A DNA stretch of 64,000 nt, taken from Clostridiales bacterium (GTDB lineage Bacteria > Bacillota > Clostridia > Oscillospirales > Oscillospiraceae). Numbering within the stretch: the first letter of the stretch is position 1; the number at the start of each line of letters is the position of its first letter. Under the pieces are notes generated by a model, which had not been told where the DNA came from, did no database searches, and worked only from the letters and a program-made list of their open reading frames with translations. The DNA lies in NCBI GenBank assembly GCA_029265975.1, contig JAJUGN010000001.1:62001-126000 (forward strand), given 5' to 3'. Below, one piece after another: positions 1 to 64,000 of this stretch. A program made the position numbers and the translations under genes.

Positions 1-1021
1 ATTCTTCTCCCGCATCTATGTCCCAAAGATTATCCTGAATGTCCTCTATAATTCCCGTTTTTACTATCAGAGCCGCCTGACGGATAGCATTGGCAAAAGC
101 GTTTGCGTTAGAGGAGCCGTGCGCCTTGATGACCGGCTTGCTGACGCCCAGGAAAACCGTTCCGCCGACCTCGGTATAGTCAAGCCGCTTCTTGAAATCG
201 CGCAGCGGCTTTTTTACTATCGCCGCCGCCAGGTTTGTCATGGCGTTTCTGAGGAATATCTCTTTCAAACCGCCCAAAATAAACGAAGCGGTCCCTTCTA
301 TCGCCTTCAGAAGTATATTCCCTGAATAACCGTCGCATACCACAACGTCCGCAAGCCCGAAAAGAACATCCCTCGCCTCAATATTGCCTATGAAGTTGAT
401 GCGCTCCTGCTCCTTCAGCTCGTTAAGCAGCTTGTATGCCTGCCGCTGAAGCTCCGTGCCCTTTCCCGGCTCGGCGCCTATATTCAAAAGCGCGACGCTC
501 GGACTCGGCTTGTTCAGCAGGTTCGCCACATAGCTTGAGCCCATGAATGCGAACTGCACGAGATATTCGGGCGTGCATTCGGCGTTCGCCCCGCAGTCGA
601 TAAGCAGGCAGCCCCCGTTTTCGGTAGGCAGAATTGGAGCAAGCGCGGCTCTCCTTATGCCTTTTATGCGCTTTACAACGAGCGTAGCGCCCGAAAGAAG
701 GGCCCCGGTATTGCCCGCCGAAACAAAGGCGTCGCCCTCTCCGTCACGCAGCATTCTCAGCGCCACCGCCATTGAGGAGTCTTTTTTGTTTCTGACAGCC
801 GTCGAAGGATCGTCCTCCATATCGACAACCTCCGACGCATAGGCTATCTCGATTCCCTGAGGCAGAGTTTTTTTACCCTGTTCTTCCAGACATGTCAGGA
901 TTTTTTCTCCGCGGCCGACGAGTATTATCTCAATACCGTCTTCCCCGGCGACTTTCAGAGCCCCTTTTACAACCTCCGATGGCGCGTTGTCTCCGCCCAT
1001 GGCGTCAACTATTATTTTCAA
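1..1021 (-). CDS. plsX: Phosphate acyltransferase PlsX (3' part cut by window edge)
   Basis: Manual minus-strand translation from a TTG start at 1021: (M)KIIVDAMGGDNAPSEVVKGAL...FVSAGNTGALLSGATL...VVCDGYSGNILLK; PlsX motifs. No stop in window, so it is absent from the ORF track. Start overlaps the trmFO stop. Confidence 0.93.
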   Translation of the reverse strand, partial: MKIIVDAMGGDNAPSEVVKGALKVAGEDGIEIILVGRGEKILTCLEEQGKKTLPQGIEIAYASEVVDMEDDPSTAVRNKKDSSMAVALRMLRDGEGDAFVSAGNTGALLSGATLVVKRIKGIRRAALAPILPTENGGCLLIDCGANAECTPEYLVQFAFMGSSYVANLLNKPSPSVALLNIGAEPGKGTELQRQAYKLLNELKEQERINFIGNIEARDVLFGLADVVVCDGYSGNILLKAIEGTASFILGGLKEIFLRNAMTNLAAAIVKKPLRDFKKRLDYTEVGGTVFLGVSKPVIKAHGSSNANAFANAIRQAALIVKTGIIEDIQDNLWDIDAGEE

Positions 1022-2331
1022 TTCAGATTTCCTCCCGCCGCTAATCGGTCAATTATTTCCAGCGCCCTCTTGGATATCTCCATATTTTTGTTCCTCTTGC
1101 CCCTGATTCTCTGGTCAAGGGCCGCGATTATACCGAAATTGATATTCATCGGCTGAAAATCCGACACGGACTCGTCGCTCACATACAGCGCCAGGGCCCC
1201 TATCGCTGTTTCTTTCGGAAAACACACAGGGTCGAGAGCCCTTAATTCCCGCGCCGTTTCGATTCCGCACAAAAGTCCGGAGGCCGCAGACTCCACATAG
1301 CCTTCGACGCCGGTTATCTGTCCCGCAAAGCGTATCCTTTTTTCGCGGCGAAGCCTGTAATATCGGTCCAGAAGCCGCGGCGAATTGAGATAGGTATTTC
1401 GGTGCATGACGCCGTACCTGACATATTCTGCGTTTTTGAGAGCGGGTATCATAGAAAAAACACGCTTCTGCTCAGGAAAGGCCAGGTGAGTCTGAAAGCC
1501 CACAAGATTGTACAGCGTGCCGCTTGCGTTGTCGCGACGGAGCTGGACCACGGCATAATATTCCTCTCCCGTTTCAGGATTCCTCAAGCCGACGGGCTTA
1601 AGAGGTCCGTAGCGCAGAGTGTCCTCTCCCCTTCTCGCCATCACCTCGACCGGCATGCAGCCCTCGAATACGGCGCCGTCTTCAAAGCCGTGGACATGAG
1701 CTTCCCTTGCGGTTTTCAGCTCGTTCCAGAAAGCCAGGTACTCTTCCTTTGTCATCGGGCAGTTAATATAGGAGGGGGTTCCCCTGTCATATCGGGACGC
1801 AAAAAAAGCGCTGTTCATGTCGACGCTTTCCATGGTCACTATCGGCGCAGCCGCGTCGTAGAAGTTCAGGTATTCTTGGTCCGGAAAAAGACTGTTTATG
1901 CTTTTGGACAAAGCCTCCGAGGTCAGAGGGCCCGTAGCGACGATAACGCATCCTTCGGGTATCTCCGTGGCCTCCTCCGATTTCACTTCTATATTCGGAT
2001 GCCCTTTGATGCTTTCCGTCACCAGGGCCGAAAAAGCTGTTCTGTCCACCGCGAGAGCGCCTCCGGCCTCGACGCGTGTACGGTCGGCGCATTTTATGAT
2101 AAGCGAATCAAGGCGTCTCATCTCTTCCTTCAGGAGTCCTACCGCATTTGTGAGCTCGCCGCTGCGCAGGGAATTGGAGCAGACAAGCTCGGCGAAATCG
2201 CAGCTCACATGGGCGGGCGTCATTTTGGCGGGCTTCATTTCAACAAGACTTACCCTTATTCCTCTTTCAGCCAGCTGCCAGGCGGCTTCGCAGCCGGCGA
2301 GGCCGGCTCCTACGACTGTGACGCTGTTCAT
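1018..2331 (-). CDS. trmFO: Methylenetetrahydrofolate--tRNA-(uracil-5-)-methyltransferase TrmFO
   Basis: VTVVGAGLAGCEAAWQLAERG...CSNSLRS...GQITGVEGYVESAASG; full-length GidA-like protein; follows topA with 4-nt overlap. Confidence 0.95.
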   Translation of the reverse strand: MNSVTVVGAGLAGCEAAWQLAERGIRVSLVEMKPAKMTPAHVSCDFAELVCSNSLRSGELTNAVGLLKEEMRRLDSLIIKCADRTRVEAGGALAVDRTAFSALVTESIKGHPNIEVKSEEATEIPEGCVIVATGPLTSEALSKSINSLFPDQEYLNFYDAAAPIVTMESVDMNSAFFASRYDRGTPSYINCPMTKEEYLAFWNELKTAREAHVHGFEDGAVFEGCMPVEVMARRGEDTLRYGPLKPVGLRNPETGEEYYAVVQLRRDNASGTLYNLVGFQTHLAFPEQKRVFSMIPALKNAEYVRYGVMHRNTYLNSPRLLDRYYRLRREKRIRFAGQITGVEGYVESAASGLLCGIETARELRALDPVCFPKETAIGALALYVSDESVSDFQPMNINFGIIAALDQRIRGKRNKNMEISKRALEIIDRLAAGGNLN

Positions 2332-4586
2332 TTGTCATTACTATCCTTTTTGACTTTGTTTGAGGCAGTTTTTTTCTGTTTGTTTTTTCTGTCGGTAACG
2401 GAATTTTTCGGCTCGGCCTCTTTTTTTGTTTTCCCGCCCTTCGCCTCCGCTTCGGTTGCGGCGTTTTCCTCCGGTGATGCTGCCTTCCGCTTGTATCCCC
2501 GCTTTTCCTCCGGCACAAACTTCGGGCATGCCTCGTTGATGCAGAATGGTTTGCTAAAGCCTCTCCCGGATTTTTTGAACATTGTCTGACCGCATTCCGG
2601 ACAATTTTCCTTTACGGGAACGTCCCATGTCATAAAGCCGCAGGACTGCCCCTTTTCGCAGGCATAATAGGCGAAGCCACGCTTTGAGCTGCGCTTCAAA
2701 ATTCTGCCTCCGCATTTCGGGCATTTGCCCGGCATTTCCACAACTATCGGCTTTGTATTGTTGCACTCCGGATACCCCGGACAGGCGAGAAAGCGTCCGA
2801 AACGCCCGCTCTTAACGACCATGTTTCTTCCGCACTTGTCGCATATCTCGTCAGATACCTCGTCGGGAATCTTTATCCGTTCGCCCTCAAGGGCCTTTTC
2901 AGCGTTTTCTATCTTCTCCTCGAAGCCCTCGTAGAATTCGCCGAGAACGTCCCTCCATTCCCTGCGTCCCTCTTCGACCTCGTCGAGGCTGTCCTCCATC
3001 CGGGCGGTAAACTTCAGGTCCACAATATCGGAAAACCGTTCCTTCATAAGCTCCGTAACCACGGTGCCCAGAGGGGTGGGGCGTATATATTTGCCCTCGC
3101 GCAGGACGTACTCTCTTTCAGTTATGGTTGAAATTGTCGGCGCGTAGGTTGACGGACGTCCTATTCCTTTTTCCTCCATTGCGCGTATGAGCGTGGCTTC
3201 GGTGTATCTCTGAGGCGGCTGCGTGAATTTCTGCTCCTTATTCATCTTTCTCAGCGCGGCCGCTTCTCCCTCCGTCAGCTCGGGGAGCGGAGACTGCTTC
3301 TCTTCCTTTTCCTCGTCCCTGCCCTCCTCGTATACCGCGCTGTAACCGGGGAACTTTATCGCGGAGTGCGACGCCTTAAACGTATATCCGGCCGAAACGA
3401 AATCTATCGCTACGTTGTCATATACGGCGTTTGCCATCTGAGAGGCGAGAAAACGGCTCCAAATGAGGCGGTACAGCTTATATTGATCGGGCGTTAAATC
3501 CTTTTTTATACTGTCAGGCGTCAAGGCCACATGGCTTGGCCTTATCGCCTCGTGGGCATCCTGGGCGGAGTTTTTGCTCTTGAATACGCGCGGCGCCTTC
3601 GGATAATAGCTCTCTCCGTAATGCGACATGACGAAATCCTTTGCGGCGGCAACGGCCTCCTCGGATATTCTGAGCGAATCCGTCCTCATGTAGGTTATCA
3701 GGCCGATCGTGCCCTCTCCCGCTATATCCACACCTTCGTAAAGCTGCTGGGCAACGGACATGGTGCGCTTGGGCGTCATTGAGTATTTTCGTGAGGCCTC
3801 CTGCTGAAGCGTCGAGGTTATGAAAGGCGGAGACGGTGATTTCTGCTTTTCGGAGATTTTAACCCCGCTTACGATGAATCTGTCTTCCGAAACCGCGGCG
3901 ATGACCGCGTTGACATCGTCTTCACATAAAAGCTGCTGCTTTTTGTCGTTAAAGCCGTAGAAGCCGGCCGTAAATTCGACGCCCTTAGCCTCAAGCACGG
4001 CGTCGAGCAGCCAGTATTCTTCGGGAACAAAGGACTTTATCTCCTCTTCCCTGTCCACAACCATTCTGGTGGCGACCGACTGAACCCTTCCCGCTGAAAG
4101 GCCGCGCTTGATTTTACGCCAGAGCAGAGGACTTATCTTATAGCCTACGATACGGTCGAGTATCCTTCTCGCCTGCTGGGCATTCACAAGGTTCAAATCG
4201 ATTTGTCTGGGTTTTTTTATGCTCTCAATGACCACTTTTTTCGTTATTTCATTGAAAGTGACGCGTTTTGCCTTGTCGTCGCTCAGATTCAAAAGCTCCT
4301 TGATGTGCCAGGAAATCGCTTCCCCCTCGCGGTCGGGGTCCGTGGCGAGATAAACCTCATTGCTTTCGTTTACCGCGGCGCGCAGCCTCTCTATGGTCTC
4401 TTCCTTTCCCTTGATAGGCTTGTAGCAAGGCCGAAAGCCCTTGTCGATATCCACTCCCAGCTCGCTTTTGGGAAGGTCGCGCAGATGACCCATCGTAGCG
4501 GTAACTCTATAATCCCCGCCCAGGTATTTTTCTATTGTCCTGGCCTTGGCCGGGGATTCCACAACAACAAGGTTGGTTTTCGCCAT
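2328..4586 (-). CDS. topA: DNA topoisomerase I
   Basis: VVESPAKARTIEKYLG, TOPRIM DPDREGEAISWH, GLITYMRTDS, C-terminal Cys4 zinc motifs and Lys-rich tail. Confidence 0.96.
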   Translation of the reverse strand: MAKTNLVVVESPAKARTIEKYLGGDYRVTATMGHLRDLPKSELGVDIDKGFRPCYKPIKGKEETIERLRAAVNESNEVYLATDPDREGEAISWHIKELLNLSDDKAKRVTFNEITKKVVIESIKKPRQIDLNLVNAQQARRILDRIVGYKISPLLWRKIKRGLSAGRVQSVATRMVVDREEEIKSFVPEEYWLLDAVLEAKGVEFTAGFYGFNDKKQQLLCEDDVNAVIAAVSEDRFIVSGVKISEKQKSPSPPFITSTLQQEASRKYSMTPKRTMSVAQQLYEGVDIAGEGTIGLITYMRTDSLRISEEAVAAAKDFVMSHYGESYYPKAPRVFKSKNSAQDAHEAIRPSHVALTPDSIKKDLTPDQYKLYRLIWSRFLASQMANAVYDNVAIDFVSAGYTFKASHSAIKFPGYSAVYEEGRDEEKEEKQSPLPELTEGEAAALRKMNKEQKFTQPPQRYTEATLIRAMEEKGIGRPSTYAPTISTITEREYVLREGKYIRPTPLGTVVTELMKERFSDIVDLKFTARMEDSLDEVEEGRREWRDVLGEFYEGFEEKIENAEKALEGERIKIPDEVSDEICDKCGRNMVVKSGRFGRFLACPGYPECNNTKPIVVEMPGKCPKCGGRILKRSSKRGFAYYACEKGQSCGFMTWDVPVKENCPECGQTMFKKSGRGFSKPFCINEACPKFVPEEKRGYKRKAASPEENAATEAEAKGGKTKKEAEPKNSVTDRKNKQKKTASNKVKKDSNDK

Positions 4587-4611
4587 AGAAGGATGTCCTC
4601 ATTTCTTAATA

Positions 4612-5859
4612 TCATGCTCCGCCGTTCTTAACGATAAGCGAATAGCGCCTGCCCTTTCCCGCAACTGCATATCCCCTCAGCTCCAACGACGTCAGCGCCG
4701 AAAGCACGCGGTCGGGCGATTGCCCCGACAGTTCTATTATATCGTCAATATGCATCTCGGTTTTCCGCATCACCGAAATTACTCCGAGCTCGTCCTCGCT
4801 TAATTCCTCAAGCTGCGCCTGCAAGCCAATATATCCCTGCTCGGAGCCGTTGTCAAGCGATAATTCCGCCGGATTGCTCGAAAGCGGTACTGCGGAAGCG
4901 CTGTTTCCGGGAGCGCCGGGCAGTTCCTCGTCCCTCAGCGCCTTCAGCTTCTGCGCCGCACGGAAGATTTTCTGCGGATACGCCCTTTCGTATTCGCTTA
5001 CAATGTCCCAGCCCGACATTACGGGGATCGCGCATTTATCCTTAAGAAGCGCGTTTGAGCCCTCACAGGCCGGGGAGTCGATATTGCCCGGAACCACGAA
5101 TACGTCCCGTCCCTGCTCCTGGGCTCTGAGAGCGGTAATGAGCGCACCGCTCTGCTTGGGAGCCTCCACTATCACTACTCCGGCGGATATCCCGCTTATA
5201 ATCCTGTTTCTTGCCGGAAAATTAGCCGCGTTCGGGGCGGTTCCGGGCGGATACTCACTGATAAGCGTACCCGCACTTGCAAGATCATCCTGCAGGTATC
5301 TGTTCTTAGCGGGATAATAAACGTCTAAGCCCGTGCCGAGAACCGCGATTGGCCTGCCGCCTGCCCTGAGCGCGCCCAGTATGGCGGCGGTGTCGATTCC
5401 TTCCGCCAGACCGGAAACGATTACGCCCCCCTCTTTTGTCACCTCGTAGCCGAGCTGCTCGGCGACTCGAAGCCCATAAGGGGTGGCGCGCCTCGTACCC
5501 ACCATGCCGATTAGCACTTCATCGTCTATAACCGGAAGCTTTCCCTTTATGTAAAGCAAAAGCGGAGGGTCATATGTGTTTATCAGGCGATAAGGGTAAT
5601 CCGAATCCTGTCTGGTCAATATCCTTATATCGTTCTCATCGCATTTGCGCCATATTGCGTAGGCTCTTTCCAGCCCCTTGTCTTCAAGCCGCTCAAGCTC
5701 CGCTTTTGAAGCGATTCCGGCGGAGCTCAGATGCTTTCCGCCGGCAAAATAAAGCTCTTTCGGGCCGCCGAAATAGTCCAGCAGCGCATTTGCGGTTTTC
5801 AGGCTGACACCCTGCAGAGCGGAAAGCCACAGCCAGTATTTAGGTCCGGACATGCGCAC
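4612..5859 (-). CDS. dprA: DNA-processing protein DprA (Smf)
   Basis: GMVGTRRATPYG, VSGLAEGIDTAAILGAL, ISEYPPGTAPNAANFPARNRIISG; C-terminal winged helix. Confidence 0.95.
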   Translation of the reverse strand: MRMSGPKYWLWLSALQGVSLKTANALLDYFGGPKELYFAGGKHLSSAGIASKAELERLEDKGLERAYAIWRKCDENDIRILTRQDSDYPYRLINTYDPPLLLYIKGKLPVIDDEVLIGMVGTRRATPYGLRVAEQLGYEVTKEGGVIVSGLAEGIDTAAILGALRAGGRPIAVLGTGLDVYYPAKNRYLQDDLASAGTLISEYPPGTAPNAANFPARNRIISGISAGVVIVEAPKQSGALITALRAQEQGRDVFVVPGNIDSPACEGSNALLKDKCAIPVMSGWDIVSEYERAYPQKIFRAAQKLKALRDEELPGAPGNSASAVPLSSNPAELSLDNGSEQGYIGLQAQLEELSEDELGVISVMRKTEMHIDDIIELSGQSPDRVLSALTSLELRGYAVAGKGRRYSLIVKNGGA

Positions 5860-5879
5860 CCCTCCAGCCTCAATTCATA

Positions 5880-6629
5880 TCAGAATTTATATAGCTCCCA
5901 CATTATTACGGCGGCCGCAACGGCGGCGTTCAATGATTCACAGGCGGGGTTCATGGGTATGGTAAGCCTTTTCTCCGATGCAGAAAACAGCTCTTTGCTG
6001 ACTCCCCTGCCCTCGTTTCCTATGGCAACCGCCACGTTTTTTTCCTTTTTCAGCTCGGTTATCGGAATACAGTTCTCGTCCATGCCGGTAGCATAGAGAG
6101 GTATTTTTTCTTTTTTCAGCTTTTTAATCAGCTCGCTCAGATCCATCTGAAGTATTCGCTGCCTGAAAATCGCTCCCATCGAAGCCCTGACTGTTTTAGG
6201 ATTATACGGATCTGCCGAAGCGCCTGTCAGAATTACGCTGTCCATCAGAAAGGCGTTTGCGGTCCTTATGATTGTTCCCGCATTGCCGGGATCCTGGATA
6301 TTTTCGAGTATTATATGCCTTCCCGCGCTGATTTCTTCGAGGCCGGGAGGAATTTTGCATGAAAAAATGATATCGGGTGCGCTTTCCATCGGCGAAACGC
6401 TCTCCAGAACATCCCTCGGCACCTTAACGCACCTTATGTCCGATTCTGCGTCCGGCCTTTCGCCGCAGTAAAGAACAGCGGCAATCGAAGCGGAATGCCT
6501 GGTTGCCTCTTCATAAAGCTTGGCGCCCTGACAGAGATACTCCCCGCACTCCATGCGGTAGCTTCTGTCCGAGCCAAGCCTTTTCATATGGACTACGAGG
6601 GGATTCTTCCTGCTGCTTATTGTTTCCAC
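5880..6629 (-). CDS. TrmH/SpoU family RNA methyltransferase
   Basis: LENIQDPGNAGTIIRTANAF, VAIGNEGRGVSKEL, IPMNPACESLNAAVAAAVIMWE: SpoU motifs 1-3. Confidence 0.92.
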   Translation of the reverse strand: METISSRKNPLVVHMKRLGSDRSYRMECGEYLCQGAKLYEEATRHSASIAAVLYCGERPDAESDIRCVKVPRDVLESVSPMESAPDIIFSCKIPPGLEEISAGRHIILENIQDPGNAGTIIRTANAFLMDSVILTGASADPYNPKTVRASMGAIFRQRILQMDLSELIKKLKKEKIPLYATGMDENCIPITELKKEKNVAVAIGNEGRGVSKELFSASEKRLTIPMNPACESLNAAVAAAVIMWELYKF

Positions 6630-6649
6630 GGCATTTCCCCCGTTTTCCT

Positions 6650-8161
6650 CTATTCCTCGACGGGCTTCATCGTGGGAAACAATATCACATCTCTTATGGA
6701 GTCGCTGTTAGTAAGCAGCATGGCCACTCTGTCCACGCCTATTCCGAGCCCTCCGGTCGGCGGCATGCCGTACTCCAGCGCGTTTATATAGTCCTCGTCC
6801 ATCATCCCCGCCTCGTCGTCTCCCGAAGCGCGCAGCTCCACCTGGCGCTGGAAGCGCTGCTTCTGGTCGACAGGGTCGTTAAGCTCGGAAAAAGCGTTGC
6901 CCATCTCGCTGCGGCATATGAAAAGCTCAAAACGCTCCGTGAGCCTAGGATCCTTGGGGTTGCGCTTGGCAAGGGGCGACACTTCCACTGGATGCTGGGT
7001 AATGAACGTCGGCTGTATCAGCTTGTCTTCCACAAGCTGGTCAAAGCACTCGAACAAAAGATTCCCCCAGGTTTTTTCCTTGGGCAGCTCTATATTGAGC
7101 GGCTTAACGGCGTTTTGAGCTTCCTCGTCAGTGGAAAAAGACATGAAATCCACGCCGGTATGCATTTTCACGGCCTCGGCCATAGTCATTCGCGGCCAGC
7201 CCGGAGTGAGATCTATCCTGTTGCCCTGCCACTCCAGCTCATAGGCGCCTAGCAGCTTCTGGGCGGCGGAGGAGAGCAGCTCCTCAAAAAGATCCATCAT
7301 GTCGTTATAGTCGGCGTAGGCCTGATAAAGCTCGACGGTGGTAAACTCGGGGTTGTGCTTCGTATCCATTCCCTCGTTGCGGAATATCCTGCCGATCTCG
7401 TACACGCGCTCCATTCCGCCCACGACAAGCCTCTTGAGGTGCAGCTCAGTCGCGATCCGCATATACATATTGAGATTCAGCGTATTGTGATAAGTTATGA
7501 AAGGCCTTGCATTGGCACCACCGCATATGGTGTTCAAAACGGGAGTTTCCACTTCGATGTAGCCTCTGCTGTCGAGAAAGTCCCTTATATGCTTTATGAA
7601 TCTGCTGCGTATCTCAAAATTGCGCTTTACTTCGGGGTTCATTATCAGGTCCACATACCTCTGCCTGTAACGGAGCTCCTGATTTGTAAGTCCGTGAAAT
7701 TTTTCAGGCAGCGGCTGCAGCGACTTTGCAAGCAAAGTCACCGCTTTGGTATGCACAGATATTTCGCCTCTCCTGGTTCTGAAAACAAATCCCTCGGCGC
7801 CTATTATATCGCCTATGTCCCACTTTTTGAATTCAGAATATGTTTCTTCCCCGAGATCGTCTATCTTTATATAAAGCTGTATACGGCCCTTGGCGTCCTG
7901 CAAATCGCAGAAAAAAGCCTTGCCCATGTCCCTTTTGGACATGATCCGGCCGGCAAGCGCTACATCCTTGTTTTCGATTTGTTCGAAGTTCTCCTTGATG
8001 TCTGCGGAATAAGCTGTGCGCTCAAACTTTGTGACCGCAAACGGATCCCGCCCATCGCTCTGAAGCTTTTTGAGCTTATCTCTTCTCACCTTCAGAATTT
8101 CGGAAAGATTCTCTTCCCCGGAAAGCTCCAAAACATTGTCGTTTGTCATCGTATCCTCCAT
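6650..8161 (-). CDS. lysS: Lysyl-tRNA synthetase (class II)
   Basis: [77 protein letters not shown]. Confidence 0.96.
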
Positions 8162-8291
8162 ATAAGGCTTCGCGTAAAATAATAAAAGTTATCTTTGCAC
8201 ATCAAAGCAACATCAAACGCGCGCCGGTGAAATTCCCCTCGGAAATCGCACGGCTCGGTCGCCGCGCCGAAAGTCCGCGCGGCGAGTAAAA

Positions 8292-8768
8292 CTACTTCTT
8301 TATATCCAAGATCTCAAAGTTCAGCTTGCCCGAAGGCACGTCAATGCTGACCTTGTCGCCCTTTTTATGGCCAATAAGTCCGGAGCCCAGGGGGGATTCG
8401 TCCGATATCTTGCCCTCCATGGGATTGGCCTCCTGCGATCCCACAATTTTATAGACCGCTTCCTCGTTCATGTCAAGATCGTATACCGTTACGACGCTTC
8501 CCATGGATATTTTGCTGGTTTCCTTGGCGCCTTCGATAAGCTCCGCGTTTTCGATAAGGTTTTTGAGCTCGGCTATCTTCGTATAGAGCTTTGCCTGCTC
8601 GGTCTTCGCCTCGTCATATTCGCTGTTTTCCGACAGGTCGCCGAAGCTGCGCGCTTCTCTGATCTGCTCCGCAACTTCCTTTTCCCTTACCGTCTGAAGG
8701 TACTCGAGCTCGGCCTTGAGCTGCTCCAAGCGCTCCGCGCTCATCTTATACTTAGTTTCTTTTGCCAT
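8292..8768 (-). CDS. greA: Transcription elongation factor GreA
   Basis: ARSFGDLSENSEYDEAKTEQ, ESPLGSGLIGHKKGD; start placed at second ATG after GAAAGGG Shine-Dalgarno. Confidence 0.95.
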   Translation of the reverse strand: MAKETKYKMSAERLEQLKAELEYLQTVREKEVAEQIREARSFGDLSENSEYDEAKTEQAKLYTKIAELKNLIENAELIEGAKETSKISMGSVVTVYDLDMNEEAVYKIVGSQEANPMEGKISDESPLGSGLIGHKKGDKVSIDVPSGKLNFEILDIKK

Positions 8769-8884
8769 ATCATTCACCCTTTCAAACAGGAATTAATTTC
8801 TATATAAAATACAATTCGGTATTATATTGTTTTTAGAATGTTCTGTCAAGCATAAGCTGACGAATGAAAAACCGCTTTTACAAA

Positions 8885-8910
8885 ACTCTCTGCCTGTGAA
8901 GGCAGAGAGT
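8885..8910 (-). terminator. Intrinsic terminator after the ftsEX/M23 operon
   Basis: Perfect 11-bp stem ACTCTCTGCCT-GTGA-AGGCAGAGAGT followed on minus strand by TTTTG. Confidence 0.8.
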
Positions 8911-8967
8911 ATATTATAGACAATTTTCAGATTAAATAATGCATATTATCGCAAAAAAACTGATAAA

Positions 8968-10167
8968 TCACCAGCTTCGGATATAGCCGGACAGGTAATT
9001 AAGGGGATTTACATAAGCGCCGTTTTCAATTATCTCGAAATGTATGTGCGCGCCGAACGAATATCCCGTAGACCCGACCTTGCCTATTACCTGGCCCTGT
9101 TTCACGGCCTCGCCTTCCGCCACAAGCCTTTTGCTCATATGAGCGTAAAGCGTGTATCTTCCGCTGCCGTGGCTTATCATGACATAATGGCCGTATGAAG
9201 AGCTGTATGTCGAGGACACGACGGTGCCGCCGTCGGAAGCGTAGATGCTTGTACCATAGCTTGCTCCTATATCGACGCCGTTATGCTTCCTCCAAACTCC
9301 GTTCAAAAGATCGGCGCCGAAGGGAGAGGTTATGTATCTGCAATCGGAGGGCCATATGTAGTTGCCGTTCGCGCCCGGATTCGTTCCCGAGTTTTGGGCG
9401 TCGAGCTCTTTTGCAAGCCTTAGAATTTCCTCCGCCAGCGCCTGCTCGGCCGCCTCAAGCTCCTCAATCGTAGCCTTATCCTCGTTTATCAGCCTGTCAA
9501 GCTTTTTAATAAGATCCTGGGCCTCCGCCACCTGCTTGCTAAGCTGCGCCTTCATCTGCTCCTGCTGGGCCTTGGCGCTTTCCACGCTGCTTTTATTGGT
9601 CTCCAGAGACTTTTTTATCGATTCCGCCTCGGCTTTGGCGGCCCTCAGCTTCCTTACCACGTCCTGCTCATTCGAGTAGACCTGGGAAATGAAGTCCAGC
9701 ATGCCCAGCATGTCGCTGAAGCTTTTCGCACCGAAAAGGACCGAGAGGTACGAAACGTTGCCGAGCTCTTCCGAGGAGCGAAGCTGCTTGTTGAACTTCT
9801 GCAGCCACATCTGCTCGGTATTGTAGGCTTCTTCGTATTTTTTCTCCTGGCTGGCTATCTGCTGGTTGAGCTGACTTATCTGCGCGCTGTAATTCTCTAT
9901 CATGTCCTCGGTATACGACACCTGCTGATCGAGAAGGCGCTTCTGAGCCGCAATATCGGTCTTTTTGCCCTTGTTCGCGTCTATTTTCGACTGCAGGGCC
10001 TCCTGCTGACGCTTAAGCTCCGCCTGGCGCGCCTGAAGCGCGTCTATATCGGCCTGGGTAACTGCCCTGGCTCCCCCCGCGGTTACGATAATCGTAAGCA
10101 TCGGCACTATGATCAGCAGAGCCATTACAATCGCCATTATCGCAAATAAAAGCCTGCGTTTTTTCAT
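8968..10167 (-). CDS. Murein hydrolase activator, EnvC-like (coiled coil plus M23 peptidase domain)
   Basis: N-terminal TM, long coiled coil, C-terminal SPFGADLLNGVWRKHNGVDIGASYGTSIYASDGG...HGSGRYTLYAHM...FGAHIHFEI; adjacent to ftsX; ATG chosen after GGAGG. Confidence 0.9.
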   Translation of the reverse strand: MKKRRLLFAIMAIVMALLIIVPMLTIIVTAGGARAVTQADIDALQARQAELKRQQEALQSKIDANKGKKTDIAAQKRLLDQQVSYTEDMIENYSAQISQLNQQIASQEKKYEEAYNTEQMWLQKFNKQLRSSEELGNVSYLSVLFGAKSFSDMLGMLDFISQVYSNEQDVVRKLRAAKAEAESIKKSLETNKSSVESAKAQQEQMKAQLSKQVAEAQDLIKKLDRLINEDKATIEELEAAEQALAEEILRLAKELDAQNSGTNPGANGNYIWPSDCRYITSPFGADLLNGVWRKHNGVDIGASYGTSIYASDGGTVVSSTYSSSYGHYVMISHGSGRYTLYAHMSKRLVAEGEAVKQGQVIGKVGSTGYSFGAHIHFEIIENGAYVNPLNYLSGYIRSW

Positions 10168-10177
10168 GATTCCTCCG

Positions 10178-11065
10178 CTATACATTGAGGTATTTCCTTA
10201 TTACCGTAAGGCTTCCGCCGGCTCCGACAATAAGTCCTGTCGCAACAAATATTCCCAGAAGCGGAAGCGCAAGCTGTCCGAAAGGAACGGTCTCTATAAG
10301 CTTCATCGTAGACGACTTGTTTATCTCCATAACGAGGAAATAGTATATTGCCCACTGGAGCAGAAAAGCGATAAGAGCACCCACAAAGCCGAGTATAAGG
10401 CCCTCAAAGACAAAGGGCCAGCGAATGAACGCGTTTGTGGCCCCCACCATTTTCATTATCGCGATCTCCTCGCGCCTGTCAAAAGTGGTCAGCTTTATGG
10501 TATTGGACATTATAAACATTGAAATGACAAGCAAAATTACGATTATTATTATGGAAACCGTGCTCACAATGCGTGTAATCGTTACAAATCCCTGGGATAT
10601 TTCGAGGTGCGCGTTTACCTTAACTATTCCCTTCACGGCTTCCAGGTTCTTCTTGGACTCGGCCATCTTTCCGATTTCCTTGAGGTACACTATGTATCTG
10701 TGGCGCAGAACGCTCGAGTCTATGCCCTTGAAAAGATCGTTGTCCCCGAACTGCGAAAGATAGCTTTTGAGCGCCTCGTCCTTCGAAACAAACTTGGCGT
10801 CGGCCACATTCGGTATAGCCTTCAGCTCCTTTTCAAGCTCTTTAGCCTGGTCGCCCGTAAAGGCCTCGTCCACAAAGGCAAGCATCTGGTTCTCGGACTC
10901 CCACTTTTTTATCATGCTTTGCACATTTATCGTAAGCAGGGTGAAGCTTCCCATTATTATAAGGCAGGCGACAATGATGCTCACCGAAGCAAAGGACATG
11001 AAGCCGTGGGTGAATATGCTGTTTACGCCCTCTTTTAAAAAGTAGCTGTATCTGTTACGTCTCAT
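10178..11065 (-). CDS. ftsX: Cell division protein FtsX
   Basis: Four-TM FtsX/permease topology with large extracytoplasmic loop; AIMKMVGATNAFIRWPFVFEG; downstream of ftsE. Confidence 0.94.
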   Translation of the reverse strand: MRRNRYSYFLKEGVNSIFTHGFMSFASVSIIVACLIIMGSFTLLTINVQSMIKKWESENQMLAFVDEAFTGDQAKELEKELKAIPNVADAKFVSKDEALKSYLSQFGDNDLFKGIDSSVLRHRYIVYLKEIGKMAESKKNLEAVKGIVKVNAHLEISQGFVTITRIVSTVSIIIIVILLVISMFIMSNTIKLTTFDRREEIAIMKMVGATNAFIRWPFVFEGLILGFVGALIAFLLQWAIYYFLVMEINKSSTMKLIETVPFGQLALPLLGIFVATGLIVGAGGSLTVIRKYLNV

Positions 11066-11741
11066 AATTGTAGTACCCGTCCATCCCGTCGCTGATAAGC
11101 TTTCCGTTGTCTATCGCTATCACCCTCTTGGAAAAACGGTTGACCAGTTCCTTTTCATGCGTAACTACGAGTACCGTCGTGCCAAGCTTGTTTATGCGTT
11201 CCAGCAGCGTCATTATCTCGAGGCTTCGGGCCGGGTCGAGATTTCCGGTCGGCTCGTCCGCTATTATGAGCTGAGGATTGTTGACCAGGGCCCTTGCGAT
11301 CGCAACTCTCTGCTGCTCTCCGCCGGAAAGCTCGTTAGGCTTCCTTCTTGTTTTTGTGTCCAGACCTACTAGCTCCAACACATACGGGACGCGCCGCTTT
11401 ATATCCCTGCTCGAAGCGCCTACGGCGTGCATGGCGAAGGCCACGTTATCGTAGACGTTCTTCTTGTCGATAAGCCTGAAATCCTGGAACACGACCCCGA
11501 GAGTACGCCTTAAAAATGGCATCTGCGCCGGTTTGATCGTTTCAAGATCGTATCCGTTCACTATTATGCTTCCCAGCGTAGGCGCTATTTCTCCGGTGAG
11601 CAGCTTTATTATGGTGGACTTGCCGGAACCTGAGGGGCCCACGAGAAACACAAACTCGCCGTCTTTTATTTCCGCAGTTATTCCCTTAAGCGCTTTCGTG
11701 CCGTTCTCGTAAGCCTTGCATACATTAACCATGCGAACCAT
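11055..11741 (-). CDS. ftsE: Cell division ATP-binding protein FtsE
   Basis: GPSGSGKSTIIKLL, LSGGEQQRVAIARAL, LIIADEPTGNLDP; overlaps ftsX. Confidence 0.95.
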   Translation of the reverse strand: MVRMVNVCKAYENGTKALKGITAEIKDGEFVFLVGPSGSGKSTIIKLLTGEIAPTLGSIIVNGYDLETIKPAQMPFLRRTLGVVFQDFRLIDKKNVYDNVAFAMHAVGASSRDIKRRVPYVLELVGLDTKTRRKPNELSGGEQQRVAIARALVNNPQLIIADEPTGNLDPARSLEIMTLLERINKLGTTVLVVTHEKELVNRFSKRVIAIDNGKLISDGMDGYYNYET

Positions 11742-11764
11742 GCCGAACCTCCAAAAGAACAGCT

Positions 11765-12856
11765 CTATCTGCTTATTCCCTGTGAGTTTAAGTATTTGCT
11801 GACCATCATGGCGACCTTAAATACTATCGCGTGGTCAAACTCTCTCAAGTCAAGCCCCGTAAGCTTCTTGATTTTTTCGAGCCTGTACACGAGAGTGTTC
11901 CTGTGGACAAACAGCTTTCTGGAAGTCTCCGAAACGTTAAGGTTGTTCTCAAAGAATTTTTTAATCGTATAGAGGGTTTCGTTGTCGAGAGATTCTATCG
12001 GGTTCTTCCTGAACACCTCGGAAAGGAACATCTCGCACAGCGTCGTCGGAAGCTGATAGATGATACGCCCTATGCCGAGGCTGTCGTAGCTAATTATCGT
12101 CTTTTCCGTGTCAAACACCTTTCCGACCTCAATAGCCACCTGCGCTTCCTTATAGCGCTCCGCAAGCATGCGAAGGTGCCTCGCCACCGACCCTATGCCG
12201 ATGACGGTCTTTACCAGCAGCTCGGAATTGACGGCGTTCTCAATCTTGGAAGCTATATTCCGCAGCTCTTCGGTCTCGACATCCTCCGTCACCTCTTTTA
12301 TAAGAACCACGTCCGTCTCATTCACGCTGATGACAAAATCCTTCTGCCTTTCGGGGAACATGGTCTGGACGATCTCGAGAACAGAAACGTCCGTCCTGTC
12401 AGTCTGGCGTATAAGAAAAACCGCCCTCGAAACATCCATGTTGAAATGAAGTTCCTTAGCGCGAACATATATGTCTCCCGGGAGAATATTGTCCGAGATG
12501 ATATTCTTTATAAACGCGCTCTTATCGTACTTTTCCTCATAATAAGTCTTTGCCTCGTTGAAGGCAATCGCTGCCAGCACGCATATGCATTTCGCCTCGG
12601 CATCCTCGCCCTCCACAAAAACGGTATAATCCAGGCTGCCGTCCCAGCCGCCCAGTGACTTTACCGTTTTGCCCTTGAACAGAGCGACCTGATCGGCGTT
12701 TTCCGCAAGAACGCCCGAAACCTGTCCGAGTTTTGTTCCGATAAGAGAAAGCTCGTTACAGGCAATAACAACTCCGTCGGAATCGACGACGCCCAAGACT
12801 CTTTTGGTCGCATCCTTCATCTGGACTATTACGCTTTGGAAAATTCTTCCCGACAT
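11765..12856 (-). CDS. CdaR/PucR-type transcriptional regulator with C-terminal HTH
   Basis: C-terminal NNLNVSETSRKLFVHRNTLVYRLEKIKKLTGLDLREFDHAIVFKVAMMV (PucR HTH); N-terminal sugar-diacid-recognition-like region. Confidence 0.85.
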   Translation of the reverse strand: MSGRIFQSVIVQMKDATKRVLGVVDSDGVVIACNELSLIGTKLGQVSGVLAENADQVALFKGKTVKSLGGWDGSLDYTVFVEGEDAEAKCICVLAAIAFNEAKTYYEEKYDKSAFIKNIISDNILPGDIYVRAKELHFNMDVSRAVFLIRQTDRTDVSVLEIVQTMFPERQKDFVISVNETDVVLIKEVTEDVETEELRNIASKIENAVNSELLVKTVIGIGSVARHLRMLAERYKEAQVAIEVGKVFDTEKTIISYDSLGIGRIIYQLPTTLCEMFLSEVFRKNPIESLDNETLYTIKKFFENNLNVSETSRKLFVHRNTLVYRLEKIKKLTGLDLREFDHAIVFKVAMMVSKYLNSQGISR

Positions 12857-13105
12857 ATAGTTCTCCCCTTAAGTAGTATTACATCGCCCCATAACTCTTT
12901 AGTCAAATTGCACACATAACTATAATAGCTTGTATCTTGTCGTTTTTCAATATATATTTACAATTTAATTTGTAAATTTTTTATTGTTTTTGCTCCATTT
13001 ATGCTTTTTTTGTAAGCAGCGTAAGGTTAATAGCCGCAATTTCCGGTTTGGAAAGCCGGATTTTTACATTAAATTGACGAATACAAGCTGAGTGCAGGAC
13101 CAGTA

Positions 13106-13828
13106 TCAATGCTCGATTTCAGAGTTTAACGAAAGCGCTATTTCTTCTTCCGCAAGATCCCTCCACCGGCCGGGGTCAAGCTTCTCGTCAAGACTCAGGC
13201 CTCCTATGGAGAGCCGCTTCAGATACAAAACCCGTTTTCCCCGGCTTGCCAGCATCCTTTTCACCTGATGGTACTTCCCTTCGCTCACCGATATGACGCA
13301 TTCGTTTTCCGACAATATCTCAAGTTCGGCGGGAAGGCATTTGGTTCCGTCTGCAAGCACCAGTCCCTCCCTCATTTTTTCGGAGTCGCTTTTGTCGAGA
13401 ATCCCCTCCACCTTTGCATAGTACCTTTTGCTTATATTGCTTTTGGGGGAGATGACCCTGTGGGCGTAGTCGCCGTCATTCGTCAAAATCAGAAGTCCCT
13501 CGGTATCCTTGTCCAGCCTGCCTACCGAAAAAAGCCCCTGGCGCCTGAGCTGCGCGTCAAGCAGCTCCATTACGGTTCTTTCTCTCCGGTCCTCCGAAGC
13601 GCAGACGTAACCTGCCGGCTTGTTGAGCATCACATACCGAAACTGCTTATACTCCACCGTAACGCCGTCAACACTTATCCTCGCTTTTTCCGCTTCAAGC
13701 TTAATATCTCCCGAAACCGCCACGTCGCCGTTTACGGCTACCCTGCCGTTTCTTATAAGAGCTTTTATCTCACGGCGCGAGCCGACGCCCATGTCGGCCA
13801 GGATTTTGTCGAGGCGCAGAAGAGGCAT
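13106..13828 (-). CDS. RsuA/RluB/E/F-family pseudouridine synthase
   Basis: S4 domain LRLDKILADMGVGSRREIKALIRNGRVAVNG; VGRLDKDTEGLLILTNDG; ATG after GGAAAGG. Confidence 0.92.
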   Translation of the reverse strand: MPLLRLDKILADMGVGSRREIKALIRNGRVAVNGDVAVSGDIKLEAEKARISVDGVTVEYKQFRYVMLNKPAGYVCASEDRRERTVMELLDAQLRRQGLFSVGRLDKDTEGLLILTNDGDYAHRVISPKSNISKRYYAKVEGILDKSDSEKMREGLVLADGTKCLPAELEILSENECVISVSEGKYHQVKRMLASRGKRVLYLKRLSIGGLSLDEKLDPGRWRDLAEEEIALSLNSEIEH

Positions 13829-13975
13829 ATGAGCCTTCCTTTCATAGGAATAATTATTTGAGCGTTTTCCCTTTTCTATAAATGATTTCTTGTATCGCAG
13901 GCAAAACATGCAGATTTTAACATAAAAACGGGATAAGCCGAATAGGCTGTACCATCATCGTCGGGAGGGATATCC

Positions 13976-14470
13976 ATGTTAATATTCACCGCCAAACTCA
14001 ACCGCAAAAGAGCCGTTATGATCATCGTCGCGCTGGCGGTCGTTCTTAGCGCAATAATCATAATAGCAGGCCTGCGCGACAGAAAAAGAACCGAGCCCGC
14101 GGCGAATCAGGTAAGCACAAGCGGGATAAAAACCAATGAGGACAGGGTAAGATACCTTGAATCCTTCGGATGGAAGGTAAAGCCGCAGCCGAAGGAGGAG
14201 CAGGACGTAGTGATCCCCCGCGAGTTCAGCAAGGTGTATGCCGATTACGCGAAACTGCAGAAAAAACAGGGCTTCGAGCTCTCCAAATACGGCGGCACGG
14301 AAGCCAGACGCTACACATATGAGATTCTCAATTATCCGACCGGGGAAAAGGGAGTGGTGGCCGACATCATCGTATACCGCAACTGCGTCATAGCGGGCGA
14401 CGTCCAATCGACCGCCTTGAACGGCTTTATGCACGGTCTGAACGAAAAAATCACGCCGACTAACAAGTAG
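13976..14470 (+). CDS. DUF4830-type membrane-anchored protein
   Basis: Single N-terminal TM then RYLESFGWKVKPQPKEEQDVVIPREFSKVYADYAKLQKKQGFELSKYGG...ARRYTYEILNYPTG; pattern recognised as DUF4830. Confidence 0.75.
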   Translation: MLIFTAKLNRKRAVMIIVALAVVLSAIIIIAGLRDRKRTEPAANQVSTSGIKTNEDRVRYLESFGWKVKPQPKEEQDVVIPREFSKVYADYAKLQKKQGFELSKYGGTEARRYTYEILNYPTGEKGVVADIIVYRNCVIAGDVQSTALNGFMHGLNEKITPTNK

Positions 14471-14545
14471 GAGGCCGGCCGATTTAGCATTTTCCCTTAA
14501 GCCGTAACGCAGAACTCCTCCCGCCGGAAGGGTGTTCAGCAAGCA

Positions 14546-14581
14546 GCACCCCTTAAGCAGCTTTTGTCTGCCAAGGGGTGC
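14546..14581. terminator. Hairpin between convergent DUF4830 gene and ispH-rpsA
   Basis: GCACCCCTT (14546-14554) pairs with AAGGGGTGC (14573-14581); inner AGCAG/CTGC helix. Confidence 0.65.
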
Positions 14582-14597
14582 GTCGCGTTTTCATATG

Positions 14598-16610
14598 TTA
14601 TTCGGCTGCGGGAGCGTCGTCTGAGGAATGCTCCGCGTCTTCAGACGCCGCATTTTCCGGGATGTTTTCCTTGCCGAGCAGCGCCCTTATGCTGAGAGAC
14701 ACCTTTTTCTTGTCGTTGTCGATGTCGATGATCTTCGCTTCGACCTCCTGCCCCTCCGAGAGCGCGTCCGAAGTTTTGGCGATCCTCCGGTCGGCAATCT
14801 GCGAAATATGGATGAGCCCGTCGACTCCCGGCACGATCTCGGCAAAAGCTCCGAAATCCATAAGCTTCACTATCCTGACGTTTGCAACGGCTCCGACGCT
14901 GTAACGGCTCAAGAAGATTTCCCAGGGATTCTCGTCTTTGCTTTTGCAGGTTAAGGATATCTTTTTCTTCTCCTTGTCGAAGGAGAGCACATAAACGGTT
15001 ATTTTATCTCCCACATTGACGGCTTCTGCGGGATTCTTTATACGCTTCCAGCTCAGCTCGGAAACATGGACCATTCCGTCGATGCCGCCTATATCGACAA
15101 AGGCTCCGTAAGAGGTAAGCGATTTTACAGTACCTTCAAATCTGGCCCCAACCTCTATGGTCTCCCAGATCTTTTCGGCGGCCGCTTTTCTTTCCTCCAT
15201 CTGGGCGGCTTTTATCGAGCCTACCACCCTGCGCCTGGAACGGTTAACTTCCTTGATCCGGAGCGCAACCTTCTTCTTCAAAAGCTCGGACATCGGAGTA
15301 TCCTTGGAAAGCCCCGATTCCGAAGCGGGCACGAACACGCGCACTCCCTTAACGGTCACGACTATGCCGCCCTTGTTCTCCTCGGTGACGACTCCGGTCA
15401 GCGTGGCTCTGGCTTCCTTTGCCTCTTCAATGGTTTCCCAATTCTTAACGGCATCGAGGCGCTTTTTGGAGAGCATTATGGTGCCCTCCACATCGTTGAC
15501 TCTTATCACATAGGCCTCTATCTCGCTGCCTATTTTTATATCTTCAAGCTTTACATCCGGGTCATCGGAGAACTCTGAAACCGGTATGTATGCCGAATGC
15601 TTAGTGCCGAGATCGACCGAAATCTCCGTCGGAGAAACGCTTTCGACAATACCTACCACTTTTTCCCCTGCGCTCAAAGTCTTGATGTTTTGTTCCAAAA
15701 GTTCCGCAAAGCTGGTCTCCTCTTCAGCCTTGTTTTCCGCCTCGCCGGCGATGACTTCCAGACCCTTGATTTCTTCCGTCATCTTGTTGTAAACCTCCTT
15801 AATAATCCATGCGGGGGTTGAAGCGCCCGCTGTGATGCCTACCGTATGGTATTTTTTCATTTCCTCGAAGTCAATATCTTCGGCTTTTTCCGCAAAAAAA
15901 ACCCGCGGACACTTTTCCGCACAAATCTCCGCAAGCCGCCTTGTATTGGCGCTCGAACCGCCTCCGATAACCACCATAGCATCACAGATCTCAGAAAGCT
16001 CCGCCGCTTCCCGCTGCCGCCTGGATGTTGCTCCGCATATTGTATCAAATACTTCGTAGTTTGTACACTCTTTTTTTATTAAATTATTGCAAACTTCCAT
16101 ATTTGTGCAATTCTCAGTAGTCTGGTACACTACGGTCAGCGGGATGTCCCTGTTTCCATTTTCCGCAAGCCACGCAGACATTTCGTCAGCGTTTTTGAAC
16201 ACGGCGGCGTCTTTGCACCAGCCGCATATCGCCGTAACCTCGGGGTGCTCTGCCGTGCCGATTACTATCGGCTTTCTGCCCTTTTTTGAGGCTTCGCTTA
16301 CGATTTTATGGATTCTCGAGACGTTCGGGCAGGTGGCGTCAACGATTTTGCAGCCTTTGCCCTCCAATATGCTTATTTCATTTGCAGTCACGCCGTGAGA
16401 GCGCAGTATCACGGTTTCCCCTTCCGGCGCGTCCTCGGCCCTTTCAAGCTGCGATACGCCGCGCTTTTTAAGCGCCTCCACGACCCTGTCGTTATGAATA
16501 AGCGACCCCAGAGTATAGCATGCCCCTTCCTCCGAGGCGCTCTCGGCCAGCTTTACCGCGCGTTCCACGCCGTAGCAGAAGCCCGCTGTTTTGGCAAATA
16601 TAAGCTTCAA
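14598..16610 (-). CDS. ispH-rpsA: Bifunctional IspH (HMBPP reductase) / ribosomal protein S1 fusion
   Basis: N-term AKTAGFCYGVERAVKLAE...IVDATCPNVSRIH...GGGSSANTRRL (IspH); then four S1/OB repeats (e.g. GTVKSLTSYGAFVDIGGIDGMVHVSELSW) in a single 670-aa frame. Confidence 0.95.
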   Translation of the reverse strand: MKLIFAKTAGFCYGVERAVKLAESASEEGACYTLGSLIHNDRVVEALKKRGVSQLERAEDAPEGETVILRSHGVTANEISILEGKGCKIVDATCPNVSRIHKIVSEASKKGRKPIVIGTAEHPEVTAICGWCKDAAVFKNADEMSAWLAENGNRDIPLTVVYQTTENCTNMEVCNNLIKKECTNYEVFDTICGATSRRQREAAELSEICDAMVVIGGGSSANTRRLAEICAEKCPRVFFAEKAEDIDFEEMKKYHTVGITAGASTPAWIIKEVYNKMTEEIKGLEVIAGEAENKAEEETSFAELLEQNIKTLSAGEKVVGIVESVSPTEISVDLGTKHSAYIPVSEFSDDPDVKLEDIKIGSEIEAYVIRVNDVEGTIMLSKKRLDAVKNWETIEEAKEARATLTGVVTEENKGGIVVTVKGVRVFVPASESGLSKDTPMSELLKKKVALRIKEVNRSRRRVVGSIKAAQMEERKAAAEKIWETIEVGARFEGTVKSLTSYGAFVDIGGIDGMVHVSELSWKRIKNPAEAVNVGDKITVYVLSFDKEKKKISLTCKSKDENPWEIFLSRYSVGAVANVRIVKLMDFGAFAEIVPGVDGLIHISQIADRRIAKTSDALSEGQEVEAKIIDIDNDKKKVSLSIRALLGKENIPENAASEDAEHSSDDAPAAE

Positions 16611-17185
16611 GGTTTCAGCTCCTCTATTTTCTGCATAAGCTCTTTAGCATATACGGAATACGTTTCGGAACCGGCCTTTATTTTATCTATATAATAAGGT
16701 TTGCCGATTACGACTTCCACGGCGCTAAAAAGCCTCTTTTCGCGGGGTATATATACCGGAACAATCGGAGCCCCGGTTTTCACGGCAAGCATGATGACCC
16801 CGGTTTTTGCCTCCGAATCCTCCTCCGAATCGACTCTCCGCCCCTCCGGAAAAATGCCTACTTTTCCTCCGCTTTTAAGTATAGACAGGGCGGTCTTTAT
16901 GGACTTGATATCCGCCTGCCCCCTTTTGACTCCGAAAATCCCGGCTTTTTTCAGCAAAAATCCCAGAACCGGTATGCGCATAAGCTCGTCCTTGGCCATA
17001 AACCTTATATGATGCCGGAATCCCGCTGCGAAAGCCACCATAATCGGATCCTTCAGCGATGTATGGTTGCCGCATATGAGGGCGGCTCCGGAGGGTATGT
17101 TCTCCCTGCCTCTCTGTCTTACCCTGTGCAGGAGGCTGAAAAAGGGATAAACGAGTATATAGTATAGCTTATATAAACGGCTCAT
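16607..17185 (-). CDS. plsC: 1-acyl-sn-glycerol-3-phosphate acyltransferase
   Basis: CGNHTSLKDP (NHx4D-type), GIFPEGRR, VPVYI motifs. Confidence 0.92.
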   Translation of the reverse strand: MSRLYKLYYILVYPFFSLLHRVRQRGRENIPSGAALICGNHTSLKDPIMVAFAAGFRHHIRFMAKDELMRIPVLGFLLKKAGIFGVKRGQADIKSIKTALSILKSGGKVGIFPEGRRVDSEEDSEAKTGVIMLAVKTGAPIVPVYIPREKRLFSAVEVVIGKPYYIDKIKAGSETYSVYAKELMQKIEELKP

Positions 17186-17853
17186 AGTCCGAGACGCTCC
17201 GTAATGATTCTCAGCACCTCTTCGATGCTTTCCTCGAGGGTTTTCTCCGTAGTGTCCAAAAATACGGAATCCGGCGCCGGCTTAAGAGGGGCTATCTCCC
17301 TGCTGCTGTCGTTTTTGTCGCGGTACTGCATGTCGCTGAGCACCTCTTCATAGCTGCATGCAGCTCCTTTTTCAAGGAGCTCAAGGAATCTGCGCCTTGC
17401 CCTGGCTTCCGGGGAAGCCGTGAGAAAAATCTTTACGCTGGCGTTCGGAAGAACGACAGTGCCTATGTCGCGCCCGTCCATGATGACGTCGTAGCGTTCG
17501 GCGAGGTCACGCTGCATACCGAGCAGGAAAGCCCTGACGGCGGGCATCGCGGAAACGTCCGAGGCGTAGATGGACACCTCGGGAGTCCTTATGCTTTCCG
17601 ATACGTCTTCGCCGTTGAGTATCATATGCTGTACTCCGGCCTCGTCGTACTTAATGTCTATTTTTATCTTCTGAAGAAGCGCGCCGACCGCTTCCGAGTC
17701 TTTTGAACCCGCGTTGTTCATTTTGGCGAAAAGCCCGACGGCCCTGTAAATCGCTCCCGTATCAACATATATGAACCCGAGCCTTTTGGCCGCAATCCTT
17801 GCTATGGTGCTTTTTCCCGCTCCGGAAGGGCCGTCTATGGCTATACTACGCAT
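17182..17853 (-). CDS. cmk: Cytidylate kinase
   Basis: MRSIAIDGPSGAGKSTIARIAAKRLGFIYVDTGAIYRAV, DGRDIGTVVLPNASVKIFLTA; start moved inward from the 255-aa ORF. Confidence 0.95.
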   Translation of the reverse strand: MRSIAIDGPSGAGKSTIARIAAKRLGFIYVDTGAIYRAVGLFAKMNNAGSKDSEAVGALLQKIKIDIKYDEAGVQHMILNGEDVSESIRTPEVSIYASDVSAMPAVRAFLLGMQRDLAERYDVIMDGRDIGTVVLPNASVKIFLTASPEARARRRFLELLEKGAACSYEEVLSDMQYRDKNDSSREIAPLKPAPDSVFLDTTEKTLEESIEEVLRIITERLGL

Positions 17854-19099
17854 CGCTTGCATTCTCCTTGATTTTAGACGCGCTTTTACCGGCGAGAACG
17901 GCGGTAGACCACGCGATCTGTAGATTATAACCGCCCGTATAGGCGTCAACGTCTATTATCTCACCCGCGAAATAGAGTCCTTTTACGATTTTCGACTCCA
18001 TCGTCGCCGGATTGATATTTCTGGTGCTCACCCCGCCCGAGGTGATTATCGCCTCGTCTATCGGTCTGGGGCCTTTCACCTCAAGAGCAAATTCCTTCAA
18101 AAGCCTGACAATATTCCTGCGCTGCTCCCTGGTGACTGAGTGCGCCTTGGTGTCGGCGGCAATTCCAGAGCGTTCGACAAAAACGGGTATCATGAGTCCC
18201 GGCAAAATATCGTCCAGCGCGTTCTTAAAATCGCGGTTTGAGTATTTTTCAAAATCTCTCAGCAAACGGGCGTCGAGCTTCGCTTCGTCGAGCCCGGGCT
18301 TCAAATCTATTTTTATCGTATACTTGTCGTCTCTGAAATCGCGCATATGCGCGCTGGCCGACAGTACAAGCGGTCCGGAAAGGCCGAAATGGGTAAACTG
18401 CATTTCCCCGAGCTCCCTGAAAATCAGCCTGCCCTTTTTGTTATACGCGGAAAGGGTTACGTTCCTCAGTGAAAGACCCTGCATTCTGGGACAATAATCT
18501 TCAGCCGTTTCAAGCGCCACGAGCGAAGGGCGGGGCTGCACGATTTCATGCCCGAGCTGCTCCGCCATCCTGAATCCGTCTCCGCTGGAGCCCGTCTTGG
18601 GATAGCTGAGGCCGCCGGTACACAGTATAACGGCGCCGCAGGAAATCTCGCCCCTGTCGGTGTGCACGGCCGAAACGGCTCCGGACTGAGTAATTATACG
18701 GCTGGCGCGGGCTTTGATTATGCTCACGCCGCGGCTCTTCATATAACGTATAAGAGCCTCGGCTATGTCGTTTGCGTTATCCGACGCGGGAAAAACCCTG
18801 TCTCCGCGCTCGGTCTTAAGCGGGACGCCGAGCCTTGTGAACAGGGCCATGGCGTCGGCCGGAGTGAAGCCGCTGAGTGCGCTGAAAAGGAACTTTCCGT
18901 TCTGAGGAATATTGTCCATCATTTTTTGCACGGAGCAGTTGTTCGTAACGTTGCAGCGTCCTTTTCCGGTTATGCGCAGCTTAAGCCCCAGCCTCTCGTT
19001 TTTTTCAACAAGCGCGACGCTCGCTCCGCTCTCTGCCGCGGCGGCGGCCGAAAGCATGCCTGCCGCTCCCCCTCCTATAACGACGACGTCATGTTTCAC
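17846..19099 (-). CDS. HI0933/BaiN-family NAD(P)/FAD-dependent oxidoreductase
   Basis: HDVVVIGGGAAGMLSAAAAAESG, LKLRITGKGRCNVTN, GLYFAGEIIDVDAYTGGYNLQIAWSTA; GTG start at 19099 overlapping the upstream stop. Confidence 0.93.
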   Translation of the reverse strand: MKHDVVVIGGGAAGMLSAAAAAESGASVALVEKNERLGLKLRITGKGRCNVTNNCSVQKMMDNIPQNGKFLFSALSGFTPADAMALFTRLGVPLKTERGDRVFPASDNANDIAEALIRYMKSRGVSIIKARASRIITQSGAVSAVHTDRGEISCGAVILCTGGLSYPKTGSSGDGFRMAEQLGHEIVQPRPSLVALETAEDYCPRMQGLSLRNVTLSAYNKKGRLIFRELGEMQFTHFGLSGPLVLSASAHMRDFRDDKYTIKIDLKPGLDEAKLDARLLRDFEKYSNRDFKNALDDILPGLMIPVFVERSGIAADTKAHSVTREQRRNIVRLLKEFALEVKGPRPIDEAIITSGGVSTRNINPATMESKIVKGLYFAGEIIDVDAYTGGYNLQIAWSTAVLAGKSASKIKENASDA

Positions 19100-19952
19100 C
19101 TTTCTCGTAAACCTCGTATTCGGACCATATTTTTTCAAGATCGTTAAAAGTGCCGGACAGCCTGTCCCCGGTCTCGGAGCCCAAAGCGACTATCAGCGCG
19201 TTTATCAGCGAAAGCGGGGCGACCAGAGAATCGAGGAAGGACACCATATCGCTTTTCGCCAGAAGCTTGATTCCCGCCACCTTGGCGATGGGCGAATCCT
19301 CGTTGTCCGTAATCCCTATTACGGTAGCCGAGCGGTCCTTCGCGAACCTGAGGGTCTTTATCGTTCTTGTCGAATACCTCGGAAAGCTTATGCCTATAAC
19401 GACGTCCTCGCTGTTCAAATGGAGCATCTGCTCTATTATCTCGCTTATGGAAGCGTCGTCCACGACCTTTACGCTGTCAAAAAGAAGATTGAGATAAAAG
19501 CCCATAAATACCGACAGCGCTTTTGACGAGCGCGAGCCGAGTATGTATATGCGCCTTGCACGGGTAATGGCCTTTACGGCGGCGTAAAACTCCTCCCTGC
19601 TGGTCTCCTCGGAAGTCTCGCGCAGCTTTTCCATGTCCCAGTGGAACACCGTGTCGAGCACGTCCTTGGAACCCATTATGTCCCTGGTAACCTTGATCCG
19701 CTGCACCGATGTCGATCGGGTTCTAATCAATTCCTGGAGAGCTTTTCGCATGCCGGGATAGCCGTCGTACCCCAGCTCCGAGGCGAAGCGGACTACCGTC
19801 GATTCGCTTACCCCGACGGTTTTGCCGAGTTTCGACGCAGTCATGAACGCCGCCTTATCGAAGTTTTCCTCAAGATATTTTGCAATTCTGCGCTGGCCCT
19901 TGGAAAATTTTGAATACTGCTTTTCTATTACAGAAAGTACATCCTTATCCAA
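19089..19952 (-). CDS. RpiR-family transcriptional regulator (HTH plus SIS domain)
   Basis: GQRRIAKYLEENFDKAAFMTASKLGKTVGVSESTVVRFASELGYDGYPGMRKALQE; SIS ILGSRSSKALSVFMGFYLNLLF. Confidence 0.93.
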   Translation of the reverse strand: MDKDVLSVIEKQYSKFSKGQRRIAKYLEENFDKAAFMTASKLGKTVGVSESTVVRFASELGYDGYPGMRKALQELIRTRSTSVQRIKVTRDIMGSKDVLDTVFHWDMEKLRETSEETSREEFYAAVKAITRARRIYILGSRSSKALSVFMGFYLNLLFDSVKVVDDASISEIIEQMLHLNSEDVVIGISFPRYSTRTIKTLRFAKDRSATVIGITDNEDSPIAKVAGIKLLAKSDMVSFLDSLVAPLSLINALIVALGSETGDRLSGTFNDLEKIWSEYEVYEKGET

Positions 19953-20049
19953 GTACAGACCTCCAAAAAATTATAATAATTAAATAATACATTTTTGCAG
20001 GAATAAAATCAATAATAATTTGCAACGTACTACATGACAACTTGCAAAA

Positions 20050-20760
20050 TCAAAGGCTTTGAAGATACCTAACCTCCGCATCGGTGAGATATCTCCACTT
20101 TCCGTATCTGAGCTCGCCCAGCATAAGCCTGCCTTCAGATATTCTTTTGAGTCTTTTTACCGTAAGCCCCGCCTGCTCGCACATTTTCCTTATCTGCCTG
20201 TTCCTACCCTCGTGTATGGTTACGCTGAGACTGGCGGTTTCGCCTGTTTTCTCCAGTATTTTCACGGAGGCGGGGGCCAGCTTGCAGCCGTCTATGACCA
20301 TAGGCTCGCCGAGCCTGTACACGGAGCTGTCTATATCGCTTCCGCTGACCTTGACGATATAGGTCTTGGGTATCTCAAATTTCGGGTGCATAAGCGAATT
20401 TGCAACGTATCCGTCATTTGTCATTATAAGGAGTCCCTCAGAGTTATAGTCGAGCCTGCCCACGGGATATACTCGCGCGGGGCAGTCGGATACAAGATCG
20501 GCGACCGTCCTGCGACCCAGCTCGTCGCTCATTGTCGTAACAAAACCCCTGGGTTTATGGAGCATAATATAGACCCTGTCGCCCGGATCGCCCAGCATGA
20601 CTCCGCGCACCTCTATTTTATCCTTATCCGGGTCGGCCTTGCCGCCTAAAACCGCCGTCTTGCCGTTAACCTTTACCAAGCCTTCCTCTATGAGCTTTTC
20701 AGCCTCCCGGCGGGACGCGATTCCGTAAGCGGATATAATTTTCTGGAGTCTTTCCTTCAT
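20050..20760 (-). CDS. RluB/RsuA-family 23S rRNA pseudouridine synthase
   Basis: S4 domain ERLQKIISAYGIASRREAEKLIEEGLVKVNG; YPVGRLDYNSEGLLIMTNDG; HEGRNRQIRKMCE. Confidence 0.93.
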   Translation of the reverse strand: MKERLQKIISAYGIASRREAEKLIEEGLVKVNGKTAVLGGKADPDKDKIEVRGVMLGDPGDRVYIMLHKPRGFVTTMSDELGRRTVADLVSDCPARVYPVGRLDYNSEGLLIMTNDGYVANSLMHPKFEIPKTYIVKVSGSDIDSSVYRLGEPMVIDGCKLAPASVKILEKTGETASLSVTIHEGRNRQIRKMCEQAGLTVKRLKRISEGRLMLGELRYGKWRYLTDAEVRYLQSL

Positions 20761-20800
20761 TTTTCCACCTTCACGCCCATATATGGGCTTTTACAAATAA

Positions 20801-20836
20801 GCACCGCCCGTTACTTTTCCGGGAGGTGCTTACCTT
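20801..20836 (-). terminator. Hairpin between ytfJ and the pseudouridine synthase gene
   Basis: AAGCACCGCCCG...CGGGAGGTGCTT inverted repeat with one internal mismatch. Confidence 0.5.
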
Positions 20837-20841
20837 ATCGT

Positions 20842-21234
20842 TTATTGCTTGGATTTGTCCTTTCCGACAAGTTCCTGAACCTTCTCGACAAGCTCCGGTA
20901 TAAGCTCTATCACTCTGTCCACAGTTGTCGCCGCCGGCGGCGATATGTTTACGAGCTTTACATTTTCATCCTTGATCACCAGAAATGCGACCGGCACTAT
21001 GTTTATTCCGGCGGCCCCTCCGCCGGCAAAAGGATTAGGAGCGCCCGCCACCTGTGCTTTAGATGCAAAATCTCCTCCTCCGCAGCCGAAACCGAAGCTC
21101 ACTTTGGAAACCGGTATCATTGTTATCCCGTCCGGGGTAACAATCGGCTGTCCCACAACAGTGTTAACATCGACCATTTCACGGATCTTCTGCATTGTTA
21201 CTTCCATCAGGTCGCCGATAGGATGCTTTTCCAT
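20842..21234 (-). CDS. ytfJ: GerW/YtfJ-family spore protein
   Basis: HPIGDLMEVTMQKIREMVDVNTVVGQPIVTPDGITMIPVSKVSFGFGCGGGDF...GGGAAGINIVPVAFLVI. Confidence 0.92.
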   Translation of the reverse strand: MEKHPIGDLMEVTMQKIREMVDVNTVVGQPIVTPDGITMIPVSKVSFGFGCGGGDFASKAQVAGAPNPFAGGGAAGINIVPVAFLVIKDENVKLVNISPPAATTVDRVIELIPELVEKVQELVGKDKSKQ

Positions 21235-21235
21235 T

Positions 21236-21832
21236 TTATTTTTCTTCCTTTCCCGATTTCGTGTCTTTTGACTTAATGTATAATGAGAGAATCGGCAAAC
21301 CGATATAAATCAACTCCCATACCGCCGCCGAAATTTTCGCCCGGACAAAAATATACGGTTCTTTGAGCTCGTAGCTGAAGGACGTTTCAAAATCGCGCTT
21401 CCTTATGTCAAAATTCTGCTCAAGCACGGGTATCAGCATGCCCATCGCCGCCGTTACGCCGCCGTAGGCAATAGCCACGGCCGCGGGATCGGAGCCCCCC
21501 GCCGCAAAATACAGCGTAAGGTCATCCACCCTGAGCTTTCGCTTCAGCCTGTCCCCAGCAGCTGAGATATAGGAAAGGTATTTCCTAAACTCTGAGAATT
21601 TTCCGCCCTTCTCCCTCTCCGGCTCCTTTTTTGGCGGAGCGGTCTCTCGCGGCCTTCTCTTCCTTTTTATTTTCTCTTTTCCGGCGGCGGGAAACACCCG
21701 GAACTTTAGCGGCCCTATGCTAAAGTCGGCCAGGATTCCGTTCTCGCCGTATTCGATTTGAACACCGGCTCTAAGCAGCATTATTATTGCAATAAGCAAG
21801 AAAACCGAAAGGATAACATACAGCGCAATCAA
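21236..21832 (-). CDS. DUF2953 domain-containing membrane protein
   Basis: N-terminal TM; basic linker; DDLTLYFAAGGSDPAAVAIAYGGVTAAMGMLIPVL; sits between scpB and ytfJ. Confidence 0.82.
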   Translation of the reverse strand: MIALYVILSVFLLIAIIMLLRAGVQIEYGENGILADFSIGPLKFRVFPAAGKEKIKRKRRPRETAPPKKEPEREKGGKFSEFRKYLSYISAAGDRLKRKLRVDDLTLYFAAGGSDPAAVAIAYGGVTAAMGMLIPVLEQNFDIRKRDFETSFSYELKEPYIFVRAKISAAVWELIYIGLPILSLYIKSKDTKSGKEEK

Positions 21833-21834
21833 TG

Positions 21835-22425
21835 CTACACCTCCGAAACCTGGTTTTCCTTCCCCGCTATGGCTTCTATGGCGCTTTGGAGCTCAAGCTG
21901 CCGCTCGCTTTTCGAAGCCTCCGGCAGCATCGGCAGTTCATCAAGCGATGTAAGCCCGAAAGTTCTCAAAAAAGCCTTTGTCGTACGGTAAACCGTCGGT
22001 CTGCCGGGCACTTTGAGCTTTCCGCATGGCTCGATAAGTCCTTTTTCCTCCAGACTGCTCACCGTGTAGGAGCTGTCGACGCCTCTTATCTGCTCAACAT
22101 AAGCCTTTGTGGCGGGCTGGAAATACGCTATTATAGCGAGCACCTCAAGCGCGGTCTGAGAGAGCTGCGCCGGCTTCCTCGTCTCGAGCGTGCGCCTTAT
22201 AACATCCGCGAATTCCGGAGATGAGCAAAGCTGAAGGGAATTTTCAAGCCTGACCAGCCTTATTCCGCGCCTATTCATTATATAGGCATCCGCAAGGCGG
22301 GCGGCCACGTCCTCTATAACCCGCTTGTCCTGTTCGAGCACATCGGCTATCCTGCCTATTGCAACAGGCTCGCCCGCAGCGAACAGGATGCCTTCGACCG
22401 CCGCTTCAACATCTTTGATCTCCAT
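21835..22425 (-). CDS. scpB: Segregation and condensation protein B
   Basis: AAVEGILFAAGEPVAI...QLCSSPEFADVIR...LSQTALEVLAIIAYFQPATKAYVEQIRGVDSSYTVSSLEEKGLIE. Confidence 0.95.
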   Translation of the reverse strand: MEIKDVEAAVEGILFAAGEPVAIGRIADVLEQDKRVIEDVAARLADAYIMNRRGIRLVRLENSLQLCSSPEFADVIRRTLETRKPAQLSQTALEVLAIIAYFQPATKAYVEQIRGVDSSYTVSSLEEKGLIEPCGKLKVPGRPTVYRTTKAFLRTFGLTSLDELPMLPEASKSERQLELQSAIEAIAGKENQVSEV

Positions 22426-23184
22426 TCAATTCACCTGATTCCCGGCGCAGCTCACGGTTAAATTTTCGTCTGTTCCGATGAAAATTATACTGCCCATTTT
22501 ACAAAGTTCAAGCACTGAAATAAAGGTGGCAACGAGCTCCGTCCTGCTCATTCGCGCGGAGAGCAGCTCCGTTATCCTGATAGCTCCTCGGGCCTTCAGC
22601 ATTGAAAGTATCTCCTCGGTCTTTTGGGTCACCGAATAAACAATTTTCTGCGGCATCAGATCCTTTGCCGCGGCTTCGATATCGGGTACGTCGTTCTTAA
22701 ATACCGCCAGCATCGCAAGCATAAGGTCGTTCTTATCGTGGCTGTATATGTATTCCCCGCCATCCCTCAAGGGTTCGGGAGGCTTCGTATAATATCCCGA
22801 GCCCCTTGCCTGGCAGGCCGCCAGAAAATCCGCCGCAAACTTTATTCTTCCGAAGCCGTCGCGCCGCTTCAGCTCCTCAAGAGACTGCATAAGCAGCTCC
22901 AGCTCGGTCACCGGCTCGTCCTCCGGGGCAACCAGCGTTTTCGCCTTAATATATATAAGGTGGGAGGCCATAGCGACGAACTCGCTCGCTATTTCAAGAT
23001 CCATCTTCTGCATCTGGGCAAGATAATCTAGGTACTGCTCCAGTATTAGTGAAATCTGGACGTCGCGTATCTCGATTTTATTTTTGCTCAGAAGAAGAAG
23101 TATAAGAGAAAGCGGCCCTTCGAAATCCTCCGTATCATCCCTTGTTTTTACTATCCCCTCAAGCCTGAACGTGGGATTTTCCAT
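22426..23184 (-). CDS. scpA: Segregation and condensation protein A
   Basis: DFEGPLSLILLLLSKNKIEIRDVQISLILEQYLDYL...EFVAMASHLIYIKAKTLV. Confidence 0.95.
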   Translation of the reverse strand: MENPTFRLEGIVKTRDDTEDFEGPLSLILLLLSKNKIEIRDVQISLILEQYLDYLAQMQKMDLEIASEFVAMASHLIYIKAKTLVAPEDEPVTELELLMQSLEELKRRDGFGRIKFAADFLAACQARGSGYYTKPPEPLRDGGEYIYSHDKNDLMLAMLAVFKNDVPDIEAAAKDLMPQKIVYSVTQKTEEILSMLKARGAIRITELLSARMSRTELVATFISVLELCKMGSIIFIGTDENLTVSCAGNQVN

Positions 23185-23203
23185 TAGCGCACCGCCCGTA
23201 TAA

Positions 23204-23860
23204 TTAATATCCCAAAAATACTATTGAACGCAGAAAAACATATATTTTTGAAAAAACCACATATATGGAGTTTCCGAAAAACCCCGAGAACAGCAGCAGC
23301 ATCAAAAGAAGCATGCCGTAGCGCTCAAAGCGCATGAGCTGCATATACAACGAATTAGGGAGTATCGAAAAAAGAACCTTCGAGCCGTCAAGCGGCGGTA
23401 TGGGAATAAGGTTGAACACGCCGAGGTAAACGCTTATCTGCGCCGTCGTGGTAATAAAAGTATGGACCGTAAAACCGGCTGCGCCCATCACAAAAAAGCT
23501 TAAAAGCACCCTGTCAAGGATCAGCAGAGCAATTGCGAGCAGAATATTGGACAGCGGGCCCGCGAGCGCGGTAATGGCCATGTCCCTTTTGGGATTTCTG
23601 AAGTTGTACATATTTACCGATACGGGGCGCGCCCATCCGAAACCCACAACTATCAGCATGATGAGGCCGAAAGGGTCTATATGGCGCAAAGGATTCAGGC
23701 TCAGCCTGCCCTGGGTCTTAGCCGTCTCATCACCCAGCCTGTACGAGACATAGCCGTGGGAAATTTCATGGAACACGACGCATATAAGCGCCGGAACGGC
23801 GCGGAAAAGCAGGCGGTAAATCCCCGACCAGTCAAGATTGTAGAATATATCGTTAAGCAT
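23204..23860 (-). CDS. Site-2 protease family (M50) membrane protein
   Basis: HEISHGYVSYRLGD (HExxH), GPLSNILLAIALLI, NLIPIPPLDGSKVL. Confidence 0.92.
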   Translation of the reverse strand: MLNDIFYNLDWSGIYRLLFRAVPALICVVFHEISHGYVSYRLGDETAKTQGRLSLNPLRHIDPFGLIMLIVVGFGWARPVSVNMYNFRNPKRDMAITALAGPLSNILLAIALLILDRVLLSFFVMGAAGFTVHTFITTTAQISVYLGVFNLIPIPPLDGSKVLFSILPNSLYMQLMRFERYGMLLLMLLLFSGFFGNSIYVVFSKIYVFLRSIVFLGY

Positions 23861-23874
23861 ATGGCTCCCGTCCG

Positions 23875-24462
23875 TCAGTTCGGAACATATTTGTCTATCT
23901 CGGCCAAAAGCTCCGCCCTGCCGCTTCCGCTTTCAGCCGAGAAGAGCAGGAGTTTTATCTCACCGCCGATGCCCAATGAATTTTTTATAAGACTCAAATT
24001 CGGCTCGATTTCGCTTTTTTTAAGCTTGTCGGATTTATTGGCTATGATGATGAAGGGGCGTCCGGTTTCCTTGAACCAGTTCGCCATAGTGGCATCGTCG
24101 GATGTCGGCTTGTGCCGGCTGTCGACTATCAATATGCCGAGGGTTATGAGCTCTTTCGCCGCGAAATAGCTCTCCATAAGCGAGGCCCAGCGCATTTTTT
24201 CGGATGCCGCGACCTTGGCGTAGCCGTATCCCGGCAAATCCGTAAAATAGGCTTTTTTATCGATCAGAAAATAATTGATGTGCGCCGTCTTGCCCGGCAC
24301 CGAGCTGACCCTCGCAAAGTTCCTGCGGTTCACGATTTTATTAATCACCGAGGATTTCCCGACGTTGGATCTGCCGGCGAATACTATCTGAGGCAGGCCG
24401 TCTTTAATGAAATCCGATTCCCCGGCAGCTGATTTGATGAATTCAGCGTTAAAATAGTTCAT
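23875..24462 (-). CDS. ysxC: Ribosome biogenesis GTP-binding protein YihA/YsxC
   Basis: PQIVFAGRSNVGKSSVINKIVNRRNFARVSSVPGKTAHINYF, TDLPGYGYAKV, NKSDKL. Confidence 0.95.
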   Translation of the reverse strand: MNYFNAEFIKSAAGESDFIKDGLPQIVFAGRSNVGKSSVINKIVNRRNFARVSSVPGKTAHINYFLIDKKAYFTDLPGYGYAKVAASEKMRWASLMESYFAAKELITLGILIVDSRHKPTSDDATMANWFKETGRPFIIIANKSDKLKKSEIEPNLSLIKNSLGIGGEIKLLLFSAESGSGRAELLAEIDKYVPN

Positions 24463-24474
24463 TTCAATCTCCGA

Positions 24475-24966
24475 TTAAATATGCTGAAAGCCGGTTTTCT
24501 CATTTATCAGTACAACAGCGTGAGCGGCTATGCCGAGAAGCGCGCCGGTAAATCCCAGCCCCTCCTCGGTCGTCGCTTTTACGCTGACATTCCTTATATC
24601 CGTGTTCAAAACCTCTGCAAGGTTTTCTCGCATCAGCATGATATATGCCGCGATTTTCGGCTTTTCCGCCACTACCGTGACGTCTACATTCCCGATTTCA
24701 AATCCGTTGTCGGAGAGGCTGCGCTTTACTCTCCTTAAAAGCTCCATGCTGCTTATTCCCCTGTACTCAGGGTCGGAAGGAGGAAAATGCTTCCCGATGT
24801 CGCCCATCGCCGCCGCTCCCAGAAGCGCGTCCATGAGTGCGTGTACGGCGACGTCTGCATCCGAGTGGCCCTTAAGGCCGTATTCATAAGGGATTTCGGC
24901 GCCGCAGAGGACAAGCTTCAGGCCCTTTTCAAAGCGGTGGACATCGTATCCGTGCCCGATTCTCAC
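24475..24966 (-). CDS. ispF: 2-C-methyl-D-erythritol 2,4-cyclodiphosphate synthase
   Basis: MRIGHGYDVHRFEKGLKLVLCGAEIPYEYGLKGHSDADVAVHALMDALLGAAAMGDIGKHFP. Confidence 0.97.
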   Translation of the reverse strand: MRIGHGYDVHRFEKGLKLVLCGAEIPYEYGLKGHSDADVAVHALMDALLGAAAMGDIGKHFPPSDPEYRGISSMELLRRVKRSLSDNGFEIGNVDVTVVAEKPKIAAYIMLMRENLAEVLNTDIRNVSVKATTEEGLGFTGALLGIAAHAVVLINEKTGFQHI

Positions 24967-25697
24967 TCTCTCGCTTCCCTTCCTCTCAAAACAGCCTCGG
25001 CAACCGCCAAATCTTCCGGCGTGGTTATCTTTATGTTATTGTAATCTCCCTCGGTTATCACAACTGGGATTCCGAGCCTCTCAAGCGCCATGCAGTCGTC
25101 CGTAAGCTCTGCACCGGATTTTATCGCTGCGGTCAGCGCCGCCTTTATGACGTCGGTTTTGAAAACCTGGGGAGTCTGCACGGCGTAAAGCAGAGACCTG
25201 TCCGGCGTGTCCTTAACTTTTCCCGAGCTTACCGTTTTTATTGTGTCTTTAACCCTGACGGCGGGAGCGGCGGCTTCCGACCGAGCAGCGGCCAGGACGG
25301 CGGATTCTATGACTCTTTCGGTCACAAGCGGTCTCGCCCCGTCGTGTATCGCCGTCAAAACCGATTTCTCGGATACCTCCATCAGCCCTTTATACACTGA
25401 ATCGCTGCGCTTTTCTCCGCCTTCTATTACTTTTGAGAGCTTTTTGACCCCGTTTTTAGCCGCAAGCTCGCATATGGCGGCCATCTCTTCGCCTCTTGCC
25501 GAGACGATTATCTCGTCTATACAGCCGCTTTTTTCAAAAGCCAGAATGCTCCTCAGCAGCACCGGCACGCCGTCAAGCTTAGCAAAAAGCTTGTTTATGC
25601 CCCGCATGCGCTCTCCGCTGCCCGCGGCGACGATAACCGCGCTGCAGAACAGGCGGTTCCTCTCAGAGGATTTAGGCTTGGTAAACAAGGCTGTCAA
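24963..25697 (-). CDS. ispD: 2-C-methyl-D-erythritol 4-phosphate cytidylyltransferase
   Basis: AVIVAAGSGERMRGINKLFAKLDGVPVLLRSILAFE, HDGARPLVTERVI, TDDCMALERLG. Confidence 0.95.
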   Translation of the reverse strand: MTALFTKPKSSERNRLFCSAVIVAAGSGERMRGINKLFAKLDGVPVLLRSILAFEKSGCIDEIIVSARGEEMAAICELAAKNGVKKLSKVIEGGEKRSDSVYKGLMEVSEKSVLTAIHDGARPLVTERVIESAVLAAARSEAAAPAVRVKDTIKTVSSGKVKDTPDRSLLYAVQTPQVFKTDVIKAALTAAIKSGAELTDDCMALERLGIPVVITEGDYNNIKITTPEDLAVAEAVLRGREARE

Positions 25698-25790
25698 ATC
25701 ATCGCCCCTTTATATAAAAAGAGCTGTGATTACAGCCCTGTTTATTATATATTCAGCGCCCTATATTACAATTTGATGCGCTCGAAAACT

Positions 25791-26264
25791 CTACATGACC
25801 GAGTTTATAAGCTCCTCGACCGCTTCATATGAGGAATGTTTTGAAAGAACTATCTCCGATATGAGTATCTGCTTTGCGCTGCGGAGCATTTTCCTTTCGC
25901 CGGTCGAGAGGCCTCTTTCGAGGTCCCTGGCCATAAGCCCCTTTACCACCCTCGCGACTTCGATGAGGTCGCCGCTTTTTATTCTCAGCATATTCTCCCG
26001 GTAGCGCCTGTTCCAGTTCTGCGACATGTCTATTTCGATGCCGGAGATTGCGTCGATAATGCTGTCGGCCTGGCGCTCGTCGATTATCGGCCTTACCCCT
26101 ATCTCCTCGCAGTTTTCCGTGGGTATCATCACGAGCATGCCCCCTACAGGCAGCTTAAGGACGTAGTATTCCCTTATTATTCCGTTTATTTTCTTTTTTT
26201 CTATGTCCGCGATAATCCCGGCGCCGTGCATCGGGTGCGCTATCCTGTCTCCTATATTGAACAC
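25791..26264 (-). CDS. CarD-family transcriptional regulator
   Basis: VFNIGDRIAHPMHGAGIIADIEKKKINGIIREYYVLKLPVGGMLVMIPTEN; GTG start at 26264 after AAGGAGG. Confidence 0.93.
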   Translation of the reverse strand: MFNIGDRIAHPMHGAGIIADIEKKKINGIIREYYVLKLPVGGMLVMIPTENCEEIGVRPIIDERQADSIIDAISGIEIDMSQNWNRRYRENMLRIKSGDLIEVARVVKGLMARDLERGLSTGERKMLRSAKQILISEIVLSKHSSYEAVEELINSVM

Positions 26265-26403
26265 GGGAATACCTCCTTCCTGATTCCTGAAAATGAGCAT
26301 ATCTCATCACATTTTATTATACACCTTTTTATTTTTTAATCAAGTAAGACCTCAATATTTTTTATTTAATAAAAATGCTTAAAAAATAACGCAAAACAAA
26401 AAG

Positions 26404-26434
26404 TTAAGCCCGCATCTGAGCGATGCGGGCTTAA
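26404..26434 (-). terminator. Intrinsic terminator downstream of tuf
   Basis: TTAAGCCCGCATC-TGAGC-GATGCGGGCTTAA, 13-bp stem, CTTTTTGTTTT follows on minus strand. Confidence 0.88.
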
Positions 26435-26445
26435 AAGTCCGTAGA

Positions 26446-27645
26446 TTACTGGAATACTTCAATGACGACGCCGGAACCGACAGTTCTGCCGCCCTCGCGG
26501 ATAGCGAAGCGGAGACCGGTTTCAATCGCGATAGGAGTGATGAGCTCGACTATCATGTCGACGTTGTCGCCGGGAACGCACATCTCGGTGCCTTCCGGAA
26601 GCTGGATGATACCGGTAACGTCAGTCGTGCGGAAATAGAACTGCGGACGATAGTTGTTGAAGAACGGGGTGTGGCGCCCGCCCTCTTCCTTGGTCAGAAC
26701 GTAGACCTGGCCCTTGAACTTCGTGAGGGGCTTGATGCTGCCGGGCTTCGCGAGAACCTGACCTCTTTCGACGTCGTTCTTCGCAATGCCGCGGAGAAGC
26801 GTTCCCACGTTGTCGCCGGCCTCGGCGTACTCAAGGGTCTTGTGGAACATTTCGGTTCCTGTTACGACAGACTTCTTGGTGGGCTTTATGCCGACTATTT
26901 CGACTTCGTCTCCGACCTTGACTCTTCCGCGCTCTACACGGCCCGTGGTAACGGTGCCGCGGCCCGTGATGGTGAACACGTCCTCAACAGGCATGAGGAA
27001 GGGCAGGTCGGCCTTGCGCTCGGGGGTGGGGATGTAGCTGTCAACAGCGTCCATAAGCTCCTTGATGCAGGCGTACTCGGGAGCGTTCGGATCCGTGGAG
27101 GTGCTGGCAAGTGCGTTCAGGCCGGAGCCCTTGATGATGGGGATGTCGTCGCCGGGGAACTTCTCCTTGTTCAGAAGCTCGCGGACTTCCATCTCGACAA
27201 GCTCGATGAGCTCGGGATCGTCAACCTGGTCGATCTTATTAAGGAAAACAACGATGGCGGGAACGCCGACCTGACGGGCGAGGATTATGTGCTCGCGGGT
27301 CTGCGCCATGGGTCCGTCGGAAGCGGCGATGACGAGGATCGCGCCGTCCATCTGCGCGGCTCCGGTGATCATGTTCTTGATATAGTCCGCATGTCCCGGG
27401 CAGTCGACGTGGGCGTAGTGGCGCTTCTCGGTTTCATATTCAACGTGGGCGGTATTGATGGTAATACCTCTTTCTCTCTCTTCGGGAGCCTTGTCGATCT
27501 GGTCGTATGCTTCGAACTTGGCCTTACCGAGGAAGCTGAGGTACTTGGTAATAGCAGCTGTAAGCGTAGTCTTGCCATGGTCAACGTGACCGATGGTTCC
27601 GATATTTACGTGGGGCTTTGTTCTCTCAAACTTTTGCTTAGCCAT
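26446..27645 (-). CDS. tuf: Elongation factor Tu
   Basis: [49 protein letters not shown], full length. Confidence 0.98.
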
Positions 27646-27758
27646 GGTGAGTTGTCCTCCTTATAATCAATTAAATAATATCTTATTGTTAGTAACGGAG
27701 CTATTTTACAGCAGTGACGCTGTTTTTGCAACATTTTTTTACCTTTGGGAACCGATTC

Positions 27759-29837
27759 CTACTGTCTTCCAGAGGAGTTGATTATACTGTCCTGGATGGA
27801 TTTCGGTATTTCGATATAGTGGCTGGGTTCCATGCTGTAATTTCCTCTGCCCTGTGTCCTGCTTCGAAGATCCGTCGCATATCCGAACATCTCGGAAAGC
27901 GGAACATTGGCTTCGATCTGGGTCGCGCCGTTTCTCGTCTCCATTCCGAGTATCTGTCCGCGGCGGGAGCTTATATCGCCCATAACGTCGCCCATATACT
28001 CCTCCGGAACCATGACGACTACCTTCATTATAGGCTCGAGGATAGTCGGGCTCGCTTTCTGGCAGGCTTCCTTGAAGGCCATGCTTCCCGCTATCTTGAA
28101 CGCCATTTCCGAAGAGTCGACCTCGTGGAACGAACCGTCGAAGAGCGTTACCTTGACGTCTACGACATTGAAGCCGGCCAGCACGCCGGACTGCATCGCG
28201 CCCTGTATGCCCTGATCGACCGCCGGGATATACTCCTTGGGTATGGCGCCGCCCACGATTTTGTCGATGAACTCGTAGCCTTTGCCGGATTCGTTGGGTT
28301 CGACAGTAATCTTGACGTGGCCGTACTGACCCTTTCCGCCTGACTGGCGGACGTATCTGGTATCGGCGGTGGCAGATTTCTTGATTGTTTCCTTATATGC
28401 GACCTGCGGCTTGCCGACATTGGCCTCCACCTTGAACTCGCGCAGGAGCCTGTCCACTATAATTTCGAGATGGAGCTCTCCCATTCCTGCGATAATCGTC
28501 TGTCCCGTCTCCGCGTCGGTATAGGTCTTGAAGGTCGGATCCTCTTCCGCGAGCTTTGAGAGCGCTATTCCCATTTTTTCCTGTCCGGCCTTTGTCTTCG
28601 GCTCTATCGCCACTCTTATTACCGGCTCGGGGAATTCCATAGACTCGAGTATTATGGGGTTTTTATCGTCGCAGAGCGTATCGCCGGTAGTGGTGTTCTT
28701 AAGTCCGACGACCGCTGCAATGTCTCCGGAATAAACGGTTTCTATATCCTCCCTGTGGTTGGCGTGCATCTGAAGAATGCGCCCCATACGCTCCCTGTTC
28801 CCCTTGGTGGAATTTATGACCGTAGTGCCGGAGTTCACGGTTCCTGAATATACGCGGAAGAAGGAAAGCCTTCCGACGTAAGGATCCGTCATAATCTTGA
28901 ACGCGAGAGCCGAAAACGGCGCGCTGTCGTCCGCGGGCCTCGTTTCAGTTTCGCCGGTATCGGGGTTTGTACCTTCAATCGGAGGTATATCCAAAGGCGA
29001 AGGCATATAGTCCACAATCGCGTCTAATAGTTTCTGCACTCCCTTGTTGCGGTAGGATGTGCCGCAAACCACGGGAACCATCTCGTTGGCTATGGTCGCT
29101 TTCCTTATGGCGGACTTTATCATATCCACCGGGACCTCTTCGCCTTCCAGATACAGCATCATGATCTCGTCGTCGAAATCGGAAACCGCCTCAAGCAGGG
29201 CAGTTCTGTACTCAAGCGCAAGCTCTTTCATATCCTCGGGAATTTCCTCGACGCGCATGTCTTTTCCGAGCTCGTCGTAGTAAACGTCGGCCTTCATTTC
29301 GACTAAGTCAACAATTCCCTTGAATTCCGACTCGCTGCCTATCGGCAGCTGGATCGGAACGGCGTTGCACTTGAGCCTGTCGCGGATCATGCTGAGAACA
29401 CGGTAAAAATCCGCGCCCATAATATCCATTTTATTGACGTAGATCATGCGGGGAACATGGTAGCGATCGGCCTGCCGCCAGACGGTCTCAGACTGTGGCT
29501 CAACCCCGCCCTTGGCGCACATGACGGTGACGCTCCCATCGAGAACCCTGAGGGAGCGCTCGACCTCGACCGTAAAATCGACGTGTCCGGGAGTGTCTAT
29601 TATATTGATGCGGTGTTCCTTCCAGAAACAAGTGGTCGCGGCGGAGGTTATGGTAATGCCTCTCTCCTGCTCCTGCTCCATCCAGTCCATAGTGGCGGCG
29701 CCCTCGTGGACCTCGCCCAGCTTGTATGTGCGTCCTGTATAAAACAGTATGCGCTCCGTCGTGGTGGTCTTGCCCGCATCTATGTGCGCCATTATTCCGA
29801 TATTTCTCGTATTCTTGAGGGTACATTGCCTTGGCAT
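27759..29837 (-). CDS. fusA: Elongation factor G
   Basis: [59 protein letters not shown]; upstream of tuf. Confidence 0.98.
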
Positions 29838-29871
29838 AAATCTTCTCCTATTTCAATTATCCGCAAGCGGA

Positions 29872-30360
29872 TTACCAGCGGTAATGCGAGAACGCTCTGT
29901 TTGCCTCGGCCATCTTGTGCATGTCTTCCTTCTTCTTGACCGAGTTCCCGGTATTATTGCTTGCATCCATGATTTCTGCGGCCAAGCGTTCCTTCATTGT
30001 CTTTTCGCTGCGCGATCTGGAATAATTCGTGATCCAGCGCAGTCCGAGCGTCTGTCGCCTCTCGGGTCTCACCTCGATGGGGACCTGATAGGTTGCGCCG
30101 CCTACGCGGCGGGCCTTAACTTCAAGCGAAGGCATGATGTTTTCCATCGCCTGAATGAAAACGTCGAGAGCGGACTTTCCGGTCTTCTGCTCGATCGTCT
30201 CAAAAGCGCCGTAAACTACCTTCTGCGCTACGCCCTTTTTGCCGTCCAGCATTATGCTGTTGACCAGCTTTGTCACCAGAACCGAATTGTACAGCGGATC
30301 GGGCAAAATTTCTCTTTTGGGTACGTTACCTCTTCTGGGCACTATGCGTCCCTCCTTCAT
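29872..30360 (-). CDS. rpsG: 30S ribosomal protein S7
   Basis: [47 protein letters not shown]. Confidence 0.98.
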
Positions 30361-30490
30361 AAAATGATTTCATAGGTACTCGAAAGAAATTATTCCTCCG
30401 TGAATGCCTGCCTCAAGATAACATACCTATTATAATATATCAAAATATGTTAATCTTCCGGCAAGGCACCGCCTTGCTGAAAAGCGGGTC

Positions 30491-30937
30491 TTACTTCTTG
30501 CGTCCTGCAGCAGCCGCGGCCTGACCGGGCTTCGGTCTCTTCGCGCCGTACTTGCTTCTTCCCTGCATGCGCTTTGCAACGCCCTGCGAATCAAGCGTTC
30601 CGCGGATGATGTGATATCTCACGCCGGGGAGATCCTTGACACGCCCGCCGCGGATCATAACAACGGAGTGCTCCTGAAGGTTATGTCCTATGCCGGGGAT
30701 GTAGGCAGTCACTTCGTAGCCGTTCGAGAGGCGTACGCGGGCGATCTTGCGAAGCGCCGAGTTGGGCTTTTTGGGCGTCGAGGTTCTTACCGCCGTGCAG
30801 ACTCCTCTTTTCTGCGGAGACGGAAGGTCGGTTTCCCTGTTTTTCAGAGTGTTGAGACCCTTCTGCATTGCCGGTGAGGTGGATTTATAGGTGACCTGTT
30901 CCCTGCCCTTTCTGACGAGCTGATTAAAAGTGGGCAT
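30491..30937 (-). CDS. rpsL: 30S ribosomal protein S12
   Basis: [13 protein letters not shown]...[60 protein letters not shown]. Confidence 0.98.
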
Positions 30938-31006
30938 TATTTTCCTCCTTTCCTTATTTAATATATTTTTATCGGAATAAATAATTTAATCCGTAAAAAT
31001 GCCTTT

Positions 31007-31249
31007 TTATTTCAACAATACGGCAGCCGCGGCTCCTACTTCGATTCCGCAGGCGTCCCCTAGCTCCCTCATCGTCGGAACCGACACGGTTTCGACTCCG
31101 TTTGCTCTGCAAAGCTCCAGAAGCGAAAGCCTTATCCGATTTTCGGAGTCCTCCGCAATGAAAACAGCCGCCGCGCTTCCGTTCTTTACAGCTTTGCGGC
31201 ACTGATTCAAACCAACTAGCTTTTTGCCGGTTTTTAATTCTGAAAGCAC
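31007..31249 (-). CDS. L7Ae/YbxF-like ribosomal protein
   Basis: GKKLVGLNQCRKAVKNGSAAAVFIAEDSENRIRLSLLELCRANGVETVSVPTMRELGDACGIEVGAAAAVLL; between rpoC and rpsL; GTG start after GGAAGG. Confidence 0.9.
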   Translation of the reverse strand: MLSELKTGKKLVGLNQCRKAVKNGSAAAVFIAEDSENRIRLSLLELCRANGVETVSVPTMRELGDACGIEVGAAAAVLLK

Positions 31250-31443
31250 AGCAACCTTCCTTCCGCAAACTGCATAGTATTTTAGCACAGTATTTGCGCA
31301 GAGTCAACAAATATATTTTGAGGGGGCGCAGCTTTCCTTTACAATTCTCGCCGCGCCCCTCGCGAACAGATAAACACAGTAAAAATTATTTTATACCTGA
31401 TTAACGCCCCGGAAAAGAAAATCCGTGTAAAAATCTCGCAAAA

Positions 31444-34400
31444 TCATTCGCAGGAGGACTCCGTCTCCACAAAATCCCTGTAAAGGCCGAGGCCGGAACC
31501 CGCCGGAATCAGCTTTCCTATTATGACGTTCTCCTTGAGTCCTATAAGGTGGTCGATTTTCCCCTTTATGGCGGCTTCGGTCAGCACCTTAGTTGTTTCC
31601 TGGAAGGAGGCGGCGGACAGGAAGGATTCCGTGGCCAGCGAAGCCTTTGTGATTCCCATAAGGAGCCTTGTGCAGGTAGCGGTTCTGAGCTCCGTTTCGC
31701 CTGCTGCTATCCTGTCGAGGATCTTCTGATTGGCGTCCTTGAACTCAAACACATCCACAGTAGCCCCGGAGAGAAGCTCCGTGTCTCCCGGATCCTCCAC
31801 TCTCACCTTTCTCATCATCTGACGGCATATGACCTCGATGTGCTTGTCGTTTATATCGACGCCCTGCTGGCGGTAGACTTTCTGGACCTCCTGAATGAGA
31901 TAGTTCTGCACGGCCTCCACGCCGCAGATGCGAAGCACGTCGTGCGGGTTGAGCGAACCGCTCGTAAGGAGCGTTCCCTTTTCAATATAGTCGCCGTCCG
32001 CCACCTTGATGCCGGAGTTAACGGGCGCTATGACGGATCTGACTTCTCCGTCCTGCTCGTTTATTACATTTATCGTGTATACGCTGTTCTTTTTGGTTTC
32101 CTCGATGGTGACGCGGCCGCTGATTTCCGAAATCTGGGCCATCTTTTTCGGCTTTCTGGCCTCGAAAAGCTCCTCGACTCTCGGAAGTCCCTGTGTAATG
32201 TCGTCTCCCGCGATGCCGCCCGAGTGGAAGGTACGCATGGTCAGCTGCGTTCCGGGCTCGCCTATCGACTGAGCCGCTATGACGCCCACAGCCTCGCCCG
32301 CGCTGACCGGCTCGCCGGTGGCAAGGTTGATGCCGTAGCATTTCGCGCAGACGCCGCGCCTCGCTTCGCAGGCAAGAACGGTTCGTATTTTTATTTTTTT
32401 GATTCCCGCCGCGGTTAGCGCAGCGGCATCCGAAAAGAGCAGCATATGGTCTCTGTCAAATATGATCTCGCCCGTTTCGGGATGGACTATGTCGTCCGCC
32501 GGGAATCTTCCGTGAATGGCGTCCGCGAAGCTCAGGATCACCTGGCCCTTTTCCATAATCTCCGAAACCTCGATGCCGTCATGCGTACCGCAGTCATGCT
32601 CCTTTATTATGACATCCTGCGAAACGTCCACCAGGCGGCGGGTAAGGTAACCCGAGTCGGCGGTACGAAGCGCCGTGTCCGCGAGGCCCTTTCGAGCGCC
32701 TCTGGAGGAGATGAAGTATTCAAGAACGGTGAGGCCTTCGCGGAAGTTTGCCTTGATCGGGATTTCTATCGTTTTTCCGGCCGTGTTTGCCATGAGTCCG
32801 CGCATACCCGCAAGCTGGCGTATCTGGTTCATGCTTCCGCGGGCTCCGGAGTTCGCCATCATAAAGATGGGGTTGAACTCATCCAAAGCGTTCTGAAGCG
32901 CGTTGGTAACGTCCTTCGTGGTGCGCTCCCACTCCTCGACGACCAGCCTGTAACGCTCGTCGTTGGTAATAAGCCCGCGCTTGTACTGCTTTTCAATGTT
33001 GAGGACCTTCTGCTCGGTTTCGTTTATTAGCATTTTCTTGGCTTCCGGAACCGTCATGTCGGAAATCGAGATCGTTATGGCTCCGAGCGTCGAGTATTTG
33101 AAGCCGAGAGCCTTGATGTTGTCGAGCACCTCGGTGCTCCGCGTGAAGCCGTGCTTTGAAATGCACTTGTTGACTATGTCTCCGAGCTGCTTCTTTCCGG
33201 TCTTGAAGTTTATCTCATAGTCCAGCATATGCTCGGGGTCGTTCCTGTCCACAAACCCCAGGTCCTGCGGGATCGGCTCGTTGAAGATTATGCGGCCGAC
33301 GGTCGTGCTTATCAGCTTTGTCACTACCTCGCCGTTAATCTCTTTCTGGACCCTGACCTTGATCGGGGCGTGGATTCCAACCGCCCCCTCGTCGTAAGCC
33401 ATGATGGCTTCGTTCGGAGATGAGAAGACCTTTCCGCTGCCGGGCTCCTCGCGCTCGTAGGTCAGATAATAGGCCCCCAGTATCATGTCCTGGGTCGGTA
33501 CTGTGACCGGCTTTCCGTCCTGGGGACGGAGAAGGTTGTTAGCCGACAGCATCAGTATCCTCGCTTCCGCCTGGGCTTCCGCTGAAAGAGGAACGTGAAC
33601 CGCCATCTGGTCTCCGTCGAAGTCTGCGTTATAGGCCGTGCAGACCAGCGGATGCAGCTTGAGAGCCCTGCCTTCGACCAGCACCGGCTCAAACGCCTGT
33701 ATGCCGAGCCTGTGAAGCGTCGGAGCGCGGTTCAACAGCACCGGATGCTCCTTGATTATAACGTCAAGCGCGTCCCATACCTCCGTCTTTCCCTTGTCGA
33801 CCATTTTTTTGGCGCTCTTTATATTATTCGCGACGCCGTCCTGAACAAGCTTCTTCATGACAAATGGCCTGAAAAGCTCGATAGCCATTTCCTTCGGCAG
33901 ACCGCACTGATAAAGCTTGAGCGTCGGCCCGACGACAATAACGCTTCGTCCGGAATAGTCCACGCGCTTTCCGAGCAGGTTCTGGCGGAAGCGTCCCTGC
34001 TTTCCCTTCAGCATATCGGAAAGCGATTTCAGGGCGCGGCTGTTTACGCCGGTTACCGCCCTGCCGCGCCTGCCGTTGTCGATAAGGGTATCGACGGCCT
34101 CCTGAAGCATTCTCTTCTCGTTCCTGACTATAATGTCGGGAGCGTTGAGCGCTATCAGCCTCTTCAAACGGTTATTCCTGTTTATTACCCTGCGGTAAAG
34201 GTCGTTTAGGTCGCTCGTAGCGAAGCGTCCGCCGTCCAGCTGCACCATGGGGCGTATCTCCGGCGGTATGACGGGAAGCACGTCTATGATCATCCATGTC
34301 GGCGAGTTGCCCGACATTCTGAACGCCTCCACCACCTCGAGACGCTTTACGAGCTTGGCTTTCTTCTGACCAGAAGCGTCCTTAAGCTCGGCGCGAAGCT

Positions 34401-34965
34401 CTTCGGAGAGCTTTTCGCAGTCGATATCGGCAAGCAGTTCCTTGACCGCCTCCGCGCCCATTCCCGCCTTAAAGTCGTCCTCATACTTTTCGCGCATGTC
34501 GCGGTATTCTTTTTCGGTCAGTATCTGATTTTTCATAAGGGGCGTGAACCCCGGGTCCGTAACTATATACGCCGCAAAGTAAAGAACTTTCTCAAGCACG
34601 CGCGGCGATATGTCGAGTATAAGACCCATTCTCGAGGGTATGCCCTTGAAATACCAGATATGTGAAACGGGCGCCGCGAGCTCTATATGGCCCATGCGCT
34701 CCCGGCGGACCTTTGACTTTGTCACCTCTACTCCGCAGCGGTCACATATCTTGCCCTTATAGCGGATTTTCTTGTACTTTCCGCAATGGCATTCCCAGTC
34801 CTTGGTCGGCCCGAATATCCTTTCGCAGAAAAGGCCGTCGCGCTCGGGCTTAAGCGTCCTGTAATTGATGGTCTCGGGCTTTTTAACCTCTCCGTATGAC
34901 CAGGCTCTTATCATTTCGGGAGATGCTATGCCGATCTGGATGGCTTCAAACGGTGTGTAACTCAT
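31444..34965 (-). CDS. rpoC: DNA-directed RNA polymerase subunit beta'
   Basis: Full-length; ...[17 protein letters not shown]... catalytic NADFDGD motif. Confidence 0.98.
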
Positions 34966-34970
34966 ATCTA

Positions 34971-37900
34971 TTAATCCTCCTCATCCAGAATTTCGTCGTC
35001 TTCATCGAAATCGTCGTCCAGCAGGGTGCTGTCGTCTTCCTCGTATTCGTCGTAGTCTTCGGAATCGTCGAAACCGTCTATATCGGCGTCCTCTATCGTA
35101 TACCCGCCGAGCTCTATTTCGTCGTCGTCCGCCTGATACAGATTCTCGTCCTTTATGCCCGAATAATCGTCGTCGTCGTCCGCCTTAAGCTCTATTTCAA
35201 CGCCGTCGGCGTCAAGAACTCGGACGTCCAGGCAAAGCGACTGAAGCTCCTTGACAAGAACCTTGAAGGACTCCGGCACTCCCGGCTGCGGTATGTTGTT
35301 GCCCTTGACGATGGATTCATAGGTGCGAACGCGCCCCGTGACGTCGTCCGATTTTACGGTCAGTATCTCCTGAAGCGTATATGCGGCGCCGTAAGCCTCG
35401 AGAGCCCAGACTTCCATTTCTCCGAAGCGCTGTCCTCCGAACTGGGCCTTTCCGCCCAAAGGCTGCTGGGTCACCAGCGAGTACGGGCCGGTGCTCCTCG
35501 CGTGGATCTTGTCGTCGACAAGATGGTGGAGCTTGAGGAAGTAAACATAGCCCACGGTAACGGCGTTGTCGAAGGGCATTCCCGTTCTGCCGTCGTAAAG
35601 GACGCTCTTGCCGTCGCTCCTGAGCCCCGCCATTTTGAGCGTATCGCGTATTTCCAGCTCATTCGCGCCCGAGAATATGGGAGTCGCGACCTTCCAGCCG
35701 AGCGCCTGGGCGGCATAGCCCAGGTGGACCTCGAGAACCTGCCCTATATTCATACGCGAGGGAACGCCCAGAGGATTAAGCACTATGTCAAGCGGCGTGC
35801 CGTCGGGCATATACGGCATATCCTCTCTCGGCAGTATCCTCGAAACGACGCCCTTGTTGCCGTGCCGTCCGGCCATCTTGTCGCCTACCGAGATTTTTCT
35901 CTTCTGGGCTATATAGCAGCGCACGACCATGTTTACGCCGGGATTCATTTCGTCCCCGTTTTTGCGCGTGAATACTTTAACGTCGACGACTATCCCGCTT
36001 TCGCCGTGCGGCACCTTCAGCGACGTGTCTCTTACTTCTCTTGCCTTTTCTCCGAAAATCGCGCGGAGCAGCCTTTCCTCGGCGGTAAGGTCCGTCTCGC
36101 CCTTGGGCGTGACCTTTCCGACAAGTATATCGCCTGCGTGCACCTCCGCGCCGACGCAGATTATTCCGCGCTCGTCGAGATACCTGAGCGCGTCCTCGCC
36201 CACGCCGGGAATGTCCCTTGTGATCTCCTCCGGCCCGAGCTTTGTGTCTCTCGCGTCTATTTCATGCTCCTCTATGTGAATGGATGTGAACACGTCGTCG
36301 TGCACCAGCCGCTCGTTTATAAGGATCGCGTCCTCGTAGTTGTAGCCTTCCCAGGTCATGAAGCCTACCAGAACGTTTCTTCCGAGCGAAAGCTCGCCCT
36401 GGCATGTGGACGTGCCGTCGGCCAGAACCGTATCCGCGGTAACGCGCTCCCCGACTTTGACTATCGGCCTCTGATTTATGCAGGTGCCCTGGTTGCTCCT
36501 GGCAAACTTTGTGAGCCTGTAATCCCTCACCCTGCCGTCGTCATACTTTACTCTTATGCTTGTTGAATCGAGCTTGACGACGGTTCCGTCGCCCTCCGCC
36601 ATTATTACGACGCCTGAATCCACAGCGCACTTGTGCTCGATGCCCGTGGCGACTATGGGCGCTTCGGTGACGAGCAGCGGCACGGCCTGGCGCTGCATGT
36701 TCGCGCCCATCAGGGCGCGGTTGGCGTCGTCGTTTTCAAGGAACGGTATCATCGCGGTGGCGATGGACACCATCATTCTCGGGGAAATATCGACAAAATC
36801 GACAAGCTCCTTGTCAACCTCTATTATTTCGTCCTTGTGCCTGCAGGTTATGCGCTTATTCAGGAGGACGCCGTTTTCGTCGGTCGGCTCGGTAGCCTGC
36901 GCCACTATATACTGGTCTTCCTGGTCCGCGGTAAGATAGCACACCTCGTCGGTAACGCGCCCCTCCTTTTTATCCACTCTGCGGTAGGGAGTGACAAGGA
37001 AGCCGTACTCGTTTACTCTGGCATAGCTCGCGAGATAGGATATAAGCCCGATGTTCGGTCCTTCGGGCGTTTCTATGGGGCACATTCTTCCGTAATGGCT
37101 GTAATGCACGTCGCGGACGTCAAAGTTCGCTCGTTCCCTCGAAAGTCCGCCGGGACCGAGGGCCGACATTCTGCGCTTGTGGGTAAGCTCGGCAAGCGGA
37201 TTTGTCTGGTCCATGAACTGGCTGAGGGGCGAGGAGCCAAAAAATTCCTTTATCGCCGCCGTAACGGGCCTTATGTTTATGAGCGACTGCGGCGTGACTA
37301 TGTCAAGGTCCTGAAGAGTCATGCGCTCCCTTATGACGCGTTCCATGCGCGAAAAGCCCACCCTGAACTGATTCTGCAGAAGCTCTCCGACGCTTCTCAT
37401 GCGGCGGTTTCCGAGGTGGTCTATGTCGTCCTCCTCGCCTATGTTGTGCGCGATGCAGTTCAGGTAGTTTATGGAGGCGAAAACGTCGTCGGGTATTATA
37501 TGCTTCGGTATCAGCTCGTCAATATTATCGAGCACGGCGGCGCGCAGAGCGTCGCCCTCGTATTTTTCCATAAGGTCGCGGAGTATTATGAACCTGACCT
37601 TTTCCTTTATCCCGAGCTCGGCGGGGTCAAAATCAACGAAATCGGACATGTCTACCATGCCGTTTGAAAATACTTTTACAGGCTTGCCTTCGGAAAGAAG
37701 AGTAAGCTCGACAACGCCCCTCCGCTCGATCAGATCGGCCTTCTCATCGCTTAAAACCTCTCCGCTCTCGGCCAGTATCTCGCCGGTAATGGGGTCAGCC
37801 ACCGGGAAGGCAAGCTTATGATTCGCTATTCGCCTTGCGAGGGCGAGCTTCTTGTTGAACTTGTAGCGGCCGACCGCGGAAATGTCGTATCTGCGAGGCG

Positions 37901-38735
37901 CGAAGAAGAGGCTGTCCAAAAGCGCCTCCGCGCTGTCAACCGTCGGGGGGTCGCCCGGACGCAGGCGTCTGTATATTTCGATAAGCGCCTCTTCCCTGTT
38001 TCGGCAGGTGTCCTTATCAAAGGTCGCAGCCATGCGCTCGTCGTCTCCGAATATCTCTTTTATCTGTTCGTTGGTGACGGCGCCGCCGATAGCCGAGGGC
38101 ATGGAGAGCCAGGAATACGGCTTGTCTGGCTTGGGCGCACCCATAGCCTTTATAAGCCAGGAAACCGGCAGCTTGCGGTTTTTGTCTATGCGGACGTAAA
38201 ATACGTCGGAAAGGTCTGTTTCGTACTCAAGCCAGGCGCCTCGGTACGGGATGATGGTCGCGCTGTAAACGGTCGCGGCTATCTTGTCCTTGCGTTTTTC
38301 AAAGTAAACCCCGGGGCTCCTGATGATTTGGGAAACGATTACGCGCTCGGCGCCGTTTATGATAAAGGTTCCGCCCGCAGTCATAAGCGGGAGGTCGCCC
38401 ATAAATATTTCCTGTTCCTTGATTTCCTCGGTTTCCTTGTTCCTCAGGCGTACGCTGACCTTGAGCGGCGCGGCATAGGTCGCGTCTCTGGCCTTGCATT
38501 CCTCCTCCGTGTATTTCGGCTTTTCATTCATCGAATAATCGATAAACGAAAGCTCAAGATTGCCGGAATAGTCCGAAATGGAAGCGACATCCTTAAAGAC
38601 TTCCCTCAGACCCGTTTCAAGGAACCAGTTGTACGAGCTTTTCTGGATCTCCAAAAGATTCGGCATATCCTGAATCTCGTCGATCTTGGCAAAGCTCTTG
38701 CGCATCGTTTTGCCGTAGTAGACGTCCTTGACCAT
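34971..38735 (-). CDS. rpoB: DNA-directed RNA polymerase subunit beta
   Basis: [61 protein letters not shown]; start set at ATG 38735 ([21 protein letters not shown]) rather than the 1310-aa ORF start. Confidence 0.97.
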
Positions 38736-38918
38736 CAGGGCTTTCACTCCTTGTACATTAGTTTTTGGCACGCGGTATAAAAACTGCACGCACGGGCAAG
38801 TTGTTACTAATTCTGCAACCGCTGTTGCTTTTTTCGAAAAAAGTGCTAGAATAGCGTTAGAGATATAGAGTAGGCGGGCTGTGTGGATTGGTACATATAG
38901 CAAGTCATTATATCAGGC

Positions 38919-38947
38919 TTGGTTTATTATGTCAAGCTTTTTATACT
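38919..38947 (+). promoter_or_regulatory. Candidate sigma-A promoter for the GT-C gene
   Basis: TTGGTT (38919-38924), 17-nt spacer, TATACT (38942-38947). Confidence 0.6.
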
Positions 38948-39047
38948 TGTTTTTGTCTTTTTGTTTGTTTTAGCGGCGAAGCTTTATGTTTCGCCGTTAT
39001 TTATTTGCAGAGATTTTTATCGCAGGTCTTTTACGGAGGTGCTCGCA

Positions 39048-40262
39048 TTGGCGTTTATCATACTGTTCATATTGCTTGCCGTGGCGTCGGCGGCCTTCCT
39101 GCTTTGGCGCGAGCGGCTGCTTCGTAACATATACGAGCTTTCCATATGCATAATACTGCTAACCTTGCTTATGGACTTAAGGCTTTATTTTCTGCCGTAT
39201 GCCACGCTGGACTACAAGGATTTCCTCCAGAAATGGATCGATTTTTTCCGTGTCGCCGGCGGCTTCAAGGGGCTCAGATACTCCATAGGAAATTACAATG
39301 TCCCTTATCTGTATTTCCTCGCCCTGTTCTCGTATTTCCCTCTGTACGATCTTTACTTAATAAAGCTCCTCTCCGTAGCTTTCGACATTGTCCTGGCGTT
39401 TTCGGGACTCAAGCTGGTTTCCGTTTTCACGGAGAACCGCCTGAAAAGGCTCGCCGTCTTTTTTCTTATACTCGTTCTCCCGACGGTGGTGCTCAACGGT
39501 TCATGCTGGGCGCAGTGCGATTCTATATACGCCTCCTTCGCCCTGCTCGGCTTATACTTCATGCTGAAAAACAAGCCTGTCCTGTCGGTGGTGATGCTGG
39601 CGCTTTCATTCGGTTTCAAGCTTCAGGCAGTCTTCATCATGCCTGTGTATTTAAGCTTTCTTATTGCAAGGAGAATGAAAGTACGGCATCTGCTGGCTTT
39701 CCCGCTGACATATGCGGCTCTCGTTCTTCCCTCCGTAATTGCGGGCCGCCCCTTTTGGGACACCGTCACGCTCTATTTCAATCAGGTGGACACCGTTGGC
39801 GACGGCCTCAACTACAACGCCCCGACAATATTTTCGTTTTTTGATATTGACAAGTCGGTCCTCGCGGCAAGGCTCGGCATAGCCGCGGCTTTTATCTTCA
39901 TTATTATAGTTTATGTCGCGGTTTACAGAAGTCGGGCAAACATTACGGACGAGGTCCTCTTTTCCCTTTCGCTTATTTTTTCGGTAGCCGTTCCCTTCTT
40001 TCTGCCGCACATGCACGACCGCTATTTTTTCATTGCCGACATTTTATCCCTCTGCTACGCCGTGCTGCGCTCAAGACGATATCCTGTCGCGATTCTGGTT
40101 TCCTTCGCATCTCTTCTGGGCTACTATGCCTATCTTATGAAGCGCTACCTTCTCACCATGAATTTCGGCGCCGTCGCCCTCGTTATAGTGCTTTTCTGCC
40201 TTTTGTACGACCTGAACCGCATGCTTAACGGCGATTCGCAAATGACTGGCAACGCTCGCTAG
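39048..40262 (+). CDS. Polytopic GT-C / Gpi18-like mannosyltransferase family membrane protein
   Basis: Many TM helices; DYKDFLQKWIDFFR acidic motif in first loop; NGSCWAQCDSIYASFALLGLYFMLKNKPVLSVVMLALSFGFKLQAVFIMPVYL typical of GPI-MT-like GT-C enzymes. TTG start at 39048 preceded by GGAGG; the ORF-track start at 38919 coincides with a -35 element. Confidence 0.72.
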   Translation: MAFIILFILLAVASAAFLLWRERLLRNIYELSICIILLTLLMDLRLYFLPYATLDYKDFLQKWIDFFRVAGGFKGLRYSIGNYNVPYLYFLALFSYFPLYDLYLIKLLSVAFDIVLAFSGLKLVSVFTENRLKRLAVFFLILVLPTVVLNGSCWAQCDSIYASFALLGLYFMLKNKPVLSVVMLALSFGFKLQAVFIMPVYLSFLIARRMKVRHLLAFPLTYAALVLPSVIAGRPFWDTVTLYFNQVDTVGDGLNYNAPTIFSFFDIDKSVLAARLGIAAAFIFIIIVYVAVYRSRANITDEVLFSLSLIFSVAVPFFLPHMHDRYFFIADILSLCYAVLRSRRYPVAILVSFASLLGYYAYLMKRYLLTMNFGAVALVIVLFCLLYDLNRMLNGDSQMTGNAR

Positions 40263-40314
40263 AACGAAAAACGCTTTTCCAGGACGGATTCCCTTTGAAA
40301 TGCGCTTTTTTCGT

Positions 40315-40343
40315 TTGACTTTCTCCGGATTATATGTTATATT
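40315..40343 (+). promoter_or_regulatory. Candidate sigma-A promoter for the riboswitch/P-type ATPase transcript
   Basis: TTGACT (40315-40320), 17-nt spacer, TATATT (40338-40343). Confidence 0.7.
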
Positions 40344-40360
40344 TCCCATATAATTTAATA

Positions 40361-40450
40361 CTCATGAGGGAGTAGTTGGCACAAAAAAGTGCGGCAAGTC
40401 AACATCCTGGCTGATTACAGTCTGGCTTGTCTTAAATAACGAGACTCATG
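40361..40450 (+). ncRNA. yybP-ykoY (manganese) riboswitch aptamer
   Basis: P1 CATGAG (40363-40368)/CTCATG (40445-40450); GGGAGTAG and AACGAGAC loop motifs and internal GTCAACAT, as in the yybP-ykoY consensus; located upstream of a P-type cation ATPase. Confidence 0.85.
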
Positions 40451-40492
40451 TATAACTGTGCCGGCTATACATGAGCTTCCCATCGGTTTACG

Positions 40493-40533
40493 CCCGGGTA
40501 TGGCTTTGACAGTTATACCCGGGTTTGTTATTT
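40493..40533 (+). terminator. Riboswitch expression-platform terminator
   Basis: CCCGGGTAT (40493-40501) pairs with ATACCCGGG (40515-40523) followed by TTTGTTATTT. Confidence 0.7.
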
Positions 40534-40639
40534 GGGAGGAATGCGGGATGTGATTGCTGCAAGACGGCGATCGAAATTATATAAACACCGATATTAAACA
40601 TAATATTGTTATATTTGAAAGAGAAAAGAGGTAGTATCT

Positions 40640-43345
40640 TTGACTGAACAATGGTATCTTCATACGGCTGAGGATGTCTGCAGGGAGCTGCAAACAGACC
40701 TTGCCGCCGGCCTGAGTCCGGCAGAAGCTAAGCAAAGGCTTGAGAGATACGGGCACAACGAGCTTGCTCAAAAGAAGGGCCCCGGAATACTCTCCATGCT
40801 TCTGGACCAGCTGAAGGATTACATGGTCATAATACTTATTATCGCAAGCATAGTGTCCATCCTCGTCGGCGAGGTCACCGACTCAATAGTGATTATCGGA
40901 ATAGTCATTCTAAATTCCTGTCTCGGAGTATTCCAGGAATACCGTGCGGGGAAAGCTCTTGAGGCTCTGAAAAAAATGTCCGCTCCCAACGCCAAGGTAA
41001 TACGCGGCGGGGAGCAGCTGTCCATACCGGCTTCCGAGCTGGTGCCCGGCGACCTCGTTACTCTCGATACCGGAGACTACATCCCGGCCGACCTGAGGCT
41101 CATAAGCACGGTTAACCTTAAGGTTGAGGAGGCGGCGCTAACCGGAGAATCCGTCCCCGTTGAAAAGCATGCGGAAATCACGCTTAACGGCGAGGTAGGT
41201 CTCGGCGACAGGAAAAACTGCGGCTTTATGAGCACTATCGTGACATACGGCAGAGGCGCCGGAATCGTAACCTCGACCGGAATGAACACCGTGATAGGTA
41301 AGATCGCCGAGATGATACAGGAGGAGGATAAGGAGGAAACTCCCCTGCAGAAAAAGCTCGCCGAGATGGGCAAATTTCTCGGCACCGCCTGCCTTATAAT
41401 CTGCGGGCTGGTCTTTGTTCTGGGCCTTTTCAGGGGCGAGCCCCTGCTTGAAATGTTCATGACCGCCGTTAGCCTTGCGGTAGCCGCCATACCCGAGGGG
41501 CTCCCCGCCGTGGTGACCATAGTTCTGGCCCTCGGGATGCAGAGGATGGTAAAGCACAATTCCATCATGAAAAAGCTGCACGCAGTCGAGACACTCGGAA
41601 GCACGACCGTAATATGCTCCGACAAGACCGGCACCCTCACGCAGAACCAGATGACGATAGTCAAGATGTACGTTCCCGGAACCGAAATGGACGTCTTGGG
41701 CGAAGGCTACAATCCGGCTGGCTGGATCAGCATTGACGGCCACAAAATCGACGTCGCGGACGAGCCCGCCGTAAGGCGTCTTCTGGAGATACAGGCCCTT
41801 TGCAACGACGCCAGGCTGGAGCAGCGCTCCGAAAACGGAGAAAACTACTGGGGCATAATCGGCGATCCGACCGAGGGCGCCATGATCGTCGCCGCGGCGA
41901 AGGCTGGTATCGACCGGCTGAAAATGAACGAACTGCACCCGCGCCTTCAGGAAATCCCCTTTGATTCGAAGCGAAAGCTCATGACTACCTTCCACAAGGG
42001 AAGCGGGGACAAGTTTTATTCTTTCACCAAGGGCGCGCCCGACATACTCGTGGAACGCTGCGACCGTATCATGAGAAGAGACGGCAGTATCGAACCCATA
42101 ACTTCCGAGGACGTGAAGGCAATACTCGACGAAAACAAAAAGCTCGCCTCCATGGCCTACCGCGTGCTTGCAATGTCCTTCCGGGAGGTCGGCAGCGTGC
42201 CGGAGCATCCTGATTCCGAAAGCGACGAGCAGGCGATGGTATTCTGCGGGCTTGTCGGAATGATCGACCCCCCGCGCCTTGAGGCCGCGGAGGCCATAAA
42301 AATCTGCAAATCGGCAGGCATACGCGTCGTAATGATAACCGGCGATTACCGCGAGACAGCGGCGGCAATAGCGAAACAGCTCGGCATAATCGAATCGGAC
42401 GATCAGGTTCTTGCCGGCGCCGATCTCAGCCGGATGAGCGAAAGCGAGATAGCCGAGGCAGCAAAAAACGTCAACGTCTACGCCCGCGTTTCACCGGAGC
42501 ATAAGGTGGCCATCGTGCAGGCCATAAAGGCCAACGGAAACATCGCGGCCATGACGGGAGACGGGGTAAACGACGCCCCCGCCCTTAAGCGCGCCGACAT
42601 AGGCATAGCGATGGGCATAACGGGAACGGACGTCACCAAAGAAACGGCCGACATGATACTGACCGACGACAACTTCTCGAGCATCGTCAAGGCGGTCGAG
42701 GAGGGTCGCGTGATATACAGCAACATAAGAAAGTTCGTATTCTTCCTGATGTCCTGCAACGTCGGCGAGATACTCGTCATATTCCTCTCAATGATCCTCA
42801 ACTGGCCCATCCCGCTTCTCCCCATCCATCTTTTATGGGTCAACCTTCTGACGGACGCGCTGCCTGCGCTGGCTCTCGGCACCGAGAAAAAAGAACCCGG
42901 ACTGATGAAGGAAAAGCCCCGAGATCCCAACGAATCGATCATAAACAAGCCCATGCTCATCAACATCGCGGTCCAGAGCGTAGCGATGACCGCCGCCGTA
43001 CTTGCCGCCTTCTATTTCGGGTGGACGAAATACGGCATCGACACGGGCCGCACATACGCTTTGGTGGCTCTTATAATGAGCGAGCTTTTCAGGGCCTACA
43101 CCGCGCGTTCCGAGAAGTTCTCCGTTTTCAGAATCGGGCTATTCAGCAACCGCAACATGAATATCGCCGCCCTGGTTTCCTTTGCCCTGCTGGTAATGAT
43201 CATAATAGTCCCGGGTCTTCGCTCCATATTCAACGTCACGCCTTTCGCCTGGTACGACTGGGACTTTGTAATACTCGTAGCGCTGATACCCTTTGTTTTC
43301 GGAGAGCTGACAAAACTGGTAAAAAGAGCTTTCAACAAGTCTTAG
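40640..43345 (+). CDS. P-type IIA cation-transporting ATPase (Ca2+/Mn2+ type)
   Basis: DKTGTLTQNQM, PEGLPAVVTIVLALGMQRM, MTGDGVNDAPALKRADIGIAMG, WVNLLTDALPALALG; TTG start after AAGAGG. Confidence 0.93.
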   Translation: MTEQWYLHTAEDVCRELQTDLAAGLSPAEAKQRLERYGHNELAQKKGPGILSMLLDQLKDYMVIILIIASIVSILVGEVTDSIVIIGIVILNSCLGVFQEYRAGKALEALKKMSAPNAKVIRGGEQLSIPASELVPGDLVTLDTGDYIPADLRLISTVNLKVEEAALTGESVPVEKHAEITLNGEVGLGDRKNCGFMSTIVTYGRGAGIVTSTGMNTVIGKIAEMIQEEDKEETPLQKKLAEMGKFLGTACLIICGLVFVLGLFRGEPLLEMFMTAVSLAVAAIPEGLPAVVTIVLALGMQRMVKHNSIMKKLHAVETLGSTTVICSDKTGTLTQNQMTIVKMYVPGTEMDVLGEGYNPAGWISIDGHKIDVADEPAVRRLLEIQALCNDARLEQRSENGENYWGIIGDPTEGAMIVAAAKAGIDRLKMNELHPRLQEIPFDSKRKLMTTFHKGSGDKFYSFTKGAPDILVERCDRIMRRDGSIEPITSEDVKAILDENKKLASMAYRVLAMSFREVGSVPEHPDSESDEQAMVFCGLVGMIDPPRLEAAEAIKICKSAGIRVVMITGDYRETAAAIAKQLGIIESDDQVLAGADLSRMSESEIAEAAKNVNVYARVSPEHKVAIVQAIKANGNIAAMTGDGVNDAPALKRADIGIAMGITGTDVTKETADMILTDDNFSSIVKAVEEGRVIYSNIRKFVFFLMSCNVGEILVIFLSMILNWPIPLLPIHLLWVNLLTDALPALALGTEKKEPGLMKEKPRDPNESIINKPMLINIAVQSVAMTAAVLAAFYFGWTKYGIDTGRTYALVALIMSELFRAYTARSEKFSVFRIGLFSNRNMNIAALVSFALLVMIIIVPGLRSIFNVTPFAWYDWDFVILVALIPFVFGELTKLVKRAFNKS

Positions 43346-43351
43346 ACCGAC

Positions 43352-43403
43352 GCTGTAAAAAATCGGGGGGCGAACATTTGTCCGCCCCCCGATTTTTTAC
43401 AGC
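43352..43403. terminator. Bidirectional terminator between convergent ATPase and pgsA genes
   Basis: Perfect 21-bp inverted repeat GCTGTAAAAAATCGGGGGGCG / CGCCCCCCGATTTTTTACAGC with 10-nt loop; A/T tracts on both arms. Confidence 0.92.
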
Positions 43404-43406
43404 TTT

Positions 43407-43946
43407 TTATTTCCTGTAGTTCAGTAGCTTTGCGTTTTTTATAAAGTACTCTATTCCCGACCACAGGGTTACCAGCGTCATGACCGTATAGCACACCGTG
43501 TCTATTGCAGTCATGATGTTTTTTCCCCTTACGGGCAGGAGCATGATGCAGATGGCTATAATCGAAACCGCTGTCTTGATTTTTCCCGACATGGCCGCGG
43601 CGATGACCTTGCCCTCGCCTACCGCCACAAGCCTCAGGCCTGTAACCGCGAATTCCCTCGCGATAATTATCATCGCCGCCCAGCTTGGCATCTGCCCGCG
43701 CTCGACAAAAACTAAAATAGCGGCTGTAACGAGGAGCTTGTCGGCCAGGGGGTCAAGAAATATCCCGAAATTAGTGCTTTGATTGTATTTCCTCGCGATG
43801 TATCCGTCTATGCTGTCGGTTATGCTTGCAAGAATAAATATAACAAGCGCAATTATCTGGGCATATTCCTCGCGTACCAGGACGGCGGCCATGAAAACCG
43901 GTATCATGGCGACTCTGAGCAGAGTAATTTTGTTCGCGGTAGTCAT
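43407..43946 (-). CDS. pgsA: CDP-diacylglycerol--glycerol-3-phosphate 3-phosphatidyltransferase
   Basis: MTTANKITLLRVAMIPVFM, SITDSIDGYIARKYNQSTNFGIFLDPLADKLLV (CDP-alcohol phosphatidyltransferase motif). Confidence 0.95.
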   Translation of the reverse strand: MTTANKITLLRVAMIPVFMAAVLVREEYAQIIALVIFILASITDSIDGYIARKYNQSTNFGIFLDPLADKLLVTAAILVFVERGQMPSWAAMIIIAREFAVTGLRLVAVGEGKVIAAAMSGKIKTAVSIIAICIMLLPVRGKNIMTAIDTVCYTVMTLVTLWSGIEYFIKNAKLLNYRK

Positions 43947-45265
43947 TCTAACACCTCTCCGAGAAGATCTCCGTCGATTACGTCCTTTATAAGCACCTTA
44001 ACGAACTGTCCTTCCTCCGCCGCTCCCTCTAAGTAAACCTTTCCGTCGATGTCCGGTGAATCGGCATAGCTCCTTCCGCACATAAGCCCGGTTTCGGGAT
44101 CAAAGCCCTCTACCAGTATCTCCTCGGCTCTGCCCAGGCGGCTTTCGTTGAACTCGTCGATTATCTCGGACTGAAGGTTGACGAGAAGCTCCGCCCTGCG
44201 CTCCGCGGTTTCCTGATCCGGGCGTCCGGGCATTTCCGCCGCCGGCGTGCCTTCCTCGGGCGAATACGCGAATATTCCCGCCCTCTCGATTTTTGCTTCT
44301 CGGAGAAACTCCGAAAGCTCTTCATACTCCGCCTCGCCTTCACCGGGGAGTCCCGTTATTATGCTTGTCCTGAGAACCACCCCCGGAATCCTCTCTCTGA
44401 GCTTTCTGAAAAGCGCCCTGATTTCTGCGCCGCTTCCCCGCCGGTTCATAAGCTTCAGTATTCCGTCGTTTATATGCTGAATCGGTATGTCAAGGTACTT
44501 AAGGACCTTCTCCTCCGAAGCGATGACGCCTATGAGCTCGTCGTCTATTTCGTCGGGGTAAAGGTAGTGCAGGCGTATCCATCTCACGCCTCCTATCAGG
44601 CAAAGCCTTCGAACAAGCTCCGGAAGCTTCCGCTCACCGTAAAGATCCGTTCCGTATCTCGTAACATCCTGTGCTATGACAATTAATTCTCTCACGCCCA
44701 GGGCGGCAAGCTCCTCGGCCTCCTTCAGGACGTTCTCTATCGGACGGCTCCTGTATTTTCCTCTGAGCTTCGGTATTACGCAGTAGGAGCAGCGGTTGTC
44801 GCAGCCCTCAGCCACCCTGAGATAAGCCCATCCCGGTCCCGTCGTCACTATCCTTTCGGTTTCGGACACCGGCGCGTTTATGTCGCCGAAACGGCTGACA
44901 GTCGCGCCTCCCATAACCTCCCCGAGCACCTCGGAGATCTCATCGAAGCTGCCGCAGCCGAGTATGCCGTCCACCTCTGGCAATTCCTTGAGGATTTCTT
45001 CCCTGTAACGCTCGGAAAGACATCCGGCTACAATGATTTTGCTTATCCTGCCCGCGTTTTTCAGCTCGGCGAACTCGAGTATGTTTTCTATCGCCTCGCT
45101 TTTGGCGCTCTCGATAAAACCGCAGGTGTTTATTATTACTACGTCTGCATTCTCGACAGAGCCGGATATGTCAAATCCGGCCTCGTGCAGCTTATAGAGC
45201 ATCTGCTCGCTGTTCACCATATTTTTAGCGCATCCGAGCGATACCATTCCTACTTTGCAGGGCAT
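43943..45265 (-). CDS. rimO: Ribosomal protein S12 methylthiotransferase RimO
   Basis: VGMVSLGCAKNMVNSEQML, EGCDNRCSYCVIPKLRGKYRSRP (radical SAM CxxxCxxC); C-terminal TRAM; start at ATG 45265. Confidence 0.95.
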   Translation of the reverse strand: MPCKVGMVSLGCAKNMVNSEQMLYKLHEAGFDISGSVENADVVIINTCGFIESAKSEAIENILEFAELKNAGRISKIIVAGCLSERYREEILKELPEVDGILGCGSFDEISEVLGEVMGGATVSRFGDINAPVSETERIVTTGPGWAYLRVAEGCDNRCSYCVIPKLRGKYRSRPIENVLKEAEELAALGVRELIVIAQDVTRYGTDLYGERKLPELVRRLCLIGGVRWIRLHYLYPDEIDDELIGVIASEEKVLKYLDIPIQHINDGILKLMNRRGSGAEIRALFRKLRERIPGVVLRTSIITGLPGEGEAEYEELSEFLREAKIERAGIFAYSPEEGTPAAEMPGRPDQETAERRAELLVNLQSEIIDEFNESRLGRAEEILVEGFDPETGLMCGRSYADSPDIDGKVYLEGAAEEGQFVKVLIKDVIDGDLLGEVLE

Positions 45266-45267
45266 TC

Positions 45268-45891
45268 CTATTCCTCCGACAGGCGCAGATCCTCGTATCT
45301 CGAAAGCGCCTCTTGTATCTCGTCCCATGAAAAGCCGCGGCGGTAAAGCGCGTCCGCGGCCTTTTTTATTTCTTTTCTGTCATTGCTTCCTTTCAGCCTC
45401 AAAGCGAGGAAGCGGTCGATAGAGTCCTCGTTTGCGGAGTACCTGCTCAGAGCGTCCTCCCACAAGTCCCGGGGTATGCCGCGCCGGAAAAACTCGTCCC
45501 TGATTTTTGCGGCCCCGTAGCCTCTTGCGGCAAAGCGCCTTGCTATCATCTCCGCATAGTCGGAATCCCTTAGGGCGCCCAAATCCTTAAGCCACTCCGC
45601 GGCTTCCGAAGCGTCCTTCTCGGAGCTGCCCTTCTCGACGAGGCGCCTTTTGAGCTCGTATTCCGACAGAGGACGGGCGCTTATCATCGCTGCGGCCTTC
45701 GATCTGGCGTTTTTTCTGCGCAGAGCGGCCTTCAGCTCCTTTAATTCCGTTTCGTCAAACTCCCTGCCGGCAAAAAGTCCGAGCTCCGAAACCGACGACA
45801 GGTCGGCCTTCAGAGAAGTGCCGTCGTCAAATCGGAGCGTTACGGCTTCGCCGCCGCGACCGGACTTCTCTGTCCCCACGAGCCTTATCAT
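45268..45891 (-). CDS. recX: Regulatory protein RecX
   Basis: [67 protein letters not shown]; overlaps recA by 4 nt. Confidence 0.92.
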
Positions 45892-46985
45892 GCCTCAAAA
45901 TCTTCCGCAGTAACGTCTATCGCCGGCCCGGCGGTCTTTGTAATCGCCTTTGACTGAAGGCCCGCAAGCCTGAAGGCGTTTTTCCTTATTTCCTCCTCGA
46001 GCTCTGCTGCAACCGAGGGGTTTGCCTTGAGAAAGTCCCTGACGCCGTCACGCCCCTGGACCCGGTTCCCGGAAACCGTATACCATGAGCCGCTCTTGTC
46101 TATAAGATCCAGCTTTACGCCCAGGTCTATAATCTCTCCCGTCTTGGAAATGCCTTCCCCGTATATGATGTCAAACTCGGCTTCCTTGAACGGGGGCGCC
46201 ATCTTGTTCTTGGTGATTTTCACCTTGGTGCGGTTTCCGATTAGCTCCGAACCGTTTTTCAGCGTTTCGGTACGGCGCACGTCGATGCGGACGCTGGCGT
46301 AAAACTTGAGAGCCCTGCCCCCGGTGGTCACCTCGGGATTACCGTAGGATACGCCTATTTTCTCTCGGAGCTGGTTTATGAATATCACGATGCAGTTCGT
46401 TTTTGATATGGAGCCTGCAAGCTTCCTCAGAGCCTGAGACATCAGCCTGGCCTGGAGGCCCACAAACGAATCGCCCATTTCACCCTCTATCTCCGAACGC
46501 GGCACAAGAGCCGCGACGGAGTCGACCACAACGATGTCCACGGCTCCGGAGCGCACCAGCGCCTCTGTGATGTCCAGGGCCTGCTCGCCCGTATCCGGCT
46601 GGGATATAAGAAGGTTGTCTGTATCGACTCCGAGAGCTCGCGCGTAATCCGGGTCGAGCGCATGCTCCGCGTCCACGAACGCGGCCTCTCCGCCCAGCTT
46701 CTGGGTGGAAGCGATAATGTGGAGGGCAAGCGTCGTTTTACCGGAGGACTCCGGTCCGTATATCTCTATTATGCGCCCCTTTGGCACTCCTCCTATGCCC
46801 AGCGCGAGGTCGATCGAGAGCGAGCCTGTCGGGACGGCCTCCACGTTTATCTTGGCGTTGTCCCCAAGCCGCATGACCGCTCCCTTTCCATATGTCTTCT
46901 CTATATGCGCGAGCGCGGTTTCAAGCGCCTTTTTCTTGTCGGAAGCGGGAGCCGCCGACTCCACCATCTTTTTCTTTTCTGACAT
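45888..46985 (-). CDS. recA: Recombinase RecA
   Basis: [49 protein letters not shown]; start at ATG 46985 after GAGGTG. Confidence 0.98.
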
Positions 46986-47007
46986 ATCCAACACCTCAGC
47001 CTTTATT

Positions 47008-47874
47008 TTAGACAAGCTTTGCCGCTACTACGCGGTCTATGCCCTGCAGGTCCTTAACCGTCTTGTAATATATGAAGTTATTTTGCGCCAGAATGTTTCT
47101 TACCTCCTGGGCCTGGCCTATCCCGCATTCCACAGCCGCAAACGCCCCCGGTTTGAGCACCCTGCGCCATTTGGAGGCGAGGTGTCGGTAGAAGTCAAGA
47201 CCGTCCGCGCCGCCGTCGAGCGCTTCGCGCGGTTCATAATCCCTGACCTGCGGGTCCAGCCCTTCAATATCGGAGCTGGGGATATACGGCGGATTGCAGA
47301 CTATTATGTCGAACATGCCTATTAGCCCTGGCGGGTTCTCTCTTATATCGGCTTTTACGCAGGTAGCGCGGCTCGTAAGCCTGCTTCTGAGGATATTTGC
47401 ACGGCAAACCCTCAGCGCCTCCTCGGAGTTGTCGGCCAGGACTACGCGAACGGAAGGAAGCTCCTTCGCGATGGCCAGCCCTATGCAGCCGCTGCCGGAG
47501 CAGAGATCCAACACCCTCGCTTCCTCCCTGCCCTTCAGCAGCTCAATCGCAGTGCTTACCAGCGCCTCGGTGTCCGCGCGGGGTATCAAAACGTCTTTTG
47601 TGACTTTCAGGGGAATGCCGTAAAATTCCCATTCCCCCGTAATATACGCTACCGGCTCGCCCTTCAGGCGCCGCCTGATGAGAGCCTCGACCTTTTCCTC
47701 ATATTCGGTTCCGGCATAGAGCCTGGCGTCCCGTATGAACTCCTCGGTGGTCTTGTTGGCCGCCGCGGACAATATTATCCGGGCTTCCAGGCTGTATTCG
47801 CTGACTCTGGCCGCTTTAAGCTTTTTTCTCGATTCCAGGTATATTTCATTATAGGTTTTAGGCAGCAGAAACAC
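47008..47874 (-). CDS. prmC: Release-factor glutamine methyltransferase PrmC
   Basis: [63 protein letters not shown] (NPPY). Confidence 0.96.
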
Positions 47875-47906
47875 CCCCAGCTAAAAACGACCTGAAAAAA
47901 CGACAA

Positions 47907-48860
47907 TTACCACTTATCCGCGTCCTTCCGCTCAGGAATCACCATCGTCAGCGCTTTAACGGCAACCTCGATCATAGAGTCGTCCGGCTCGAAGACCGTA
48001 AGACGCTGAAGGGCTCTGCCGGGATAGGAAAGAACGGAGGATACGAGGTTGTCGTGTCTTCCTACCCATCGGTTTATTTCATAGCTTATGCTTACGACGA
48101 CGGGTATGAGCAGAATCCTTAGCGCCATACGAACAAGAGGATTGGACCAGCGCACAAACGAGAACACCAGTATGCTGACTATCATTACGACAAACATGAA
48201 GCTTGTTCCGCATCTCGGATGCTGCGTAGGCTGCACCCGCACGTTTTCAAGGGTCAGCGGAAGCCCCTTTTCATAGCAGAATATGGACTTGTGCTCGGCC
48301 CCGTGATACTCGAAGACTCGCCGTATGTCCTTCATCCTGGATGTCAGCCAGATGTATATCAGAAATATCGCTATCCTCAGGACGCCCTCGACAAGGTTTT
48401 TTACAAATCCTGAGCCGATATACGGGGTGATGAAGCCCGCGAGAAGCGTAGGCAGCAGAAAAAAGAGCGCCACCGAAAACAGAGTCCCGAGCACTGCCGA
48501 AAGGGTAAGGATAAATTTCTGCGCCTTTTCCGAGCCGATTTTTTCTTCAATCCATTTGTCCAGCTTGTCCGGCTCGTAGTCCTCTCCCGCGGACTGTTCG
48601 GCGGAAAACATGAGGGCGCTCATGCCCTTGGCCATGCTGTCGATGAATGTCACAGGCCCCCTGATAAAGGGCAGTCCCAGAACGGGATGGCGGTCCTTAG
48701 TGAGCCTGAGCTCCTCTTCCTTTGTGACAAGGCCGTCTTTTGTGCGGACCACTATCGCCTGTTTGTTCGGCCCGCGCATCAGTATTCCTTCAATAAGCGC
48801 CTGCCCGCCTATCGTAGTGCGGAAAGCGCCGGGTTTCTCTTTCATAAGTTCTCCAAGCAC
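47907..48860 (-). CDS. DUF1385 (YqhQ-like) membrane protein
   Basis: IGGQALIEGILMRGPNKQAIVVRT, YHGAEHKSIFCYEKGLPLTLENVRVQPTQHPRCGTSF. Confidence 0.92.
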   Translation of the reverse strand: MLGELMKEKPGAFRTTIGGQALIEGILMRGPNKQAIVVRTKDGLVTKEEELRLTKDRHPVLGLPFIRGPVTFIDSMAKGMSALMFSAEQSAGEDYEPDKLDKWIEEKIGSEKAQKFILTLSAVLGTLFSVALFFLLPTLLAGFITPYIGSGFVKNLVEGVLRIAIFLIYIWLTSRMKDIRRVFEYHGAEHKSIFCYEKGLPLTLENVRVQPTQHPRCGTSFMFVVMIVSILVFSFVRWSNPLVRMALRILLIPVVVSISYEINRWVGRHDNLVSSVLSYPGRALQRLTVFEPDDSMIEVAVKALTMVIPERKDADKW

Positions 48861-49019
48861 GTTGCTCGCATAGGTTTCCGAGCAAAAAACGAGCTCGCTT
48901 CGGAACCTGGCACAACATAATTTTTTATCTGTTCAGTCATTATAGCATATCTTTTCCGATATGTGTAGTGCTTTGAAATTTTTTGAGACGATTTGGCGGA
49001 CGTTCTTTTGAGTTAACAC

Positions 49020-49048
49020 TTGAAATCTGAACTGCAATATTGTATAAT
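49020..49048 (+). promoter_or_regulatory. Candidate sigma-A promoter for tRNA-Leu
   Basis: TTGAAA (49020-49025), 17-nt spacer, TATAAT (49043-49048); tRNA begins 16 nt downstream. Confidence 0.75.
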
Positions 49049-49063
49049 CCAACTTGCGTTTGC

Positions 49064-49150
49064 GCCGGTGTGATGGAATTGGCAGACGTGCTGGACTCAA
49101 AATCCAGTGGTAGCGATACCGTACCGGTTCGACCCCGGTCACCGGCACCA
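49064..49150 (+). tRNA. tRNA-Leu (anticodon CAA)
   Basis: GCCGGTG...CACCGGC acceptor, A discriminator, encoded CCA; anticodon arm CTGGA-CTCAAAA-TCCAG; variable arm; GGTTCGACCCC T-arm; 87 nt. Confidence 0.96.
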
Positions 49151-49160
49151 GATTTTTGCT

Positions 49161-49202
49161 TAAGGGATCAGCTTCCTGCTTTGTCAGGAAGCTGATCCCT
49201 TA
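49161..49202 (+). terminator. 18-bp hairpin downstream of tRNA-Leu
   Basis: TAAGGGATCAGCTTCCTG / CAGGAAGCTGATCCCTTA, loop CTTTGT; no U-tract follows. Confidence 0.5.
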
Positions 49203-49247
49203 TCACCCTGCTCAAATGCTTCAGATTCGGATAACCGCGCCAGACCG

Positions 49248-49288
49248 AACAAAAATCCTTGTAACAGCTTGGTACAAGGATTTTTGTT
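49248..49288 (+). terminator. Intrinsic terminator
   Basis: AACAAAAATCCTTGTA / TACAAGGATTTTTGTT, 16-bp stem followed by TT and containing a U-rich arm. Confidence 0.75.
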
Positions 49289-49362
49289 TTGGCATATTTC
49301 TGCAAAGTATATATGAATCGCTATAGATATTTTGGTAAATACGCAGAAATTTGTATATATAT

Positions 49363-49391
49363 TTGAAACCGACGCTCATTAGGTCTATACT
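49363..49391 (+). promoter_or_regulatory. Candidate sigma-A promoter for the SulP gene
   Basis: TTGAAA (49363-49368), 17-nt spacer, TATACT (49386-49391). Confidence 0.65.
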
Positions 49392-49436
49392 TTCGATTTG
49401 TGTCTGTTAATTAAACATTTCTGGAAGGTGAATGCT

Positions 49437-51113
49437 TTGCTACGCAGCTATTTGTCAGATTTGAAGTCAGAATTTAGGGGATACAGCGGCGGAAAGATTC
49501 TAAAAGACCTGATGGCGGGTGTAACAGTAGCCGCCGTCGCGCTTCCGCTCGCCCTCGCTTTCGGAGTGAGCAGCGGCGCGGACGCAGCCTCGGGGCTTAT
49601 TACCGCTATAATAGCGGGTATTGTAATCAGCGCTTTGTCCGGCGCTTTTTATCAGATCTCCGGTCCTACCGGCGCCATGGCCGCCGTTCTGGTTTCGGTT
49701 ATTGCAAAATACCAACTGCAGGGGGTTTTTATCGCCACTCTTCTGGCCGGAGTCATTTTGCTGCTGGCAGGGCTGTTTCATTTGGGCAGGCTTACCGCCT
49801 TTATACCTTCTCCGGTGATAACCGGCTTCACCTCCGGTATAGCCGTCATAATAGCGCTTGGTCAGCTGGACAATTTATTCGGCGTTAAATCTATAGGCGA
49901 ATCTGCCGTGGAGAAGCTGCTCAGCTATTCGAAAATTGGTTTTCATCCTAATCCCTACGCGGTGGCAATAGGTCTTTCAGTCATACTATTTATGCTCGTT
50001 TTTCCAAGAAAGTGGAATGCGGTAGTACCCGCATCACTGCTCGGCATCATTATTGCGACTGCGGCGGTCAGTATTTTGAGGCTCGATGTTAAAACTGTCG
50101 GCGAGATACCGAAAACTCTCCTGCCTGCAGAGCGGCTAAGTCTTGCTTCAGTATCCCCTGAAGCCGTTAAGAACCTCATTGCTCCCGCCTTCAGCATTGC
50201 GATGCTGGGAATGATCGAAAGCCTGCTTTGCGGCTCCAGCGCGGGAAGGATGACAGGAAAGCTTTTGAACAGCGACCAGGAACTTATCGCGCAGGGCGTC
50301 GGAAATATAATCCTTCCGTTTTTCGGCGGCATCCCCGCTACCGCTGCTATAGCAAGGACCAGCGTTGCCATCAAATCCGGTGCGCAGACGCGCCTGACCG
50401 GCATATTCCACTCCATCGTACTGCTCATTTCCATGTTTCTTCTCGCGCCCGTCATGTCCTCTATTCCCCTCCCGGCTCTAGCCGGCGTGCTTTTGGTCAC
50501 CGCTTACAGAATGAACGAATGGGAGGCAATAAAGTATATCTTTTCTCGCAGGTTCAAGGGCGCTATTCTGAAATATCTCGTGACCATGCTGGCGACAGTA
50601 TTTTTCGATCTCAGCATAGCCATAGTCATAGGCGTGCTCCTCGCCCTGGTTTTGCTTGTTAAACGGCTCTCCAGTCTGGAAATAAACTGCGAAAAAATCG
50701 ATATGGACAGAGCCGGAATTTCGGATCCGACGCTCAGGCAGCGATACGGAAACGCCTGCGTTGTATACATAACAGGCTCTCTGATCTTTGCCAATACCCA
50801 CGAAATAGAAAATATCAGATCCATGATTGGCGATATCTGCGATACGGTGATATTTTCGATGCGCGGAGCATCGCATATGGACGTGTCCGGAGCCCAGACC
50901 CTTTTGGAGGTAATAAAAGAACTGAAAGCGCGTGGAATCGACGTCGCGATTTGCGGCCTTCCCAAAGCAACCATGGAAATAGTGGAGCGTTCTGGCATTG
51001 CGGAGCTCCTTGGAAAAGACAGCTTTTACTGGAGCGTTGACCGTATCCTCCTCGAGAACAGGGCATGCCCGTATATGGCTAAGGCGGCCGGCGCCGAACT
51101 ATATAATATTTGA
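49437..51113 (+). CDS. SulP family anion transporter with C-terminal STAS domain
   Basis: DLMAGVTVAAVALPLALAFGVSSG..., YQISGPTGAMAAVL, FFGGIPATAAIARTSVAIKSGAQTRLTGIFHSI, STAS MRGASHMDVSGAQTLLEVIKEL; TTG start after GGAAGG (track ORF begins 49398). Confidence 0.93.
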   Translation: MLRSYLSDLKSEFRGYSGGKILKDLMAGVTVAAVALPLALAFGVSSGADAASGLITAIIAGIVISALSGAFYQISGPTGAMAAVLVSVIAKYQLQGVFIATLLAGVILLLAGLFHLGRLTAFIPSPVITGFTSGIAVIIALGQLDNLFGVKSIGESAVEKLLSYSKIGFHPNPYAVAIGLSVILFMLVFPRKWNAVVPASLLGIIIATAAVSILRLDVKTVGEIPKTLLPAERLSLASVSPEAVKNLIAPAFSIAMLGMIESLLCGSSAGRMTGKLLNSDQELIAQGVGNIILPFFGGIPATAAIARTSVAIKSGAQTRLTGIFHSIVLLISMFLLAPVMSSIPLPALAGVLLVTAYRMNEWEAIKYIFSRRFKGAILKYLVTMLATVFFDLSIAIVIGVLLALVLLVKRLSSLEINCEKIDMDRAGISDPTLRQRYGNACVVYITGSLIFANTHEIENIRSMIGDICDTVIFSMRGASHMDVSGAQTLLEVIKELKARGIDVAICGLPKATMEIVERSGIAELLGKDSFYWSVDRILLENRACPYMAKAAGAELYNI

Positions 51114-51225
51114 TAAAGAGTTTCCTCGCTCTCGCTTGATCCAAACCGCTGCTCAAGAAAACCGATTAGCCCGCCTGCTCTGCCTGGCTTTGTTTTATTC
51201 GGCTTGAAATTGCTTTTTCTCTGCT

Positions 51226-53949
51226 TTACGCCGTTTTCGTGCATGCCGCTTTGCTCTCTGCCTCTCTCTCGCCTGCCCTTGCTTCGACGAGTCCGTACTT
51301 CACTTTGATCCTGTCCAGCTTTTCCAGCATGGGCCGGGAAATGAACCACAGGAAGAAAACGGTTGCGGCTGCCTGCACAAGGTCAAACGGAAAGCCTGTA
51401 AGGTAAGCGGCTATGAACATCGGGAGCGTCGGGTGATCGTTATATTGAATAACAAACGACGGATTCATCAGACCGCCGTAAACAACAACCGCGGCAAGCC
51501 CCCCGAATATGCACAGAGACAGCCTGCTCCTGCGAAGAACGCCCTTCCGGAACAAAACGCCCGCGAAAAAACCTATGATTCCCATTGCGAACATCTGCCA
51601 CGGCGTCCACGGGCCCTGTCCGAACATCATGTTAGACGCCAGCATAGTCACGGCGCCGACAAGGAAACCGGACTCGCCTCCGAATGCGACGCCGGAAATG
51701 ATCACGATTGCCATTACCGGCTTGAACTGCGGCAGCATGAAGAACGCCGCCCTTCCGGCAACGCCCAGAGCGCAGAGGGCTGATATGACTACAAGCTCCC
51801 GTGCCTGCGGCTTCCTCCCCTCAAAAACGAGGAAAAACGGCAGCATGATTTCTAGTATGATTAGCAGCGAAATGAAGTAATATTTCCGGTCTCCAAACCA
51901 GAAAATCCCTACAAAGATTGTCATCGGTATGGCGACTAAAATCATCGCGGCCGCCGCTGCCGTTCTCTTTGAAAGCCTTCGCTGTCCGGCGGGAACCTGC
52001 TCGTTTTCGATCGGCTTTTCGCTCCTTCGGCTGACGGCCGCGCAGAGCGTTATAAACGCGGCGATAAAAACGCCGGGCAGCCACTTAGGTCCGCTTCCAG
52101 GCGGCCACGGCTCGAAAACGGATATCGCGGCGGCGGCGAGAGCTATCGCGCCCGTTGCCCCGGCCAGGAGCTTCCGCCAAGGCGGAAGCTTTTTTGTCTC
52201 TGTATGCGGCGCGGATTTTAACGCCCCGTCCGGTATTCCCGAAACCTCCGGAAGCGGCGCTTCCTCCGGAATGGTCGGCGCCGGCGGAGCCTTTCCGCCG
52301 CTGGCGACGATAATGTCCTCGTCGGTTACGGCCTCCGGCAGCAGGTGGCGCGCCATGCGGCTGGCGGCCGTAGTGTAAAAGCTGTTTCCCGAAAAAAAAG
52401 CCCGTGGCTTGTTCTCCGTGACGATTGAACCGTCAAAAAACAGCGCGCATCTGTGGGCATATTTCGCGCAAAACTCAATGTCGTGGCTCACCATTACAAC
52501 TGCAACGCCCCGGCGCAGAAGAGCATTCAGAATTTCAGCGAAAATCTGCTTAAACCCGGCGTCAAGACCTTTTGTCGGCTCGTCGAGCAGCAGGATTTCG
52601 GGGTCGAGCAGCAGGATTTTCGCCAGCGCGGCCCTCTGCTGCTCACCGCCGGAGAGATCAAAGGGATGGCGCTCCAGCAGTTCCTCCAGCCGGCACAGCC
52701 TGACAACATACGACAGACGGCGGTCATGTTCCTCCTTCGGGAGCTTTCGTCCCTTAATGATTTCATGCAAATCCTCGCGCACCGTCTTTTTCACGAACAG
52801 CGCCTGCGGATTCTGCGGAAGTACGCCGAGAAGATTGTCAAAAATATTTTTACCGCCCCTTAATTCCATGCCCTTGAGCAGGACTTTCCCCCGGTACGGT
52901 CTGTTTATTCCGGAAATGACCGAAAGCGTCGTTGTTTTGCCGGTTCCGTTTCCGCCCAGAACAGCCAAAAGCTCGCCTTTGTATGCTTTGAAGCTCAGTC
53001 CGCGCAGCACGTCCGGCAGATCCTTTTCGTATCTGAACCATACGTCCCTGAGCTCAACGACCGGCTCGCCGCGGCCGGTTTTCTCTGGTGCGGCCGCCGG
53101 AACCTCAGACAGTCTTCGCTCAGCCGCCAGCCCGTCGAGCCAGAGCCGCCCCTCACGGACGGTAACAGGGCAGCGTCCAGCGGAGGTAACGGCGGCGAAA
53201 ACGCGCATCGGGACAGGCATGGCTAGATACATTCCGTGCCCGTGCAAGCGCAGGCTCTCTCCGACCTCCCCCGGAGTGCCGTCGAATACAATTTTTCCGG
53301 AATCCATGACCAGCACTCGGTCGCTCATCGGGAAGACCTCCTCCAGCCGATGCTCCGTCATAATGACAGTCGTGCCCAGCTCGCGGTTGAGCTTGCCGAC
53401 TGTGGCGAGAAAATCTGCCGCGGCGATAGGATCAAGCTGACTTGTCGGCTCGTCGAGTATAAGGACCGAAGGCTGCATAGCCATGATCGACGCGAGATTC
53501 AAAAGCTGCTTCTGCCCGCCCGAAAGCTCCGTCACGCTCTTGTAAAACCAGTCCTGTATCCCGAAAAAGCTGGACATTTCGGCAACGCGACCGCGTATTG
53601 CAGGCGTATCCATGCCGAGACTCTCCAGGCCGAAGGCCAGCTCGTGCCATACCTTATCCGTCACAATTTGATTATCCGGATTTTGCTGCACGAAGCCTAT
53701 TTGCGCGCTCTGTTCCCGCCGGTCGATTTTGCTCAGCGGGCGGCCGCAAAAGATAATCTCGCCGCTCGATCTCCCGTGCGGGGTAAGCGCCGTCTTGAGA
53801 TGACGGAGAAGGGTCGATTTCCCGCAGCCGGACGGCCCCGTGAGAACCACAAACTCGCCCTGCCCCACTGAGAAACTCAGATTGTCCAGAGCCTTCCCTG
53901 TCTGCCCCGGGTAAGAAAAGGTCAGGTTGCTGATTTTGAAGCAGTCCAT
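51226..53949 (-). CDS. ECF transporter fusion: two ATPase domains (A, A') plus C-terminal S component
   Basis: Walker A GPSGCGKST and GGNGTGKTT; signatures LSGGQKQLL and LSGGEQQRAALAK; Walker B VLILDEPTSQLDP and ILLLDEPTKGLDAG; C-terminal ~300 aa polytopic with GESGFLVGAVTMLASNMMFGQGPWTPWQMFAMGIIGFFAG (S-component-like). Confidence 0.92.
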   Translation of the reverse strand: MDCFKISNLTFSYPGQTGKALDNLSFSVGQGEFVVLTGPSGCGKSTLLRHLKTALTPHGRSSGEIIFCGRPLSKIDRREQSAQIGFVQQNPDNQIVTDKVWHELAFGLESLGMDTPAIRGRVAEMSSFFGIQDWFYKSVTELSGGQKQLLNLASIMAMQPSVLILDEPTSQLDPIAAADFLATVGKLNRELGTTVIMTEHRLEEVFPMSDRVLVMDSGKIVFDGTPGEVGESLRLHGHGMYLAMPVPMRVFAAVTSAGRCPVTVREGRLWLDGLAAERRLSEVPAAAPEKTGRGEPVVELRDVWFRYEKDLPDVLRGLSFKAYKGELLAVLGGNGTGKTTTLSVISGINRPYRGKVLLKGMELRGGKNIFDNLLGVLPQNPQALFVKKTVREDLHEIIKGRKLPKEEHDRRLSYVVRLCRLEELLERHPFDLSGGEQQRAALAKILLLDPEILLLDEPTKGLDAGFKQIFAEILNALLRRGVAVVMVSHDIEFCAKYAHRCALFFDGSIVTENKPRAFFSGNSFYTTAASRMARHLLPEAVTDEDIIVASGGKAPPAPTIPEEAPLPEVSGIPDGALKSAPHTETKKLPPWRKLLAGATGAIALAAAAISVFEPWPPGSGPKWLPGVFIAAFITLCAAVSRRSEKPIENEQVPAGQRRLSKRTAAAAAMILVAIPMTIFVGIFWFGDRKYYFISLLIILEIMLPFFLVFEGRKPQARELVVISALCALGVAGRAAFFMLPQFKPVMAIVIISGVAFGGESGFLVGAVTMLASNMMFGQGPWTPWQMFAMGIIGFFAGVLFRKGVLRRSRLSLCIFGGLAAVVVYGGLMNPSFVIQYNDHPTLPMFIAAYLTGFPFDLVQAAATVFFLWFISRPMLEKLDRIKVKYGLVEARAGEREAESKAACTKTA

Positions 53950-54818
53950 TTTCTGTCCTCCGAAATATTTATAACGACAGGCGCGATGCAGAGCGAAAAA
54001 TACGCGAAAAATACGCTCAGCGTGAATGCGCCGGAGAAGACGCCCTTCATGGTCGGATAATAACGCCAGCTGAGCCCGCCGAGCAAGGCGCCGAGGACAA
54101 TATACGAACCGCAGAGCAGCAGGAAAACGAGCGCTTTGAGGTCGCGCTTGTCAAAGCGATATATAGAAAACGCCGTACGTCCGGGCAGACCGTATCCGCG
54201 GCTCTTCATGCTGTCCGCCGTTTCAATGGCGTTCTCAAGCGCCCATGTCACCATGATCGACAGGATGGTAAGCCCGTTTTTGGCGCGTTGCAGAACGCCG
54301 CCGCTCGACGCGTCGCGCCCGATGCACTTCTGCGCGTCGGAAACCACCCTGATCTGCGCTTTGAACTTTGGCACAAAGCGCAGCGTCATGGAGAGCAAAA
54401 GCGACATGGCCGGTATGAGGCGTCCGAAAAGATACACGAACTTGTCCGAAGTCATAACTGCGTTGTAGCAGGAAAACCATGATATGACTGCGACAAGCAT
54501 GGCCGCAGCCGAAATGCCGTAGGCAATAGACTCCAGCGTGAGCGGATTTCCGCTCGGCAGGTATGTTAAAATTGTCGCGCCCTTATGGCTGAAGGCCGGA
54601 TTTAATAGCGCCGCGAAAACAAACATCGGCAGCATACAGACAAGGCTGAAGCGCACGGCCTTCCGGCCGTTCAGATAGATGGAATAAGCTGTCGCTCCGA
54701 AAAGCGAAGCGGAAAGGCAAAAAGGATGTGTAAAAACCATCGAAAATGCAAGCACGAGCCCGAAATACAGGAAATTTATAAGCGGGTGATAGCTTGAAAA
54801 CGTGTCCCTGTTGACCAT
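53922..54818 (-). CDS. ECF transporter transmembrane T component
   Basis: CbiQ/EcfT-like: SSYHPLINFLYFGLVLAFSMVFTHP, ADSMKSRGYGLPGRTAFSIYRFDKRD; overlaps ECF fusion gene start. Confidence 0.92.
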   Translation of the reverse strand: MVNRDTFSSYHPLINFLYFGLVLAFSMVFTHPFCLSASLFGATAYSIYLNGRKAVRFSLVCMLPMFVFAALLNPAFSHKGATILTYLPSGNPLTLESIAYGISAAAMLVAVISWFSCYNAVMTSDKFVYLFGRLIPAMSLLLSMTLRFVPKFKAQIRVVSDAQKCIGRDASSGGVLQRAKNGLTILSIMVTWALENAIETADSMKSRGYGLPGRTAFSIYRFDKRDLKALVFLLLCGSYIVLGALLGGLSWRYYPTMKGVFSGAFTLSVFFAYFSLCIAPVVINISEDRKWTASKSAT

Positions 54819-54824
54819 TTTGCC

Positions 54825-55763
54825 TCACGACCCTACGGCATAGTAGCCGCCGACATCTATTCCGAGGTTGCAGGTATAGACCCACTCCACGACATCGCCC
54901 TCTTTAAGCTGATATCTTGAGCATCCGTAATTCGGAAACCAGCCGTTGACCCTGTACATCCAGCCGGACAGCTCGCCGCAGTCGAACTCGTACAGGTTGT
55001 TGATGCCCTCGATGTATACCGAGTTGTACATTGGCGTGTTCCTGAATTCCATGTGTATCTTTGCCTTTTTCATTTCTCTCTGAAGCACGTTAAAAACGCT
55101 CTCCCCCTTATAAAAAGTGACGGTTTTTGCGGCGAATATGACTCCGTCCCTGGGCACGAGCTCCCATTTGTTCTTATCCAGCCAGGACATATTCCGCAAA
55201 ATTGTATCGCAGCGCACGGATAGAGTGCAGGTGTGGACCTCGTCGGTTATTACCGCGTTTTGCGGCTCAACCGGAACAGGCTTTCCCGATGGAACGGGAT
55301 CGGTAAAATATTTGTCTTTTCCGGTGGAGGGATTTATTTCCATGCCCTGGGATTTGGAATACTCCTCAGAGCCTTTTTCCACCCCTTCGGACGATTCTCC
55401 TCCGGACAGGGCCCTCGCCGTCTCCAGTTTCCCGTCGGCGGTGAGAGGCCGCCCCTTTCCGGAGTCCGGAGCAGCCGCCTTTAACGCGGACTCTTCGCCC
55501 GGCTTCGCTGTGTTTATGTCCGGAACAGGTGCTGCCGAAGCGGAGGATTCGGACGCTCCCGCCCCGGACTTGGTCTCCTCGCGCCCGGCGGCGGAGGGCT
55601 CGGCCTTAGCGGGCGCGGAGACGGTTCCTTTGGATACGCTCCACCCCCTCAGGCCCGGAGCGTTCCCGCCGTACCAAAAAGAAAATCCCAGTACCGCAAG
55701 AAGCAGTATCGGCGCTAATATTTTCCATTTATAATTCTTCCTCATATTTTTCATGTATGTCAC
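54825..55763 (-). CDS. Membrane-anchored DUF4430 (transcobalamin C-terminal-like) protein
   Basis: N-terminal TM; ~120-aa Ala/Ser/Gly/Glu/Pro-rich linker; SVYIEGINNLYEFDCGELSGWMYRVNGWFPNYGCSRYQLKEGDVVEWVYTCNLGIDVG typical of DUF4430. Confidence 0.9.
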   Translation of the reverse strand: MTYMKNMRKNYKWKILAPILLLAVLGFSFWYGGNAPGLRGWSVSKGTVSAPAKAEPSAAGREETKSGAGASESSASAAPVPDINTAKPGEESALKAAAPDSGKGRPLTADGKLETARALSGGESSEGVEKGSEEYSKSQGMEINPSTGKDKYFTDPVPSGKPVPVEPQNAVITDEVHTCTLSVRCDTILRNMSWLDKNKWELVPRDGVIFAAKTVTFYKGESVFNVLQREMKKAKIHMEFRNTPMYNSVYIEGINNLYEFDCGELSGWMYRVNGWFPNYGCSRYQLKEGDVVEWVYTCNLGIDVGGYYAVGS

Positions 55764-55764
55764 C

Positions 55765-57426
55765 TTACAGCAAATTCGCTTTTCCCAGCAGGTTGAAAAT
55801 CATCTGCGCGACCTCCGCTCTCGTTATGGGCAAAAGCGGGCGTATCTCAAGATCGCTTTGAGAAAGGATGTCGCTTGCGTAGCAGAAAGCCAGCGAAGGA
55901 CGCGCCCACGCCGAAGCCGTAACATAGTCCTCAAACTGCGCCAGTATGTCGCGCACAGCCCCGTCGTCAATCGCCGTATCCATGCCGCAGAGCTTTGCCG
56001 CGCGCGCCACCATAACGGCCGCTTCCTGCCTGGTAATCGTACCCCCCGGATTAAAGGCAGTATCCGAAACGCCTTTTATGATGCCGTAGCTGCTTGCAGT
56101 ATCCACAAATCCGGCAAACCACTCCGACGAAGGCACGTCGGAGAACGCTCCGCGCGTTTTTGCCGCAAGCCCCAGAGCTTTAACTGCGACAGCGGCAAAT
56201 TCAGCGCGGGTCATTGTGCTGTCCGGCCTGAAAGTGCCGTCTTCGTAGCCGCTGATTATACCGCGAGACGCCAGCGCCTGTATCGCGGAAATCGAGTCGC
56301 TGAACACCACGTCGTCGAAGGTGATGCCGGGCTTGCTTATTGGCACGGCTCTTACGTCGGCGTTTTTGTTTTCAAGCCCTTTGCCGGACGCAAAGCCGCT
56401 TTTGCCCGAGGCTGAAATATTTATGGCGTCGCTCATGCGGTAGAGGCTTTTTTTGCCGTCCCGCTGACGCATGGCGGCTACAATTCCGTAAAAGCCCTGT
56501 TCCGTCGCCATCTGATTTGAACCGCTGCCGTCGGCGGTATGCCGGAACCCTTTGCCGGGCAGGTAAAAGGTCATCAGGTTATCCAGTAGCGTGCAGCCGT
56601 TTTTCACAAATCTTGGGTCGTCAAGAGGGATACCAAGCTCCGTGAGCGCGACAATAATTTGTACGACGCTTTCGGAGTTGGGCTTGCCCCAGCTGGAGTA
56701 CCCGCCCTTTTCATTCTGCTTTTTGGACATGCATTTCAGGGCTTCTTCGGTTGCTTTCCTGACGTCGTCTCTGTACTGGTACTTCGCCAGCGCCTGAAGC
56801 GCCATACCGGTGATATCCGGGTCGGCCACCGAGTCCCCCGAGGTAGCGGCTGCGGTGCCTCCGAAGAGTGAGAACCCCCCGTCCGGCAGCTGGCAGGCCA
56901 GAATGCGGTCTATGTACATGTCGCGCGTCGCCTGAGTCTTTGCTTCCGGGTTTTTCGGCATCTCATAATTGCCCGCATCCAGGGCGATTAAAGCCCAAAT
57001 CGGGCCGTTGAGTCCCTGCCAGATAGTCTTTTCGTAATCCCCCAACGGCGTCAGAAGGTTGTATCCAGCCACGTTCCTGGGGTCTTTGCCTATTGCGGTC
57101 AGCGCAAGAACCACCCGGGAGTACTCGGTGTACTTTTTCTGGTGAAGGACTCCCTTGCAGGCCGAGACGTATCTTTCCACGACGGCGTAGTACTTTTGGT
57201 AGTATTCCTCCGGCACGCTGCAGCCGCTGCGTGCCAGTCCCAGCACAGCCCATTCCCCGCCTATGGAGCCCACCTGCGGCTCTTTTGCGGTTTTATAGAC
57301 ATAAGCCGCCGTATCGCTGACAGCTGCGTTCAGCGCGTCATCCGAAGCGGCCAGCGCGGAAAAGCCAGCCTCTGTCATAAGAAGCAGCGCCAGCAGAAGC
57401 GCCGCCCCCCTCTTTTGGATATGCAT
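55765..57426 (-). CDS. Secreted prenyltransferase/transcobalamin-like alpha-alpha barrel protein with three C-terminal SLH domains
   Basis: Signal peptide; repeated helical motifs (QLPDGGFSLFGG...DPDITGMALQALAKY; NEKGGYSSWGKPNSESVVQIIVALTELGI; FRHTADGSGSNQMATEQGFYGIVAAM); SLH motifs FRPDSTMTRAEFAAV, FNPGGTITRQEAAVM, LPITRAEVAQM. Confidence 0.9.
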   Translation of the reverse strand: MHIQKRGAALLLALLLMTEAGFSALAASDDALNAAVSDTAAYVYKTAKEPQVGSIGGEWAVLGLARSGCSVPEEYYQKYYAVVERYVSACKGVLHQKKYTEYSRVVLALTAIGKDPRNVAGYNLLTPLGDYEKTIWQGLNGPIWALIALDAGNYEMPKNPEAKTQATRDMYIDRILACQLPDGGFSLFGGTAAATSGDSVADPDITGMALQALAKYQYRDDVRKATEEALKCMSKKQNEKGGYSSWGKPNSESVVQIIVALTELGIPLDDPRFVKNGCTLLDNLMTFYLPGKGFRHTADGSGSNQMATEQGFYGIVAAMRQRDGKKSLYRMSDAINISASGKSGFASGKGLENKNADVRAVPISKPGITFDDVVFSDSISAIQALASRGIISGYEDGTFRPDSTMTRAEFAAVAVKALGLAAKTRGAFSDVPSSEWFAGFVDTASSYGIIKGVSDTAFNPGGTITRQEAAVMVARAAKLCGMDTAIDDGAVRDILAQFEDYVTASAWARPSLAFCYASDILSQSDLEIRPLLPITRAEVAQMIFNLLGKANLL

Positions 57427-57921
57427 ATTAATTCGCCTCCCTGTTTTTTGGACTGAGTAAAGCCGGTAAGCGTCTTTTTTACGGAAATCGGTTTGTCCGG
57501 CAGATTCATGGGTGATATTTGCTTTTTATTCACTTCTTTTTATTGCTTTCAGCCTGATAAAACGAAAAAAGAGGCCCGGCGGCTTCGGGACAAGTATCCC
57601 GCTCCGCCAAACCTCCGTTTTTCGGTCGGCTTCCGGCTCAAAAACGATGCCGTAGCTATTTAGTTTCGCACCTGAAGGCTGTGCCGGCTTTAATTCCGGA
57701 CAAAGCCGCTCTGTTTTATCAAAGCGCACGCTCACATGGCGCCGGGCTCAGAATATCGGTTCCGTTTCGCCTCTCATGGCCTTAAATCCTTTACGGCTGA
57801 GGAAAAATCCCCATCCGGTTTCATCGTGTGACAGGTCCATTCGTCATGATCGCTGAAAAATGCCGTCCCGGTAACGCGGTACTCACCCGCTTTGCCTGCC
57901 GTGTACTGCCCAAAATATTAC
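57427..57921 (-). promoter_or_regulatory. Long structured 5' leader, candidate riboswitch/attenuator of unresolved class
   Basis: ~490 nt between a consensus promoter and the ATG, with internal terminator preceded by AGCCGGAAGCCGACC that can pair with the terminator 5' arm. Confidence 0.55.
57565..57615 (-). terminator. Intrinsic terminator inside the 5' leader of the SLH/barrel gene
   Basis: Minus strand GAGGTTTGGCGG...CCGCCGGGCCTC (12 bp incl. three G-U) then TTTTTT. Confidence 0.8.
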
Positions 57922-57927
57922 AGATAT

Positions 57928-57956
57928 ATTCTATCCCGTCGCGGTGAAATTGTCAA
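57928..57956 (-). promoter_or_regulatory. Sigma-A promoter for the SLH/DUF4430/ECF operon
   Basis: Minus strand TTGACA (57956-57951), 17-nt spacer, TAGAAT (57933-57928). Confidence 0.78.
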
Positions 57957-58025
57957 TACGCGCAAGACGGCATTTGAACCGGCAAATATCCCTTATAAAA
58001 AATTAATGAAAATCGAATTTTTCTC

Positions 58026-58056
58026 TTGACTTTGCCCTTAGGTAAAGCCTTACACT
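58026..58056 (+). promoter_or_regulatory. MerR-type promoter/operator with 19-bp spacer
   Basis: TTGACT (58026-58031), 19-nt spacer, TACACT (58051-58056); dyad CTTTGCC-CTTA-GGTAAAG lies within the spacer. Confidence 0.72.
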
Positions 58057-58097
58057 GTAATCAGAACATGTTCTTATAACTTTCAGGCGGTGGAAAA

Positions 58098-58898
58098 ATG
58101 CTTACGATAGGGGAATTCTCGAAAATCAGCAGGGTGTCTTCCAAGACTCTCCGCTACTATGACCAGATAGGACTTCTGAAGCCTGGATATGTTAGCTCGG
58201 ATTCCGGATACAGGTATTACGAGGTTTCCCAGCTTCGCACCATGCTTTTGATTTCAAGGCTGAAGCAGTATCAGTTTTCGCTGCCTGAAATTGCCGCGGT
58301 AATATCGAAAAATGACGACAGCTATTTAAAAACGCTGATTCTCTTAAAAAAGAACCAGCTTAAATCGCAAATCAGCAGTCAGCAGGCGATCCTGAAGCAG
58401 ATGGAGCAGGACATTGAACAAATTGAAAGGTGTGAAAACTTCATGAATACAGAATATATGGTAAAAACCGTCGTCTTTGAACCGGTAAATATTTATTCCA
58501 TAAGAAAAAACATGGGGCTCAAAAATTTTGAGGAAGCCTTCGGAGAGCTTTTTGCGGGTCTGGCGCGAAAACGCCTGAAGCCCGCCGGTCCCTCTCTTTC
58601 ACTCTATCACAGCGAGGATTTCAACCCCGAATGCACGGACATCGAGGTCGGCGTCGTAGTCTCCGAAAGCAAGGGGGACGGAATCAGAAGGCTTGATCCC
58701 GGCCTCTGCTGCTTTGCAACGAGGATAGGAGCTTATGACGATTTCACGGCTTGCTATGCGGCCCTGGCGGAGTGGACGGAACGCGAGGGCTATGTGATTT
58801 CAGGACCCCCGATGGAGCTCTATGTAAAGGGCTGCGACAACAACGTAAGCCCTGATGAGTATGTTACGGAGATTTATTACCCGATAAAAAAGAAATAA
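58098..58898 (+). CDS. MerR family regulator with GyrI-like C-terminal effector domain
   Basis: MLTIGEFSKISRVSSKTLRYYDQIGLLKPGYVSSDSGYRYYEVSQL; C-terminal GPPMELYVKGCDNNVSPDEYVTEIYYPI. Confidence 0.93.
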   Translation: MLTIGEFSKISRVSSKTLRYYDQIGLLKPGYVSSDSGYRYYEVSQLRTMLLISRLKQYQFSLPEIAAVISKNDDSYLKTLILLKKNQLKSQISSQQAILKQMEQDIEQIERCENFMNTEYMVKTVVFEPVNIYSIRKNMGLKNFEEAFGELFAGLARKRLKPAGPSLSLYHSEDFNPECTDIEVGVVVSESKGDGIRRLDPGLCCFATRIGAYDDFTACYAALAEWTEREGYVISGPPMELYVKGCDNNVSPDEYVTEIYYPIKKK

Positions 58899-58912
58899 GG
58901 CATAAAAAATTT

Positions 58913-58951
58913 ACGAAAAGTCCTTGAAATCAGGGACTTTTCGTGTTTTAT
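58913..58951 (+). terminator. Intrinsic terminator after the MerR gene
   Basis: ACGAAAAGTCC / GGACTTTTCGT stem followed by GTTTTATT. Confidence 0.75.
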
Positions 58952-58982
58952 TAGGTTCATATGCGAAGGGGGCTTTCAGCGT

Positions 58983-59837
58983 ATGTACGAGTGTCACGGG
59001 CACGTCGCCATGGACGGCGTCGATTTCGGCGCCGCGATGGCGAGGCATAGAAACGGGGTCGACAAGGAATTTGTAAGACGGAACTTGAAATCCTGTGCGG
59101 AGGCGGGGATCTCCTTTTTCAGGGACGGAGGCGACAGATGCATGGCTTCCGCCTTTGCCGGAGAGATAGCCGGCGAATATGGTATAGACTACCGCACGCC
59201 TGTTTTCGCCATCCATAAGCACGGATACTACGGCTCGATCGTCGGTCGCTCTTTCCGCAGCATGAAGGACTTTGCGGCTCTTGTCGCGGAAGCGAGAAAG
59301 CTGGGCGCGGATTTTATAAAAATAATGGCTTCGGGCATATTGGGCTTCAAAACCGACGGCAAAATCGGAGGCCCGTCCCTTACTTATGAAGAAATGCGCG
59401 AGGCTGTCAGAATCGCTTCAGGAGAAGGCTTTTGCGTCATGGCGCATGTAAACGGCGCCGAAAATATAAAAAACGCCCTCTCGGCCGGCGTAAAAAGCAT
59501 CGAGCACGGCTTTTGGCCCGACAGCGGGGTGATCGAATACTTTCTTCAGTCCGGGGCAGTCTGGGTGCCTACCGTAGCCACCGTTCGCAACCTTTTGGGC
59601 CGCGAGGGCTTCTCCTGCGAGGTCTTGGGAAGAATTCTTGAAACGCAGGGCGCCGTGCTCAGGGAGGCTTATGCGAAAGGCGTGCTGATAGCCTGCGGCA
59701 GCGACTCCGGCGCCATAAATGTGCCTCACGGAAAAGGCACCCATGACGAGCGCTCATATCTTAAGGAGCTAGGAATAGACACGGAGCGGGGCGACAGGAG
59801 GATATCCGAGCTTTTTCGCGCAGAAGGGGCATATTAA
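58983..59837 (+). CDS. Compact amidohydrolase-superfamily protein
   Basis: HGH metal motif at N-terminus (YECHGHVAMDG), DFIKIMASG lysine, VMAHVNG, SIEHGFW, ACGSDSG; 284 aa. Confidence 0.88.
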   Translation: MYECHGHVAMDGVDFGAAMARHRNGVDKEFVRRNLKSCAEAGISFFRDGGDRCMASAFAGEIAGEYGIDYRTPVFAIHKHGYYGSIVGRSFRSMKDFAALVAEARKLGADFIKIMASGILGFKTDGKIGGPSLTYEEMREAVRIASGEGFCVMAHVNGAENIKNALSAGVKSIEHGFWPDSGVIEYFLQSGAVWVPTVATVRNLLGREGFSCEVLGRILETQGAVLREAYAKGVLIACGSDSGAINVPHGKGTHDERSYLKELGIDTERGDRRISELFRAEGAY

Positions 59838-59842
59838 ATGCT

Positions 59843-59870
59843 TCGGGCGCGGTTCATACGCCGCGCCCGA
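59843..59870. terminator. Hairpin between convergent amidohydrolase and pita-bread genes
   Basis: TCGGGCGCGG / CCGCGCCCGA perfect 10-bp stem, 8-nt loop. Confidence 0.6.
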
Positions 59871-59922
59871 CCTCGGTTTCAATTTGCCGCAGGAATCAAA
59901 CCCCTTGTTTTGCTCTTTGAGG

Positions 59923-61077
59923 CTATTTTATTTCCTTTATAAGATCCTCATAATACGGGGACCCCGTGTATTTTTCGGTCATATTTACGGCCTCTCCCTC
60001 CGTCGACACAAAGGTGTCTGAGTAGAGAACCCCGTTGCCGTTCCTTAGTATGCTGGGGTGCAGGGTCAGGATCATGTTGGGCTTTATCTCCATCTTGACG
60101 CTTCTTCCTATGGAAATGCCGTCGCCCAGATCTATGCCCATGCCGTGTCCGGACCAGACTCCCGTTTCGCAGTTATGCTTTGCGACAACGTCCTCTACGG
60201 CAATCGCCACATCCGCTATAGTGTTTCCGGGCCTGAACTTTCTTCTGCCCGCCTCGAGCGCCTCCTTGACTATCTGCAGTACGTCGTATGCATCCTGATG
60301 CGCCTTTTTTGACATGAAAATCGGTCTGATTATCTGGGACCAGTAGCCGTATGGTCCCGCAGCCTCGCAGGAGTAGACGAAAATGTCGTCCGGACCGATT
60401 TGCTTGTTTATGGGCCTGTTTATAAACGGGTACGGCTCCGTCGAACGGCAGAGCACCAAAAGCTCCAGCGCTCCGCGGGAGCGGAGGAAGCCTTCGGCCA
60501 GTCCGATTATTTCAAGCTCGGTTTTTCCCGGCTCTATGAATTTCACAACCTGCTCGAAGGATTCTATCGCTATGTCGCAGGTGTACTGTATAAGGCTGAG
60601 CTCGTAAGCCGACTTGGGCGCTTTCTTTTCAACGAAGGCCGCAGTGATATCGACGAATTCGGCCTTTGTATCCTTTATCCGGTTCCAGAACGAAAGCGGA
60701 AGGTCGCCCATATTGGGTATTCCTATGCGGGGGCGCTCTCCGGGAAGGCTGTTAATAAAGTCGACTATTGCCCCCACCTGATTTTCCCTTAGGAGCACCT
60801 GCTCTTCCGGCAGTATGGATTTATACAGCGCGTGAAAGTGCGTATCGACCCTTCCGACCAGGGCGTAGGGCACTCCGCCCCTTTTCATGTAGCTGAACAT
60901 CCTGTTTATGTTCGGATAGAGATCCGTCATGAATTTCACGTCCGCCTCATACGCTATTGCGTTGGCCGCGTGGCATATCATGGCATCGACGCCGGTTTCC
61001 GCCATAAGCTCGTTAAGCAGCGCTGTCCTTCTTTCTCTCTCTGCGGCGCGTTCCTCGCCGGTCTTTGTAATTATCAT
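59923..61077 (-). CDS. M24 (creatinase/aminopeptidase P) family protein
   Basis: Two-domain creatinase-like layout; SGHGMGIDLGDG, IKPNMILTLHPSIL; metal-ligand positions apparently substituted. Confidence 0.85.
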   Translation of the reverse strand: MIITKTGEERAAERERRTALLNELMAETGVDAMICHAANAIAYEADVKFMTDLYPNINRMFSYMKRGGVPYALVGRVDTHFHALYKSILPEEQVLLRENQVGAIVDFINSLPGERPRIGIPNMGDLPLSFWNRIKDTKAEFVDITAAFVEKKAPKSAYELSLIQYTCDIAIESFEQVVKFIEPGKTELEIIGLAEGFLRSRGALELLVLCRSTEPYPFINRPINKQIGPDDIFVYSCEAAGPYGYWSQIIRPIFMSKKAHQDAYDVLQIVKEALEAGRRKFRPGNTIADVAIAVEDVVAKHNCETGVWSGHGMGIDLGDGISIGRSVKMEIKPNMILTLHPSILRNGNGVLYSDTFVSTEGEAVNMTEKYTGSPYYEDLIKEIK

Positions 61078-61186
61078 TCATTTCACCTTCCTGTCTGATT
61101 TTTTGTATCTTATTGTTTATTACCGGTCAGGCGCAATCATCAGGACAAAGAATGACTGCGCCGACCGATAAAAGAGGGGGGGCGGA

Positions 61187-63139
61187 TTATAACACGTCCA
61201 GGGCGGCGTGATAGCCCGTATAAATGGCTTTTCTCACGTTTGCAACGCCGGAGCAGTCTCCGATCGGTCTGAAGAAAGGCACGTCGCATTCGGCAAAGCG
61301 TTCAAGCAGCTCGCTTCTCGCCCTCAGCCCCACGCTGTAAATCACCGTGTCGGCCTCGATAAAATGCCGGCCGTTTGAATTTTCGACGTATACTCCCTTA
61401 TCCGTGACCTCCTTGCAGGTTGTGTTCACCATGTAGCTTATCCTGTCTGATAGTCTTTCGAACGTCTCCATTATCATGGGCTTGGTTATGTGGTTGGCCT
61501 GAACCGCGACGTCACCGGTCATTTCGACAACTACGACGTTCTTTCCAAGCTCGGCGAAGTGGAGGCCCGTCTCGCATCCAGTGAGGCCGCCGCCTATTAT
61601 AACTATTTTGTTTCCTACTTTTTCCGGATGCTCCTCTATATCCTTGCAGCTCAGGGCGCCGTTTTCGACAAGGCCCGGAATTTTAGGGACTATAATCGTG
61701 CTGCCCGCAGCCAGGATCAGAGCGTACGGCGCAAGCTCCTCGATCATTTCCGGAGTGGCCTCGACACCGGTGCGGACGTCTATCTTCGACTTTTTGACCA
61801 GATATATGAGATGCTCCTTGAACGCCTTAAGCTGAGTCTTGTGGCAGTCGTGAGACAGATAGTTCAGGGTCCCTCCAAGCTCCTTTTCCTTCTCGAAAAG
61901 AATAACCTCGTGTCCGCGCTCCGCGGCGGTCACGGCGGCCTTCATGCCTGCGGGCCCTCCGCCCACAACGACCACCCTGCGCGAGTGGGCCGGAGGCTGC
62001 CTCTGTATGATGTCGAGCAGCTCGTGTCCCACGTTCGGGTTTACGTCGCAGCCGAACTCGCCGTGGTCAAAGTTGCCGAGGCAGTTCATGCAGCGCACGC
62101 AGGGTGTGACGTCCAGCTCCCTGCACTCTCTCCATTTGTTTGGCGTCTGCGGATCAGCCAGTATCTGCCTGGCCATATATATTATGTCGGCGTCGCCGTC
62201 GCGTATTATGCGGTCGAGCTCCGCGGGGTCCGAGCCGTACCCTCCTACGGTCGCGACCGGAATTTTCACATGCTTTTTTACTTCTTTTGCAAGATACAGG
62301 TTGCAGCCCTCAGGCCCTCCGGGCACCATGATTCCCGGGAAGGTATACTGGTTTGTGGTATAGTAGGACCCTGCCGACATATGAATTATGTCTATGTATT
62401 CCTGCGCCATTACGGCAAACGCGCAGACATCCTCCAGCGTAATGCCGTTTTCCATGTGCTCGTCGCCGCTCATGCGGAATTCGACAAGCAGGGTGTCTCC
62501 GACCGCCTCGCGGACAGCCCTCAGTATTTCGAGCGGGAAACGCGCCCTGTTTTCCAGCGAGCCGCCGTATTCATCGGTCCTCCAGTTGGTCGCGGGCGAA
62601 AGGAACTGGGAGAAAAGCCAGCCGTGTCCTCCGTGAATCTGCACCATTTTGAAGCCGCAGTCGCGCATCATGACGGCCGCTCTCGCAAAGTCCCTGCACA
62701 CCTCGGCCATCGTTTCCTTGTCGAAGGCCTCCACCTGAACTCCGTCGTCGCGAACATACGAGTTGGGTCCGTGCGGATTAAGGCCGTTTATAAACCGCGG
62801 CCATGTGGTGTCCCCCGCGTGGTAGAGCTGTATGGACGGCACAGCGCCGTGGCGCGCAATCGCGGAGGCCATTTTCGTAAAATCGCTGCGGTACTTGAGC
62901 ATCGCAACGTCGCCCGATGTCTTGCGGCTCGCAAAGCGGCTGTCTATCGTGCATTCGCTTGTCGTTACGCCGCCGGCGCCGCCTCTCGCCTTATCCTCGA
63001 TATACATTATCCTTTTTTCGTCCGGAGCTCTGTGTTCCGGGCTTGTGGGCGTCATGGAGCAGGGACCCGCTATGATTCTGTTTCTGAAACGTACGTTTCT
63101 AATCACAAGAGGACTGAAAAGATTCGGATATTTTTTCAT
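61187..63139 (-). CDS. Old-yellow-enzyme/2,4-dienoyl-CoA reductase-type FAD, Fe-S, NAD(P) oxidoreductase
   Basis: OYE barrel (QLYHAGDTTWP, VQIHGGHGWLFSQFLSPATNWRTDEYGGSLENRARFPLEI), PCVRCMNCLGNFDHGEFGCDVNP cluster site, GGGPAGMKAAVTAAERGHEVILFEK and GGGLTGCETGLHFAELG. Confidence 0.94.
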   Translation of the reverse strand: MKKYPNLFSPLVIRNVRFRNRIIAGPCSMTPTSPEHRAPDEKRIMYIEDKARGGAGGVTTSECTIDSRFASRKTSGDVAMLKYRSDFTKMASAIARHGAVPSIQLYHAGDTTWPRFINGLNPHGPNSYVRDDGVQVEAFDKETMAEVCRDFARAAVMMRDCGFKMVQIHGGHGWLFSQFLSPATNWRTDEYGGSLENRARFPLEILRAVREAVGDTLLVEFRMSGDEHMENGITLEDVCAFAVMAQEYIDIIHMSAGSYYTTNQYTFPGIMVPGGPEGCNLYLAKEVKKHVKIPVATVGGYGSDPAELDRIIRDGDADIIYMARQILADPQTPNKWRECRELDVTPCVRCMNCLGNFDHGEFGCDVNPNVGHELLDIIQRQPPAHSRRVVVVGGGPAGMKAAVTAAERGHEVILFEKEKELGGTLNYLSHDCHKTQLKAFKEHLIYLVKKSKIDVRTGVEATPEMIEELAPYALILAAGSTIIVPKIPGLVENGALSCKDIEEHPEKVGNKIVIIGGGLTGCETGLHFAELGKNVVVVEMTGDVAVQANHITKPMIMETFERLSDRISYMVNTTCKEVTDKGVYVENSNGRHFIEADTVIYSVGLRARSELLERFAECDVPFFRPIGDCSGVANVRKAIYTGYHAALDVL

Positions 63140-63423
63140 TTTAGTGCCTTCCTGTCACAATACTTTTTATCTTCGGACACGGCAAAAAACATGTCCGGAA
63201 CTCGAATATACCGATATTATATACTATCAGTCTAAAAAAATCCAGTACCTATAACTTATTATCGTTATAAAAATTAAACAAATAAAAGTCCGAATTGCGT
63301 CCAGCGGCCGTCGAATGAGCTTGCGGATTATCTGAAAACAGGTCTTTTTGTCGGACATTTACTCTTTCCGATTAAAATTAACACGCTATATATAAATAGT
63401 CAAATTCAAATAACGTATTCAGT

Positions 63424-63442
63424 TCATAAGTTTTTCTTATGA
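63424..63442. promoter_or_regulatory. Candidate LysR-type operator
   Basis: TCATAAG-TTTTT-CTTATGA perfect inverted repeat containing T-N11-A, in the divergent lysR/oxidoreductase intergenic region. Confidence 0.5.
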
Positions 63443-63521
63443 GCCATTTACTGCAAGCTTAAGCTGTGATATAGTTTTCCTCGCGGTTTTTTTATCAAAA
63501 ATAACTGTTTGGGTGGATCGG

Positions 63522-64000
63522 ATGGACTTTGCAAGGATAAGGTACTTTGTGGACGTGGTCAAATTCGGCAGCTTTACCAAAGCGGCTCACGCAAATTACA
63601 TTTCGCAGACGGCAATAAGCCTCCAAATCGCGGCGCTTGAGTCCGAGCTCGGCATAAGGCTCATAAACAGAAGCAAAAAGGGCTTAACCGTAACGGAAGC
63701 GGGACGATCCTTTTACGACAGCTGCATTCAGATCCTGAGCCAGTATTCGCGCTCGGTGTCGATAGCAAAATGTGTGGATCAGGGCCTCTCCGGCAGAATT
63801 ACTCTCGGGGTTTCTCTCGGGATGAATAATCGCCATATTCACAACGCGATTTACGAACTTCTTGAGAAATACAAAGACGTGGCGATAATGATGCGCGCGG
63901 GCGCGCCTGCCGACCTGCGTCATATGCTGAAAGCGGTGGGAATAAATATGGCGGTGGCTCTTCCCTACGATTTTTATTCACTGCCGAATGTTACCATAGA
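63522..64000 (+). CDS. LysR family transcriptional regulator (3' end beyond window)
   Basis: Manual translation MDFARIRYFVDVVKFGSFTKAAHANYISQTAISLQIAALESELGIRLINRSKKGLTVTEAG; frame open to window end. Confidence 0.93.
   Translation, partial: MDFARIRYFVDVVKFGSFTKAAHANYISQTAISLQIAALESELGIRLINRSKKGLTVTEAGRSFYDSCIQILSQYSRSVSIAKCVDQGLSGRITLGVSLGMNNRHIHNAIYELLEKYKDVAIMMRAGAPADLRHMLKAVGINMAVALPYDFYSLPNVTI

Follow-up and report, generated by a model that had tools for sequence, protein, structure and literature searches.

A conserved hairpin overlapping the terminator of a corrinoid-type uptake operon, and the small DUF2292 (YezD/OscA) protein as its candidate partner

Background

The RAT hairpins of the BglG/LicT systems are about 24-29 nt long, contain one or more asymmetric internal loops, overlap the 5' arm of a terminator and are stabilised by a dedicated RNA-binding protein. 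The hairpin described here, from a window of 64,000 nt (the whole stretch of Clostridiales DNA that was analysed), resembles them in its small size, its asymmetric internal loop and its overlap with a terminator 5' arm. It differs from RAT, by description, in that it has a sequence and loops of its own and that its candidate partner, DUF2292, is a protein of about 50 amino acids with neither CAT nor PTS domains; its targets are sulfur and corrinoid genes rather than sugar genes. A second described group consists of the ANTAR proteins (EutV/NasR/AmiR), whose targets are two tandem hairpins with hexanucleotide loops that carry A at position 1 and G at position 4, and which in the eut genes of Enterococcus are likewise coupled to B12 (PMC3369931). 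Protein-dependent antitermination by a hairpin that overlaps a terminator, as proposed here, is common to both, but the present element is a single hairpin with an internal loop and an A-rich loop of 4-5 nt, and when a 4-bp stem was required the ANTAR dual hairpin was missing in 12 of 13 sites, including the window. The window element would thus work like LicT/RAT and ANTAR antitermination while appearing, as far as tested (for RAT by description), to be a member of neither.

The protein linked to the hairpin belongs to PF10055 (DUF2292, or YezD/OscA; NF033785), and an RNA target for this family is a new claim. The NCBIfam match to OscA (NF033785, sulfur starvation response protein) lies below the model cut-off, and we found no solved structure related to DUF2292 and, in the open-licence literature, no molecular function assigned to it. 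According to PMC2996968 (citing Viti 2009), oscA and sbp, the gene of a sulfate-binding protein, are transcribed as a single unit in Pseudomonas corrugata; oscA is chromate-inducible, and resistance to Cr(VI) depends on it. oscA-sbp is also reported to respond to both chromate and sulfate starvation (PMC2996968); this response and the name OscA fit a sulfur regulator.

Anatomy of the leader and of the operon behind it

The operon and its leader, all on the minus strand, comprise the following features.

57928-57956, minus: putative sigma-70-type promoter, TTGACA-N17-TAGAAT (consensus scan, 11 of 12 matches)
57633-57921, minus: 5' part of the leader, no recognised conserved element (Rfam and comparison with fetched loci)
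57609-57632, minus: antiterminator hairpin, AAGCC-GA-CCG-AAAAA-CGG-A-GGUUU (covariance models R2 and R3)
57571-57615, minus: intrinsic terminator stem-loop with a 12-bp stem (read from the sequence; -26.7 kcal/mol from 57613 on)
57565-57570, minus: T6 tract of the terminator (read from the sequence)
55765-57426, minus: gene 1, secreted protein of 553 aa with C-terminal SLH domains (PF00395, E 4.2e-33)
54825-55763, minus: gene 2, DUF4430 protein with a transcobalamin C-terminal-like domain (PF14478, E 7.3e-19)
53922-54818, minus: gene 3, EcfT/CbiQ-type transmembrane protein (PF02361, E 1.8e-6)
51226-53949, minus: gene 4, fused ECF transporter of 907 aa (PF00005 twice, PF07155 and PF12822; TIGR04520)

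An initial annotation made from the sequence had placed a leader with a consensus promoter and a strong terminator before a corrinoid-type uptake operon, and all three elements are present where it put them. Since promoter-like sites are no more numerous than in shuffled sequences (two against 2.1 expected by chance, not significant), the promoter call rests on the 11/12 quality of the match and on its position. The terminator lies about 140 nt 5' of the operon ATG (57426, minus strand). The 907-aa ECF protein combines two ATPase domains and an S component in a single chain. A divergent MerR/GyrI-like regulator gene occupies 58098-58898 (plus strand); it has a MerR-type promoter, TTGACT-N19-TACACT, at 58026-58056, with the dyad CTTTGCCCTTAGGTAAAG inside the long spacer, and the palindrome AGAACATGTTCT stands at 58063-58074.

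The signal in the leader is confined to its 3' 70 nt. Folding of the whole leader is only mildly more stable than that of shuffled sequences (z -1.83), the 3' 87 nt are the sole part that recurred in a DNA search of 301 family genomes, and comparison with the fetched loci revealed no conservation across the roughly 290 nt 5' of the hairpin. That stretch between promoter and hairpin (57633-57921) has no recognised function; a 29-nt, 93% match of the middle of the leader to another genome (G046, L009) is at chance level over 301 genomes.

The initial annotation had also noted that GCCGACC can pair with GGTTTGGC in the terminator 5' arm. This pairing is the hairpin at 57632-57609, and it is conserved far beyond chance. 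It folds as (((((..(((.....))).))))), with five outer base pairs, a 2x1 internal loop (GA/A), three inner base pairs and an A-rich loop, at -6.7 kcal/mol when taken alone. The 5' arm of the terminator begins within its 3' strand (GGUUU), and because one strand is common to both, hairpin and terminator are mutually exclusive; given -6.7 against -26.7 kcal/mol, termination is the default unless the hairpin is held. Folding of the relatives gave the same sharing of a strand, with the common fold RAACY-GA-CCG-AAMAA-CGG-A-GGUUY, where the terminator starts with the hairpin 3' strand, GGUUY. The covariance model R2 matched the window at 57605-57633 (40.0 bits, E 7e-9), its sole significant match there, and the hairpin-only model R3 matched the hairpin with E 0.0085. 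The window thus contains a hairpin of the form Y-GA-inner stem-A-rich loop-inner stem-A-GG whose 3' strand doubles as the 5' arm of an intrinsic terminator, and its genome (G000) contains a DUF2292 gene. The leader is confirmed as a real transcription attenuator, of a class absent from Rfam.

Recurrence of the hairpin from the genome to the phylum

About 100 sites of this hairpin were observed, in the window's own genome and genus, in further families of its order and in the phylum at large. In the 301 family genomes the DNA search recovered the 3' part of the leader once more in the same genome (contig C65, position 66417) and in one congener. A pattern search gave 16 places, one of which (L023) was due to chance, being a hairpin-like word within coding sequence with no terminator. 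The other 15, in which CYGACYGAAMAAYGGAGGTTY is followed by a terminator, are near-identical copies in the same genus and family, nearly all of them downstream of same-strand RF00174 (cobalamin) riboswitches, and the genes 3' of them encode secreted surface proteins, periplasmic binding proteins and orthologs of window gene 1.

The covariance model R1, constructed from these 15 own-family copies, nearly all with a CCG/CGG inner stem, extended the set to other families within the order, where the inner stems are CGG/CCG, CTG/CAG and CCGG/CCGG and each site is located directly 3' of the stop codon of a short PF10055 ORF. L054 and other weak R1 matches within genes were attributed to chance. Inspection of the 3' flanks of DUF2292 genes yielded more hairpins, each being the best R1 match of its locus. 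In the resulting alignment (A5) we counted 16 cells with double-sided pair changes against 4.6 after shuffling (0 of 500 shuffles reached this), a covariation that leans towards structure because the alignment was fitted to the R1 model. A MAFFT alignment (A6), which misplaced the 3-bp and 4-bp forms, was left out of the pair counts.

At the level of the phylum we used 88 DUF2292 genes, from a sample of 289 genomes plus the earlier searches, and a descriptor with at least three outer pairs, the GA/A internal loop and three to five inner pairs. It matched within 180 nt 3' of the gene in 36 of the 88 cases, as opposed to three on the reverse strand, four upstream, one further downstream and about four in shuffled sequences. 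The consensus near these genes is YCY-GA-CCRG-ACAA-CYGG-A-GGCY, and at 29 of 33 sites downstream of DUF2292 the hairpin 3' strand is also part of a terminator. Alignment A7 had double-sided changes at eight of nine pairs (39 cells against 13.2). Since the A7 sites were chosen for pairing, a cleaner test is offered by the outer pairs that the search did not demand: out of 46 sites, the third forms in 36 and the fourth in 34, as compared with an expectation of about 17. Compensatory changes occur in both stems.

Linkage to DUF2292 and to riboswitches

DUF2292 was found in 17 of 396 genomes of the order, and all genomes with the motif that were tested have it, except G024, where the hairpin is present and DUF2292 was not found (the assembly may be incomplete), and G309, where the match lies inside a gene. 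The hairpin often starts 3-30 nt past the DUF2292 stop codon.

For a genome-level comparison we used R3, which models the hairpin without the terminator, at E<=0.01. It matched 25 of 40 DUF2292-positive genomes (72 sites), as opposed to none of 40 and three of 40 DUF2292-negative ones (3/80). Two of the three negative-genome matches are weak (E 0.003 and 0.009), lie within long genes and are ascribed to chance. The third (L235, at G729:C48:44724-44749; E 1.7e-5) has a terminator and follows an unannotated ORF of 59 aa that reads ...YATLTFEIQDGWPVGGDIKEKFKIP, which is YezD-like and was left unscored by the Pfam model. A RusA-like gene lies close to this locus, which probably belongs to a prophage and may represent a phage-borne version of the switch. 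Because some training sites of R3 came from the positive genomes, the cleanest evidence is provided by sites away from DUF2292 genes, where 39 of 41 matches had a terminator built on the hairpin 3' strand; random positions had one in 49 of 410 cases (12%). No hairpin was detected at E<=0.01 in 15 of the 40 positive genomes, so certain members of the family must work in another way or through sites that have diverged.

The protein core of DUF2292 is conserved, and its tail type matches the hairpin type: the inner stem has 3 bp in 8 of 11 cases with a KKS tail and at least 4 bp in 19 of 21 cases with an EKxR tail (p 5.6e-4, by a statistic that ignores kinship). Tandem DUF2292 domains in one protein of about 130 aa, ending in DGEGI or DGDGI, were observed at four loci (L137, L143, L145 and L146), and two of the genomes with such proteins are rich in hairpins, with six in G682 and seven in G826. 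Two further likenesses were noticed, one between the C-terminus of DUF2292 and CsrA, the other between ACGGA and a CsrA site; neither carries weight in the argument.

Several loci have a cobalamin (RF00174) or SAM (RF00162) riboswitch 5' of either the DUF2292 gene or the hairpin, the latter being a separate element that is part of neither aptamer. In Cytobacillus spongiae the order is SAM riboswitch, yezD, hairpin with terminator, and the PAPS reductase gene cysH; among the window's relatives cobalamin riboswitches hold the position of the SAM riboswitch. The window's own genome has two hairpins, one in the window and one at C65:66435. Its DUF2292 gene (C65:76842-76928; PF10055, E 6.9e-6) stands solitary behind a cobalamin riboswitch (C65:76394-76610), the next long gene being on the opposite strand, and inspection of its 3' flank revealed no hairpin of its own. 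In two other genomes, the loci with orthologs of gene 1 (66% identity in G184, 64% in G220) and gene 2 (57% and 58%, respectively) hold a B12 riboswitch, DUF2292 and the hairpin together, although the G184 locus spans two contigs. The simplest history of the window operon is that it retained the hairpin alone and came under control in trans.

A regulon dominated by sulfur metabolism

The genes behind the distant sites include cysK, sulfate adenylyltransferase (sat), APS kinase (cysC), metK, O-acetylhomoserine sulfhydrylase, and the binding protein and permease of a sulfate ABC transporter, as well as nifB-like radical SAM proteins, URO-D/MtaA-type methyltransferases and NMT1-type binding proteins. 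They point to a regulon, mostly of sulfur metabolism, of which we found no prior description. Among the loci fetched around distant sites only one has a SAM riboswitch, and no other Rfam riboswitch was matched in the remainder. Both the RNA element and the regulon are well supported.

Several individual loci may be mentioned here. In two genomes (L226 and L216) metK is preceded by the hairpin-terminator, which takes the place of any recognised SAM riboswitch. Hairpins also occur before nifB-like radical SAM genes and a Nitro_FeMo-Co protein (L215, L217, L219 and L195), extending the sulfur regulon to metal-cofactor genes, and a RAGATH-18 RNA (RF03064, at L223:277-339) lies near a hairpin-controlled O-acetylhomoserine sulfhydrylase gene.

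Proposed mechanism

Taken as a whole, the observations are in our view probably best explained by an attenuator whose hairpin is stabilised by a DUF2292 protein, resulting in read-through. Left without help, the terminator at 57571-57615 would form and transcription would end before the SLH/DUF4430/ECF operon. A small RNA-binding protein, for which the DUF2292 protein encoded at C65:76842-76928 is the most likely candidate, would stabilise the hairpin at 57609-57632, weak alone, and RNA polymerase would then read through. With a cobalamin riboswitch immediately in front of its gene, the DUF2292 protein should be made when corrinoid is scarce; both hairpin loci of the genome (the window operon and C65:66435) would then be switched on in trans. 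Riboswitches that control DUF2292 are normally ON when their ligand is scarce, so that DUF2292 would reinforce the induction of genes for uptake.

We infer that DUF2292 is the binder from its linkage to the hairpin, their co-occurrence, the G729 case and the match between tail and hairpin subtypes, which all point to this family; shared ancestry could partly account for the co-occurrence and the matched subtypes. That binding gives read-through is likewise suggested by anatomy only: since the hairpin excludes the terminator, a protein that binds it should have this effect. The initial annotation had favoured a ligand-OFF switch, and factor-dependent antitermination, ON when the factor binds, reads better for a hairpin that is common to sulfur operons and co-occurs with a small protein family.

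Alternative explanations

One may also consider that the hairpin is indeed a protein-dependent antiterminator, but that another protein of the pathway binds it, DUF2292 being a co-regulated companion, such as an enzyme helper, frequently found alongside the site. The DUF2292-positive genomes that lack the hairpin, and the one genome (G024) with the opposite combination, would both be accommodated in this way. Nevertheless, we consider it unlikely, because presence and absence of the hairpin track DUF2292, the hairpin is mostly found right where the DUF2292 gene ends, a position that would suit a factor regulating itself, a hairpin match revealed a YezD-like ORF overlooked by the family model, and protein and hairpin subtypes match.

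The frequent location of the hairpin just after the DUF2292 stop codon would also be expected if the ORF were a leader peptide, in which translation up to that codon picks the fold and the protein itself is irrelevant. Yet no such ORF precedes the 41 distant matches or the site in the window, while nearly all of these have hairpin and terminator; DUF2292 also stands alone, as in the window's own genome, and the core of the protein is conserved. We therefore regard a leader peptide as very unlikely.

Very little room is left for the idea that the leader of about 490 nt harbours a new small-molecule aptamer or a divergent cobalamin riboswitch, even though the orthologous operons lie in B12-riboswitch loci and 290 nt upstream are unexplained. 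A resemblance to a B12 box had been noted upstream of the terminator; since a search of 57400-58100 against Rfam gave zero matches to any family even at E<=10, whereas the genome holds six clear, normal RF00174 riboswitches elsewhere (best E 4.3e-27), this resemblance is coincidental. Moreover, nothing is conserved 5' of the hairpin, and the conserved unit is 24 nt, which leaves no room for a B12 aptamer, and also serves sulfur genes, most of whose loci have no known riboswitch. Of the suggested divergent cobalamin riboswitch or new class, what stands is a class outside Rfam, and what falls is the riboswitch; both the Rfam search and the comparison of homologous leaders, which the initial annotation had proposed, point to a new element. 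The link of the window operon to B12 is real but indirect, as the hairpins of its relatives lie 3' of RF00174 and its own candidate factor lies behind one. Finally, that the hairpin is a mere ornament of an ordinary terminator, which would be strong enough to work alone, can be practically dismissed, since the internal loop and A-rich loop are conserved, compensatory changes include the 5' strand outside the terminator stem, and the hairpin is tied to one protein family and two pathways.

Conclusions

Antitermination by a DUF2292 protein thus remains our preferred reading of the leader. More broadly, it seems fairly likely that YezD/OscA is a new family of very small RNA-binding antiterminators, which in many genomes of the phylum governs a sulfur-assimilation regulon through a 24-nt hairpin, and that in the lineage of the window this system was transferred to the uptake of corrinoids, the protein itself being under the control of a B12 riboswitch. 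DUF2292/YezD/OscA, a sulfur-starvation gene of unassigned function, thereby gains a specific candidate RNA target, an element new to Rfam, together with a regulon that comprises cysteine, methionine, sulfate, SAM synthetase and nifB-like genes and corrinoid uptake. If this is true, a riboswitch reaches other operons through an RNA-binding protein, and control of an antiterminator protein would be the route by which a cis-acting riboswitch extends its influence to distant operons.
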